A stretch of DNA of 51,889 nucleotides from NCBI GenBank assembly GCA_014804975.1, contig JAAUYT010000015.1, forward strand, positions 1 through 51,889. The letters are read 5' to 3'. Below are positions 1 through 51,889 of the stretch, piece by piece. Position numbers and translations under genes: made by a program. Source of the DNA: Clostridia bacterium (GTDB lineage Bacteria > Bacillota > Clostridia > Christensenellales > Borkfalkiaceae). The notes under the pieces were generated by a model. The model was not told the origin of the DNA and searched no databases. It saw nothing but the letters and a program-made list of their open reading frames with translations. The first letter of the stretch is position 1. Every line of letters starts with the position of its first letter.

Positions 1-16
1 ATTTCTCCCATTCCGA

Positions 17-103
17 TGGTGCCACTGACCGGGGTCGAACCGGTACGGTATTTCTACCGAGGGATTTTAAGTCCCTTGCGTCTGCCAATTCCACCACAGT
101 GGC
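17..103 (-). tRNA. tRNA-Leu (UAA anticodon), 3' CCA encoded
   Basis: Reverse complement GCCACTGTGGTGGAATTGGCAGACGCAAGGGACTTAAAATCCCTCGGTAGAAATACCGTACCGGTTCGACCCCGGTCAGTGGCACCA: class II tRNA with paired acceptor ends, GGTTCGACCCC T-arm, TTAA anticodon loop, long variable arm. Confidence 0.95.
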
Positions 104-257
104 GTTTCTATTCGATTATTCCGCTTGCCGAAATAACCGTAACATATTGTAACAAAGCGCAAACGAAAAGTCAAGCGGAATATTCTTTTTTTGAAAAAAG
201 ACGTAAAGAAAGGTTAAAAAACTTGATAAGTATTTTTAAAAGTGCTATCATAGGCGC

Positions 258-1034
258 ATGGAAAACGAATCAAAGGAAAATTTAAACGCAACGGATACCG
301 ATAGCGAAGCAGAAATCGACGAAGAGACTATTGAAAAAGTGACGGAAGAAACGCCCCCGAAAGACAACGGGGAGTCTGCGCAGGCAAAGCCGCTAACGAA
401 AAAACAGCTCTTTTTGCAGCTTGTAATATTTACTTTGTGTATGGCTTCGGCGGGGGTCATACAATTCGTAGTGACGGGCTTGCTTTCCACTTGGACGGGA
501 TTGATGTCCGAAGACAGCGGATATTATTGGATCGCCTATTTGGTTGGTCTGGTTCTTTCGGTAATATGGAGCTTTACCTTCAACCGTAAATTTACTTTTA
601 AGGCGGCAAGCAATTTGCCGCTCGCCATGGTGCTTGTGGCGCTCTACTATTGCGCGTTTGCGCCGCTTTCTACATTCGGCGCGAATGCGATCGTCAAGGC
701 ATGGAAAACCGCTGCCGGTGACGGCTGGGATAAAAACTACGAAATGGTGATTACCGTTGCCATGATGCTCATCAATTTCGTTACGGAATTTCTTTGGGAA
801 AAATTTGTCGTATTCAACGACAGAGTGATGGAAAAACTCGAACGCAAGCTTCATATCAAACACAAAGAAAAGCCTACCGAACAGACGGAAGCTCCCACGG
901 AAACGGTTACGGAAGAATCGGCGGAAACAACCGCCCACGAAGAAGCGGAGATACCGACCGAACAGACGACGGAGGAAGCGCCCGCGCCCGAGGAGCAAGC
1001 GGCACCCCCTACCGAAGAACAAAATCACGAATAA
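258..1034 (+). CDS. GtrA-like multi-pass membrane protein with acidic low-complexity N- and C-termini
   Basis: Four hydrophobic segments with FNRKFTFKA and WEKFVVFNDRV motifs typical of GtrA-like proteins; E/T/P-rich tails. Confidence 0.65.
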   Translation: MENESKENLNATDTDSEAEIDEETIEKVTEETPPKDNGESAQAKPLTKKQLFLQLVIFTLCMASAGVIQFVVTGLLSTWTGLMSEDSGYYWIAYLVGLVLSVIWSFTFNRKFTFKAASNLPLAMVLVALYYCAFAPLSTFGANAIVKAWKTAAGDGWDKNYEMVITVAMMLINFVTEFLWEKFVVFNDRVMEKLERKLHIKHKEKPTEQTEAPTETVTEESAETTAHEEAEIPTEQTTEEAPAPEEQAAPPTEEQNHE

Positions 1035-1105
1035 CGAATACGGGCGGAAACCGAAAACGGTTCCCGCCCGTACTTTTTCATTGAAACCCCCGGCCATAGC
1101 TTCCC

Positions 1106-1984
1106 TTAGTTGTTTTCGAAGAATTCGAGAAGGGTGTGGCGCTTCCGCTCCAAATTCTTTTTCTCGTTCAAAAACTCGTGGCGCGATCCCTCGAAGAGCA
1201 CCATTTTCACGTTCTTCATGCCCGCCTTTTGGTAGTACTTATAAAGCTTTTTCACGCCCTTACCCATATTGCCCACGGGGTCCTGTGCCCCCGAAACGAG
1301 CAAAAGCGGCATATCCTTTCTCAGTCCCGCCGCGTACTTTTTCGTGTAGAGCGATTTGAGCCCCTTGAAGAAATCAGAATAAAACTTCTTCGAACAGGTG
1401 AAGCCGCAGAACTTGTCCGCATGATAAGCGGCGTTGTTCTCCGCGTCCGCCGAGAGCCATTCACGATTCTTGAATTTTTTGGCGTAGCTTCCGAAGGACT
1501 GATCCTCGATAAACTTTGCGGGCTTCTTTTTGTTTCCGCTCCCCGCGACCACTGCGCCGAGGTAGACCTCGAAGTCCTTCTTCTTATTGCTGCCGCCAAT
1601 GACGGCGCCGTCCACCTTGTCGCCGTACTTCGAGATATAGCACTGCGTTAAAAACGACCCATAGGAAAACCCGAAGATAAAGTATTTCAAATTCGGATAC
1701 TTCGCCTTGTAATAATCAGTCAACGCCCCTTCGTCCTTGACCGTATCGAAGAACATATTGTCGCACTCGGAATAACCGAGGCAGTCGGGATCGGTATAGC
1801 CGTGCCCGCGGTGGTCGTCCGCCGCAACGAGATAACCGTGCTCGTTGAGATATTTCGCGAACTCTCCGTAGCGTGCGCCGTGCTCCGTCATGCCGTGCAC
1901 GATCTGCACGAAGCCCTTGGGCTCTTCTACGTCGAGCCATTCGTGCACGAAAATCTTCTTTCCGTCAAAGCTTTCAAAAATCAT
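1106..1984 (-). CDS. alpha/beta hydrolase (serine aminopeptidase S33 / monoacylglycerol lipase-like)
   Basis: VQIVHGMTEH, DHRGHGYTD, GFSYGSFL nucleophile elbow, SGAQDPVG and GSRHEFLNE motifs. Confidence 0.85.
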   Translation of the reverse strand: MIFESFDGKKIFVHEWLDVEEPKGFVQIVHGMTEHGARYGEFAKYLNEHGYLVAADDHRGHGYTDPDCLGYSECDNMFFDTVKDEGALTDYYKAKYPNLKYFIFGFSYGSFLTQCYISKYGDKVDGAVIGGSNKKKDFEVYLGAVVAGSGNKKKPAKFIEDQSFGSYAKKFKNREWLSADAENNAAYHADKFCGFTCSKKFYSDFFKGLKSLYTKKYAAGLRKDMPLLLVSGAQDPVGNMGKGVKKLYKYYQKAGMKNVKMVLFEGSRHEFLNEKKNLERKRHTLLEFFENN

Positions 1985-2194
1985 AAATTCCTCCGTGCGG
2001 GTTTTCCCGCGTTTTGTTAAGGTATTGGCAATGCCTGTATAACATTATAACAGATTCCAAAAATTTTTCAACCGTTTTCCACACATTCCCTCTATTGCCA
2101 TGAACATACCTGCATTCTTTTCTTGATTTTGCCCATTGCGCTCTGATATAATAAAGTTCCCGAAAGGGGAAATACAAACGATAAGGAGACGGAT

Positions 2195-3043
2195 ATGAAG
2201 AAATATCCTGCGATCACCTGCGCCTGTATGTTGGCGGCGCTTGCTCTGCCCGCGTTTGCGGCTTGCTCCAAAGATACCGGTACGGAAGCCCTCGTTCCGC
2301 CCGAAGAAATTATAGAACCCCTTGCTCCTTCCGAAGAAGAACCGAATATTGAAGAAGTGATCCCTTCCGAGACCGAACCCGAAACACCCGTCGCTATACC
2401 TGAAAAGAAACCTGCCGTCGCCGAGTACGTGAAAATTACGACCGATAATCTGAACGTGCGCAAAGGCGCGGGAACGAACTACGCTTCCCTCGGCACGGTG
2501 GAAAAGAATATCCTCATGAAGTACGCGGGCAAGTCGGGCAGTTGGTACGAAACGCGCTACATGGGACAGACGGCGTTCGTGCACGCCGACCACGCGCAAA
2601 TCGTCACGCTTGAAACAGGTAACGAACAAACTGAAAAAATCATTGAAGAGGGGCTGAATGTTTTGGGCACGCCCTACGTTTACGGCGCGACGCGCTTACA
2701 CGACGGCAAGGGAAATCTTATAAGCGGCTTTACGACGAAGAAATTCGACTGCTCCTCCCTCATGCAGTTCATGTTTTACAGGGGCGCGGGGATCCTTCTC
2801 AATATGAATACCCGCACGCAGATCACGCAGGGTAAAGCAGTTACCGACGAGCTTAAACGGGGAGACTTGATGTTCTTTACGAACGCCTCGCGGAAAAACA
2901 ATACGGGTATCGAACGCGTGGGACACGTTGCTTTGTACCTTGGCAATAACTATATTCTGCATACCGCAAGCGACTATGCAAAAATCGAACAGATTTCTCA
3001 AACCCGTTGGAGCTACTATCTCGGCGCAAGAAGAATGGGTTGA
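2195..3043 (+). CDS. lipoprotein with SH3b domain and NlpC/P60-type cysteine peptidase domain
   Basis: Lipobox ALPAFAAC; SH3-type TTDNLNVRKGAGTNYASLGTV; FDCSSLMQFMF, GHVALYLGNNYILH. Confidence 0.88.
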   Translation: MKKYPAITCACMLAALALPAFAACSKDTGTEALVPPEEIIEPLAPSEEEPNIEEVIPSETEPETPVAIPEKKPAVAEYVKITTDNLNVRKGAGTNYASLGTVEKNILMKYAGKSGSWYETRYMGQTAFVHADHAQIVTLETGNEQTEKIIEEGLNVLGTPYVYGATRLHDGKGNLISGFTTKKFDCSSLMQFMFYRGAGILLNMNTRTQITQGKAVTDELKRGDLMFFTNASRKNNTGIERVGHVALYLGNNYILHTASDYAKIEQISQTRWSYYLGARRMG

Positions 3044-3049
3044 GTTTGA

Positions 3050-3092
3050 AAAATTACCCCCTTCGCGCATTCCGCGCGAAGGGGGTAATTTT
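3050..3092. terminator. Long perfect stem-loop (19-bp arms) after the NlpC/P60 gene; terminator or palindromic repeat
   Basis: AAAATTACCCCCTTCGCGC - ATTCC - GCGCGAAGGGGGTAATTTT. Confidence 0.7.
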
Positions 3093-3121
3093 ATACGGGG
3101 CAAACTATTTTTAGAAAACCA

Positions 3122-3150
3122 TTGACAAATATTCCCCGTTATGGTAAAAT
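3122..3150 (+). promoter_or_regulatory. sigmaA-type promoter TTGACA-N17-TAAAAT for the SecB-like gene
   Basis: TTGACA at 3122-3127, TAAAAT at 3145-3150, 17-nt spacer; SD GAGGTG upstream of ATG 3180. Confidence 0.7.
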
Positions 3151-3179
3151 TTAGAAGATTAAACCAACGAGGTGAAACT

Positions 3180-3629
3180 ATGATCGATTATACGCTGAAA
3201 GGGCTTACGGCAGACGAGCTCTATTTTAAAGTGAATCCCATTAAGGCGACTGCCGATACCAAATTCGAGATCAAACCGCTTTTCTCCCGTCAGATCAGAC
3301 AGGCGAACGAAAACCCCGAAATCAACGTGGTGATGCTCGAATGCAAGATCGAAACGAACGAGAAAGAACCCAAACCCTTCAATCTTACGGTGCGCTTGAT
3401 GGGCGTATTCGAAGTGAAGAACATGAATAATGACGACGACAGAAGAATCTTTGCGATCAACGCAACGGAGACGATGTTCCCCTATCTTCGCGCGGCAGTC
3501 ACAAACCTTACGGCGGACGCGCTTGTAAATCCCCTGACGCTTCCCGTCGTTCCCGGCGCGACTCTCTTCCCCGAGGACAGAGGCGTAGCGGGCTACACCT
3601 TGAACGTCGACCCCAATTCTTTAAACTAA
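3180..3629 (+). CDS. SecB-like protein-export chaperone fold protein
   Basis: C-terminal [33 protein letters not shown] aligns by eye with the SecB motif [42 protein letters not shown] strand. Start placed at ATG 3180 after GAGGTG. Confidence 0.7.
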   Translation: [149 protein letters not shown]

Positions 3630-3640
3630 ACTAATTGTAA

Positions 3641-3672
3641 AAAAGCCGTCCCTTATCGGGACGGCTTTTTTT
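3641..3672. terminator. Rho-independent terminator
   Basis: AAAAGCCGTCCC TTAT CGGGACGGCTTTTTTT. Confidence 0.85.
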
Positions 3673-3679
3673 CGTATCA

Positions 3680-4858
3680 TTACTTTTGATACTCTTTCGC
3701 TAATTTTTCAAAGGCGGGGAGCGCTCTTTGAATCATCTCCGTGGGAACGCAATAGGAAATACGGACGTAACCCTTTACCCCGAAGCTATCGGACGGAACG
3801 AACAATAATTCATGTTTTTTTGCGCGTTCGCAGAATGCGTTTGCATCGGGCTCCAAACTCTTTACAAATAGATAAAACGCACCGTCCGGCTCGATTGCAG
3901 TGTACCCCATATCCGTAAGCGCACCGTATAAAAGCGCGCGGTTTTTTTCGTAAACTCCGATATCCGAAGTCATTCCGATGCACTTTTTTATCACCTGCTG
4001 AAAGAGCGCGGGAGCGCACACAAAGCCGAGGTCTCTGCCCGCGCCCGCGCACGCCGCATACAGCGCGTCCGCGTCCTCCGCCCTATCGTTCACCGCCAGA
4101 TACCCGATACGCTCGCCTGCAAGCGTTAAGCACTTCGAGAAGGAATAACACACGATCGTATTATCGTAATAGCTTGCGGGGAAAGGGACTTTTGCGCCGT
4201 AGGTGAGCTCCCGGTACGGCTCGTCGGAAATAAGATAGACGGGCTTTTTAAATTCCTTGCTCTTCTTATTTAAAAGAGAAGCAAGCGCCTTGATTTCCTC
4301 TTCCCGATACACCACGCCCGTGGGGTTGCAGGGAGAATTGAGAATGACCGCCGCCGTGTTCTTCGTAATCGCTTTTTCAAGCGCAGTTAAATCAAGGCGG
4401 AAGTTTTCATCCGTCATAACTTCTTTACACACGCCGTGCGCGCCTTCGATAAACACGCGGTATTCGGGGAAGTAGGGCGCAAGAACGACCACTTCCTCGC
4501 CGCCCGAAAGGATCGCGTTGAGCACGACCGTCAATGATGCCGCCGCCCCGCAGCTCAGGTAGATATGGTTTGCGGAAATCTCTGCGCCGAACTCCTTACG
4601 TAGATATTCCGCGACCGCCTCGCGCACCGCAGGATCTCCCTGCGCGGAAGTATAGCCGTGGAGCTGAGCCGAAGGCACCTCGTTCAAGAGCCGAATGATT
4701 TCCTCCTTCACGCAGTCGGGCGCGGGCGCAGAAGGGTTCCCGATCGAAAAATCGAACACGTTCTCCTTGCCGATTTCCTTTGCACGCTGTTTGCCGTATT
4801 CGAAGAGCTCGCGGATCGCAGAGCGCTCTTCCCCTAACTTCCGTCTCCTTTCGTTCAT
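3680..4858 (-). CDS. PLP-dependent aminotransferase (class I/II, aspartate aminotransferase-like)
   Basis: SIGNPSAPAPD, ILNSPCNPTGVVY, SDEPYRELTY, YSFSKCLTLAGERIGYLA. Confidence 0.92.
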   Translation of the reverse strand: MNERRRKLGEERSAIRELFEYGKQRAKEIGKENVFDFSIGNPSAPAPDCVKEEIIRLLNEVPSAQLHGYTSAQGDPAVREAVAEYLRKEFGAEISANHIYLSCGAAASLTVVLNAILSGGEEVVVLAPYFPEYRVFIEGAHGVCKEVMTDENFRLDLTALEKAITKNTAAVILNSPCNPTGVVYREEEIKALASLLNKKSKEFKKPVYLISDEPYRELTYGAKVPFPASYYDNTIVCYSFSKCLTLAGERIGYLAVNDRAEDADALYAACAGAGRDLGFVCAPALFQQVIKKCIGMTSDIGVYEKNRALLYGALTDMGYTAIEPDGAFYLFVKSLEPDANAFCERAKKHELLFVPSDSFGVKGYVRISYCVPTEMIQRALPAFEKLAKEYQK

Positions 4859-4870
4859 ATCGTTCTCCTT

Positions 4871-5539
4871 TTACTTTTTCAATGCCAGAACTCTGCTCTT
4901 GTCAATGAGTTCCGTGATTGTGGAAAACTCCACCGAGCCATCCAACAAAACCGTCACCCAACTCTTTTTATTCATGTGCCATGCGGGAGCAAAGCCGCGC
5001 CTGTGGATAAGCTCGGGAACTTCGACCTCTTCCGCACGCAGGTCGACAATTTCCACGATTTCGTCTGTGGATAACCCCACCTTATTCCCCGCGACCGTCA
5101 ACAATGCGGCGTACCACTTGCGGTTGTCCGTGCGGCGCAAAACGCCGTTATCGGGAAACTTCTCCCAAAGATATTCGCAGGTCTCGCCGTACTTTTCCTT
5201 CGCGTATTCCAATATTTTTTTGGCATATCTGCTCTTGAACACCGCCCTATCGAAACAACTTTCCGCAATAGTAAGAAGCGCGTCCTCGTACGCCTTTCTC
5301 ACTTCCCCCACGAAGCTCCCCTCCGCACCCGCCACGAGGTGCAAAGTGTACGGCGCGTCCGCTTCGGGGTCGAAGAGTTCGGCGTTCACTTTTCCGTCGT
5401 TCGTCACGGTTACGCGGAGAAGAAAACTAAGCAACGGGCTCTCCCTGTAATACCCTTCTTCCGTTTTCGTAAAACCGTTTCTAAGAAGTTTTTCTTGATT
5501 GGGTTCGCCCTGCGAAAATAATCTATCGAAGTCCGTCAT
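4871..5539 (-). CDS. MmcQ/YjbR family protein
   Basis: KFPDNGVLRRTDNRKWYAALLTV and RRGFAPAWHMNKKSWVTVLLDG are characteristic; start moved inward to ATG 5539, overlapping the uvrA stop by 4 nt. Confidence 0.8.
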   Translation of the reverse strand: MTDFDRLFSQGEPNQEKLLRNGFTKTEEGYYRESPLLSFLLRVTVTNDGKVNAELFDPEADAPYTLHLVAGAEGSFVGEVRKAYEDALLTIAESCFDRAVFKSRYAKKILEYAKEKYGETCEYLWEKFPDNGVLRRTDNRKWYAALLTVAGNKVGLSTDEIVEIVDLRAEEVEVPELIHRRGFAPAWHMNKKSWVTVLLDGSVEFSTITELIDKSRVLALKK

Positions 5540-8352
5540 GAAAGTACTTCCTTTAAGAAATGCCCCGTGTAGCTCTTTTCGCATTTTGCGACTTCCTCGG
5601 GACTGCCCGTTACGACGATCGTGCCGCCGCCGTCGCCGCCCTCCGGTCCGAGGTCGATCAGGTAGTCTGCAATTTTAATCACGTCGAGGTTGTGTTCGAT
5701 GACGAGCACGGTATTTCCGCCCTCTCGAAGTCTCATGAGAATATCGACGAGCTTCTGTACGTCGTAGCTTGAAAGCCCCGTCGTGGGCTCGTCCAAGATA
5801 TAGAAGGTCTTGCCCGTGGAGCGCTTCGAAAGCTCAGTCGCAAGCTTCACGCGCTGCGCCTCGCCGCCCGAAAGGGTGGTGGAGCTCTGACCTAATTTGA
5901 TATACCCCAAGCCCACCTCTTTGAGCGTAGAAATTTTATTATACACCGAGGGCACGGGGCGGAAGAAGTCGCACGCTTCCTCGACGGTCATATCGAGAAC
6001 GTCGGCAATCGATTTGCCCTTGTACTTGACTTCGAGCGTTTCGCGGTTATAACGTTTCCCCCCGCATACCTCGCAGGGCACGAACACGTCAGGCAGGAAG
6101 TGCATTTCGATTTTCATAATGCCGTCGCCCTCGCAGTTCTCGCACCGCCCGCCCGCGACGTTGAATGAAAATCTTCCCGCCTTATAGCCCATCGTGCGCG
6201 CGTCCTGCGTGGCGGCGAAGAGCTCGCGAATCGCAGAGAATACGCCCGTATAGGTTGCGGGGTTGGAACGGGGCGTACGCCCGATCGGAGACTGATCGAT
6301 TGCAATGACCTTATCGAAATACTCCGTTCCTTCCGCCTCTCCGCTCTTGCCCAAGGGAAGGTGCGCGCCGCCCAGCTTTTCCGAGAGCACGGGAAGAATG
6401 ATTTCGTTGACGAGGGAAGATTTCCCCGAACCGGATACCCCCGTGACCGCCGTGATGAGCCCTGCGGGAATTTCCGCCGTAATGCCCTTTAAATTGTTCT
6501 GTTTGCAATCGCGTATTTTGAGCCATCTGCCGTCCGGCTGTTTGCGCGTTGACGGCACCTCGATTTTCTTTCTGCCCGCAAGATAGTCACCCGTGATCGA
6601 GCGGGGCTCGTTCATGATATCTTCCTGCGTTCCGCACGCAACTATCTCTCCCCCGTGCACGCCCGCGAAGGGTCCCACGTCCACGATATAGTCGGCTTCG
6701 CGAATGGTCTCCTCGTCGTGCTCGACGACGATTAAAGTATTCCCCAAATCACGCAAACCTTTGAGGGAAGCAAGCAGCTTTTCGTTATCGCGCTGGTGCA
6801 GCCCGATACTCGGCTCGTCGAGAATATACAGTACGCCCGAGAGCGCAGAGCCGATCTGCGTTGCAAGCCGAATGCGCTGGCTCTCGCCGCCCGACAGGGT
6901 CGCGGCGCTCCGCGTAAGCGTTAAATAGTCGAGTCCCACGCCAATCAAAAAGTCGAGGCGTTTGCCGATTTCCTTTAACACGACGCCCGCGATCGCCTTC
7001 TGCGTTTCGGAAAGGGTGAGCCCCGCGATAAACTCTTTCAAATTCCGTATGGGCATATCGCACGCTTCGTAAATGTTCTTACCCCCCACCGTGACCGCAA
7101 GCGCCTCGCGCTTTAAGCGTTTGCCGCGGCACGCGGGACAGTCCGTCGTGCGCATATACCGTTCGATATCGTACTTCACGCCGTCCGACGAAGTGTTCTT
7201 ATAGCGGCGTTCGAGGTTGTTGACGAAGCCTTCCCACTTCATTTTATAGCTGCCCGAAAAAGAGCGGGTATTATACGAAAGGTCGATTTCCTCGCCCCCG
7301 TTTCCGTACATGATAATATCGTACGCGCTCTTGGGCAAATCCTTGACGGGCGTATCGATGGAGAACCCGTAGTGCTTGGCAAGCGCGGTCACGTACATGA
7401 GGTTGGTCGAATTGCTGTCTAACATCCACCCGCCCGCATGGATCGCACCCTCGCGGATGGTCTTGGTTTTATCGGGACAGATGAGGTCGGGATCAACGGA
7501 CTGCTTAAAGCCTAAGCCCGAGCATTCGGGACACGCGCCCCAAGGCGTGTTGAACGAGAACAAACGCGGTTCGATTTCTTCGATCGAAATGCCGCAGTCG
7601 GGGCAGGCGTAACGGGAGGAATAGAGCGTTTCCTCTTCCCCGCAGGAGACCGTCACGAGTCCGTCCGCAAGACGGAGCGCCGCTTCGAGGCTCTCGGTCA
7701 GTCGGCTTAAAATTCCCTCTTTGACGACGAGCCTGTCGATCACCACGCTCACGTTGTGCTTGTTGTTCTTTTCGAGCTTGATATCCTCTTGCAAGTCGTA
7801 GACGATTCCGTCCACCTTCACGCGGGCGTAACCGCTCTTTCTGTAACCCGCAAGCTCCTTTTGGAATTCTCCCTTTCTGCCTCTGACTACGGGCGCCTCA
7901 ATGAGGAGCTTGCTTCCCTCTGGCATTGCCATGACGCGGTCGGCGATTTCGTCCACCGTTTGACGGCGAATCTCCCTTCCGCACTTGGGGCAGTGCGGCG
8001 TGCCGATCCTTGCATACAGAAGGCGCAGGTAGTCGTATATCTCCGTGACCGTTCCCACCGTGGAACGGGGGTTGTGCGAGGTCGTCTTCTGGTCGATACT
8101 GATCGCGGGTGAAAGCCCTTCGATGCTCTCCACGTTGGGCTTTTCCATCATGCCGAGGAATTGCCGCGCGTAGGAAGAGAGGCTCTCCATATAGCGGCGC
8201 TGCCCCTCCGCAAAGATCGTATCGAAGGCAAGCGTACTCTTACCCGAACCCGATACGCCCGTAAACACCGTGAGCGTGTTCTTGGGAACGCGCACGGTCA
8301 CGTCCTTTAAGTTATTCTCTTTTGCGCCTTTTACGTATAATTCGTCCTTCAT
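5536..8352 (-). CDS. uvrA: Excinuclease ABC subunit UvrA
   Basis: GVSGSGKSTLAFDTIFAEGQRRYMESLSSYARQFL; two ABC signatures LSGGE(S/A)QR; zinc motifs CPDCG, CENCEGDG. Confidence 0.98.
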   Translation of the reverse strand: MKDELYVKGAKENNLKDVTVRVPKNTLTVFTGVSGSGKSTLAFDTIFAEGQRRYMESLSSYARQFLGMMEKPNVESIEGLSPAISIDQKTTSHNPRSTVGTVTEIYDYLRLLYARIGTPHCPKCGREIRRQTVDEIADRVMAMPEGSKLLIEAPVVRGRKGEFQKELAGYRKSGYARVKVDGIVYDLQEDIKLEKNNKHNVSVVIDRLVVKEGILSRLTESLEAALRLADGLVTVSCGEEETLYSSRYACPDCGISIEEIEPRLFSFNTPWGACPECSGLGFKQSVDPDLICPDKTKTIREGAIHAGGWMLDSNSTNLMYVTALAKHYGFSIDTPVKDLPKSAYDIIMYGNGGEEIDLSYNTRSFSGSYKMKWEGFVNNLERRYKNTSSDGVKYDIERYMRTTDCPACRGKRLKREALAVTVGGKNIYEACDMPIRNLKEFIAGLTLSETQKAIAGVVLKEIGKRLDFLIGVGLDYLTLTRSAATLSGGESQRIRLATQIGSALSGVLYILDEPSIGLHQRDNEKLLASLKGLRDLGNTLIVVEHDEETIREADYIVDVGPFAGVHGGEIVACGTQEDIMNEPRSITGDYLAGRKKIEVPSTRKQPDGRWLKIRDCKQNNLKGITAEIPAGLITAVTGVSGSGKSSLVNEIILPVLSEKLGGAHLPLGKSGEAEGTEYFDKVIAIDQSPIGRTPRSNPATYTGVFSAIRELFAATQDARTMGYKAGRFSFNVAGGRCENCEGDGIMKIEMHFLPDVFVPCEVCGGKRYNRETLEVKYKGKSIADVLDMTVEEACDFFRPVPSVYNKISTLKEVGLGYIKLGQSSTTLSGGEAQRVKLATELSKRSTGKTFYILDEPTTGLSSYDVQKLVDILMRLREGGNTVLVIEHNLDVIKIADYLIDLGPEGGDGGGTIVVTGSPEEVAKCEKSYTGHFLKEVLS

Positions 8353-8364
8353 ACTTTTATCCTT

Positions 8365-8955
8365 TCATGCGCGCCCGCGGGGCGGGTTTAATATAAACTC
8401 GATTGAAGAGGCGATATGCTCCCAATTCGAGCCTGCATACTTGATTTCTTTTGCGTGCGCAAGGTTGTGCTTGTCCACGAACATGACCGCCTTTACGCCG
8501 AGCTGTTGCGCCTTTTTACAAATTTCGAAATTGTCCTCGATCAAAACCTCGATTCCGTGTTCGCGGCAATACGCACCCTTTTCCCAAACGTCCGCGACGA
8601 CTTTATCGTATGGAATTTGGTTTTCGTCGAGCTGCTGTCGGCTCTCGTTTACGGGGTCAGAGAACCATTCCGAAATACGCGCGGTCAGAAATATGATTTC
8701 GTGTCCCGCCGCCTTCCATTTTTGAATGGTCTCTCTTGCGCCCTTTCGGATAGGCGCGGTCAGAAACACTTTGTCCCCGCCCGACTTTATAAACCGCGTC
8801 ACTTCGTCGCGCGACCAATCGCAGAGCTCCAATAAAGTGTGTGCATTCGGGTTGACTACTTGAAACGGAAGTCCCTTTTCTTTGAGATATTTTTCAACCG
8901 CCGTTACGCGGTCAACCTGGGTGAGCGTGTCGTCAATGTCAATGGCTATCTTCAT
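8365..8955 (-). CDS. HAD-superfamily 5'-nucleotidase (NT5C/5'(3')-deoxyribonucleotidase-like)
   Basis: AIDIDDTLT motif I, IIFLTAR motif II, LIEDN motif. Confidence 0.75.
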   Translation of the reverse strand: MKIAIDIDDTLTQVDRVTAVEKYLKEKGLPFQVVNPNAHTLLELCDWSRDEVTRFIKSGGDKVFLTAPIRKGARETIQKWKAAGHEIIFLTARISEWFSDPVNESRQQLDENQIPYDKVVADVWEKGAYCREHGIEVLIEDNFEICKKAQQLGVKAVMFVDKHNLAHAKEIKYAGSNWEHIASSIEFILNPPRGRA

Positions 8956-8983
8956 ATACGTTCCTTAATTTTTAGGTTGCCCT

Positions 8984-9101
8984 CGCTTTCTATAAACGAG
9001 CAAGACACGGAGCGCGAGGAAAACCCGAAGGAGTTTACAAAAAGGTAAATGACTAAGGGTTGCCGCAGCGGGACAAAGTATTGCGAAGTTTAGAGGAAGC
9101 G
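8984..9101. repeat. 118-bp imperfect-palindrome element, copy 1
   Basis: CGCTTTCTATAAACGAGCAAGACACGGAGCGCGAGGAAAACCCGAAGGAGTTTAC...GGTAAATGACTAAGGGTTGCCGCAGCGGGACAAAGTATTGCGAAGTTTAGAGGAAGCG; aligns end-to-end with 36305-36422 and 46116-46232. Confidence 0.95.
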
Positions 9102-9103
9102 CG

Positions 9104-11065
9104 CTATTCGCGATAGCGGCGGCGAAGCTCCGCTATCGCTTCGCGGATTTCGATCGCCTTTTCGAAATCAAGCTGTGCCGAGGCAACCTTCATAAGCGCT
9201 TTGAGCTTTTCGATTTCGTCGGGGATATCCTTCATTTTGATATCGCCCGCCTTTTTCGCCTTACCCGTAATGGAAAGCGTGGACTTGACTTCCTTGACGA
9301 TGGTTTTGGGAACGATCCCGTGTTCCTTGTTATACGCTTCCTGAATGCCTCGCCTGCGGTTGGTTTCGGAAATGGCGCGCTGCATACTGCCCGTCATTTC
9401 GTCGGCGTACATGATGACGCGTCCCTCCGCGTTACGCGCGGCACGTCCTATCGTCTGCACGAGGGAGGTTTCACTTCTGAGGAATCCCTCCTTGTCCGCG
9501 TCAAGAATCGCGACGAGGCGCACCTCGGGCAAATCGAGCCCTTCGCGCAGGAGGTTGATTCCGCACAGAACGTCGAACTCGCCCGCACGCAGTCCGTTGA
9601 TAATGTCGATACGCTCCAACGTGTCCACGTCCGAGTGCATATAACGCACCTTGATATGATTCTCTTTTAAATAGTCGGTCAAACTCTCCGCCATGCGTTT
9701 GGTGAGAGTCGTCACGAGCACCCTGCCCTTTTGTTCGATCACCGTGTGAATTTCGGAAAGGAGATCGTCGATCTGTCCCTTGGTAGGTCTTACCGTAACG
9801 GGCGGATCGAGTAGCCCCGTGGGACGAATGAGCTGTTCGACGACCTGTCCCGCCTGTTCGAGCTCGTAGGGCGCGGGCGTTGCCGAAACGCAGATGAGCT
9901 GCGGCACGCGCTCGTCGAATTCTTCAAAGGTCAAGGGGCGGTTGTCGTAAGCGGAGCGCATACGGAAGCCGTAGTCCACGAGGTTCTTTTTTCTTGCAAG
10001 GTCGCCGTGGTACATGGCGCGTATCTGCGGAATCGTCATGTGGCTTTCGTCGATAAACACGAGAAAATTATCGGGGAAATAGTCGAGAAGCGTGAACGAG
10101 GGTTCGCCTATTCCGCGCCCGTCAAAATAGCGGGAATAGTTTTCGATTCCCGAACAGTAGCCGATTTCGCGCATCATTTCAAGATCGTGTTCGGTGCGCT
10201 GGGAGAGCCGCTGCGCCTCTAAGAGCTTGCCCTCCACCTCGAACGCCTTGACTTCGCCCTGCAAGTCCTCTTCGATCACGGCAAGCGCGGAAGCGAGCCG
10301 CTCGCTTCCCACGGCGTAGTGGCTTGCGGGAAACACGACGGCGTGTTTGAGCTCGGACACGACCTTGCCCGTGACGACGTCCTCTTCGCCGATGCTCTCG
10401 ATCTCGTCGCCGAAGAATTCCACGCGAATCGCAAGCTCGGAGTTGGACGCGGGGAAAATCTCCACGACGTCCCCGCGCACGCGGAAGGTGGAACGCTTGA
10501 AGTCGGTATCGTTGCGCGAATAGTGAATTTCCACGAGACGGCGAAGAAGCTCGTCCCGCTCCATTTGCTGACCGGGGCGCATACTCACGCCGAGGCGAAA
10601 GAACTCTTCGGGCGCGCCCAAGCCGTAAATACAGGACACTGACGACACAACAATTACGTCGTCGCGCTCGCCCAAGGAACAGGTGGCGGCGTTGCGGAGC
10701 TTGTCTATCTCGTCGTTCATGGAGAGGTCTTTTTCGATATAGGTATCCGTCGAAGGAATGTAGCTTTCGGGCTGATAGTAGTCGTAGTACGAAACGAAGT
10801 ACTCGACGCGGTTTTCGGGGAAGAACTCGCGGAACTCGTTGCACAGCTGCGCCGCAAGCGTTTTGTTGTGCGCGATCACGAGCGCGGGACGCCCCACGTT
10901 CTTGATAACGTTTGCCATGGTGAACGTTTTGCCGCTCCCCGTAACGCCGACGAGCACCTGCGTGCGGATTCCGTCCAACACGCCTTCGGTCAGTTTTTTG
11001 ATTGCCTCGGGCTGATCTCCCGTCGGTTTGAAGGCTGATTTTAATTTAAAATCGAAGTGTTCCAT
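9104..11065 (-). CDS. uvrB: Excinuclease ABC subunit UvrB
   Basis: [59 protein letters not shown]; start [10 protein letters not shown]. Confidence 0.98.
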
Positions 11066-11137
11066 AACAATAAAAGATACAAACAAAAGTTTGTATCAAT
11101 CATACCATATCGCATATAAAATGTCAAATAAATTGCG

Positions 11138-11509
11138 TTATCCTAACAGACTTTTAACAAGTATTCCGACAAGCGCAGACAGCGCGCCGCAGAGAAGCGT
11201 TACCGCAATTTTATAGTATATTCTGCGCTTGCGTAAAGCGTCGCTTCGGCGGAAGGAACGCCCCGCTTCCCTCATGTGCACGACGAACACGGGCTCGCCC
11301 TTCCTGTCGCTTTCGATAAGCTCAAAATAGCCGTCGAGTTCGAGAGAACGGAGCGTACGGTAGAGCTTTTCCTCGTTAAAATTCTGGCGGGGCGGCAGAA
11401 GCGCCAAAAGCTCGTAGGGCGCGACGAGAAAGCGTTCCTTCCCCTCTGAAAGCTGAAAGACCGCCGACATGACCGCGTTTTCCCGTTTTGAAAGCGATTC
11501 GTTAAACAT
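11138..11509 (-). CDS. small winged-helix-like protein with C-terminal TM helix
   Basis: MFNESLSKRENAVMSAVFQLS...LYRTLRSLELDGYFELIES (wHTH-like) then IAVTLLCGALSALVGILVKSLL TM; internal ATG start chosen. Confidence 0.5.
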   Translation of the reverse strand: MFNESLSKRENAVMSAVFQLSEGKERFLVAPYELLALLPPRQNFNEEKLYRTLRSLELDGYFELIESDRKGEPVFVVHMREAGRSFRRSDALRKRRIYYKIAVTLLCGALSALVGILVKSLLG

Positions 11510-11519
11510 TCCTTCCCCG

Positions 11520-11873
11520 TTACAGTAATACGAAAAGCGCGACGATCCCGCCGCCCAACACCGCGCCGAAGAGCGCACCGAAAAATGCGAACAGCGATTC
11601 CCTGCGGTTGCGCTTTCGCTCCTCTTTTTTTTCCGCCGCCGCGCGCTCGAAGTAGAGTCGCCCTTCGGGAAGAATGCGCACGCAGTACTCGCCCCCTTCC
11701 GCATAGCCGAGTTCGAGATATCCCCTATCTTTTAAAAAGCCGAGCATACCCTTTACGCTTTCCCCGTCCTCGCCCGCAAAAAGGAGCTCCTCTTCTTCGA
11801 CGATACAGAAAGCCGCCCTTGCGCAAAGCACGTTGAGTTTTTCGAGCAGTTGCCCCGTTCGCCTGTCGAGCAT
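11520..11873 (-). CDS. small winged-helix-like protein with C-terminal TM helix
   Basis: MLGFLKDRGYLELGYAEGGEYCVRILPEGRLYFERAAA then LFAFFGALFGAVLGGGIVALFVLL TM; same architecture as the next gene. Confidence 0.5.
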   Translation of the reverse strand: MLDRRTGQLLEKLNVLCARAAFCIVEEEELLFAGEDGESVKGMLGFLKDRGYLELGYAEGGEYCVRILPEGRLYFERAAAEKKEERKRNRRESLFAFFGALFGAVLGGGIVALFVLL

Positions 11874-12104
11874 TTCCGTTTTCCTTTTTATTTATTATTT
11901 GCCGATTGTCGGGCGGTTATTCAAAAAGACGCACGCTCCCCACTCTAAAAAATTTTTCAAAGATTATGTCACAAAATCAAATTTCACTTCGTCTCAATTA
12001 CGTAGGAAATATTTTCGACAAAATTCTATTATATCGCAAATCAATTATCAAAATTCGACCGTTTCCGTCCGATTTTTGTAATTGATATCATTTAGAATCG
12101 AATT

Positions 12105-12431
12105 ATGAACACGCTTATCCACGATGAAAAATTTATCCGCAACTCCTATTTTGAAGACGACGCTACCTTTCATCTTGCTTACAATTTGTTCCTTTTTCAT
12201 TTCACGGTGATCGACGCAATCGAAAAAACTTCGCACTGTAAGGCAATCAATTATTTGTATCAAACGCAAAATTCGAAGTATACCAAACAGCGCATTGCAA
12301 GCGAAACGTTTTCCAACGTAAAATCGCTTCTTTTGAACCGAAAGAAATACGCCGATTATTTTTATTTCTTTTACCACTACGTAAAAAACAATCACTTCAC
12401 TGCCGAATCGGCAATTACCTCTTTGCGCTAA
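12105..12431 (+). CDS. hypothetical protein
   Basis: 108-aa ORF in an AT-rich region, followed 12 nt later by a co-directional ORF and terminator; a long antisense ORF exists, so strand is not certain. Confidence 0.4.
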   Translation: MNTLIHDEKFIRNSYFEDDATFHLAYNLFLFHFTVIDAIEKTSHCKAINYLYQTQNSKYTKQRIASETFSNVKSLLLNRKKYADYFYFFYHYVKNNHFTAESAITSLR

Positions 12432-12443
12432 GGACAAACGGAC

Positions 12444-12653
12444 ATGAATGCAAAAGATACCATTCTCTATTTGAAAGAGCTTCTTCTCACCTATTTAGAC
12501 GAGCTGAAAGAAATTACCGACAGCAACGAAACCCTGTTTGCATACGGGGAGAAAACCGCTTACACCGAATGTTTGGAAGTTCTGCAACGGTGGGAGAGCG
12601 CGAACCTTTACGGACTCGATTTCGATATTGAAAAACGATATCCCTTGATATAA
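12444..12653 (+). CDS. hypothetical small acidic protein
   Basis: 69-aa ORF directly before a Rho-independent terminator at 12661-12687. Confidence 0.5.
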   Translation: MNAKDTILYLKELLLTYLDELKEITDSNETLFAYGEKTAYTECLEVLQRWESANLYGLDFDIEKRYPLI

Positions 12654-12660
12654 AAAAGAA

Positions 12661-12687
12661 GCCCCGCGTTTTACGCGGGGCGGTTTT
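12661..12687. terminator. Rho-independent terminator
   Basis: GCCCCGCG TTTTA CGCGGGGCGGTTTT. Confidence 0.8.
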
Positions 12688-12695
12688 GTTGTCTG

Positions 12696-13376
12696 TCAGT
12701 TAAAATCAAACAGGTTTGCAATGACGGTTAAAAACGAGCCGTTTTCAATAGACAACTCTTCGTAATTCGTTACGTAAATATCATATTTTAACTTATCTAT
12801 CTTTGCGTTACACGTTACTAAATTTACCCCCGTATCGGTATCAACGGTAACGTCTTGTTTATAAATAATCGAATAATGTGCGTATATTTTAGTATCATAA
12901 TCTTCATCAATAACAAAATTTTTAAATTCATATTTTTTATTCACTATTACTCTTGCTTCGAGAGTATAATAAGCGTTTACCGAAGTTTCATTGATTGACA
13001 GTGTATAATAAATATCATCTCCGCTTACAGAGTCGTACGTTCTTTTTACCTCGACGGTTTGGCCTTCCGTAAATTGTACCGTTAAACCTTTTGACGCTCC
13101 AACAAATTCGGTCAAATCAGACTTGGCTTGTACAAAATTCAAATCGTCATATTTAATGTCGCTGCCGCCAGATAAAGGCACCAACGTGCCGACCAAAATT
13201 GCCGCGCATACCGCCACGCTCGAAGGAATCGCCCACAACCAATTTTTGTTGCGCTTCGGCTTGGGGTTCTCCGCGACGGACTCCTTTAAGCGGGCAAGAA
13301 ATTCTCTGTCCGAATCGGTCTCTAACGCTTTGAGGTCTTCTTTTGCTTGTTTTTTGAGATATTTTTTTACGTTCAT
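12696..13376 (-). CDS. single-pass membrane protein, candidate anti-sigma factor
   Basis: About 45-aa charged cytoplasmic N-terminus, one TM (WLWAIPSSVAVCAAILVGTLVPL), about 150-aa extracytoplasmic domain; last gene of an operon beginning with an ECF sigma factor. Confidence 0.6.
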   Translation of the reverse strand: MNVKKYLKKQAKEDLKALETDSDREFLARLKESVAENPKPKRNKNWLWAIPSSVAVCAAILVGTLVPLSGGSDIKYDDLNFVQAKSDLTEFVGASKGLTVQFTEGQTVEVKRTYDSVSGDDIYYTLSINETSVNAYYTLEARVIVNKKYEFKNFVIDEDYDTKIYAHYSIIYKQDVTVDTDTGVNLVTCNAKIDKLKYDIYVTNYEELSIENGSFLTVIANLFDFN

Positions 13377-13379
13377 AAT

Positions 13380-14177
13380 TTAATAAATGTTGATTGCGTA
13401 TGCGTCGTTGATTGTGGTATTGTAATTGATATTATAGTAACCGTTAGACTTATCTGCGTTACCGGAAGCAACCGCTACGTACTGATATAAAACGCTCGAC
13501 GTTGCAGTTATATTATAATTGACCTCTTTCCAACCGAAGCCCACCATAACGTGATTTGCAGTAGATTCGATGTAATCGATAGAATCTCTTTTTTCACTTG
13601 TAAAAATATCCGCTACGTTATATCCGCTACAAAACAGCGCAATGGGTTGGTTTGCCTCCATATAGCTCTTTGCCGTGGCGTAATCGAACTTTTTGTTCTT
13701 CATGCAAGAGGTAAACGTGATCGTCTTCCCCTTGCGGTTACAGAATTTGATCATGCCGTTCTTAAATTCTGTGACCGTCGTCCCCTCGCTGGTCGTACCC
13801 ATATCGGCATAGAGCTGTCTTACTAAGTCCTCTATGTATCCATCATCCGAACTATAAATGTAGTTGCCCATAAATGCAGTTCCGGAGTTGTGATTGGGAA
13901 TCAGTTCTTCGTCGTATCTATCGTAAAAACCGATGATGTTCGAGCCTGCAACACAGGCACAGGCGGCCAAATAAGGACTTATCGTATAGTTCGGGTACTT
14001 CAACACCATGTTGAACTTATCTTCTGTCTTACTCTCGTATTCAACCTTAACGCTCGTTGCCGCCAAGGGCATAATGCCGTCGTCGCAGTAGGTCGTATCC
14101 TTGCTTATCACGGCGTTGCCGCACAGGCACGCTCCGCCGAGAATCACCGTAAAAATAATTGCCAAAAGTTTTTTCAT
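13380..14177 (-). CDS. secreted C39/papain-like cysteine peptidase-like protein
   Basis: Signal peptide MKKLLAIIFTVILGGACLCGNA; CACVAGSNIIGFYDRYDEELIPN (resembles the C-x-PT-x-G-x-x-IIGYYDRY motif) and NHVMVGFGW (candidate His). Confidence 0.6.
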   Translation of the reverse strand: MKKLLAIIFTVILGGACLCGNAVISKDTTYCDDGIMPLAATSVKVEYESKTEDKFNMVLKYPNYTISPYLAACACVAGSNIIGFYDRYDEELIPNHNSGTAFMGNYIYSSDDGYIEDLVRQLYADMGTTSEGTTVTEFKNGMIKFCNRKGKTITFTSCMKNKKFDYATAKSYMEANQPIALFCSGYNVADIFTSEKRDSIDYIESTANHVMVGFGWKEVNYNITATSSVLYQYVAVASGNADKSNGYYNINYNTTINDAYAINIY

Positions 14178-14213
14178 TGTTTTTTCCTCCGTAAATTTTC
14201 GTCTGACTTTATA

Positions 14214-14240
14214 GACGAGGAAAAAAGAAAAAATGTTACA
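14214..14240 (-). promoter_or_regulatory. candidate ECF-sigma promoter TGTAAC-N17-CGTC
   Basis: Minus strand TGTAACATTTTTTCTTTTTTCCTCGTCTATAAAG between the sigma gene stop and the secreted peptidase-like gene. Confidence 0.6.
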
Positions 14241-14247
14241 AACTTTT

Positions 14248-14754
14248 TCAATTTTTCAGATACGGCTCTAATACCTTATAGGCTCTGCTTGCAATTTGCC
14301 GAACGTTCACATAGCTCATGTTTAATTCGTCTGCAACTTCGTATAATTTGTATTTTTGCCAATGATGCATATAAAGAATCGTTCGCGATACTTCATCCAA
14401 ATGCGACATTGCGTTTTGTACGTCGGCTTCTATGATCGACCTGTCCATATCGAAATCGGAGGGTTGCGAATCTAAGAGCTCTAAATCAACGTGACTTGCG
14501 CGTAATTTATCGATTACGAAATTATCCGTAACCTTTCTCATCCACGTGGCGGGAGCGCCAACGTATTTCGGCGTTTTCATCGTCGTCAATTTGAGAAAAA
14601 TTTCCTGTGCCATATCTTCGGGGTTTACTAAATTTCCGAAATGAAATTGCACGCGTTCCTTTACAGACAGATAAAATTCATGATAAATTTCATCGACTGC
14701 GTTTGGATCATATTTAATTCTTTTCAGCAAATCATTAAACTTTAGTGCATTCAT
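14248..14754 (-). CDS. ECF-family RNA polymerase sigma factor
   Basis: Region 2 (NPEDMAQEIFLKLTTMKTPKYVGAPATWMRKVTDNFVIDKLR) and region 4 (LDEVSRTILYMHHWQKYKLYEVADELNMSYVNVRQIASRAYKVLE). Confidence 0.88.
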   Translation of the reverse strand: MNALKFNDLLKRIKYDPNAVDEIYHEFYLSVKERVQFHFGNLVNPEDMAQEIFLKLTTMKTPKYVGAPATWMRKVTDNFVIDKLRASHVDLELLDSQPSDFDMDRSIIEADVQNAMSHLDEVSRTILYMHHWQKYKLYEVADELNMSYVNVRQIASRAYKVLEPYLKN

Positions 14755-14794
14755 TTCATTAAAAATTTAGTATTTTCCCCGTCTTGACAATGCA

Positions 14795-14823
14795 ATTATA
14801 CCATACCGCGCAAATATAATCAA
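14795..14823 (-). promoter_or_regulatory. sigmaA-type promoter TTGATT-N17-TATAAT for the sigma gene
   Basis: Minus strand -35 at 14818-14823, -10 at 14795-14800, 17-nt spacer. Confidence 0.65.
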
Positions 14824-14836
14824 TGAATTTTAAATG

Positions 14837-14867
14837 AAAACGCTCCTCTTGCGAGGAGCGTTTTTTT
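14837..14867. terminator. Rho-independent terminator
   Basis: AAAACGCTCCTC TT GCGAGGAGCGTTTTTTT. Confidence 0.85.
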
Positions 14868-14874
14868 ACAAAAT

Positions 14875-15855
14875 TTATTCCATCATGATTCTGTCGAGGA
14901 GCGCGTTGTTCCCCAAAACTCTGCCGCCGCCCGAAACGACTGCGGTCTCCGGATTCTGCGCAACGTGGACTTCCATTTGCAGTTTTTCTTCCATATAGTC
15001 GGCAAAGCCTTCGAGCCCGCACACGCCGCCCGAGAAGTACACGCCGTTCTTGCACATGGCGGCGGAGACTTCCGCGGGGAGCTTTCTCAATACGAGCTCC
15101 GCGTACTCGATCACTTTATCGATATAGGTCTTTATGGGGAAGAGGATATCTTCGCTTGCGACGGACACCGAACGCGGTCTGCCCGTGGGCACGTCGCGCC
15201 CGTTGATAATGGTGCTTCTGCCCGAATCGCGAAGAAGGCTTCCCACCGTATTTTTCAGCTTTTCGCTCGTGAGCGAGCCGATTTTCAGATTGAACATTTC
15301 CGCGATATGGTCGATTATGTGAATGTCGATATTGTTGCCGCCCACGTTCATGGTGAGCCCCGCGATCGTGCCGTCGAGGGAGAACGCCGAAAGCGAAGTC
15401 TTGCCCGCGCCGATATCGATTGCAAAAATCGGGTTTGATTCCGAGAGCGGAACGTCCTGCCCGAGCGCGGATAGGAAATGCGTCTCCGCAAATTTCACGC
15501 GGGAAAGTCCCGCCGATTTCGCAACGCGTAAATACTTCTCGCGCGAAGCCGCAGTACAGCCCGTGGGCACGCAGAAGAGCGCCTCCGCACCCCTCTTTGC
15601 AACCTTCTGCACGAAGTATTCCAAAACCGCCGCGGCACGCTTTTCGGATACGATATCCCCCTCCCAAACGGGAAAGCTTACGTCGGTCAGGTCCGCGGTC
15701 TTGCCTAAGAGCCGCTTCGCTTCGTTGCCGTAGGCGCGCACCTCGCCCGTATCCTTTTGCGAAGTCACGCAGGTCGCCTCGGTCAAGACGATGCCGTAAC
15801 CGAGTTTATAAATTTTCGTTGATGCCGTACCGAAATCGATTGCAAGTTTTATCAT
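14875..15855 (-). CDS. MreB/Mbl-like bacterial actin (divergent)
   Basis: LAIDFGTASTKIY phosphate-1, FAIDIGAGKTSLSAF phosphate-2, GVYFSGGVCGLEGFADYM adenosine motif. Confidence 0.8.
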   Translation of the reverse strand: MIKLAIDFGTASTKIYKLGYGIVLTEATCVTSQKDTGEVRAYGNEAKRLLGKTADLTDVSFPVWEGDIVSEKRAAAVLEYFVQKVAKRGAEALFCVPTGCTAASREKYLRVAKSAGLSRVKFAETHFLSALGQDVPLSESNPIFAIDIGAGKTSLSAFSLDGTIAGLTMNVGGNNIDIHIIDHIAEMFNLKIGSLTSEKLKNTVGSLLRDSGRSTIINGRDVPTGRPRSVSVASEDILFPIKTYIDKVIEYAELVLRKLPAEVSAAMCKNGVYFSGGVCGLEGFADYMEEKLQMEVHVAQNPETAVVSGGGRVLGNNALLDRIMME

Positions 15856-15865
15856 ACGAATTCCC

Positions 15866-16399
15866 TTATTTAGCGAGCATTTCCCTGACGGTCTCCGTCG
15901 GAAGCCCCATGACGTTGGAATAACTTCCCTCGTAGGACTTTACGACGATACCGTCCTGTATTCCGTAAGCGCCCGCTTTGTCGAGCGGCGCACCGCTTGA
16001 AACGTAGCTCTTTATCGTTTCTTCGCTTAATTCTTTGAATAAGACTTTCGTCTCGACGACCTTTTCCGTGACGCCCAACTTATCCGCAAGGCACACGCCC
16101 GTGAACACGGAATGCGTCTTTCCGCTCAAAAAGCGGAGCATTCTTTTAGCGTCCTCGGCGTCCTTGGGTTTTCCCAAAATCACGCCGTTCAAGGCGACCG
16201 CCGTATCCGCGCCGAGCACCCTGCATTCGGGAAACCGCCCCAACACTTCGAGCGCCTTGCCCCGCGCGTTCTTTAAAACGGTCTCCTCCGCGCTGCCCTG
16301 ATCGTGCTCTTCGAAGCGGGAAATTTCCACCTCGAACGGACAGATAGGCGCAAGTAATTCTCTGCGCCTCGGAGAGGCGCTTGCAAGTAAAAGCTTCAT
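15866..16399 (-). CDS. maf: Maf family nucleotide pyrophosphatase
   Basis: LLLASASPRRRELL, LGADTAVALNG, GKPKDAEDAKRMLRFLSGKTHSVFTGV, DKAGAYGIQD. Confidence 0.95.
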   Translation of the reverse strand: MKLLLASASPRRRELLAPICPFEVEISRFEEHDQGSAEETVLKNARGKALEVLGRFPECRVLGADTAVALNGVILGKPKDAEDAKRMLRFLSGKTHSVFTGVCLADKLGVTEKVVETKVLFKELSEETIKSYVSSGAPLDKAGAYGIQDGIVVKSYEGSYSNVMGLPTETVREMLAK

Positions 16400-17907
16400 T
16401 AAAGAATTTCGAGATTTTTATGGAAGTTGCGTTTGAACTCGCCGTTCACTGCCATTGCCTGGTGAATTTCGAGCGTAGCGTCGCCCGAAAGCTCCGTCTT
16501 CATAATCACGGAATCGCCTAAGACGTCGCAGTTGATGCCCGTCACGACCCCGAGCCCGCTTCTGTCGAGGCATTCGGCAATGCGGAGAAGAACGCCGAGC
16601 TTTTTCACGACGTCGAGATCTTCCTCGGTGACGATATCGCGGTATCTTGCCCACTCTGCGGCGGGAATATCCTCTTTCTTGTAGCACCCCGCCACGAACG
16701 CCGCCAGAACGATTTCGCGGTGCGTCGCGCCGTAAATGCACGAATTCATAATGGTATAGCGCGCGTGCTGTGCGTTGCCGTAGTAGCGCAGACTTCTTCC
16801 GCACTCCACGAGGCTTGCCGCGATTTTTAAAATTTTCAGATACACGCGCGGGAATTTATGCAGCACTCTGAGCTGTTTGAAGAGCTGAATGGAGAGGCGC
16901 ACTGTCTGTTCCGCGTGCTGTACATTGCAGCCGTAGTACTTGACGAGAGTATTCAGCGAATAACTCATCACGTCGGTAATGGGGCGTTCGATCGTCATGG
17001 GCACCGCCTGATTGAACATAATGCCCTCTCTGAGTCCGCTTCCGCCGATCGTGAAGGACTCGATATTCAAATACTTTGTGAACGCTCTGATAATGGCAAG
17101 CGCCGCGGGCATGATATCCGCACGCGCGGGGGAAAGCCCCTTGATTCTTTTGCGCTTTTCCACGTCGAGATCGCGCACCATTTCGTATTCGGCGTTGAAA
17201 TCTTCCGTTGCGAACTGGTAGTTGTGCAAACTCGAAAGCGGATATTTTTTAACCACGCGGTTGATTTTATACAGGTTTCTGAACGAACCGCCCACGCCGA
17301 TCATCTGCGTTTCGGGATCGATTTCGTTGAGCCATTCGATTTTTTTGAACTGTTCGGTGAAGAATTCTTCGATTCTGTCCGTCTGTTCGCGGGTGGAGCC
17401 GTCGTCCTTGAAGAGATCGGTCAGCGTGACTGCGCCGAAGCCGAGGGTCACGAAATTGAGAATGGTGCGGCGGTTGTAGTAGACGATCTTCGTGCTTCCG
17501 CCGCCGATTTCCAAAATAATGCCCTTGGGAATATCCATAGAATTGATAACGCCGCGGTAGACGTAAGTCGCCTCCTCCTCTTCGGAGAGGACGGTCACCT
17601 TAATGCCACAGGTCGCCTGAATTTCGTCGAGGAAGGAGCGCTGATTTTTGGCGCGCCGAACCGCCGCCGTCGCAACGGCGATGATGCGCGTGACGCCGCT
17701 CGCGTCGCACAGGCGCTTGAACATTTTTAAGGTTTTTATGGTCTCTGCAATTCTTTGGGGTTTGAGAAAACCGTCGCGGTCCATATCCTGACCGAGACGA
17801 ACGCTCTCCTTCATTTCGTCCTCGACCATAAAGTGCTCGTCAAAGAGCTTTACGATCACGAGGCGCGCAGAGTTGGAGCCTAAATCGATAATGCCGATTT
17901 TTTCCAT
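16399..17907 (-). CDS. Ppx/GppA family phosphatase
   Basis: GIIDLGSNSARLVI, ILEIGGGSTKIVYY, VGVGGSFRNLY plus C-terminal HD-like region. Confidence 0.93.
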   Translation of the reverse strand: MEKIGIIDLGSNSARLVIVKLFDEHFMVEDEMKESVRLGQDMDRDGFLKPQRIAETIKTLKMFKRLCDASGVTRIIAVATAAVRRAKNQRSFLDEIQATCGIKVTVLSEEEEATYVYRGVINSMDIPKGIILEIGGGSTKIVYYNRRTILNFVTLGFGAVTLTDLFKDDGSTREQTDRIEEFFTEQFKKIEWLNEIDPETQMIGVGGSFRNLYKINRVVKKYPLSSLHNYQFATEDFNAEYEMVRDLDVEKRKRIKGLSPARADIMPAALAIIRAFTKYLNIESFTIGGSGLREGIMFNQAVPMTIERPITDVMSYSLNTLVKYYGCNVQHAEQTVRLSIQLFKQLRVLHKFPRVYLKILKIAASLVECGRSLRYYGNAQHARYTIMNSCIYGATHREIVLAAFVAGCYKKEDIPAAEWARYRDIVTEEDLDVVKKLGVLLRIAECLDRSGLGVVTGINCDVLGDSVIMKTELSGDATLEIHQAMAVNGEFKRNFHKNLEIL

Positions 17908-18056
17908 AGCTCACCGTCCTTCGCGGGCGCGTTTTCCCGCTCCCGCTTTCGTTATAACTTTCCCCCAATTATACGGGAACATTCTAACATAGCTTTGACT
18001 GTTTGTCTATACCCTTTTTAAAAAAAGTACCTCTTTTTTGTAATTTTTTTAATATT

Positions 18057-18440
18057 TTAGGAGAGTTTTTTCCCTTTTTTCATGCGTAAAGCAGAGGCAA
18101 ACTGGAAAAAAGACAGCCCGATCAAAAAAAGTCCGAACCCCTTGGAAAGCGCCGAATCGGGCAGGTACGCCGCCGCCACCGAAGACAGCGCCGAAAAAAG
18201 AAGCGCGGGCACCGTCAAAAAGGCAAGCCCCTTTTTTTTTAACAGCCCGCTCTTTGCGTGAACGCCGAGCGCCACCGCCGACATGGGCAAAAAGCACAAG
18301 AGGTTCACCCCCTGCGCCGCAGTCTGTTTGACTCCGCATACGGCGGTCAGAAGCGGAATTAAAAGAGTGCCGCCGCCCATGCCCATTCCGCCCAAAATTC
18401 CGCCCGCGATCCCGCACAGCAAAAAAATAAGAAAGCTCAT
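18057..18440 (-). CDS. TauE/SafE (TSUP) family membrane protein, half-length
   Basis: GGILGGMGMGGGTLLIPLLTAVCGVKQTAAQGVNLLCFLP. Confidence 0.8.
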   Translation of the reverse strand: MSFLIFLLCGIAGGILGGMGMGGGTLLIPLLTAVCGVKQTAAQGVNLLCFLPMSAVALGVHAKSGLLKKKGLAFLTVPALLFSALSSVAAAYLPDSALSKGFGLFLIGLSFFQFASALRMKKGKKLS

Positions 18441-18793
18441 AGAAGCATTCTCACCCCCGCGACGAGCATAAAGATTGAAAAGACGATCGCCGTAATTTTA
18501 GGGTTGATTTTTCCCAAGAGCTTTGCGCCCAAGAAGCCCCCGAGGAGCACGCCTATCGATACGGGAAGAAATACGATAAGGGGCACGAGCCCGAAAATCA
18601 GATAGACCACGGCGCTGACGAAGGTTGCGGGAAGCACCACGGCGATCGCAGTCGCGTGCGCGGAAGCGGTGGGATATTTTGCAACCTTTTCGAGATAGGG
18701 AACGGCGATCATGCCGCCGCCACCGCCGAAGAGTCCGTTCGCCGTTCCCGTTAAAAGTCCGCCGCCCACGGCGTACCAATTTTTTCGATTCAT
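18437..18793 (-). CDS. TauE/SafE (TSUP) family membrane protein, half-length
   Basis: GLLTGTANGLFGGGGGMIAVPYLEKVAKYPTASAHATAIAVVLP; overlaps the next gene by 4 nt. Confidence 0.8.
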   Translation of the reverse strand: MNRKNWYAVGGGLLTGTANGLFGGGGGMIAVPYLEKVAKYPTASAHATAIAVVLPATFVSAVVYLIFGLVPLIVFLPVSIGVLLGGFLGAKLLGKINPKITAIVFSIFMLVAGVRMLL

Positions 18794-18987
18794 ACCTTCT
18801 CCTTATTTCCAAAACTTCATAAAATCGCACCCGATTGCATTCAGTTTGTGAAATTTCATAAAAAATTTTCTCAAAACAATTTATTTACGCACGGAAATGC
18901 TTGTCTTTCCGCGCGTTTTATATTAAAATAGGAATATCGTGAAAAATTTCGCGCTATATAATGTTACGCGCGCATAAGGAAGTTTTT

Positions 18988-21900
18988 ATGGCTAAAATGA
19001 ATGGATCGGGAAAATGGAAAAAACGTTGGGCGCTGGGGCTGTCCCTTTCTATGGCGGCGGTGCTCTCTCTCGGCGTTTTTGCCGCCTGCAATAACCCTGA
19101 CGACGGGAAGGATGACGAGGAAGAAGAATCCGCGGCAATGCCTACGGATACCCAACTTCTTAAAAACGGAGACTTCGAATTCTATTCCGAAATGACGAAG
19201 GAAGAGGACGAATTGAGAGCTATTCTCAATACGCCCACGAGCTGGTCGTTCTCCTCCGGTTCCCCCTCTTCCGATACGAAGTCGGGACTCGTAGATCTCA
19301 AATATTGGGATTCCATTACGAAATCGGAATACGAATATAAATCGGTTAGGGACGCATATACGAGCTGGGACAAGGGCAGCATTTACGACAGGCTGAACTT
19401 CTTCTATAAATGCGACAACCCCTCGAACAACTCTGACTACGACAAGTTCGAGGACGAATACGACGCGCTTTCTTCAAGCTCGGCGGAGAAAAAGTTCTTC
19501 AATGAACAGGAATTCTCCTCCGTCGATTTCGAGGACGTTCAATATCTTCGGGACGAGCTCGGCGAAGCCGTCGCTCTTCACGGCGGTGAAGCGCAGGAGG
19601 ACAACAGCGGAATTTTGATGATCCACAACCGCAGAACCTCGGACGGCGCGGTTGGTACGGCGCAGAGCTATTCCTCCTCCACGACGATCACTTTGGCAGC
19701 GGGCACTTCCGCGAAAATTTCCGTATGGGTCAAAACGGCGCAGCTCCGCCACTACTATGCCGACCTCAACAAGGAAGGAGAGCCCGACGGACTTGAAGTC
19801 ACTTCCGAAGCGGGCGCGTATATCGGCGTTACGCAGACGGTGGGTGGAACGACCCTCGACCAAATGCAGATCAAAAATATCAACACCGAAGTAACGAACA
19901 AAGCAGGCGCAAACAACGGTTGGGAGCCGTACACGGTATACGTTCGCGCAAACACCTTTGCGACGACGACCGTCAAGCTCGTTTTGGGTCTTGGACAGGG
20001 TAACTCGGACGACAGATACGAGGCGGTCAACGGCTACGCACTCTTCGACGACGTGGAATGCGTAATTCTCGACAATAGTCAATTCCCTACGTCGGGCACC
20101 CAAGCCTGCAATATTAAGTCCGAAAAGGAAGACAAACTCTTCGACGCGACGGAGCTCAACGGCACGGCAGGTTATAATAAGACCTTTTCGATCGACCTCT
20201 ATGCGGGTGATTCAGCCGCCTATCCCATCGGTTCAAGCTTAAAGGAAGTCGGGCTTACCGCAGAGAAATCGGGTAACACCACTTACACTTCCGCAAAGAT
20301 CGACCCTTCCCTTGACGACAACCGTAGCAGCGATAAGGTTAGCGACGGCGACAAGAACAGCATCGTCGGTATTAGAAATGCCGGCACGATCGGATCTTCG
20401 TCGAACGGCTATTTAAAGAGCATTGCGGACAAAGATTTCGAAAACTTCCCCTTTGCGCAGAAGGACTTTCTGCTTATCCTCTCGACGAACGGCGCGGCTT
20501 ACACCGCAAAGAGCACGACGTTCACCGTTGAAAAGGATAAGCCCATTCTTATCTCCTTCTTCGTAAAGACGAGCGAAGTGATTACGGGGCGCACGGGTGC
20601 TTCGATCACCCTCGTCGACGGAGAGACGAAGACGACGATTTCCGCATTCGACTCCACGAAGATCGCAACGGTGGATATCACGAATCCGAAAAACGAGGAT
20701 CTGAACCAAAAGGATATTTACGACGGTTGGGTGCAGTGCTTCTTCTTCGTATCGAACGATACGGACGACGAAACGAAATCGTTCTCCCTCGAATTCTCGT
20801 TGGGTCCGACTTCGATCGCGGGTTCCGATAAGTACGACTACGGTCAGGGCTATGCGGCGTTTGCAAACTTCGAAACGAGAACGCTCACCAAGACCGAGCT
20901 CTCCTATGCCTCCACGGGCGACAGAGCGAAAAAAGTTTCGCTTACGGGTATCACGGAGGATACGACGGTATTCGATAGCGTGACCGCGACCTCGGATATC
21001 AAAAACGGACTTGGCACTCCCGCCAGCTTCACGGGCGTACTTGCGGGAAGTAAGTGGATGGAATCCGGTTCGGAAATTCCCAACAAGGCTCCCAACGGAC
21101 TTTTAACGGGACTTCTCAACTATAAGAACGCAGACAATTACGGTAATATTTTCAAAGAGTTCACCACTGCAACGGGTGACGCGGCTTGGACGGAGCTCTT
21201 CGGCGATAATAACAACCGCACCGCGCTTCAACCGCTCGTCATTATGAACAGCGACAAGACAAACGCACAGCCTTCTTACGGATACTTTGCCGCGAACGCG
21301 ACGGTTTCGGCAAGCTCCTATCAGAAGATTTCGCTCCGCGTGAAGCTCTCCGCAGGCGCGAAGGCGACCGTATACTTGACGGACGTTTCCGAATTCAGTA
21401 ATTCGGGTTACAATAATTTCCTCAAACCCGGCGCGCCGAAGGTCACCTATTGGTACGACGAGGAAGGAAATATTCTGTCCGGTGATCCCGATGACGACGA
21501 AAGCGAAATCTTATTCGAGCTGCAAACGAACGGACTTTACCGCAACGCAAAAGATTCGAACGATAAAAACTACTACGCCAACCTTCAAAACTATAAAGAA
21601 AAGGACGGCAACCTCGTGCTCGGCAACGGCTCGACGATCGCGTTCTACGGACACGACGACAAATACTTTGCGTACCGCACCGAAGACAAGAACGGTACTC
21701 CCCAATACGATCAGGAAGTAAAAGACCTCTACACCGTCTGCAAGGACCATGCGCGTTACGACTATAACGATGAAGTAAATAAACTTCCCGAAGCGAAGAT
21801 CGAAGTCGTCAACCCGAGCACCACGGAAGCAAGCGAGTGGATCACCGTTACCTTCTACGTGCACACGGGGAACGAAGCGAAGAATTACCGTCTTGAAGTT

Positions 21901-22731
21901 TGGGCGGGCGACAGAGACAACAACACCGACGGTATTCCCAAAAACGGATACGTGTTCTTCGACCGCTACTCCTCCGCTTCGATTTCCAACTACGACGCAC
22001 TTTTGAAGGAAGCTGTTGCTGACCTTGAAGACGACGGTGACAAACTCAACGACGAAGACAAACTTATAGATTCGATTGCCAAGTATTACACGTTCACCTT
22101 CTACGATTCCGTGAACTACTTGCGTTACGACGTAAACGAGGATAAAGACGAAATCGGCAACCTGTACGCTTCCTACGACCAGAGCGCGTATTCGGAAGAG
22201 CTTATCTATCTTGTATACGACGATATGAACGGGGAAAGAACGGGAACGCCTTCTACGATCCGCTTTATCAACTATGCGGCAAGCGACGTTACGGTTGAGC
22301 CCGACGAGACCACACCGGACAACGGCAATAACGATGACGATAACGAAAGCAAGCCTATTTCGACGGGCGATATCCTTCTTATCGTATCCTCTGCGCTCCT
22401 CGGTATCGTCCTGATCTTCGTAATCGTCATGCTCCTTGTAAGACACTTTGCGGGCAAGCGCAAAAGAGGAACCAAAGCGACCGCCGTACAGGATAAACGC
22501 TATAAGCCCTCTGCGAAGAAAACTGCTTTGAAGGAAGAAGAGGACGAGGAAAATCCCTTCGTGAAGAACCGCAAGGCAAAGGAAGCGGCGGAACAAGCGG
22601 AAGAAGCGCCCATTGAGGACGAACCCGCAGAAGAGCCTGCACCCGCCGAAGAACCCGAGGAAGAGAGCGAAGCTCCCGCTGAGGAAGCTCCTGCGCAAGA
22701 ACCCTCCGAGCCGAACGGCGACGAAGAATAA
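18988..22731 (+). CDS. very large lipoprotein with tandem carbohydrate-binding-like modules, C-terminal TM and acidic tail
   Basis: Lipobox LGVFAAC; LLKNGDFEFYS; three repeated blocks of the form W..v.F.v......k...LelslG....GyalFdd; C-terminal TM (GDILLIVSSALLGIVLIFVIVMLLVRHFAGKRKR) and E/P/A-rich tail. Confidence 0.8.
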   Translation: MAKMNGSGKWKKRWALGLSLSMAAVLSLGVFAACNNPDDGKDDEEEESAAMPTDTQLLKNGDFEFYSEMTKEEDELRAILNTPTSWSFSSGSPSSDTKSGLVDLKYWDSITKSEYEYKSVRDAYTSWDKGSIYDRLNFFYKCDNPSNNSDYDKFEDEYDALSSSSAEKKFFNEQEFSSVDFEDVQYLRDELGEAVALHGGEAQEDNSGILMIHNRRTSDGAVGTAQSYSSSTTITLAAGTSAKISVWVKTAQLRHYYADLNKEGEPDGLEVTSEAGAYIGVTQTVGGTTLDQMQIKNINTEVTNKAGANNGWEPYTVYVRANTFATTTVKLVLGLGQGNSDDRYEAVNGYALFDDVECVILDNSQFPTSGTQACNIKSEKEDKLFDATELNGTAGYNKTFSIDLYAGDSAAYPIGSSLKEVGLTAEKSGNTTYTSAKIDPSLDDNRSSDKVSDGDKNSIVGIRNAGTIGSSSNGYLKSIADKDFENFPFAQKDFLLILSTNGAAYTAKSTTFTVEKDKPILISFFVKTSEVITGRTGASITLVDGETKTTISAFDSTKIATVDITNPKNEDLNQKDIYDGWVQCFFFVSNDTDDETKSFSLEFSLGPTSIAGSDKYDYGQGYAAFANFETRTLTKTELSYASTGDRAKKVSLTGITEDTTVFDSVTATSDIKNGLGTPASFTGVLAGSKWMESGSEIPNKAPNGLLTGLLNYKNADNYGNIFKEFTTATGDAAWTELFGDNNNRTALQPLVIMNSDKTNAQPSYGYFAANATVSASSYQKISLRVKLSAGAKATVYLTDVSEFSNSGYNNFLKPGAPKVTYWYDEEGNILSGDPDDDESEILFELQTNGLYRNAKDSNDKNYYANLQNYKEKDGNLVLGNGSTIAFYGHDDKYFAYRTEDKNGTPQYDQEVKDLYTVCKDHARYDYNDEVNKLPEAKIEVVNPSTTEASEWITVTFYVHTGNEAKNYRLEVWAGDRDNNTDGIPKNGYVFFDRYSSASISNYDALLKEAVADLEDDGDKLNDEDKLIDSIAKYYTFTFYDSVNYLRYDVNEDKDEIGNLYASYDQSAYSEELIYLVYDDMNGERTGTPSTIRFINYAASDVTVEPDETTPDNGNNDDDNESKPISTGDILLIVSSALLGIVLIFVIVMLLVRHFAGKRKRGTKATAVQDKRYKPSAKKTALKEEEDEENPFVKNRKAKEAAEQAEEAPIEDEPAEEPAPAEEPEEESEAPAEEAPAQEPSEPNGDEE

Positions 22732-22736
22732 AAGTT

Positions 22737-22764
22737 AAAACCCCGCGCAAGCCGCGGGGTTTTT
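22737..22764. terminator. Rho-independent terminator
   Basis: AAAACCCCGCG CAAG CCGCGGGGTTTTT. Confidence 0.8.
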
Positions 22765-22770
22765 GTTATG

Positions 22771-22801
22771 AAAAAAGAGCCGCAAAAATTGCGGCTCTTT
22801 T
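22771..22801. terminator. Rho-independent terminator (possibly bidirectional)
   Basis: AAAAAAGAGCCGCAA AAA TTGCGGCTCTTTT. Confidence 0.8.
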
Positions 22802-22814
22802 CGATTTGAATTTT

Positions 22815-23555
22815 TTACTGCCAATCGCAGACGTTGACCCACTTTGCAAGGAATTCCATTTCCTCGGGCTTGTTCTTGACCGACTGCGAAGCTGCAACGA
22901 TCGGCATGATCCTCTGCACGTATTGCAGAGCGGTATCCGTCTTTTCGCAGAAGAGCTTCAAATACTTTTCCGCGATCTCGTCCTTCTTCTGCAATTTGAA
23001 GAGAAGATACGTTCTTGCGGCGTCCGCCGAACCGTTACCCTGCGTCGCGTGCGACCAGTCGATAATGTAGGGCGTGCCGTCCTTCGTAATAATGATGTTG
23101 CTGGGCTGGAAGTCACCGTGGCAGAGCTTCTTGTGGCGGGGAAGTCCGTCCAAGCGCACGTGCAAATCGTAGCGCACCGTTGCGGGGAAGGAGCTTGCCG
23201 AAATCTTCGCGTGCATTTTGTCGCGCAGATGTCCCAAAAGCGGTACGCGCTCCTGGCTCATTTTGATTTGCAGATCCACGAAGAAGTTGAGGTATTCGTC
23301 CTCTTTCTTGGGGTTCTTCTTCATGAGCTCTTCGAGCGTTTCGCCCTCGATATATTCCCATACGAGCGACCACTTTCCGTCGATCACGGAAACGCCGAGC
23401 ACTTTGGGAATGTTGAGCGAGGTTTCCTCTACGCGCGCCTGGTTGAGCGCCTCGTTGAGAATGCCGGCCTTGGAATAGGACTCGTCGAACGACTTAATGA
23501 GCTTGTCACCGTCGCGATAGAGCTTTTTTCCGATACTTGTGTGAATGAGTTGCAT
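22815..23555 (-). CDS. APH/choline-kinase family phosphotransferase
   Basis: LCHGDFQPSNIII catalytic loop and YIIDWSHA. Confidence 0.85.
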   Translation of the reverse strand: MQLIHTSIGKKLYRDGDKLIKSFDESYSKAGILNEALNQARVEETSLNIPKVLGVSVIDGKWSLVWEYIEGETLEELMKKNPKKEDEYLNFFVDLQIKMSQERVPLLGHLRDKMHAKISASSFPATVRYDLHVRLDGLPRHKKLCHGDFQPSNIIITKDGTPYIIDWSHATQGNGSADAARTYLLFKLQKKDEIAEKYLKLFCEKTDTALQYVQRIMPIVAASQSVKNKPEEMEFLAKWVNVCDWQ

Positions 23556-23680
23556 AATGTTTTCCTCCTATACCGCGGGTAACTATCCCGCAAAGAATAT
23601 TCGCACACATTATAACTTAAAATAAAGAATCTGTAAATACCTTTTTGAAAAAATTTTTGCACCTTTTTTGACGATTTTAT

Positions 23681-23712
23681 AAAAAAGCGCTCCCGTTCGG
23701 GAGCGCTTTTTT
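23681..23712. terminator. Rho-independent terminator
   Basis: AAAAAAGCGCTCCCG TT CGGGAGCGCTTTTTT. Confidence 0.85.
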
Positions 23713-24610
23713 ATTCTTCGTCTTCTAAAATGCGTTTCAAGCAATCGAGTTTGTTACGTAAACTTTCGAGGCGGGCGCCGTCTTCGGTCGAGGAGAGCTG
23801 TTCGTTCCTGCGGCAGAGCTTATTCGCGCCCATGAATTTCAAGAAGAATACGAGTGCAATGACGAACGCTATTAAGGTAAGCCCGCCGAACACGCCCGTG
23901 AGTATTACGGGCACAGACGAGAGCGTGCGGACGATATACGAAGAGCTGACGATCGTTGCGATCGCGAATAGCGCAAGCACCGCCAAAAACGCCAATAGCC
24001 GTACGGCGTAGTACTTTCTGTTGTCCGCAAACGCCTGCCGCCGCTCTTCCTGCTTTGCAAGCACTTCGGGAGCAAGCTCCTTTTCCTCTTTTTCGATCTC
24101 TTCGCGCTCCTTTAAGAGCGTTTTTTCCACCTTTTCGCGTACGAATTTTTTCGACTCGTCGTCGCAATAGGAAAACTCTACGGCGTATTCCTCGTTATAA
24201 AAGGGCTCAGTCGTCGTGAAGTTTTTCGTGCGCGCCGTCCAAAGTCCTTTCGCTACGCGCTCCTCCTCGAAGCCGTAGCTTGCCGCCTGTGCAAAGAATG
24301 CCTCCGCCTTGTCGAACGCACCGCCCGCAAGCTCTTCCTCTGCCAGAGAGGCGAGATTTGCGCACTCGGCTCTTGCTTCCTCTTCTGCCCTTTGGCGGCG
24401 CGCCTTCTCCCGCGCAAGCTCGGAGGGCGTAAGCCCGACCAAGTCCTCGTCGTACTCTTCCTCGTCCTCGGGAAGGGTAACGAGCACCTCTTCTTCGGCG
24501 GGCGGCTCTTCTCCCTCGGGAAGAGTCGCGTCCTCGGCGTCGACCTCGTCCGCCTTCTTTTTCAGGCGGATCAGTCGTTCGTCGTCTTTGTCAATGAGTC
24601 TTTCTTCCAT
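23711..24610 (-). CDS. hypothetical membrane protein (acidic N-terminus, two TM helices)
   Basis: TMs YYAVRLLAFLAVLALFAIATIVSSS and VPVILTGVFGGLTLIAFVIALVFFLKF; follows ispE closely. Confidence 0.6.
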   Translation of the reverse strand: MEERLIDKDDERLIRLKKKADEVDAEDATLPEGEEPPAEEEVLVTLPEDEEEYDEDLVGLTPSELAREKARRQRAEEEARAECANLASLAEEELAGGAFDKAEAFFAQAASYGFEEERVAKGLWTARTKNFTTTEPFYNEEYAVEFSYCDDESKKFVREKVEKTLLKEREEIEKEEKELAPEVLAKQEERRQAFADNRKYYAVRLLAFLAVLALFAIATIVSSSYIVRTLSSVPVILTGVFGGLTLIAFVIALVFFLKFMGANKLCRRNEQLSSTEDGARLESLRNKLDCLKRILEDEE

Positions 24611-24611
24611 A

Positions 24612-25529
24612 TCAATCTCCTTCAATCGAATAGGGATTCGAATACTTTCTTTTTTTCTCGGCGGGATAAACCGCGTCCACCGGATAGCAACGGAATTTTC
24701 CCCTGTACCTGCTCTTTGCCCACTCGCACAGCTCGCGCGTTTCGAAGAGAGCGAACGCCGCGCTCCCTGAACCCGTCATGCCCGCGCCGAGCGGAGAAAA
24801 GCTTTTTAGTAAGGTGACCGCCTCGCCTACGTCGTCGTTCAATCGCTTTGCGCTCTCGAACAAATCGTTCCCGAAGAGCCGCGCCGCCTCCCCTAAGCCC
24901 ATGCTGCGGTAGGCTTCCAAACAGCGCTGAGTGCGCCCCGCCTTGTTCGTTTGAGGCAATTCGTCGTAAGTTTTATAGCACTCCGCCGTGGAGACGTCGC
25001 TCTTGGGACAGAACAGTAAAAAGTGCATATCGGGCGAATCGGATAAAAACTCTACTTCGTCGCCCCTGCCGCGCATTCGGGCAAGCCCGCCGCGGAGCAT
25101 ATAGCCCGTGTCGCTTCCAAGCCCGTCGGCAAGCCCCTTGACTTTTGCAAAGTCCGTGATTTTATAAAGCTTTGCAAGTGCGTTCAAAACCCCCGCCGCG
25201 TCTGCGGAAGAACCGCCCAAGCCCGCGCCCATAGGAATGTTTTTATAGACGGTGATATCCGCGCCCCGCGTCCCGAATTTTTCCACGAACCGCTCGCCTG
25301 CGCGGACGGCGTGATTCTCTTGCGGGTACAGCTTGTCGCTCCCCATGCCGTGCATGGTCACGCTGATGAGATTGTCTTTCCGTTTTTTAGCGACGATCTT
25401 ATCGTACAAGCCCACCGTCACGACGAGGGAATCGAGCGTATGAAAATTACCCTCTTTCCCCGTAATATCGAGCGTAAGATTGAGCTTTGCATAGGATAAA
25501 ACCTTGACCGTCTCCATATTAGACATTGT
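24612..25529 (-). CDS. ispE: 4-diphosphocytidyl-2-C-methyl-D-erythritol kinase
   Basis: SYAKLNLTLDI, NIPMGAGLGGSSADAAGVLNAL, GAGMTGSGSAAFALF. Confidence 0.95.
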   Translation of the reverse strand, partial: TMSNMETVKVLSYAKLNLTLDITGKEGNFHTLDSLVVTVGLYDKIVAKKRKDNLISVTMHGMGSDKLYPQENHAVRAGERFVEKFGTRGADITVYKNIPMGAGLGGSSADAAGVLNALAKLYKITDFAKVKGLADGLGSDTGYMLRGGLARMRGRGDEVEFLSDSPDMHFLLFCPKSDVSTAECYKTYDELPQTNKAGRTQRCLEAYRSMGLGEAARLFGNDLFESAKRLNDDVGEAVTLLKSFSPLGAGMTGSGSAAFALFETRELCEWAKSRYRGKFRCYPVDAVYPAEKKRKYSNPYSIEGD

Positions 25530-25554
25530 AACACATTTCGATTCCGATTGCAAG

Positions 25555-25585
25555 AAAAAAAGCCCCGTCCGCTTGCGGACGGGGC
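25555..25585. terminator. Rho-independent terminator
   Basis: AAAAAAAGCCCCGTCCGC TT GCGGACGGGGC (poly-T on the minus strand). Confidence 0.75.
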
Positions 25586-25594
25586 GCTCACGCG

Positions 25595-27079
25595 TTAGAG
25601 ATTTAACGCTTTCTTTCTGTAAATGACGACGCGCTGACCCTCTTTTACGGGGAATTCCAAATCGGGGTTGTTTTCTTCGACCTCTTCGGGAGACTTTTTG
25701 AGGGACTTAGAAAGCTCCCAAAGTCCGTCGCCCGCCGCGGGAATAAACACGCTGACCGCGTAGTCGGAGACGGGTACTTCCGCGCCCTCTTCCGCAGCGC
25801 ATACGAATTTTGCGCGAACCGTTCTGTGTTCCTTGAAGCTGATCTTTAAGGTTGCCTCCGCATCGATCTCCCCTTCCTGCCGCTGACGCGCGTTCATGGA
25901 GCAGACGAGAACGGAGACGTCCGCGTTCTCCACGTCCGCCGCGACGGAGAAGGGAAGGCTGATTTCCATGCCTCTGACGCTTCCGTCCGCGCCCTTTACG
26001 ACGAGGGTCGCAAGCGCGACGCCCTCGACACGCATACCGTCTTCGGTGCTGACGAGATTCGCCTCGGCGCGTTGCAGCGTGAGCGCGAGCAGCGTATCCG
26101 AGAAGTCCACCGTGGACGAAAGCGCGGCTTTGCCCGAAACGCGCTCCGTGAAGCCGTGCGTTTGCCCCGCGCCCGAGGTCTCCACTTCGTTATAGGTAAG
26201 GTTTACTTCGTGCGTGCGGGAGAATGCGTCCGTCACGACGGGGAGCGCGGTTTCCTCGTATACGCAACCCTCTGCGCCGAGCATAAGCTCCGCGGTGATC
26301 TTGCACTTCTTTTTGTCCTCGTCCGAGTCCGCTTTGAGCGCGACGTCGAGAACGGAAATGCGCAGCTCTGCGTTTCTGCCGGGGAACGCCTCTTCGCAGG
26401 GGATCTCGAAGCTGAAAGGTACGAGCCGTTCGAAGGAGACGAGAGAATCGTCGCCTTTGAGCGCAAGAATACAGAGGTTGATTTCACCCTCGGCGCGGAC
26501 CGTTCCCGCAGAGAGGGTGATCTCCGTTGCGCCGACCGTCTCGGAATGCAGAAGAATATCGCCGATAAATTCCGTTTCGAATTCGTCCTCCGTCTCGGTG
26601 GTGCCGCCCACGAGCCGTGCCGAAATGACGGGCGCCTCTTCGCGCTTTACGATAAGCTCCCCGCCCGAAAGATAGTCGAAGCTTTTCTCACCGTACAGCG
26701 AGATATCCGCGCCGATGAGCGCAGTCGCGTAGGTGCTTGCGCCCTCCCGACGGGTCGAAAGGTTTTCGAGCGAAAGGATAGCGCGCGCCGTAAGCGCGGG
26801 ATAGCACCCCTCGTTCTCCGCGCGGGCGGAAAATTCGATTCCCTTTTCCGCACGGCAAATGCGTTTTTCGGAATCTTCGTAGACGATCAGAAAGTAAGTC
26901 TTTCCGTAGTAGCGCACTTCACCGTCCGAAACCTCGGTGCCCGTTAAGATGACGCGCGCTTCGGAAGCGATAATTGACTCCACTTCCGCGCCGAACTTGC
27001 ACTCTACCGCCGTTTGGTGCGTGAGCGTTAAAATTTTGCCGTACCCGCGATAGGTAGCCGTTTCCGTATTCAATGCCAT
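25595..27079 (-). CDS. DUF3794 (SPOCS) repeat protein with C-terminal LysM domain
   Basis: Repeated EGE-type domains plus C-terminal LWELSKSLKKSPEEVEENNPDLEFPVKEGQRVVIYRK (LysM). Confidence 0.8.
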   Translation of the reverse strand: MALNTETATYRGYGKILTLTHQTAVECKFGAEVESIIASEARVILTGTEVSDGEVRYYGKTYFLIVYEDSEKRICRAEKGIEFSARAENEGCYPALTARAILSLENLSTRREGASTYATALIGADISLYGEKSFDYLSGGELIVKREEAPVISARLVGGTTETEDEFETEFIGDILLHSETVGATEITLSAGTVRAEGEINLCILALKGDDSLVSFERLVPFSFEIPCEEAFPGRNAELRISVLDVALKADSDEDKKKCKITAELMLGAEGCVYEETALPVVTDAFSRTHEVNLTYNEVETSGAGQTHGFTERVSGKAALSSTVDFSDTLLALTLQRAEANLVSTEDGMRVEGVALATLVVKGADGSVRGMEISLPFSVAADVENADVSVLVCSMNARQRQEGEIDAEATLKISFKEHRTVRAKFVCAAEEGAEVPVSDYAVSVFIPAAGDGLWELSKSLKKSPEEVEENNPDLEFPVKEGQRVVIYRKKALNL

Positions 27080-27200
27080 AGTTTTTTCTCCTCTATTTTG
27101 TTCCTTTCATTCTATGACCGTGAATTGCGGGTTATGCGTTTTTTGTTTTTCTTTCGTGAAACTCTTTTTGACAAAATTTATCGAAAAAGATTTTATATAT

Positions 27201-27228
27201 AAAAAAAGTCCCCGTGAGGGACTTTTTC
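27201..27228. terminator. Rho-independent terminator
   Basis: AAAAAAAGTCCC CGTGA GGGACTTTTT. Confidence 0.8.
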
Positions 27229-27236
27229 GTTTTGAA

Positions 27237-27485
27237 TTATTCTGCTTTTCTTGGCTTTACGCGAACGCTTCCGCAGAGAACTTCCGCATAGGAATAGGAA
27301 GTCTTGCCCAAAAAGCCCTTGTCGTCCGGGCGGACGGTGAACAGGGACGGATACACTCCCGAAAGCTCACCCGAGTATTTGAGGATCTTGTTCCTGCCGA
27401 GGTTTACGACCACGTCCACCTGTTGGTTGAAATAATCGGCTATTTTTTTCTTAACGGTTGCAATGTCGTTCTTCTGCTTTATCAT
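27237..27485 (-). CDS. veg: Veg family protein
   Basis: IATVKKKIADYFNQQVDVVVNLGRNKILKYSGELSGVYPSLFTV...SYSYAEVLCGSVRV. Confidence 0.85.
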   Translation of the reverse strand: MIKQKNDIATVKKKIADYFNQQVDVVVNLGRNKILKYSGELSGVYPSLFTVRPDDKGFLGKTSYSYAEVLCGSVRVKPRKAE

Positions 27486-27520
27486 GGACTAATGATTGAC
27501 AAAGCAAACGGAATTTATAC

Positions 27521-27730
27521 CTATATAGAATCGGTTATGCCGAGAAGATAGTCGGAAGATACGTGAAAATATGCTGCAAGGATTATGATTGCCATTGCAT
27601 TTGGGATTCTCTTTTCTGTTTCCCAAAATCCGATTGCTCCTGCACTTAATCCCGTCTCTTTTGAAAGTTGCATTTGCGTAAGGTTTTTTTCTGTGCGTAA
27701 CTCTTTTAATCTTTCTGCGAATTTTTTCAT
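27521..27730 (-). CDS. small XRE-family repressor (module A)
   Basis: MKKFAERLKELRTEKNLTQMQLSKETGLSAGAIGFWETEKRIPNAMAIIILAAYFHVSSDYLLGI; paralog of 37654-37857. Confidence 0.93.
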   Translation of the reverse strand: MKKFAERLKELRTEKNLTQMQLSKETGLSAGAIGFWETEKRIPNAMAIIILAAYFHVSSDYLLGITDSI

Positions 27731-27739
27731 AAATATATT

Positions 27740-27754
27740 CTACAACAAATGTAG
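27740..27754. promoter_or_regulatory. operator-like inverted repeat CTACAACAAATGTAG over the XRE-A promoter
   Basis: CTACA-N5-TGTAG, overlaps the -10-like TAGAAT (27737-27742). Confidence 0.6.
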
Positions 27755-27763
27755 TTGAAATAC

Positions 27764-27792
27764 TTGACTACTAACGTATATTGTTTTATGAT
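27764..27792 (+). promoter_or_regulatory. sigmaA-type promoter TTGACT-N17-TATGAT for the module A partner gene
   Basis: -35 27764-27769, -10 27787-27792; spacer contains CTACTAACGTA. Confidence 0.75.
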
Positions 27793-27821
27793 ATAACTAC
27801 AAACGTGAGCGGAGGTGAAAT

Positions 27822-28091
27822 ATGAAATCGGCAATCGAAGAAATACGCAACGGAAGTCTTAGCGGAAAAAGTCCTAACCTTGGGAAAGAGTATAAAAAAG
27901 CAGTCGCGGCAACGGCAGAGAAAGAAGCCGCAATATTAGAGCTTATAAAAGATAACAAAGAAACTTTAAAAGCATTTAAAGAATATCAAGACGCCGAAGA
28001 AGAAAGTTTTTATTTGGAAGTGCGGGGCTATTACAAGCACGGCTTTCGCCACGGATTCCGCATTGCCATAGACGCATTGGACGAAGAGTAA
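27822..28091 (+). CDS. small conserved acidic protein (DUF6809-like), module A partner
   Basis: MKSAIEEIRNGSLSGKSPNLGKEYKKAV...RGYYKHGFRHGFRIAIDALDEE; paralog of 37293-37565; SD GGAGG. Confidence 0.75.
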   Translation: MKSAIEEIRNGSLSGKSPNLGKEYKKAVAATAEKEAAILELIKDNKETLKAFKEYQDAEEESFYLEVRGYYKHGFRHGFRIAIDALDEE

Positions 28092-28134
28092 AAAATGCGC
28101 GGGAATCGCTTTGCGATTCCCGCGCATACTTTTT
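28091..28134. terminator. Strong stem-loop terminator between convergent genes
   Basis: ATGCGCGGGAATCGC TTT GCGATTCCCGCGCAT followed by a T-rich tract. Confidence 0.85.
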
Positions 28135-28139
28135 ATTCC

Positions 28140-30782
28140 TTACTCTTCGGACCCTTCGGATTCCTCGGAAGTTTCCGCCTCTTCTTCGACGACTTCCTCT
28201 TCCTCTCCGCTCTCAACAGTCGTCTCCGTATCTTCCTCCTCCGTTTCGGGAGCTTCTACGGGAACGTCCGCCGCGGTCTCTTCGGGAATCTCAACTTCCG
28301 CTTCTTCGTCGCGCTCGGTGATCGCCACCGTCGCCACCTTGCCGCCGCGCAGTCTCATGAGCCTTACGCCGCGCGTGTTGCGCCCGATCTTCGAGATACT
28401 GTCGCCGTGCATACGAATGACGATACCGCTATCGGAAACCATCATGACGTCGTTGTCATCGTTGATGAGCTTCATGTTGACGAGCTTGCCCGTGAGCGCA
28501 TTGAACACGCCCGCCTTAATACCTTTACCGCCGCGGCCCTGAATTCTGTAATCTTCGGGGTCGGTGCGCTTGCCGTAGCCGTTCTCGGATACCGTCAGAA
28601 TATCGTAGCCCTCTTTCACGACGAGCATATCCACGACCTCGTCGCCCTTGGAAAGCCGGATCGCCTTTACGCCCATCGTATCTCTACCCGTTGCGCGAAC
28701 GTCGGATTCGGCAAAGTGAATGCACTTGCCTTGCCTACTCGCTACGATAATGCTATCCTTCTTATGGCAGGGCTGTACGGAAATGAGCTCGTCTCTCGAA
28801 TTGATCTTGATCGCGATTTTACCGCTCTTCATAATACGGTGGAATTCGCGCATTGCCGTCTTCTTGATAAGTCCTTTTTTCGTCGCCATGACGAGGAAGC
28901 CCGAGCCCTTTTCGCTCATGGGAAGCGCCGCCGCGATCTTCTCGCGTGCGTCGAGCTGAACGATATTGACGATCGCTCTGCCGCGCGCCGTACGGTTCGC
29001 TTCGGGAATTTCATAGCCCTTGATCGAGTAAACCTTACCGAAGTTGGAGAACAGCAAGACGTTGTCGTGCGTGGAGCAAATGAACATCTGCTCGACGAAG
29101 TCGTCTTCCTTGGGGCGGTGACCCGTAATGCCCACGCCGCCGCGGTTCTGCGCTCTGTATTCCACGACGGGAATGCGCTTGATATAACCGCCGTCCGTCA
29201 TGGAAATGACGACGTCCTCTTCGTCGATCAAGTCCTCGTCGTCGATATTGCCGACGTCTACGGAAATCTCCGTCTTTCTGTCGGACGGGTATTTCGCCTT
29301 GATCGTAATGAGGTCGTTTTTGATAATGTCATAAACGCGCTTTTCGTGCGCCAAAATGTCCTTGTAGTCCTTGATGAGTGCGCGGAGCGCTGCGAGCTCG
29401 TCGCGGAGCTTCTCCACTTCGAGAGAGGTCAAACGCGACAGCTTCATTTCGAGAATGGCGTTCGCCTGCTTTTCGGTGAGCTCGAAGCTATCCGTGAGTT
29501 TTTGGATCGCTTCGTTCTTGTCGCGCGATTCCTTGATGATCTTAATGACTTCGTCGATATTCGCAAGCGCAAGCACCAAGCCTTCGATGATATGCGCGCG
29601 CTCTTCCGTCTTGTTGAGGTCGAAACGCGTTCTGCGGGTGATGACTTCCTTTTGGTGTTTGAGATACTCTTCGAGAATTTCGCGAAGATTCAGCACCTTG
29701 GGTTCGGTGCCGTTCTCGACGAGCGCAAGCAAAATGATACCGTCCGAAATTTGCAGGTTCGTATGCTTGTACAGCGTGTTTAAAACGACCTGCGCGTTCG
29801 CGTCCTTCTTGCACTCGATGACGATTCGAAGTCCCTCTCTGCCCGATTCCTCGCGGATATCCGAGATGCCCTCTAAGCGCTTATCGCGCACCATGTTCGC
29901 GATCGTTTCGATGAGCTGCGCCTTGTTGACCTGATAGGGAAGCTCGGTCACGATAATGCGGCTTCTCGTGTTGCCGCCCGTGCCGTATTCCTCGATCTCG
30001 CACTTCGAACGGATAATGATACTTCCCTGTCCCGTGCGGTACGCCTTGCGGATTCCCGCGCGTCCCATGATAATGCCGCCCGTGGGGAAATCGGGTGCGG
30101 GGATATAGTTCATTAAATCTTCGATGGAAATTTCGGGATTGTCGATCATTGCGATCGTGCCGTCGATCACTTCCGCAAGGTTGTGCGGGGGAATGTTCGT
30201 CGCCATACCGACCGCGATACCGTCCGACCCGTTCACGAGAAGGTTGGGGAAACGCGCCGTCAGAACGGCGGGCTCCATTTCGTTGCCATCGAAGTTGGGG
30301 AAAAAGTCGACCGTGTCTTTATCGAGGTCTTTGAGCATTTCCGCCGCAAGCTTCGTAAGTCTTGCTTCCGTGTAACGCATTGCCGCAGGGGGATCGCCGT
30401 CCACCGAACCGAAGTTTCCGTGCCCGTCTACGAGCGGGAAGTTGATAGAGAAGTCCTGCGCCAAACGCACGAGTGCGTCGTACACCGAAGAGTCGCCGTG
30501 CGGGTGATATTTACCCATGCAGTCACCGACGATACGGGCGCACTTCTTATAAGCCTTATCGTTATACAGTCCCATCTCGTGCATGGAGTAAAGGATACGC
30601 CTGTGCACGGGCTTTAAACCGTCTCTTACGTCGGGAATGGCACGCGATTTATTGACCGCCATTGCGTAGGCAATGAACGAGCGTTTGAGTTCCTCGTTGA
30701 CTTCTACGTCGAGGATCTTCGTCATTTCAAGCGTTTTCTTAAATTCTTCCGTGAGCTCGGGGCTCGTCTCTCTTTTCGCCAT
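28140..30782 (-). CDS. gyrA: DNA gyrase subunit A with long acidic C-terminal tail
   Basis: [61 protein letters not shown] GyrA box-like region. Confidence 0.97.
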
Positions 30783-30796
30783 GATTTATCTCCTCT

Positions 30797-32710
30797 TTAA
30801 ATATCAAGATCCTTGACCAAGGTTGCGTTCTCTTCAATGAACTGTCTGCGGAGCGACGGGCTCTCACCCATGAGGACGGAGAACATTTTGTCCGCCTCCA
30901 CCGCGTCCTCCATGCGCACCTTGATGAGCGTGCGGGTCGCGGGGTTCATGGTCGTATCCCAAAGCTGTTCGGTACTCATTTCGCCCAAGCCTTTATAGCG
31001 TTGGTATTCCACTCTGTTATTGTTCTCTAAATCGTACGCGGTCTTTTCCTCTTCGGAATAGAGGTACTTGTCCTCTCTGCCCTTCATGCTCGCCTTATAG
31101 AGCGGAGGCATTGCCGAATACACGTGCCCGTGTTCGATCAAGGGGCGCATATAGCGGAAGAGGAAGGTCAAAAACAGAATACGGATATGCGCGCCGTCGA
31201 CGTCGGCATCGGTCATGGAGATGATGCGGTCGTAGCGCAATTTGCTCTCGTCAAAGTCGTCTAAGATTCCGCAGCCGAACGCCGTGATCATCGCCTTGAT
31301 CTCCGCGTTTTCGAGTACGCGGTTGAGGCGCACCTTCTCTACGTTCAAGATTTTACCGCGGAGAGGCAGGATCGCCTGAAATCTTCTGTCGCGTCCCTGC
31401 TTTGCCGTGCCGCCTGCCGAGTCACCCTCGACGATGTAGATTTCGCAAAGCTCGGGGCGTTTGTCGGAACAGTCCGCAAGCTTGCCGGGGAGAGTCGTCG
31501 ATTCCAGAATGCCCTTGCGGCGGGTGAGCTCGCGCGCGTTCCTTGCCGCGTCGCGCGCCTTCTGCGCCGTGATACAGCGAAGCACGAGCTCGCGCGCTTC
31601 CTGCGGGTGCTCTTCGATATAGGTACCGAAGCGCTCCGCCACGCTCTTCGAAACGAAGGTACGGATAAACGAGTTGTTCAGCTTGTCCTTGGTCTGCGAT
31701 TCGAACTGCGCGTTTTCAAGCTTGACGGAGACGACTGCGGTAATGCCCTCGCGCACGTCCTCGCCCGTTAGCTTGTCGCTGTCCTTTAAAATATTCAGCC
31801 TTTTGCCTGCGTCGTTGATGATTTTCGTGAGCGCAAGCTTCAAGCCCTCGACGTGCGTTCCGCCGTCGATCGTGTTGACGTTGTTCGCGTACGAATAAAT
31901 AACTTCGTTGTAGCTCTCGTTGTATTGCAGTGCGATTTCGCAGACGGTCGTTCCCTCGTGCTCTTCGAAATAAAGAGGCTCCGCAAAGAGCGTTTCGTTG
32001 CCCTTGTTGATCTCCTGCACTAATTCGCGGATACCGCCTTCGTAGAGGAAGGTGTCCGTGCGCTCCTTACCCACGCGCTTGTCGGTAAGCGTGATCGTAA
32101 GTCCCTTGTTCAGGAAGGCAAGCTCCTTTAAGCGGACTTTGAGCGTATCGTACTTGAAGACGATCGTTTCGAAAATTTCCTCGTCGGGGAAGAAGGTGAC
32201 CTTCGTACCCGTCTTATCGGTATCGCCGATGATCTGTAAGGAACGCTGCGGCACGCCGCGGTTATAGACCTGCTTGTAAATATGTCCGTTCTGCGAGACC
32301 TCGACTTCCAGCCATTCGGAAAGCGCGTTGACCGCCTTGACGCCCACGCCGTGAAGTCCCGAAGAGACCTTATAGCCGGAGTCGCCGCCGAACTTACCGC
32401 CCGCGTTGACCTTTGTAAACACGACTTCGACTGTGGAAATCTTTTCCTTGGGGTGAATACCCGTGGGAATGCCGCGCCCGTTATCCACAACCGTGCACGA
32501 ACCGTCGGGATTGACGGTGACGTCCACTTGGGTACAGTAACCCGCAAGCGCCTCGTCGATCGAGTTATCCACAACCTCGCTTACAAGGTGGTGAAGTCCC
32601 TTTTCGTCCGTGGAGCTGATGTACATTCCGGGGCGCTTTCTGATGTGTTCGAGCCCGTCGAGAACCTGAATTTGTTCCGCACCGTACGTTGCTTTGACCT
32701 TTTCAGCCAT
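30797..32710 (-). CDS. gyrB: DNA gyrase subunit B
   Basis: LEHIRKRPGMYI, VDNGRGIPTGIHP, YIVEGDSAGGTAKQGRDRRFQAILPLRGKILNVEK; start MAEKVKATYG. Confidence 0.98.
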   Translation of the reverse strand: MAEKVKATYGAEQIQVLDGLEHIRKRPGMYISSTDEKGLHHLVSEVVDNSIDEALAGYCTQVDVTVNPDGSCTVVDNGRGIPTGIHPKEKISTVEVVFTKVNAGGKFGGDSGYKVSSGLHGVGVKAVNALSEWLEVEVSQNGHIYKQVYNRGVPQRSLQIIGDTDKTGTKVTFFPDEEIFETIVFKYDTLKVRLKELAFLNKGLTITLTDKRVGKERTDTFLYEGGIRELVQEINKGNETLFAEPLYFEEHEGTTVCEIALQYNESYNEVIYSYANNVNTIDGGTHVEGLKLALTKIINDAGKRLNILKDSDKLTGEDVREGITAVVSVKLENAQFESQTKDKLNNSFIRTFVSKSVAERFGTYIEEHPQEARELVLRCITAQKARDAARNARELTRRKGILESTTLPGKLADCSDKRPELCEIYIVEGDSAGGTAKQGRDRRFQAILPLRGKILNVEKVRLNRVLENAEIKAMITAFGCGILDDFDESKLRYDRIISMTDADVDGAHIRILFLTFLFRYMRPLIEHGHVYSAMPPLYKASMKGREDKYLYSEEEKTAYDLENNNRVEYQRYKGLGEMSTEQLWDTTMNPATRTLIKVRMEDAVEADKMFSVLMGESPSLRRQFIEENATLVKDLDI

Positions 32711-32752
32711 ACTTCCTCCTGCTTTCACAAATGGTTTTTAGGTTGATTCCTC

Positions 32753-32780
32753 GCGCGTGCGCGCACGCGTGCGCGCGCGA
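32753..32780. other. 28-bp perfect alternating pyrimidine/purine tract (Z-DNA-prone) in the gyrB leader
   Basis: CGCGCGTGCGCGCACGCGTGCGCGCGCG; contains the 16-bp palindrome CGCGTGCGCGCACGCG (32755-32770). Confidence 0.9.
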
Positions 32781-32818
32781 AAGAAAATAGCGCATTTTTT
32801 GCGCCTCTGTTCCTGAAT

Positions 32819-32827
32819 ATTATAACA
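32819..32827 (-). promoter_or_regulatory. extended -10 element TGTTATAAT for gyrB
   Basis: Minus strand ATGTTATAAT upstream of gyrB; a clear -35 was not seen. Confidence 0.55.
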
Positions 32828-32888
32828 TAAAGTAAAAAAATTGTACAGTGAATTGTCGAAAAATTTTTGGAATTTTCCACCAAAAAAT

Positions 32889-32915
32889 AAAAGTTTTCCA
32901 CTGTGGAAAACTTTT
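32889..32915. terminator. Stem-loop after dus (13-bp arms)
   Basis: AAAAGTTTTCCAC T GTGGAAAACTTTT followed on the minus strand by ATTTTTT. Confidence 0.7.
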
Positions 32916-32917
32916 TG

Positions 32918-33850
32918 TCAACAAAAAATTTCTTCTGCAAGGCGAGCAACCTCTTCGGTATCCTGCGCCTGAAAGAGTCTTCGTTTATACTCCGCCGCGC
33001 CCTTCACACCCTTCAAATAGAACGCCGCCATTTTGCGCATAAACACGGTTGCAAACCGTTCGCCGTAGAGCTCTTTCGTCTCTTTAAGCTGTTTTAAAAA
33101 AAGCTCTTTCATGGGCGGAGGCTCGATTTCCGCGATATCCGCAAACACCTGCGGGCGGTACAATGCGGCACGGGCGATCATCACCCCGTCCGCACCCGTG
33201 CGCGCGATCGTCTTTTCCGCGTCGCCCTTTGACCATACGCCCCCGTTTGCAATGACGGGGATTTTGACCGCGTTCTTTGCCGAAGCGATCTCCTCGTAGT
33301 CGGGCGCGCCCGCGTACACTCTTTCGCGCGATCTGCCGTGCACCGTGATCATGCACGCACCCGCCCCTTCGCACAGTCTTGCGAACTCGGCGGTGATTTT
33401 TTTGTCGTCGGTGATACCGATACGGAACTTAACTGAAATCCGCTTCCCGCTCTTCACGCATTCGGAAATGATTTTTTCGGCAAGCGGAAGATTTTCCAAA
33501 AGCGCGCTCCCCTCGCCGTTTCTCACGATCTTGGGCATAGGGCAACCCATGTTGATGTCAATTAAATCAAAGGGCGCGAGCGCCTCGCTCTCGCACGCCG
33601 CCCGCATAAGGGCGGGCTCGCTCCCGAAAATCTGCGCCGCCTTGGGCGATTCGTCCCCGCAATATAGAAGCTTTTTCGTCTCTTCGCTATTGTAGTGAAG
33701 CCCCTTTGCGCTGACCATTTCGGTAAAAGTAAGCCCCGCGCCAAGCCCCCTGCACAGCTCGCGGAAGGGGTAATTCGTGTACCCCGCAAGCGGAGCCAAA
33801 AAGACGTTGTTCGGACACACCATGCCCGCGATATCAATTTTGGGAAACAT
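32918..33850 (-). CDS. dus: tRNA-dihydrouridine synthase
   Basis: NVFLAPLAGYTNYPFRELCR, DINMGCPMPKIV, VKFRIGI, TVHGRSRERVYAG, VIANGGV. Confidence 0.95.
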   Translation of the reverse strand: MFPKIDIAGMVCPNNVFLAPLAGYTNYPFRELCRGLGAGLTFTEMVSAKGLHYNSEETKKLLYCGDESPKAAQIFGSEPALMRAACESEALAPFDLIDINMGCPMPKIVRNGEGSALLENLPLAEKIISECVKSGKRISVKFRIGITDDKKITAEFARLCEGAGACMITVHGRSRERVYAGAPDYEEIASAKNAVKIPVIANGGVWSKGDAEKTIARTGADGVMIARAALYRPQVFADIAEIEPPPMKELFLKQLKETKELYGERFATVFMRKMAAFYLKGVKGAAEYKRRLFQAQDTEEVARLAEEIFC

Positions 33851-34922
33851 TCTCTTTCGCCTTTTTGTAATATGCGCCCCGCTCTTCGCTACTAAGTGCG
33901 TGCACGTCCTTGCCGTCCGCAAGCACGAGCTTTTCCCACTCGGTGTAAAGCCTTGCTTCCTCTTTCACCTTATCCAGAAGCGCCTGTTCGCTATCGATTC
34001 CCGCCGCATACGCGATTTGCGCAAGCTCCATTAAAACATCGCCGAATGCCGCCGCAATCGCCTCTTTATCGCCCGATTTCACCGCTTCGCTTAATTTCGA
34101 TTCGCGGTCCGCCGAAGGAGCAAAAGTCCAGCCCCCCTTTGCCATGCGCTTGACGATCTTCTGCGCACGCAAAAGCGCGGGAAAGCATTCGGGCACGTCG
34201 TTCACCGCGTCGGAGAAGGTCGTCTGATGCTTCTCGGTCATCTTGTTCTTGTCCCACACGGAGAGCGCGCCGTCCGCGCCCTTCGCGCTGTCGCCGCCGA
34301 ACACGTGCGTGTGCCGCGTGACGAGTTTTTTGCAAACCCCGCTCACCATGTCGCCCGCGTTGAACCTTCCCCGTTCCTCTTCGATGAGCGCGTGGAACAC
34401 CGCCTGCATGAGAACGTCGCCCGTCTCCTCGCACATCTTTTCGGGATCGTCCAAGTCGATTGCGTCTACGAGCTCGTACGCTTCCTCGATCATGTTGATG
34501 CGAATGCTCTTATGCGTTTGCACCTTGTCCCACGGGCAGCCGTCGGGCGCGCGCAGACGCTTTAATATGTAGAGAAAGTCCTGAAAGGTGAACTTCTCCT
34601 TTTTGACGAGCTCTTCGTCCGAAAGCGTTTTATAGGCGCAGCAGTCTATCGTATAAACGCCCTGCTCCCGCATAAGCGCGCAAGCCGTGTTATCGTCGAA
34701 CACGCTCCCGCCCACGCAGTAGCAGGCCGCACTTTTTTGCGCCTCTTTTAAAAGCTCTTCCGCGGAAGGAGCGCACTCTTCGAATTTGATTTTCTCCTCT
34801 TTAAAATCGGCAAGCGCCGCGCCGCCGTTTTTGACGAAAACCTTATCCGCATTTTTGAGTGCTTTGAGTGCGGAGAGCGTTAAATCTCCCCTTTCGTTCC
34901 CGAGACCGATGATTGTAAGCAT
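33834..34922 (-). CDS. mazG: MazG family nucleoside triphosphate pyrophosphohydrolase with degenerate N-terminal TP-methylase-like region
   Basis: LRAPDGCPWDKVQTHKSIRINMIEEAYELVDAI, EETGDVLMQAVFHA, RHTHVFG. Confidence 0.93.
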   Translation of the reverse strand: MLTIIGLGNERGDLTLSALKALKNADKVFVKNGGAALADFKEEKIKFEECAPSAEELLKEAQKSAACYCVGGSVFDDNTACALMREQGVYTIDCCAYKTLSDEELVKKEKFTFQDFLYILKRLRAPDGCPWDKVQTHKSIRINMIEEAYELVDAIDLDDPEKMCEETGDVLMQAVFHALIEEERGRFNAGDMVSGVCKKLVTRHTHVFGGDSAKGADGALSVWDKNKMTEKHQTTFSDAVNDVPECFPALLRAQKIVKRMAKGGWTFAPSADRESKLSEAVKSGDKEAIAAAFGDVLMELAQIAYAAGIDSEQALLDKVKEEARLYTEWEKLVLADGKDVHALSSEERGAYYKKAKENVSQN

Positions 34923-34928
34923 TTTCCT

Positions 34929-36266
34929 TTACGCCTCTTCTTTTGATTTTAATGCCGCCACAAGCTTGGGCTTCCTTAACTTTCCTCTCCAAGTATAAAC
35001 CGAATCGAGGAAAAAAGCAACTAAATAGCAGGCGTTCGAGGCAATCGCGGCGCCCACGACGGAGAGCGCGGGATTGGATACGAGAATACATTGCAGAACA
35101 AGCTTTACGATGACCGCAACGAGCATTCCCCGCGCGGCGTACTTTGCCCGCCCCATACCCGTAAGGCAGGCGGCAAGCGTGTTGACGGCGGCAAGCGACA
35201 CGGCGGACACGGACGACAATCTTACGAGCGCGACGACGGTTTTCAAATCGCTTTCGGAAAGGCTTGCATACAAGAGCCGCACGACGGGCGAGGCGCACGC
35301 GAATAAAAACACGGCGCAGGGAATGGAGATCGCAAAGGTAAAGAGCAGCGCGAGCGCGGCGTTCTTTCTTGCGCCCTCGCTGTCCCCGCGCGAAGCGCTC
35401 GAAGAGACGAGCGGGATCGCCGCGGCAACGAACCCGCCCGCAAGCGTGGCGGGCAGATCGATCAAAGACATGACTCCGCCCGAATACAGTCCGTAGAGAG
35501 ACACGGCACGCCTCGTGTAACGCGCCATCAGCCGCACGATCACGATACTGTCGAGGGTGCGCGAGAGGGGCAGGAGCGCGGCGGCAGCCATGACGGGGAG
35601 CACCGCACTGAAAAGCGAATAGCCGTTGATTTTGCGGAGCGACTTTATCCGCCGTTCCCCCTTATAGCGGTTAGCAAGATAAATGAGCGCACCGAGCTCC
35701 GAAAGGCTTACCCCTAAGAGCGCAAGCATAGCACCCCGCACGGGATCGCCCGCAATACGCGCCGCAAAGAAGCCGAAGCCCGCCTTGATCGCCTGTTCGA
35801 CGACTTCCGAAAAGGCGGTGGGCACCATGTCGTTTTTGCCCTGAAAATAGCCCCTTAAAACGGAGACGAGCGCGACCAGAAAAACGGAGGGCGCAAGCGC
35901 AAGATAGCAGACGGTCAGATTTCTGTCCCCCTGCAAGCCGCTCATGAATGCGGCAACGGCGCACATCAAAAGAGCGCCGAAAAGTCCGATGAGCGCAAAG
36001 AGGCGGAGCGCCGTTTTCATATACCCCGTCGTTTCCCGCCCGCGCGCGTACTCCGCCGAAACGACGCGCGAAAGCGCCGACGGTATTCCCGCCGACGAGA
36101 AGGTCAGAAAAAGAAGAAAGAGCGGATACGCCATTTGATAGAGCCCTATGCCGTAGCCGCCCAGAATTCCCGTGAGCGAAATGCGGTAGAACGCTCCAAT
36201 CGCCTTTGCGACGAGAAACCCCGCCGTCATTACCGCCGCGCTTTTGATGAATTTCGCGTGCTTCAT
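34929..36266 (-). CDS. polysaccharide biosynthesis/MATE-like flippase (SpoVB/MurJ-type)
   Basis: About 12-14 TM; ISLTGILGGYGIGLYQMAYPLFLLFLTFSSAGIPSALSRVVS; next to spoVT. Confidence 0.85.
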   Translation of the reverse strand: MKHAKFIKSAAVMTAGFLVAKAIGAFYRISLTGILGGYGIGLYQMAYPLFLLFLTFSSAGIPSALSRVVSAEYARGRETTGYMKTALRLFALIGLFGALLMCAVAAFMSGLQGDRNLTVCYLALAPSVFLVALVSVLRGYFQGKNDMVPTAFSEVVEQAIKAGFGFFAARIAGDPVRGAMLALLGVSLSELGALIYLANRYKGERRIKSLRKINGYSLFSAVLPVMAAAALLPLSRTLDSIVIVRLMARYTRRAVSLYGLYSGGVMSLIDLPATLAGGFVAAAIPLVSSSASRGDSEGARKNAALALLFTFAISIPCAVFLFACASPVVRLLYASLSESDLKTVVALVRLSSVSAVSLAAVNTLAACLTGMGRAKYAARGMLVAVIVKLVLQCILVSNPALSVVGAAIASNACYLVAFFLDSVYTWRGKLRKPKLVAALKSKEEA

Positions 36267-36304
36267 ATATGTAAGTTTCCCCACAAAAGGGTGGGGACTT
36301 CATC

Positions 36305-36422
36305 CGCTTTCTATGAACGAGCAAGACAAGGAGCGCGAGGAAAACCCAAAGGAGCTTACTAAACGGTAAGTAACTGAGGGTTGCCGCAGCGCGACAAAGT
36401 ATTGCGAAGTTCAGAGGAAGCG
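36305..36422. repeat. 118-bp imperfect-palindrome element, copy 2
   Basis: CGCTTTCTATGAACGAGCAAGACAAGGAGCGCGAGGAAAACCCAAAGGAGCTTACTAAACGGTAAGTAACTGAGGGTTGCCGCAGCGCGACAAAGTATTGCGAAGTTCAGAGGAAGCG. Confidence 0.95.
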
Positions 36423-36427
36423 GAAAC

Positions 36428-36973
36428 TTACTCGAATTGGTTTGCTAAAATGTCGGCAGTAAGTCTAGCCAATTTAACCGCCGAAGCCTCCATCTCCGCG
36501 CCCTCTTCCCGCGAAAGAAGAATGACCGTGCCGAGGCAGTCGCCGTTGGCTACGACGGGCACGATGATTTCCGCAGTGTATTCGCCCTCCCCGCCGGACA
36601 CGGGGTCGTACACGACGCCCCCTTCCGCCTTGTTGGCAAGATAGCTTCTGCGCGAATTCATGATTTCCGTCACCTTTTCCGAAACGGTCTTACCCACGAG
36701 ATCGCGCTTGTTCGTGCCGTATGCGCTGAGTACCGTGTCGGTATCGGTGATTGCGGCAAGGTATCCGCTCTGTTCGTTCAGGGACTTTGCCGTCCCCTCC
36801 GAAAAACGCCCGATAGAGGCGATCGGCGAATACTTTTTGAGCATGAGCTCGTCGCGGTCAGTAAAGAGTTCCAAGGGGTCGCCCTCGCGGATACGAAGCG
36901 TGCGGCGTATCTCTTTGGGAATAACCACCCTGCCGAGCTCGTCGATCCGTCTTACGATTCCCGTTGCTTTCAT
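36428..36973 (-). CDS. spoVT: Stage V sporulation protein T (AbrB family with C-terminal GAF-like domain)
   Basis: MKATGIVRRIDELGRVVIPKEIRRTLRIREGDPLELFTDRDELMLKKYSPI. Confidence 0.92.
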   Translation of the reverse strand: MKATGIVRRIDELGRVVIPKEIRRTLRIREGDPLELFTDRDELMLKKYSPIASIGRFSEGTAKSLNEQSGYLAAITDTDTVLSAYGTNKRDLVGKTVSEKVTEIMNSRRSYLANKAEGGVVYDPVSGGEGEYTAEIIVPVVANGDCLGTVILLSREEGAEMEASAVKLARLTADILANQFE

Positions 36974-36995
36974 ATAATAAAACCTCCGTATACCG

Positions 36996-37025
36996 TCATT
37001 ATGCGGAGGCTTGGAATATTTATAC
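36996..37025 (-). promoter_or_regulatory. candidate sigmaG/sigmaF-type promoter for spoVT (GTATA-N17-CATAATGA)
   Basis: Minus strand GTATA (37021-37025), 17-nt spacer, CATAATGA (36996-37003). Confidence 0.5.
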
Positions 37026-37102
37026 ATAAATACTTTTTTATAGCCAAATTGCGGCCCCTTTTTTCACACATTTTCACGGTCACCCTGTCCCTCCTTTTGG
37101 TC

Positions 37103-37153
37103 ATTCTGAGCTCTGTCCTGCGCGCCTTCGGCGCGCAGGACAGAGCTCAGAAT
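37103..37153. repeat. 51-bp perfect hairpin palindrome (24-bp arms, TTC loop)
   Basis: ATTCTGAGCTCTGTCCTGCGCGCC TTC GGCGCGCAGGACAGAGCTCAGAAT. Confidence 0.95.
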
Positions 37154-37164
37154 CCCATTGGTTC

Positions 37165-37251
37165 CGTCATTGCGAGGAGCGGAGCGACGCGGCAATCTAG
37201 TTAATGAACAACGATAACGTCTGGATTGCTTCGCATTCGCTCGCAATGACG
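37165..37251. repeat. Imperfect inverted repeat of the CGTCATTGCGAG...CTCGCAATGACG type
   Basis: CGTCATTGCGAGGAGCGGAGCGACGCGGCAATCTAG ... CTGGATTGCTTCGCATTCGCTCGCAATGACG. Confidence 0.9.
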
Positions 37252-37292
37252 AAATGAAAAATGCGCACCTTTGAATGACAATTGGGGAAGCC

Positions 37293-37565
37293 TTATTCTT
37301 CTCCTAACGAATCCGTCATGAGCCGAACGGCGTTTTTAAAGCCCGCTTTATAATAATCACATAGTTCAATGCAGACCGCATCTTCATTTGCTTCTCTGAA
37401 TTTCTCAAACGCTTCTTTCGCTTCTGCGTTTTCTTTGAGGAGCTCCGTTAAATTTTTTGCAAAGCGTTCCGCTCTGTCCGCCTTCTTGGTATATTGCTTG
37501 CTTATTTTTACGTTTGCCTGTCCGCCAAAATCTCCGTAATATAATTCTTCGATTGCCGATTCCAT
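37293..37565 (-). CDS. small conserved acidic protein (DUF6809-like), module B partner
   Basis: MESAIEELYYGDFGGQANVKISKQYTKKADRAERFAKNLTELLKENAEAKEAFEKFREANEDAVCIELCDYYKAGFKNAVRLMTDSLGEE; SD GGAGG before ATG 37565. Confidence 0.75.
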   Translation of the reverse strand: MESAIEELYYGDFGGQANVKISKQYTKKADRAERFAKNLTELLKENAEAKEAFEKFREANEDAVCIELCDYYKAGFKNAVRLMTDSLGEE

Positions 37566-37574
37566 TTTTATCCT

Positions 37575-37613
37575 CCCACTATTATGGGTATATAATACAC
37601 CCATAATAGTGGG
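37575..37613. promoter_or_regulatory. 39-bp operator with 15-bp inverted repeat arms over the module B partner promoter
   Basis: CCCACTATTATGGGT - ATATAATAC - ACCCATAATAGTGGG; each arm is itself CCCA-N6-TGGG; -35 TTGACT (37615-37620) and -10 TATTAT (37592-37597) on the minus strand, spacer 17. Confidence 0.85.
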
Positions 37614-37628
37614 AAGTCAAGCATTTTA

Positions 37629-37641
37629 CCCACTTTTGTGG
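37629..37641. promoter_or_regulatory. operator-like site CCCACTTTTGTGG abutting the XRE-B -10
   Basis: CCAC-N4-GTGG next to TAAAAT 37642-37647. Confidence 0.6.
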
Positions 37642-37653
37642 TAAAATTTAGTT

Positions 37654-37857
37654 ATGGAAAAATTTACGAAAAGATTAAAAGAATTGCGTTTAGAAAAAGG
37701 CTTGTCTCAAATACAGCTTGCAAAAGAAACAGGACTTGGGAAAAGCGCTATTGGCGTATGGGAATTGGGACAAAGAGTCCCAAGCGCATTAGCAATAATT
37801 ACCCTTGCGAAATACTTTGGCGTAACGGCAGACTATCTGCTTGGAATGAGTGATTAA
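37654..37857 (+). CDS. small XRE-family repressor (module B)
   Basis: MEKFTKRLKELRLEKGLSQIQLAKETGLGKSAIGVWELGQRVPSALAIITLAKYFGVTADYLLGMSD. Confidence 0.93.
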   Translation: MEKFTKRLKELRLEKGLSQIQLAKETGLGKSAIGVWELGQRVPSALAIITLAKYFGVTADYLLGMSD

Positions 37858-37860
37858 AAA

Positions 37861-37896
37861 TAGCCCCCGAAGGGAAATCCTTCGGGGGCTATTTTT
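37861..37896. terminator. Rho-independent terminator
   Basis: TAGCCCCCGAAGG GAAAT CCTTCGGGGGCTATTTTT. Confidence 0.88.
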
Positions 37897-37900
37897 AATT

Positions 37901-38047
37901 ATAGCCTTCCCCTACCGCAAAGCGTTAGGGGAAGGTGGCGCGCCGTTCCGTTAGGACGGCGTGACGGATGAGGATTAGATTGTTATTTCTTTGCCTCATC
38001 CGTCCGCACTGCGGACACCTTCCCCTATCTCAATAGGGGAAGGCTAT
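37901..38047. mobile_element. 147-bp MITE-like element with 14-bp perfect terminal inverted repeats
   Basis: ATAGCCTTCCCCTA ... TAGGGGAAGGCTAT; nested subterminal TTAGGGGAAGGTG/CACCTTCCCCTA and GACGGATGAGG/CCTCATCCGTC. Confidence 0.8.
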
Positions 38048-38061
38048 CTTGCAGTTACTTT

Positions 38062-39339
38062 TTATTTTCGCAATCCTTTGGGCAAGTGATTTTTTAAAGT
38101 TCCGTTCACCGCCTTTGCAAACCCTAACGGGTATTTATCAAAGCCGACCACGCACCAACCGTTTGCGATATCCTTTGAAAGCGTTTCGCCCGATAAGTAG
38201 CGTTCGCACTCTTCGGGAGTGAGCGCAACGAACTTCTTTACTTCTTCCCGCTTTACGCTCATTGCAAGCGCGTGTGCGGGCTTAAAAATCTTGCCGTCGA
38301 ACTCGCCAAGCTCCACGCCGAGCCGTAGCGTGCGCACCCCAAGCGCGGGCATACCCGCGGGCACGAGATACATTCTTCCGTCGTCAAGCGTCGTCACTTC
38401 TCCCTTGGGCGTTTCCGCAAAGAAGTCCTTTGCAAATTCCGCAAACGCTTTATTCGCCGTAGCGTTGCGCTTAATAGGATAGGGCTTTGCGTTCCGCGTT
38501 CCGCCTTCGGTTTTTTTAAGCCGTGCACAGTAATGCCCTTCGCCCTTGACCTCGTGCGGATACAGCTTGTGCTCCTCTTCCAAAACGAATTCGGGGTGGC
38601 GCTCCAAGAATGCGCGCACCTGCTTTTCGTCCTCTTCCTCGGCAAAGGTGCAGGTAGAATACACGATACAGCCGCCGCCCGCAACCGTCAATGCGGCGCA
38701 GTCTAAAATTTCCTTCTGCCGTGCGGCGCAGAGGGCAACGTTGTTCTCGCTCCAATGCGGGATCGCCTCTGGCTCCTTTTTGAACATACCCTCGCCCGAA
38801 CAGGGCGCGTCAACGAGTACCAAATCGAAATAGCAAGGAAGCTTTTCGGCAAGCTGAGAGGGCGACGCGTTCGTGACGGCGCAGTTCTTCACACCCATGC
38901 GCTCCGCGTTCTGCGATAAAATCTTCGCGCGTCCCGCGTCGATTTCGTTGGAAATCAAAACGCCGTTCCCCTTCATTTGCGCGGCAACCTGCGTAGTCTT
39001 TCCGCCGGGGGCGGCGCACAAGTCGAGCACGCGTTCCTTACTTACGGGCGCGGTCAGCTTGCCCACGCACATCGCCGAAGGCTCCTGACAGTAGTAGAGC
39101 CCCGCGAAGTGCTCGGGATAAGAGCCCGCCCTTTCCTCTTCGATATAAAAGCCGTTCTCTTCCCACGGGACGGGGGAAAGCGCAAAGGGCGCGTTCTTTA
39201 AAAATTCTTCGCGGGAAATTTTGAGCGTGTTCACGCGCAGCGCCTTATGGGGCGGTTTCTCGTAAGAAGCCAAAAAGGCGGGGTATTCCTTGCCCAGCCT
39301 TTCTTGCATTCTATTCAAAAATTTTTCGGGAAGATTCAT
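38062..39339 (-). CDS. RsmB/NOP2/RsmF-type rRNA (cytosine-C5) methyltransferase
   Basis: VLDLCAAPGGKTTQVAAQM, LVDAPCSGEGMFKKEPEA, GGCIVYSTCTFAEEEDE. Confidence 0.95.
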   Translation of the reverse strand: MNLPEKFLNRMQERLGKEYPAFLASYEKPPHKALRVNTLKISREEFLKNAPFALSPVPWEENGFYIEEERAGSYPEHFAGLYYCQEPSAMCVGKLTAPVSKERVLDLCAAPGGKTTQVAAQMKGNGVLISNEIDAGRAKILSQNAERMGVKNCAVTNASPSQLAEKLPCYFDLVLVDAPCSGEGMFKKEPEAIPHWSENNVALCAARQKEILDCAALTVAGGGCIVYSTCTFAEEEDEKQVRAFLERHPEFVLEEEHKLYPHEVKGEGHYCARLKKTEGGTRNAKPYPIKRNATANKAFAEFAKDFFAETPKGEVTTLDDGRMYLVPAGMPALGVRTLRLGVELGEFDGKIFKPAHALAMSVKREEVKKFVALTPEECERYLSGETLSKDIANGWCVVGFDKYPLGFAKAVNGTLKNHLPKGLRK

Positions 39340-40304
39340 AACTGCTCCAAACCGTTCTCCAAGCCAACGGCGATCTCGTCGAGCGGAACGAACTTCGCGC
39401 CGTTCTCCACGGCGTTGAGGTAGCGCTTGCCGCCCTCTTCCTCCGCAACGTAGATATCGCAGTCCTGCGGACGGGAAGTGTATCTACCGCCCGAAGCGAA
39501 CACCGCGCCCGCAAGCTCCACGGAGAAGGGAACGTTATTCTCGATTTCTTTCGAAAAGCAGAACCGCTTGCCTGCGTTCACGCCCTCCCGCTTTTTGCGG
39601 TAGTTGTGCTTGTTCACGAAATTGAAAAAGGTCTCCCGCGCCGCGGCGCGTTTTTTGTGCTCCTCGTCCCGCTTCTTATAGTAAGCGCGAAGCCCCTCCG
39701 AATCGGGCTGAGAAATTTTGTACGAGGAAATTTTTCCGGGGCGCATTTTATAGCGTTCGCAAAGTCCCTTGATATCCGTGCCCTCGCGCTTGCACAATGC
39801 TTCGCACACGCGCATGGTGGCGTAAGCGTCGTCGGCGGCGCGGTGCGGCACGAACTCCACGCCGAGCTGTTCCGCCATTGCACCCAGCCCGCACTGCCGC
39901 GTATAGTCGCCTTCGGTATTCATATAGAAGAACTGCGTGTCGTGATAGCAGAAACGGAAGGACGGCAGCTTATAACGCTTGGTCTCCAAATTGAGATAGT
40001 TCACGTCGTTGTGCGTGGCGTGTCCCAAAACGATTGCCTCGGGATCCTCTAAAAGCGCCTTGATTTTTCCGTAGACCGCGGGAAAGACGGGGCAAGACTT
40101 GAACTTGTCGTACTCGTATGGAAGTTCAAGTCCGTCGCTCCCCTTCCGATCGGTCAAATGGAACTTGCCCTTGGGATTGATAAGAATATCTTCCTTAGCA
40201 AGAACGTTATAATTCTCGTCCGTAACCGTGTAGCCGAACGCGCATATCTTCGCCGTGTACTTATACACACAGGCGCACTCTATGTCGAAAAAAACGTACT
40301 TCAT
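39336..40304 (-). CDS. DEDD-type 3'-5' exonuclease domain protein
   Basis: VFFDIECACV, HATHNDVNYLN, HRAADDAYATMRVCEAL. Confidence 0.8.
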   Translation of the reverse strand: MKYVFFDIECACVYKYTAKICAFGYTVTDENYNVLAKEDILINPKGKFHLTDRKGSDGLELPYEYDKFKSCPVFPAVYGKIKALLEDPEAIVLGHATHNDVNYLNLETKRYKLPSFRFCYHDTQFFYMNTEGDYTRQCGLGAMAEQLGVEFVPHRAADDAYATMRVCEALCKREGTDIKGLCERYKMRPGKISSYKISQPDSEGLRAYYKKRDEEHKKRAAARETFFNFVNKHNYRKKREGVNAGKRFCFSKEIENNVPFSVELAGAVFASGGRYTSRPQDCDIYVAEEEGGKRYLNAVENGAKFVPLDEIAVGLENGLEQL

Positions 40305-41590
40305 GCGTTCTTGACTTCGATCTTCTCCTTTCCGCCCATGTAGGGACGGAGTACTTCGGGAATCTCGACGCTCCCGTCCGCCTGCAAGTGATTCTCGATA
40401 AACGCGATCAGCATACGCGGCGGAGCCACCACGGTGTTGTTGAGGGTGTGCGCAAACGCGTTGCCCTCTTTCGATTTATAGCGGATACCAAGGCGTCTTG
40501 CCTGCGCGTCGGTGAGGTTGGAGCACGACCCCACTTCGAAATATTTCTTTTGACGGGGAGACCACGCCTCCACGTCTACGCTTCTGAATTTTAAATCGGC
40601 AAGATCGCCCGAACAGCATTCGAGGGTTCTCACGGGAATACCCATGGATACGAAGAGTTCCACCGTATAATTCCACATTTTTTCGTACCACGCCGCGCTC
40701 TCTTCGGGCTTGCAGATGACGATCATCTCCTGCTTCTCGAATTGGTGAATGCGGTAGATGCCGCGCTCCTCGATGCCGTGCGCGCCCTTCTCCTTGCGGA
40801 AGCAGGGGGAATAACTCGTGAGCGTTAAGGGGAGCTTGCTCTCGTCAACGGTCTGTCCCATAAAGCGTCCGATCATGGAGTGCTCGCTCGTGCCGATAAG
40901 GTATAAATCTTCACCCTCGATCTTGTACATCATGCCGTCCATTTCCTCGAAGCTCATGACCCCCGTCACGACGGACGAACGGATCATATAGGGCGGAATG
41001 CAATAGGTGAAGCCCTTGTTTATCATAAAGTCGCGGGCGTAGGTGATGACCGCGGAATGCAGTCTTGCGATATCGCCCGTCAGATAATAGAAGCCCTGTC
41101 CGCTCGTGCGGCGCGCGCTGTCCACGTCGATACCGTCGAGCTTTTCGAGGATATCGAGGTGATAGGGAATTTCAAAATCGGGAACCTTGGGCTCTAAGTA
41201 GCGCTTGCGCTCTACGTTTTCGGAATCGTCCTTGCCGATGGGCGTATCGGGAGAAATGATATTGGGAATGCGCATCATCACGTCTTTTAAACGGGCGGCA
41301 ACCTCTTCCGATTCCTTTTCGACCTCTTCGAGGCGCTTCGCGTTGGCGTTTACCTTCGCTTTGACTTCTTCTGCCTCTTTGACTTTTTTCTCGCGCATCA
41401 AAAGCCCGATTTCCTTGCTGAGCGAATTGCGCGACGCGCGAAGATTATCCCCTTCCGTTTGAAGGGCGCGCTTCTTTTCGTCGAGCGCGATCGCTTCGTC
41501 CACGAGGGGAAGCTTTTTATCCTGAAACTTCTTTTTAATATTTTCGCGCACCTTGTCGGGATTCGCGCGTAAAAAAGCGATATCTATCAT
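40301..41590 (-). CDS. serS: Seryl-tRNA synthetase
   Basis: MIDIAFLRANPDKVRENIKKK; TSEHSMIGRFMG; SPCFRKEKGAHGIEERGIYRIHQFEKQEM; SCSNLTDAQARRLGIRYK. Confidence 0.97.
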   Translation of the reverse strand: MIDIAFLRANPDKVRENIKKKFQDKKLPLVDEAIALDEKKRALQTEGDNLRASRNSLSKEIGLLMREKKVKEAEEVKAKVNANAKRLEEVEKESEEVAARLKDVMMRIPNIISPDTPIGKDDSENVERKRYLEPKVPDFEIPYHLDILEKLDGIDVDSARRTSGQGFYYLTGDIARLHSAVITYARDFMINKGFTYCIPPYMIRSSVVTGVMSFEEMDGMMYKIEGEDLYLIGTSEHSMIGRFMGQTVDESKLPLTLTSYSPCFRKEKGAHGIEERGIYRIHQFEKQEMIVICKPEESAAWYEKMWNYTVELFVSMGIPVRTLECCSGDLADLKFRSVDVEAWSPRQKKYFEVGSCSNLTDAQARRLGIRYKSKEGNAFAHTLNNTVVAPPRMLIAFIENHLQADGSVEIPEVLRPYMGGKEKIEVKNA

Positions 41591-41689
41591 AATAACACTC
41601 CTTTTATTTCCGCCTACTATTATACACCGTTTTCACTTTGAAAGCAAAGGTTTTAAACGCTCCTTTGCAAAAACAGACAAAGAAAAACT

Positions 41690-41717
41690 TTGACAAAACC
41701 GTATTATGTGGTATAAT
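41690..41717 (+). promoter_or_regulatory. sigmaA promoter TTGACA-N16-TATAAT
   Basis: TTGACA 41690-41695, TATAAT 41712-41717. Confidence 0.8.
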
Positions 41718-41749
41718 AGGAATACATTTCATTTTTTGAAGAGGTTACT

Positions 41750-44626
41750 TTGGAAACCAATCAGACTGAAAACCCTTCCGAAGAGAAGGAAGAGGCGGCA
41801 AAGGTAAAGAAAGCCGCAACGGAAAAAGCGCCCGAAAAAACGGAGAAGGCGGAAAAAGCCGCTCCGTCTAAAACCACGCGCGCAAGATCCGTAGGAAAGA
41901 AAACGCCGTCCGCGAAGCCCGCCGAAGCGGAAACGGGGGAAAAGCCCGCGCCTAAGGCGGAAGAGAAAGCCGTAAAACCCGCAGAAGAAGCGGAGGCAAC
42001 CGTCCAAACCGAGGCGGAGGGCGAAGCAAACAAAACGGAAAGCGCAGAGCCCGTGCACGAAGTCAAAAAGCGTGCGCACTTCTCTTCGCGTATGCTGAAC
42101 AGGGGCACGCCCGAGGAGCTTGAAAAGAAGAAGCGCAAAAAGCTCATGAAAAAGTTCCGTCGGGCAAAGAAGATTCCCAACAGCTCCGACGTGGAGCGCT
42201 TCACTCCCCCCATCGACCAGGGACTTTCGCCCGAACAGGTCGAGACGCGCTTTAATCAGTTTCTATTTAACGACGTCAATAAAAAATACTCCAAGTCGTA
42301 CAAGAGCATTTTCTTCGGCAATATCTGTACGGTGTTCAACCTTTTGTGCGTGTTGGTTGCCGCCGCCCTTGCCTTTGCCCGGGCTCCCATAACGCAGTTC
42401 CTGTTCGTAGGCATTTTTGCCGTGAACTTAGTGATCGGTATCGTGCAGGAAATCATTGCAAAGAAACAGACCGATAAGCTCTCCGTTTTGATATCCTCGA
42501 CCACGAAGGTCGTGCGAAACGGCATAACGGTGGAAATTCCCATACAGGACATCGTCGTCGACGACGTCATTATTATGGAAGCGGGACAGCAAGTCCCCGC
42601 CGACTGCATTATGGAGGACGGCAACGCAGAAGTAAACGAATCCCTTTTGACGGGTGAATCCGTGCCCATCAAAAAATCGCAGGGCGATATTCTCTATGCG
42701 GGAAGCTTTATTGCAAGCGGCTCGTGCAGGGTCCGCGCCGATAAGGTCGGAAAAGCGACTTATCTTAACAACCTTACCTCCAAGGCGAAAAAGTACAAGC
42801 GCCCGAAGTCGGAAATCCTCAACTCCATTCGCTTGTTTATCCGCGTGATCGGTATTATGATACCCTTCGTCGCAGCGGCAATGTTCTGGCGCAACTGGGA
42901 GCAGACCGATCACAATATGTCGCTTTCCCTTCAATATACGGGCTCGATCGTTATCGGTATGATCCCTTCGGGACTTCTCCTTCTTACCTCGCTTGCAATG
43001 GCGATCGGCGTAAGGCGGCTTGCTAAAAAACAGACCCTCGTGCAGGACTTGTACTCTTTGGAAATGCTCGCGCGCGTGAATACGCTCTGCCTCGACAAGA
43101 CGGGAACGATCACGGACGGCAGAATGACCGTGAACGATTGCATGGTTCTTTCAAGCTTTGTGGACTACACGATCGACGAAATCATGGGCTGTATGCTCGC
43201 ATCGCTCGAAGACAACAACCAAACCTCGATCGCGCTCTTCAACCGATTCGGGCATTCGAACGTGATGCAGCCGACGGCGACCCTGCCATTTTCGAGTAAG
43301 CGGAAGCTTTCCGCGGTCTCCTTCCAAGGCGTGGGCACCTTCGTTATGGGCGCGCCCGAATTCGTGCTCCGTCCCATGCCGCCGAAGATCGACAAGATCG
43401 TAAAGCAATACGCGCAGTCGGGCTTGCGCGTGCTCGTTCTGGCGTTCTCGCCCAATCAGATGAGCGGCGGAAGAGTCCCCTCTCTTCTGCGCCCCACGGC
43501 GATCATTACCCTTGTGGACAATATCCGCGAGGACGCGATCGAAACGATTAAATGGTTCCGTGAAAACGACGTGGATATCAAAATCATTTCGGGCGACAAC
43601 CCCGTGACCGTTTCGGAGGTTGCCCGCAGAGTCGGCGTGAAGCACGCGGGGCAGTATATCTCCCTCGACGGGCTTACCGATATCGAAGTCGAAAACGTCG
43701 CCAACCAATACACGGTGTTCGGACGCGTCACGCCCGAACAGAAGGCGATTTTAGTCCGCACCATTAAAAAGCAGGGCAACACGGTTGCCATGACGGGCGA
43801 CGGCGTAAATGATATCCTCGCCCTCAAAGAAGCGGACTGCGCGATTTCCGTTGCCTCGGGCAGCGAAGCGGCGCGCAACGTGTCGCATATCGTCCTTATG
43901 GACAACAATTTCCTGAACCTTCCGAACGTCGTTTACGAGGGGCGGCGGGTCATCAACAACATTAAAAACAGCGCTTCCCTCTATCTCATGAAAACGCTGT
44001 TCATCACGATACTTGCGATCATCTGCTTTGCAATGAATCACAAGTACTTCTTTACGACGGACAATATGCTCATCTTCGAAACGCTCGTCGCGGCGCTCCC
44101 GTCCTTCGTCATTTCGTTGCAGCCCAACAAGACCCGCGTGAAGGGAAAGTTCCTACTATATATCCTATCGCGATCTATCCCGTCCGCACTGACGCTTTTG
44201 TTCTGCGTAATGACCGTGTTCCTTGGAATACGCTTTGTTCCGGGAGGACAGCTCGGCGCGCTCGACGTCATCTATAAGGACGGCGTTCTGAACATGAACC
44301 CGACGGAAGCAGAGCTCATTGCCGCGGGCAACGACACCATCACAAACCCGCTCATGATGCTTGCCGTGACCGTCGGCGGTATGGTGACGCTGTTCAGAAT
44401 TTTGCAACCGTTTAACCTGTTGCGCTCGCTCACCTTTGTCGTGGCGTTCGGCGGTATGCTCGTCATACTCTGCGTGCCCATTTTGGGAACGATCGTGTAT
44501 AAGGGTTGGCTTGACGTGCATTTGACCTTTACGCAGATTTTGTATATCGTATGTACGATCCTTGCGGCGTTCCCTCTATCGAGCGGACTTATCAAGGCTT
44601 GCGATTTGATGAACAGTAAAGATTAG
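41750..44626 (+). CDS. HAD-IC P-type cation-transporting ATPase (CtpE-like) with long K/E/A/P-rich N-terminal extension; TTG start
   Basis: NESLLTGESVPIKK, GMIPSGLLLLTSLAMAIG, LCLDKTGTITDG, MTGDGVNDILALKEADCAISVASGSEAARN. Confidence 0.9.
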   Translation: METNQTENPSEEKEEAAKVKKAATEKAPEKTEKAEKAAPSKTTRARSVGKKTPSAKPAEAETGEKPAPKAEEKAVKPAEEAEATVQTEAEGEANKTESAEPVHEVKKRAHFSSRMLNRGTPEELEKKKRKKLMKKFRRAKKIPNSSDVERFTPPIDQGLSPEQVETRFNQFLFNDVNKKYSKSYKSIFFGNICTVFNLLCVLVAAALAFARAPITQFLFVGIFAVNLVIGIVQEIIAKKQTDKLSVLISSTTKVVRNGITVEIPIQDIVVDDVIIMEAGQQVPADCIMEDGNAEVNESLLTGESVPIKKSQGDILYAGSFIASGSCRVRADKVGKATYLNNLTSKAKKYKRPKSEILNSIRLFIRVIGIMIPFVAAAMFWRNWEQTDHNMSLSLQYTGSIVIGMIPSGLLLLTSLAMAIGVRRLAKKQTLVQDLYSLEMLARVNTLCLDKTGTITDGRMTVNDCMVLSSFVDYTIDEIMGCMLASLEDNNQTSIALFNRFGHSNVMQPTATLPFSSKRKLSAVSFQGVGTFVMGAPEFVLRPMPPKIDKIVKQYAQSGLRVLVLAFSPNQMSGGRVPSLLRPTAIITLVDNIREDAIETIKWFRENDVDIKIISGDNPVTVSEVARRVGVKHAGQYISLDGLTDIEVENVANQYTVFGRVTPEQKAILVRTIKKQGNTVAMTGDGVNDILALKEADCAISVASGSEAARNVSHIVLMDNNFLNLPNVVYEGRRVINNIKNSASLYLMKTLFITILAIICFAMNHKYFFTTDNMLIFETLVAALPSFVISLQPNKTRVKGKFLLYILSRSIPSALTLLFCVMTVFLGIRFVPGGQLGALDVIYKDGVLNMNPTEAELIAAGNDTITNPLMMLAVTVGGMVTLFRILQPFNLLRSLTFVVAFGGMLVILCVPILGTIVYKGWLDVHLTFTQILYIVCTILAAFPLSSGLIKACDLMNSKD

Positions 44627-44639
44627 TAATAAAATGATT

Positions 44640-44671
44640 CAGCCCTCGGCGTTCCGCCGAGGGCTGTTTTT
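44640..44671. terminator. Rho-independent terminator
   Basis: CAGCCCTCGGCG TTC CGCCGAGGGCTGTTTTT. Confidence 0.85.
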
Positions 44672-44684
44672 ATGTAATCGCTTT

Positions 44685-45230
44685 TTAGAATTTATCCGCA
44701 AGCGCGGCGGCTTGTTTGACGCCGTCCGTTTTGTCGATATCTCCCACGTTCAACACGCCGGGGATCAACACCTCTCCGACCGACTTCCAATTAAGAAGCG
44801 CGGTACTCTTTTCGTAGGGGAGTTTTACGCCGTCCATGACCGTAACGTCGTCCTCCTCGCAGCAGGTAATGAGCGCGCACTCCTTCCCCGAAATATCCTT
44901 TTCCGCAACGCAGAAGGAATACAGCCTGTCGATCACGCCCTTGATCTGCGCGGGGAAGGAATACCAATACACGGGCGTCGTAAACACGATCCCGTCCGCG
45001 TCCAATATGTGCGGCGCGATTTGATTAAAGTCGTCGTCGAAGCTGCACGCCTTGCCCGTTTTGAAGCAGGTCGTGCAGGCATGACAGCCGCCTACCTTTT
45101 TGAGCGCCGCATCGAATCTTACGACCGTGTGCCCCTTTGCTTCCGCCGCCTTGATAAAGGCGTCCGTCATTTTAAAGCTGTTTCCGTTCTTACGGGGACT
45201 GCCCGTAATTACTACGATTTTTTTACTCAT
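44685..45230 (-). CDS. flavodoxin-fold NAD(P)H-dependent FMN reductase
   Basis: VVITGSPRKNGNSFKMTDAFIKAAE, FTTPVYWYSFPAQIKGVIDRLYS. Confidence 0.9.
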   Translation of the reverse strand: MSKKIVVITGSPRKNGNSFKMTDAFIKAAEAKGHTVVRFDAALKKVGGCHACTTCFKTGKACSFDDDFNQIAPHILDADGIVFTTPVYWYSFPAQIKGVIDRLYSFCVAEKDISGKECALITCCEEDDVTVMDGVKLPYEKSTALLNWKSVGEVLIPGVLNVGDIDKTDGVKQAAALADKF

Positions 45231-45239
45231 AATCCCTCC

Positions 45240-45623
45240 TTATTTTTTAATCGTATTTGAATTTTGGTTATACGCTTTTGCAACGCACTTCCATTCGCCG
45301 TTCATCTTTAAAAGCAACAGATAGTCCGTAAAGTCGATTCGATTCCCCCAGCCCTCTTCGAGAACGCGCACCACGGCAAGTGTTTCTTCGAGTGCGATAA
45401 CGTCGATACGCGCCTTGAAATTTTTGTCGCCCCCGACGGTATCCACGTTGTGATAAAACTGCTGAATGGAACCGTGTTCGAGCTCCCCGTCCAAATATCC
45501 GAACAACACCGCTTCGTCGACAAATAACTGCTTTGCGTATTTGCTGTTGCCCTCCGCAACGCTTTTCACGAAATTCATCGCCGCTTTTTCTACCGCTTCA
45601 TACTCTTTTAATTCCGCTCTCAT
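45240..45623 (-). CDS. NTF2-like (putative lumazine-binding/SnoaL-like) protein
   Basis: AAMNFVKSVAEGNSKYAKQLFVDEAVLFGYLDGELEHGSIQQFYHNVD...DYLLLLKMNGEWKCVAKAY. Confidence 0.75.
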   Translation of the reverse strand: MRAELKEYEAVEKAAMNFVKSVAEGNSKYAKQLFVDEAVLFGYLDGELEHGSIQQFYHNVDTVGGDKNFKARIDVIALEETLAVVRVLEEGWGNRIDFTDYLLLLKMNGEWKCVAKAYNQNSNTIKK

Positions 45624-45648
45624 ACAAAATCTCCTTAAAAATTTATTC

Positions 45649-45688
45649 TTGACAATTCGTATTATACGGTATATAATAATTTTGTCAA
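45649..45688. promoter_or_regulatory. fully overlapping divergent sigmaA promoters (both strands)
   Basis: Plus TTGACA 45649-45654 / TATAAT 45672-45677 (N17); minus TTGACA 45683-45688 / TATAAT 45661-45666 (N16). Confidence 0.85.
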
Positions 45689-45711
45689 GTACGCACATGA
45701 ATGTGCGGTAC
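45689..45711. promoter_or_regulatory. inverted repeat, candidate HxlR operator
   Basis: GTACGCACAT GA ATGTGCGGTAC. Confidence 0.6.
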
Positions 45712-45738
45712 TAACCAAAAGTAGAGTGTAAAACGGAT

Positions 45739-46074
45739 ATGGAAAACAAAAGATGTATCGCTTCCGAAAAACTATGCGAAACGGGATTCAGTTATACCCT
45801 GTCGCTCATCAACGGAAAGTATAAAATGACGATTTTGTATACGCTCATGGAATTTACCGTAGTTCGTTATAACGAACTACAACGGTACATTAAGGGAATC
45901 TCTTATAAAACGCTGAGCCTGTCGCTAAAAGAACTTGAAAACGACGGACTGATTATCCGCAAGGAATATCCGCAGATCCCGCCGAAGGTGGAATACAGTC
46001 TGTCGGAACGCGGAAAATCGCTGATGCCGATTTTAGACGGAATGTGCGAGTGGGGTGATAAAAACAGAATGTAA
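45739..46074 (+). CDS. HxlR-family transcriptional regulator
   Basis: GKYKMTILYTLMEFTVVRYNELQRYIKGISYKTLSLSLKELENDGLIIRKEYPQIPPKVEYSLSERGKSLMPIL. Confidence 0.95.
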   Translation: MENKRCIASEKLCETGFSYTLSLINGKYKMTILYTLMEFTVVRYNELQRYIKGISYKTLSLSLKELENDGLIIRKEYPQIPPKVEYSLSERGKSLMPILDGMCEWGDKNRM

Positions 46075-46103
46075 AAAGCGGCGGTATTTACCGCCGCTTT
46101 TTT
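46073..46103. terminator. Rho-independent terminator
   Basis: AAAAAGCGGCGGTA TT TACCGCCGCTTTTTT. Confidence 0.85.
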
Positions 46104-46115
46104 AAATGCAACTCA

Positions 46116-46232
46116 CGCTTTCTATAAGCAAGCAAGACAAGGCGAACGAGGAAAACCCGACGGAGTTTACTGAGCGTAAATGACGAAGGGTTGCCGCAGT
46201 TCAACGCCGTATTGCGACGCTTAGAGAAAGCG
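46116..46232. repeat. 117-bp imperfect-palindrome element, copy 3 (most diverged)
   Basis: CGCTTTCTATAAGCAAGCAAGACAAGGCGAACGAGGAAAACCCGACGGAGTTTACTGAGCGTAAATGACGAAGGGTTGCCGCAGTTCAACGCCGTATTGCGACGCTTAGAGAAAGCG. Confidence 0.95.
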
Positions 46233-46239
46233 AAACAAT

Positions 46240-47154
46240 TTAACCGCCGAGCTCTATCATCTTATCGATACACTTCTTTGCTGCAAGCCGCAAGGGCTCG
46301 TCCAAAATAATTTCTTCGCCGCCGCCCAAAAGACAGTCGTACACGCTTTTCAGCGTCGTCAGCCGCATATCTTCACAAATAAGCTTTTTTGAGAGCGGAT
46401 AAAACTTTTTATCGGGACATTCGTATTGCAGATGCTCTACGATCGTATTCTCCGTTCCGATAATGAACTCTTTGCACGAACTCTTTTTGGCAAAGTCCAT
46501 AATGCCGCTTGTCGAGCCTATGTAGTCCGCCTTGTCCGTGACCTCTTTCAAGCATTCGGGGTGGACGAGAATGAGCGCGTTCGGGTGTTCCTCCTTTGCC
46601 CGCAGAACATCGCTGAGCCCCGTCTGCTTATGTACGGGACAGCCGCCGTCGAAAAAGTGAAAGGTCTTTTCGGGAAGGCTCTTCGCGCAGTAGCTGCCTA
46701 AGTTACAGTCGGGCACGAACAGTATTTCCTTTTCGGGAAGACGGGAAAGTACCTTCACCGCGGACGAAGACGTTACGCAAACGTCGCTCATCGCCTTGAC
46801 TCTTGCGGTGGTGTTGATATAAGCCGCCGTGACGGCGTTCGGATATTTCTTTTGAAGATCGCCTAAAAGCTCGGGCGTAAGCTCGTCCGCCATGGGACAG
46901 CCCGCGTCCTTTTCGGAAAGAATCACGCGCTTTTCGGGTGCGAGAATTTTGACCGTCTCCGCCATGAACCGCACGCCGCACATTAAAACGGTATCCTCTT
47001 TTGCGCCCTTGACCGCCGTCGCCAAACGGTAGCTGTCACCCGTGACGTCCGCGATCTCCAAAATTTCGTGCCGCTCGTAGGAGTGTGCAAGAATGAAGAC
47101 GCCCCTCTCTTTTTTCAGTCGCAGAATTTCATTCTGCAATTCCCGTACCGTCAT
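46240..47154 (-). CDS. nadA: Quinolinate synthase A
   Basis: FILAHSYERHEILEIADVTGDS, MCGVRFMAETVKIL, LSEKDAGCPMAD, FVPDCNLGSYCA, VHPECLKEV, GTENTIVEHL. Confidence 0.95.
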   Translation of the reverse strand: MTVRELQNEILRLKKERGVFILAHSYERHEILEIADVTGDSYRLATAVKGAKEDTVLMCGVRFMAETVKILAPEKRVILSEKDAGCPMADELTPELLGDLQKKYPNAVTAAYINTTARVKAMSDVCVTSSSAVKVLSRLPEKEILFVPDCNLGSYCAKSLPEKTFHFFDGGCPVHKQTGLSDVLRAKEEHPNALILVHPECLKEVTDKADYIGSTSGIMDFAKKSSCKEFIIGTENTIVEHLQYECPDKKFYPLSKKLICEDMRLTTLKSVYDCLLGGGEEIILDEPLRLAAKKCIDKMIELGG

Positions 47155-49015
47155 TTTTTGACCTTCTTTCGATTTCCTCGATTATTTTTTCGGAAGTGAA
47201 TCCGTACTCTTCGAATAGTTCGTTAAGCGTGCCCTGTCCCGCAAAGCCCTCGATCGCGTGAACAGTCACTTCGCATTTCCCCGAAAGTCCCGCCGCAAAC
47301 TTCTCGCCAATACCGCCCGTCTTGCTTCCCTCTTCGAGGAAGTACACGGTCTTTGCGCTCTTCAAAAGCGGAGCGATTTTTGCAAAGTCAAGCGGGAAGA
47401 TTTTTTTAAGTCTCAAAACGCCCGTCTTACGCTTTTCATTCAGAATCGCCGCCGCCTCGCGCGCCACGGAGGCAACCCGCCCGTAGGTGACGATCACGGT
47501 TTTTGCGCTCTCGATTTCGGGCGAATAGGCGAAGTCGTCCTCTTCCGTCTCTTCCCTCTCCCCTGCAAGCTCCCCGCCCTTGGGGTAGCGGACGATTGAA
47601 ATTTTATCGCTCGCAAGAGCACGGTCAAAAGATGCGGAAAGCTCCTTATAGGTTTCGGGCGCGTAGATTTCCGTATTCGGGACTGCGGTAAACAGAGGCA
47701 CGTCGAATATCCCTTGATGCGTAATTCCGTCTCCCTCGACGAATCCGCAGTGGTCGAGAAGCAGGGTAAGCGGAAGCTCTTGCAGCGACACGTCGTGCAG
47801 CAGCTGATCGCACACCCTTTGTGCGAAGGTCGAATAGAGTACGAGTACGGGCTTTAAGCCGTTCCTTGCAAGCCCGCCCGAAAAGGTGACGGCGTGCTCT
47901 TCGGCAATGCCCACGTCGAAGAAGCGTTCGGGGAACCTCTCGGAAAATTCCGTAAGCCCCGTTCCATCGCACATGGCGGCGGTCAGAGCGCAAATTTTAG
48001 GATCGCTTTCCGCACGCTCCGAAAGGAGCCTGCCCGCTTCCCTCGTAAAGCTCGTAGAATCGGAAGGTCGTACGCCCTTTTCGCGGTCGAAGGGCGCGAC
48101 CGAATGATAAACGTCGGGCTCTTCTTCCGCAAACTTGTAGCCCTTGCCCTTCTTCGTTTTTACGTTGACGACGGCGATCGTGTTGTGCGATTTCGCCTCG
48201 TTAAAAATATTGATCAGCTTTTTAAGGTTGTGCCCGTCTATGGGACCGTAATATTTAACGCCCATATCCTCGAACACGGTGTTGCGCACGAACACGCTCT
48301 TTAAAAACCGCTTGAACCCGCGGAGCATTCTGTCGATGGGTTTCCCAATAAGGGGAATCTTACTTAACACCCGCTCCAAACGGTACTTAAAGCTGAAATA
48401 GCGTTTGCTCGTGCGGAGCTTCGTCAAGTGGTTGTGCATTCCCCCGATGTTCGCGGAAATGGACATATCGTTGTCGTTCACGACAATAAGCAGGCGCAAT
48501 TCCTTGTCTGCGCAGTTGTTGAGCGCCTCGTAGACCATGCCGTTCGTGAGCGATCCGTCGCCGATCACGCAGACCGTGTAAGCGTCGCTTCCGTTAAGTC
48601 TGTTCGCCGCCGCAAGCCCCAACGCCTGCGAAAGCGAAGCGCCGCTGTGCCCTTCGCTCAGAGCGTCGTATTCGCTCTCTCCGCCCCGTTCGAAGCCGGA
48701 GATTCCGTCCTTTTGGCGGAGCGTGGAAAATTCCTCCTCGCGCCCCGTAACGAGCTTGTGCGCATAGCTTTGGTGCCCCACGTCAAAGAGGAACTGATCC
48801 TTGGGCGCGTTGAAAACTCGGTGCAGGGCAAGCGTGACTTCCACCAAACCGAGGTTGGAGGCCAGGTGCCCGCCGTTCTGAGAGACGGTATTTATAATTT
48901 TTTCTCTGATTTCGTCCGCGAGCGAGGAGAGCTCTTCTACGGTGAGCACCTTCAACACGTCGGGCGAATGTAAGTTTTCAAGCACAGTTTTACCGCCAAA
49001 GCTTTTTTTAATCAT
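47129..49015 (-). CDS. dxs: 1-deoxy-D-xylulose-5-phosphate synthase
   Basis: GGHLASNLGLVEVTLALHRVF, FDVGHQSYAHKLVTGR, VIGDGSLTNGMVYEALNN, RFFDVGIAEEHAVTFSGGLA. Confidence 0.97.
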   Translation of the reverse strand: MIKKSFGGKTVLENLHSPDVLKVLTVEELSSLADEIREKIINTVSQNGGHLASNLGLVEVTLALHRVFNAPKDQFLFDVGHQSYAHKLVTGREEEFSTLRQKDGISGFERGGESEYDALSEGHSGASLSQALGLAAANRLNGSDAYTVCVIGDGSLTNGMVYEALNNCADKELRLLIVVNDNDMSISANIGGMHNHLTKLRTSKRYFSFKYRLERVLSKIPLIGKPIDRMLRGFKRFLKSVFVRNTVFEDMGVKYYGPIDGHNLKKLINIFNEAKSHNTIAVVNVKTKKGKGYKFAEEEPDVYHSVAPFDREKGVRPSDSTSFTREAGRLLSERAESDPKICALTAAMCDGTGLTEFSERFPERFFDVGIAEEHAVTFSGGLARNGLKPVLVLYSTFAQRVCDQLLHDVSLQELPLTLLLDHCGFVEGDGITHQGIFDVPLFTAVPNTEIYAPETYKELSASFDRALASDKISIVRYPKGGELAGEREETEEDDFAYSPEIESAKTVIVTYGRVASVAREAAAILNEKRKTGVLRLKKIFPLDFAKIAPLLKSAKTVYFLEEGSKTGGIGEKFAAGLSGKCEVTVHAIEGFAGQGTLNELFEEYGFTSEKIIEEIERRSKNDGTGIAE

Positions 49016-49064
49016 ACCACTTTATCATATCCACCGTCAAGTAGAAAAGTGTAATTCAAAGCTT

Positions 49065-49688
49065 CTATGAATTTAACAATACCTCTTTCAATACGGGAGA
49101 AAATTCCTCTTCGGCGCACGCAGTCAAGGCGTAACCGTCAAGCGCATATTCCCGAATGGGGAGCGCCGCGCCGCCTCGAACGACCTCTTTGCACAGGTCG
49201 ACCTCGAACTCTTTTGGGGAGGCAAGCCCCGTTCCGAGGAATTTTGCCGCGCTCTCCTTCGCCGTCCAAAGGCGGAAGAACGCCCCCGCGCGCTCTTCTT
49301 CGGAAAGATCATATAGATACGCGCACTCGCGCTCCGTGCACACGCGTTTTATCAGCTTTTCTTGTACGGGGGCTATCTTTTCAATATCTACCCCGACTTC
49401 TCCGCCCCCAACCGCCAACACCGCAACCGTTCCGCTGTGCGACAGATTGAAGTGAAACCCGTCGATATAAGGCTTGCCGTGCTCGCCGTAGGATACGGCA
49501 GCTCCCGTAAGCCCCGCGCGGCTGAGCGCGCAGTCCAACAGATACCCCGCCCCCGCCGAAAGATAGGCGGCGCTCGTCGTGCGGTAACGCTCCGCTCTTT
49601 GCCTGCGCTCTTCGGACAGTCTATTCAATAGTTCCCGATATTGCTCCGCCGTAAACGAAGCGGTATCGATATAACTAATCTCTACCAC
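49065..49688 (-). CDS. 4'-phosphopantetheinyl transferase (Sfp type)
   Basis: GKPYIDGFHFNLSHSGTVAVLAVGGGEVGVDIEKI, FFRLWTAKESAAKFLGTGL. Confidence 0.92.
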   Translation of the reverse strand: MVEISYIDTASFTAEQYRELLNRLSEERRQRAERYRTTSAAYLSAGAGYLLDCALSRAGLTGAAVSYGEHGKPYIDGFHFNLSHSGTVAVLAVGGGEVGVDIEKIAPVQEKLIKRVCTERECAYLYDLSEEERAGAFFRLWTAKESAAKFLGTGLASPKEFEVDLCKEVVRGGAALPIREYALDGYALTACAEEEFSPVLKEVLLNS

Positions 49689-50877
49689 TTTCGCTCCTCA
49701 AATCAATTTTCTTTTTTCTGCGTTCCGCAACGATGAGCGGTATAAGCGCCGCCACGAGAAGCGCGGGAAACACAACCGCCACGAGAATGCCCGTATGTAA
49801 ATCGTCGCCGAACGCGCCCGCAACGGCGGGCCCGAGAATACAGCCCGTATCCCCCGCAAGTGCCAGAAATGCAAACAGCGACGTTCCGCCCTTCACGGTG
49901 TTTACTGCGGCGCTGAACGCTCCCGGCCACAGTGCGCCCACGGAGAACCCGCAAAGCCCGACGCCGACAAGTCCCGCAACCGGATCGGGAACGAGGGCAA
50001 TCATTAAATACGCCGCAACGCACAAAAGTCCCCCGAACAGCATTAAATGTTCGATCCCGATTCTCTTGCTCAGCTTACCGTAGATCAAGCGGGAAATTCC
50101 CATAAGAAGCGCGAACACGGCGGGGCCCGTAAGATCGCCGACCGTTTTGGAAACGCCCAGCCCTTTTTCCGCAAACAGCGAAGCCCATTGACTGATCGCG
50201 AGCTCGCACGCGCCCGCGCATAGCATGATGAGCAAAAACAACCATAGATATTTGTTTTTGAAAATTGCTTTAAGTCCCGCGCCGCCGCCCTCCGCCGAAA
50301 GCGGCGCAAGCGGTACAAAGATAAAATAAACGAGATTGCAAACGGGTACTGCCGCCCAGATATAGGTCATGATCTTCCAATTTTCGATTCCGCACAGCGA
50401 AAAGAAGAGCGTGGAAAGCCCGACGACCGCAACCGATCCCCAACAGTAGAAGGAGTGCAGAATCCCCATGATCTGCGCCTTGTTTTTGGTGGGACAGGCT
50501 TCGACGATGGGACTTACGATCACTTCCAAAAGCCCGCCCCCAAACGCATAGACGATAACGGAGATAAGAAGTCCCCAGAATGCGTTCGTAAACAAGTCGG
50601 GCAAAAAGGTCAATAAAATCAAGCCCGCCGCGGCGAAGCCGTGCGCCATAAGTCCCGCCGCGCGGTATCCGATTTTATCGATAAAGAATGCGGACGAAAA
50701 ATCGACTGTAAGCTGAACGGCAAAATTTACGGCAATCAAAACCGTAATTTCGCTCAGCGGAATCTCGTACTGCGACTGAAAGGTGACAAACAGTAGCGGT
50801 ACGAATATGTTCACGATCGCCTGCACGACGTAGCCGATAAAGCAAGAAGCGACCGTATGACGGTGGGATAGTTTCAT
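49675..50877 (-). CDS. Major facilitator superfamily transporter
   Basis: About 12 TM; IDKIGYRAAGLMAHGFAAAG, MGISRLIYGKLSKRIG. Confidence 0.88.
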   Translation of the reverse strand: MKLSHRHTVASCFIGYVVQAIVNIFVPLLFVTFQSQYEIPLSEITVLIAVNFAVQLTVDFSSAFFIDKIGYRAAGLMAHGFAAAGLILLTFLPDLFTNAFWGLLISVIVYAFGGGLLEVIVSPIVEACPTKNKAQIMGILHSFYCWGSVAVVGLSTLFFSLCGIENWKIMTYIWAAVPVCNLVYFIFVPLAPLSAEGGGAGLKAIFKNKYLWLFLLIMLCAGACELAISQWASLFAEKGLGVSKTVGDLTGPAVFALLMGISRLIYGKLSKRIGIEHLMLFGGLLCVAAYLMIALVPDPVAGLVGVGLCGFSVGALWPGAFSAAVNTVKGGTSLFAFLALAGDTGCILGPAVAGAFGDDLHTGILVAVVFPALLVAALIPLIVAERRKKKIDLRSESGRD

Positions 50878-50892
50878 GACTTTTACAAAAGG

Positions 50893-51621
50893 TTATTGTT
50901 TTTCGTTCGTATCTTCCTGCGGCTCGGCTTCTTCTCTTTTAGGCTTGCCTCTGTAATTTACCTGACGGTAAATACTTTTGCACATTCTGAACTTGCAAAA
51001 TTTATCGATCAAGATAATGCCGAAGAAAATGATCACGCCGAAAAACGCGACGATAATATCCCATATCGTATCCCAAAGCGGGTTGTATGTCTTGAAGAAT
51101 TCGTTTACGGTCAATTCGCCGACCTCGGCAAAGTCGGGCGCCCAGCGCTGTAAATCGGCGCCTGTGATCGCGTTGACGGTGTACTCGAAGATTTCCCAAA
51201 GGGCGGCAAGCCCCAACACGCTAAGAAGAATCACGAGAAAGAAGCACCACGGCTTCATTCGCTCGCCCTTGCCGTAAAGGAGCACCATCATCACGCCGAA
51301 CCCGCCTACGATCCCGAACGCAGTGTGCAGCATTTTATCGAAGTACGGCACGAAGTCGTAAAAGCACAGAACGGAAGCAAGGTCTAATCCGCAGAACGCA
51401 AACGCCGCGACTGCGATATTGAACGCAAGCGGGATTCTGATTTTAAAAATCAAATTGACGAGCGGAATCACGAGCGCGCAGACGGGCACCATGCACGCCT
51501 TAATTACGTCGAGATAATAATTTTTGTGGAATGCAAAAAAGTATACGAATAGACAAACGACGCTCAGTGCAACCGCCACAAAACAGGGAATAAAATCAAT
51601 CAGCCTTTGTTTCTTTGTCAT
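50893..51621 (-). CDS. DUF2238/YjdF-like multi-pass membrane protein
   Basis: PYFDKMLHTAFGIVGG, AALWEIFEYTVNAITG, WDTIWDIIVAFFGV conserved acidic/His positions in TMs. Confidence 0.55.
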   Translation of the reverse strand: MTKKQRLIDFIPCFVAVALSVVCLFVYFFAFHKNYYLDVIKACMVPVCALVIPLVNLIFKIRIPLAFNIAVAAFAFCGLDLASVLCFYDFVPYFDKMLHTAFGIVGGFGVMMVLLYGKGERMKPWCFFLVILLSVLGLAALWEIFEYTVNAITGADLQRWAPDFAEVGELTVNEFFKTYNPLWDTIWDIIVAFFGVIIFFGIILIDKFCKFRMCKSIYRQVNYRGKPKREEAEPQEDTNEKQ

Positions 51622-51692
51622 AATAACCTCTATGCTCGAATACGGACTTGTTTGTAAATAGTATTGTATCATATATTTAAAAATTTAGTAAC

Positions 51693-51721
51693 AAAAAAAC
51701 TCCGCGTACGCGGAGTTTTTT
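51693..51721. terminator. Rho-independent terminator
   Basis: AAAAAAACTCCGCG TA CGCGGAGTTTTTT. Confidence 0.85.
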
Positions 51722-51799
51722 ATTTTATCCTCGATTATTTGCGGGGATTCTTGATGTTTGCCTGTACAAACGTGTTACCCCGAAGGGCGATAATGCACC

Positions 51800-51889
51800 T
51801 TACTTTTTGTCTAACCCTACCCACTTCATACTTTTATTCCACAAATCAATGCGGTTTTTCTCGTTGTAAGAAAGCTCGGACGACGGCAC
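51800..51889 (-). CDS. C-terminal end of a CDS truncated by the window edge, product unknown
   Basis: Minus strand reads VPSSELSYNEKNRIDLWNKSMKWVGLDKK* to the edge with no stop. Confidence 0.4.
   Translation of the reverse strand: MPSSELSYNEKNRIDLWNKSMKWVGLDKK

What the first reader, a model, noticed from the sequence alone, without database searches (positions are those of the whole stretch)
8984..9101. New-looking dispersed 118-bp imperfect-palindrome family (3 copies in 52 kb), copy 1
Seen directly: 8984-9101, 36305-36422 and 46116-46232 align end-to-end (118/118/117 nt) in the same orientation, with shared blocks CGCTTTCTAT, GCAAGACA, CGAGGAAAACCC, GGGTTGCCGCAG, TATTGCGA and AGA(G/A)GAAGCG. 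Copies 1 and 2 are about 90% identical by eye; copy 3 is clearly more diverged but nearly the same length. No ORF explains them. I do not recognise a named Rfam class or IS end. Size, imperfect palindromy and intergenic placement recall enterobacterial ERIC (about 127 bp), but the sequence is unrelated as far as I can see.
Basis: partly seen in the sequence, partly recalled or inferred. Interest (0 to 1): 0.88.

Follow-up and report, generated by a model that had tools for sequence, protein, structure and literature searches.

The report
Clostridial relatives of ERIC repeats
A 118-letter hairpin-forming DNA repeat, scattered through an uncultured gut clostridium just behind the stop codons of genes, turns out to be a distant relative of the classic enterobacterial ERIC repeats, so that repeat family is far wider than enterobacteria and its unknown way of moving can now be compared across phyla.

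Summary
In detail: three 117-118-nt imperfect palindromes, same strand, 78-91% identical, each 2-7 nt beyond the stop codon of an oppositely oriented gene (uvrB, spoVT, nadA). The MAG (876 kb) holds about 16 copies; the family occurs in 78 of 248 sampled genomes of the order (up to 39 copies in one genus-mate), in other Clostridia and in a Deferribacterota genome (31). The fold is one long hairpin; 31 of 37 pairs covary over 132 copies. Rfam has no match. A covariance model made only from Serratia ERICs, run on the whole window at E<=10, returns exactly these three copies, right strand, full length; the clostridial model finds 45 matches in the Serratia genome. Shared idiosyncrasy: tandem G.A mismatches beside a fixed G.U at the apical stem. 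It is not ERIC sensu stricto: no TATACCC/GGGTATA ends, no target duplication, and a strict rule (antisense, abutting the stop codon) that Serratia ERICs lack but Deferribacterota copies share. Most likely a non-autonomous mobile DNA hairpin; the enzyme is unknown (Y1 transposase absent from the high-copy genomes). New branch of a known kind; mechanism unproven.

The parts
8984..9101 (+). copy 1 (118 nt), 2 nt beyond the stop codon of uvrB (- strand), 28 nt before the start of the next gene
   Evidence: ERIC model R2 hit 8983-9102 E 0.028
36305..36422 (+). copy 2 (118 nt), 5 nt beyond the stop codon of spoVT (- strand)
   Evidence: ERIC model R2 hit 36300-36427 E 6e-5
46116..46232 (+). copy 3 (117 nt), 7 nt beyond the stop codon of nadA (- strand), convergent with a MarR-type gene that has its own terminator
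   Evidence: ERIC model R2 hit 46111-46237 E 0.0063
9030..9054 (+). apical hairpin of copy 1, GGAGTTTAC-loop-GTAAATGACT: tandem G.A pairs plus fixed G.U, the part most like ERIC
   Evidence: A4 pair 57-160 is G.U in 105 of 130
36351..36375 (+). apical hairpin of copy 2, GGAGCTTAC-loop-GTAAGTAACT
46162..46185 (+). apical hairpin of copy 3, GGAGTTTAC-loop-GTAAATGACG
8984..8991 (+). 5' outer arm CGCTTTCT of copy 1 (partner 9094-9101 AGGAAGCG); outer stem shared by most copies of this genome, different in other genomes
9094..9101 (+). 3' outer arm of copy 1
9104..11086 (-). uvrB, the gene whose 3' end copy 1 abuts
   Evidence: NCBIfam PRK05298 1042 bits; orthologues in most genus-mates are followed directly by the next gene
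36428..37027 (-). spoVT-like gene whose 3' end copy 2 abuts
   Evidence: TIGR02851 194 bits, below its cut-off
46240..47154 (-). nadA, the gene whose 3' end copy 3 abuts
   Evidence: PRK09375 366 bits

Best explanation
The repeats are a clostridial branch of the ERIC superfamily of small non-autonomous mobile hairpins. SHOWN by computation: a multi-copy, lineage-variable family; one long hairpin with compensated stems and conserved internal loops; full-length likeness to ERIC in both search directions; placement directly behind stop codons (or behind the gene's terminator), almost always antisense to that gene; sites that are empty in related species; tandem arrays; outer stems that vary independently of nearly identical cores. 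INFERRED: copies spread as DNA, recognised in folded single-stranded or cruciform form by an enzyme supplied in trans that is not identified; the site behind a stop codon is the place where an insertion harms neither coding sequence nor the next ribosome-binding site, and the strand-specificity comes from the insertion step or from selection against the more stable strand in mRNA. The outer stem is exchanged or remade (gene conversion between copies, or fold-back copying of one arm from the other) while the core is kept. In the host it is probably a tolerated passenger that adds a hairpin to the 3' end of mRNAs, as ERIC and REP do.
For: ERIC link: ERIC-only model R2 (20 Serratia ERICs) on the whole window at E<=10 gives 3 hits, exactly the 3 copies, + strand, positions 1-131; in 405 kb of other loci, apart from the E. 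coli ERICs, 22 of 23 hits at E<=0.1 are family copies. Clostridial model R1 gives 45 matches in the whole Serratia genome and 31 in Seleniivibrio, and hits three E. coli ERICs. ERIC itself has the same tandem G.A and a 20/20 conserved G.U. Hairpin: 31/37 pairs changed on both sides, 95.3% paired, 0/500 shuffles. Placement: 3'-side gene antisense in 108/127, stop within -20..+10 nt in 63; replicated on 132 further copies, 112/122 and 68; in gaps >=100 nt 37/66 and 33/60 lie <=10 nt from the stop against 2.5 and 2.2 expected. Seleniivibrio copies obey the same rule, 22/24 antisense. Insertion: most uvrB orthologues are followed at once by the next gene, and many spoVT orthologues too. Amplification: 0 to 39 copies among genus-mates. 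DNA-like pairing: G.T 1.6% of standard pairs against 9.1% in tRNAs of the same genomes. Modules: L165/L166 cores 98% identical, outer stems 12%, both fully paired.
Against: The ERIC likeness is weak per copy (18-28 bits for window copies) and carried mostly by the apical third. No transposition event, transposase, target duplication or autonomous partner was found. The antisense rule could reflect a function rather than the insertion step. At queA the element is kept in about 20 of 40 species with its distal arm matching each species' codons, which could mean function. Copies of other Clostridia lie in rRNA operons in sense orientation.
Confidence: 0.68

Rival explanations
1. The likeness to ERIC is convergence: any long mobile hairpin with a stable G.A-flanked apical stem would score, and the clostridial family arose independently.
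For: Bit scores are modest and concentrated in the apical hairpin; ends, target duplication and placement differ from ERIC.
Against: Alignments run end to end and include unpaired motifs (CGCAG..ACAA, AAGG) besides the stem; the ERIC model picks only the three copies from 52 kb; R1 finds dozens of full-length matches in Serratia.
Confidence: 0.17
2. A cis-acting or antisense structured RNA: the + strand hairpin is transcribed and regulates or stabilises the neighbouring mRNA, and copies are kept by selection.
For: Covariation, conserved internal loops, conserved position at queA, dtd and prfB in several species; ERIC effects on mRNA stability in Yersinia are reported to depend on orientation (PMC2229807).
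Against: Flanks are not conserved in the own genome, so there is no promoter of its own; presence is patchy among close relatives and neighbours are unrelated genes; G.U is nearly absent; the better-folding strand is antisense to the mRNA.
Confidence: 0.13
3. REP/BIME-type repeats moved by a RAYT (Y1) transposase.
For: REPs also lie within about 15 nt of stop codons (PMC12306157) and can supply the stop codon (PMC3733652), as some copies here may do.
Against: Y1_Tnp absent from the own genome (77% complete) and from the high-copy genomes G009, G012, G001, G019, G020, which are 92-99% complete; 118 nt against 20-40; no GTAG or CGTC tag at the ends.
Confidence: 0.04
4. Intrinsic or bidirectional transcription terminators.
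For: Stable hairpins behind stop codons.
Against: No T-run after the hairpin on either strand (>=6 T in 9 nt: 5 and 0 of 129 against 11 of 258 background positions); several copies lie next to a separate terminator.
Confidence: 0.02

Closest known systems
ERIC / IRU / RU-1 (enterobacterial repetitive intergenic consensus)
   Same: Length class (118 against 127 bp), single long imperfect hairpin, apical GGAGCTTAC..GTAAGTGACT with tandem G.A and fixed G.U, CGCAG..ACAA motif, intergenic, tens of copies; joined by reciprocal covariance searches.
   Different: No TATACCC..GGGTATA ends, no TA target duplication, variable outer stem, tandem arrays, strict antisense stop-codon-abutting placement that Serratia ERICs lack; hosts are Clostridia, not Gammaproteobacteria.
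REP / BIME sequences with RAYT transposases
   Same: Palindromic, extragenic, often within 15 nt of stop codons (PMC12306157).
   Different: Much longer, no GTAG/CGTC tag, no Y1 transposase in high-copy genomes.
Rickettsia palindromic elements (RPE)
   Same: Similar length (~150 bp per PMC10969869), long hairpin, mobiliser unknown.
   Different: RPEs insert in frame within genes; here 0 of 132 and 1 of 132 copies lie in genes.
YPAL / RU-2 of Yersinia
   Same: Hairpin MITE-like element without TA ends (PMC2229807).
   Different: 168 bp with target duplications of 3-26 bp; sequence relation not tested here.

Membership tests
ERIC (sensu stricto) | match to an ERIC sequence-structure model, full length | tested here: met
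   R2 on window: 3 hits = 3 copies, 1-131; distant, 18-28 bits
ERIC (sensu stricto) | about 127-bp imperfect palindrome, intergenic, multi-copy | tested here: met
   118 nt, about 16 copies, none in genes
ERIC (sensu stricto) | terminal TATACCC..GGGTATA with 5'TA3' ends | tested here: not met
   ends are CGCTTTC..GAAGCG here and others elsewhere; Serratia ERICs have them
ERIC (sensu stricto) | target site duplication on insertion | tested here: not met
   flank direct repeats near shuffled levels; the excess at k>=4 includes tandem arrays
ERIC (sensu stricto) | confined to Gammaproteobacteria (as described in the literature) | tested here: not met
   78/248 genomes of this order, other Clostridia, Seleniivibrio
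REP/RAYT | 20-40 bp with GTAG or CGTC tag at one end | tested here: not met
   118 nt; ends carry neither; definition from PMC3733652
REP/RAYT | Y1 (RAYT) transposase in carrier genomes | tested here: not met
   absent in own genome and in G009, G012, G001, G019, G020
MITE of a DDE insertion sequence | autonomous partner with the same terminal repeats, target duplication | tested here: inconclusive
   no duplication; no systematic search for DDE partners was made
Rfam structured RNA | match above gathering score to any of 4227 families | tested here: not met
Retroelement-borne hairpin (retron-like) | reverse transcriptase in carriers | tested here: not met
   RVT_1 in G000, G009, G019 but not in G012 (39 copies), G001, G017, G018, G020

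The most novel reading that the evidence does not exclude
ERIC is one enterobacterial twig of a phylum-spanning superfamily of mobile hairpins (Clostridia, Deferribacterota, Gammaproteobacteria and perhaps others) that spread by an undescribed strand-specific process acting at gene 3' ends, in which the outer stem is remade at each site (fold-back copying or arm exchange) while the core is conserved.
Probability: 0.3. Interest if true: 0.85.

Novelty: new variant of a known kind. Interest (0 to 1): 0.62.

Why it matters
ERIC sequences have been known since about 1990 and are used for typing, yet how they move is unknown and they are described from Gammaproteobacteria. Relatives in Clostridia and Deferribacterota, with site rules as strict as 'antisense, at the stop codon' and copy numbers that change between species, give the comparative material to look for the mobiliser and to separate insertion preference from selection.

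Tried and rejected
Rfam at gathering and permissive thresholds: nothing relevant. Y1 transposase and reverse transcriptase as mobiliser: do not track copy number. Terminator and target-duplication tests: negative. Phage and plasmid collections: no match; viral contigs two pattern hits, one matched by R1 weakly over 28 nt. The idea that queA copies insert with their own gene tail: displaced tails in four genomes are better explained by recombination with a repeat array. The idea that outer arms are always copied from the target: weakened by L166 and L171, which share outer arms but not cores, so exchange between copies is as likely. Direct comparison of ERIC primer sequences with the window: best matches at the copies still have 7 substitutions, which is why the ERIC relation is missed by eye.

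Full report
Observation. No ORF accounts for them. Each lies 2, 5 and 7 nt beyond the stop codon of a minus-strand gene: uvrB, a spoVT-like gene and nadA. The genome (876 kb in 57 contigs, 77% complete) holds 16-17 matches to a model built from its copies. One contig of this MAG corresponds by length to SVIJ01000010.1, 'Clostridiales bacterium isolate SIG406' (inference).

Structure. Each copy folds end to end into one rod with short internal loops, far better than shuffles, and better on the + strand (z -6.7 to -8.2) than on the - strand. In 13 copies of the genome 19 of 37 pairs have compensated double changes. Over 132 copies from the genus and relatives 31 of 37 pairs do, 95.3% of cells pair, and no shuffle or slid register approaches this (the alignment was fitted to the model, but the slid controls fall to about 30-40%). 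Variable stems stay Watson-Crick: G.T is 1.6% of standard pairs against 9.1% in acceptor and T stems of tRNAs from the same loci. This fits pairing as DNA, or arms copied from one another, better than slow RNA evolution through G.U. One exception is a fixed G.U beside tandem G.A mismatches at the apical stem (105 of 130 copies).

Distribution. Among 36 genus-mates 30 carry at least one copy, up to 39; in the order 78 of 248 genomes and 33 of 115 genera; in the class sample 14 genomes outside the order. In some genomes copies form tandem arrays. In G478 and G416 copies recur identically just upstream of 23S rRNA, in G402 between 23S and 5S, in G556 just before 16S, in rRNA sense (the 16S case and G416 read by eye).

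Placement. With a home-made gene caller, 108 of 127 copies have the gene on their 3' side pointing towards them; in 63 the stop codon lies between 20 nt inside and 10 nt outside the element's 3' end. The mirror case (stop next to the 5' end of a sense copy) occurs once in 24. A second set of 132 copies from contigs found by a DNA pattern gives 112 of 122, 68, and 0 of 19. In intergenic gaps of at least 100 nt, 37 of 66 and 33 of 60 copies lie within 10 nt of the stop against 2.5 and 2.2 expected. About 20 copies lie 31-60 nt off; those read by eye have a terminator between stop and element. Counts include arrays and shared loci, so they are not independent events, and gene calls rest on a coding score alone.

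Insertion and turnover. In most genus-mates uvrB is followed within a few dozen nt by the next gene, and G018 has its own, different array behind uvrB; spoVT is often followed by short gaps too. At queA about 20 of 40 species carry an element overlapping the stop codon, while G000 and G019 have queA and tgt joined directly. There the distal arm matches each species' own codons. In G031, G010, G002 and G015 a second copy of the queA tail lies behind the element, which recombination with an array explains. In several genomes (G001, G018, G017, G019) near-identical cores sit in unrelated, fully paired outer stems; own arms pair at 88-95%, arms of different copies at about 45%. The clearest pair, L165 and L166, has cores 98% and outer stems 12% identical; L166 and L171 share outer arms but not cores. 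Cores and outer stems therefore have separate histories.

Relation to ERIC. The pattern scan brought in a Serratia locus whose flank is an ERIC end. R1 finds 45 matches in that whole genome at E<=0.1 and 31 in Seleniivibrio, a Deferribacterota genome. The Serratia matches align as ERICs with TATACCC..GGGTATA ends; E. coli loci found from them by BLAST carry the two ERIC primer sequences (remembered by me) with 0-3 substitutions and are hit by R1. A model of Serratia ERICs alone, folded independently, has the same apical stem, tandem G.A and G.U in 20 of 20. Run on the window with E<=10 it returns three matches and no other: the three copies, + strand, full length, E 6e-5, 0.006 and 0.028. Caveats: the Serratia ERICs were chosen among R1 hits, calibration is short, and most score comes from the apical third.

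Is it ERIC? By likeness it belongs to the same superfamily; by ends, target duplication, hosts and placement it is not ERIC sensu stricto. Serratia ERICs show no orientation rule (9 antisense, 13 sense on the 3' side), whereas Seleniivibrio copies obey the clostridial rule (22 of 24).

Mechanism. Shown: hairpin, spread, site rule, modular exchange. Not shown: movement, enzyme, transcription. Y1 transposase and reverse transcriptase do not track copy number; the hairpin is not an intrinsic terminator and makes no target duplication. I think a trans-mobilised DNA hairpin, tolerated behind stop codons, is most likely, with orientation set by the insertion step or by selection on mRNA structure.

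Literature. No paper in the searched open library describes these elements or ERIC relatives outside Gammaproteobacteria; subscription papers were not searchable, so prior description cannot be excluded.

Noticed in passing
L371-L379, L384, L386 (G478, G416, G402, G556): Family members sit inside rRNA operons of other Clostridia: 4 nt before 23S rRNA, between 23S and 5S, and before 16S, in rRNA sense. They would be part of the precursor rRNA.
   Followed up: partly
L324, L327, L332, L351 (queA-tgt loci): queA 3' end is a hotspot: element overlaps the stop codon, and a displaced second queA tail (GDACLFL* or similar) follows the element and a shared spacer TCCTGCCTCCCGTAAGG.
   Followed up: partly
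L025 (G027, behind dtd): The copy behind dtd is inverted relative to the same-locus copies of G001 and G035, with a remnant of the old end CAAGGAAGATT left before it, as if the hairpin had flipped in place.
   Followed up: no
L085, L086, L090-L092, L094 (behind spoVT), L125 (behind uvrB): A different long inverted-repeat element, starting GTTCAC or GTTTCG or similar directly behind the stop codon, occupies the same kind of site in other genus-mates.
   Followed up: no
L403-L422 (Seleniivibrio MAG): About 30 copies of the family in a Deferribacterota genome, 118-120 nt, with the same antisense stop-codon placement; horizontal transfer, MAG contamination or deep ancestry not resolved.
   Followed up: partly
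L206 and second hit in G564 (Staphylococcus petrasii), L200 (Alistipes), L234 (bacterium Co_bin.297): Single or double weak full-length matches to the clostridial model in other phyla (E 8e-6 to 0.006 per genome).
   Followed up: no
L153, L154, L155 (G012), L053 (G000): Longer members (166-171 nt) with extra sequence inside the hairpin, possibly a second hairpin inserted into it.
   Followed up: no
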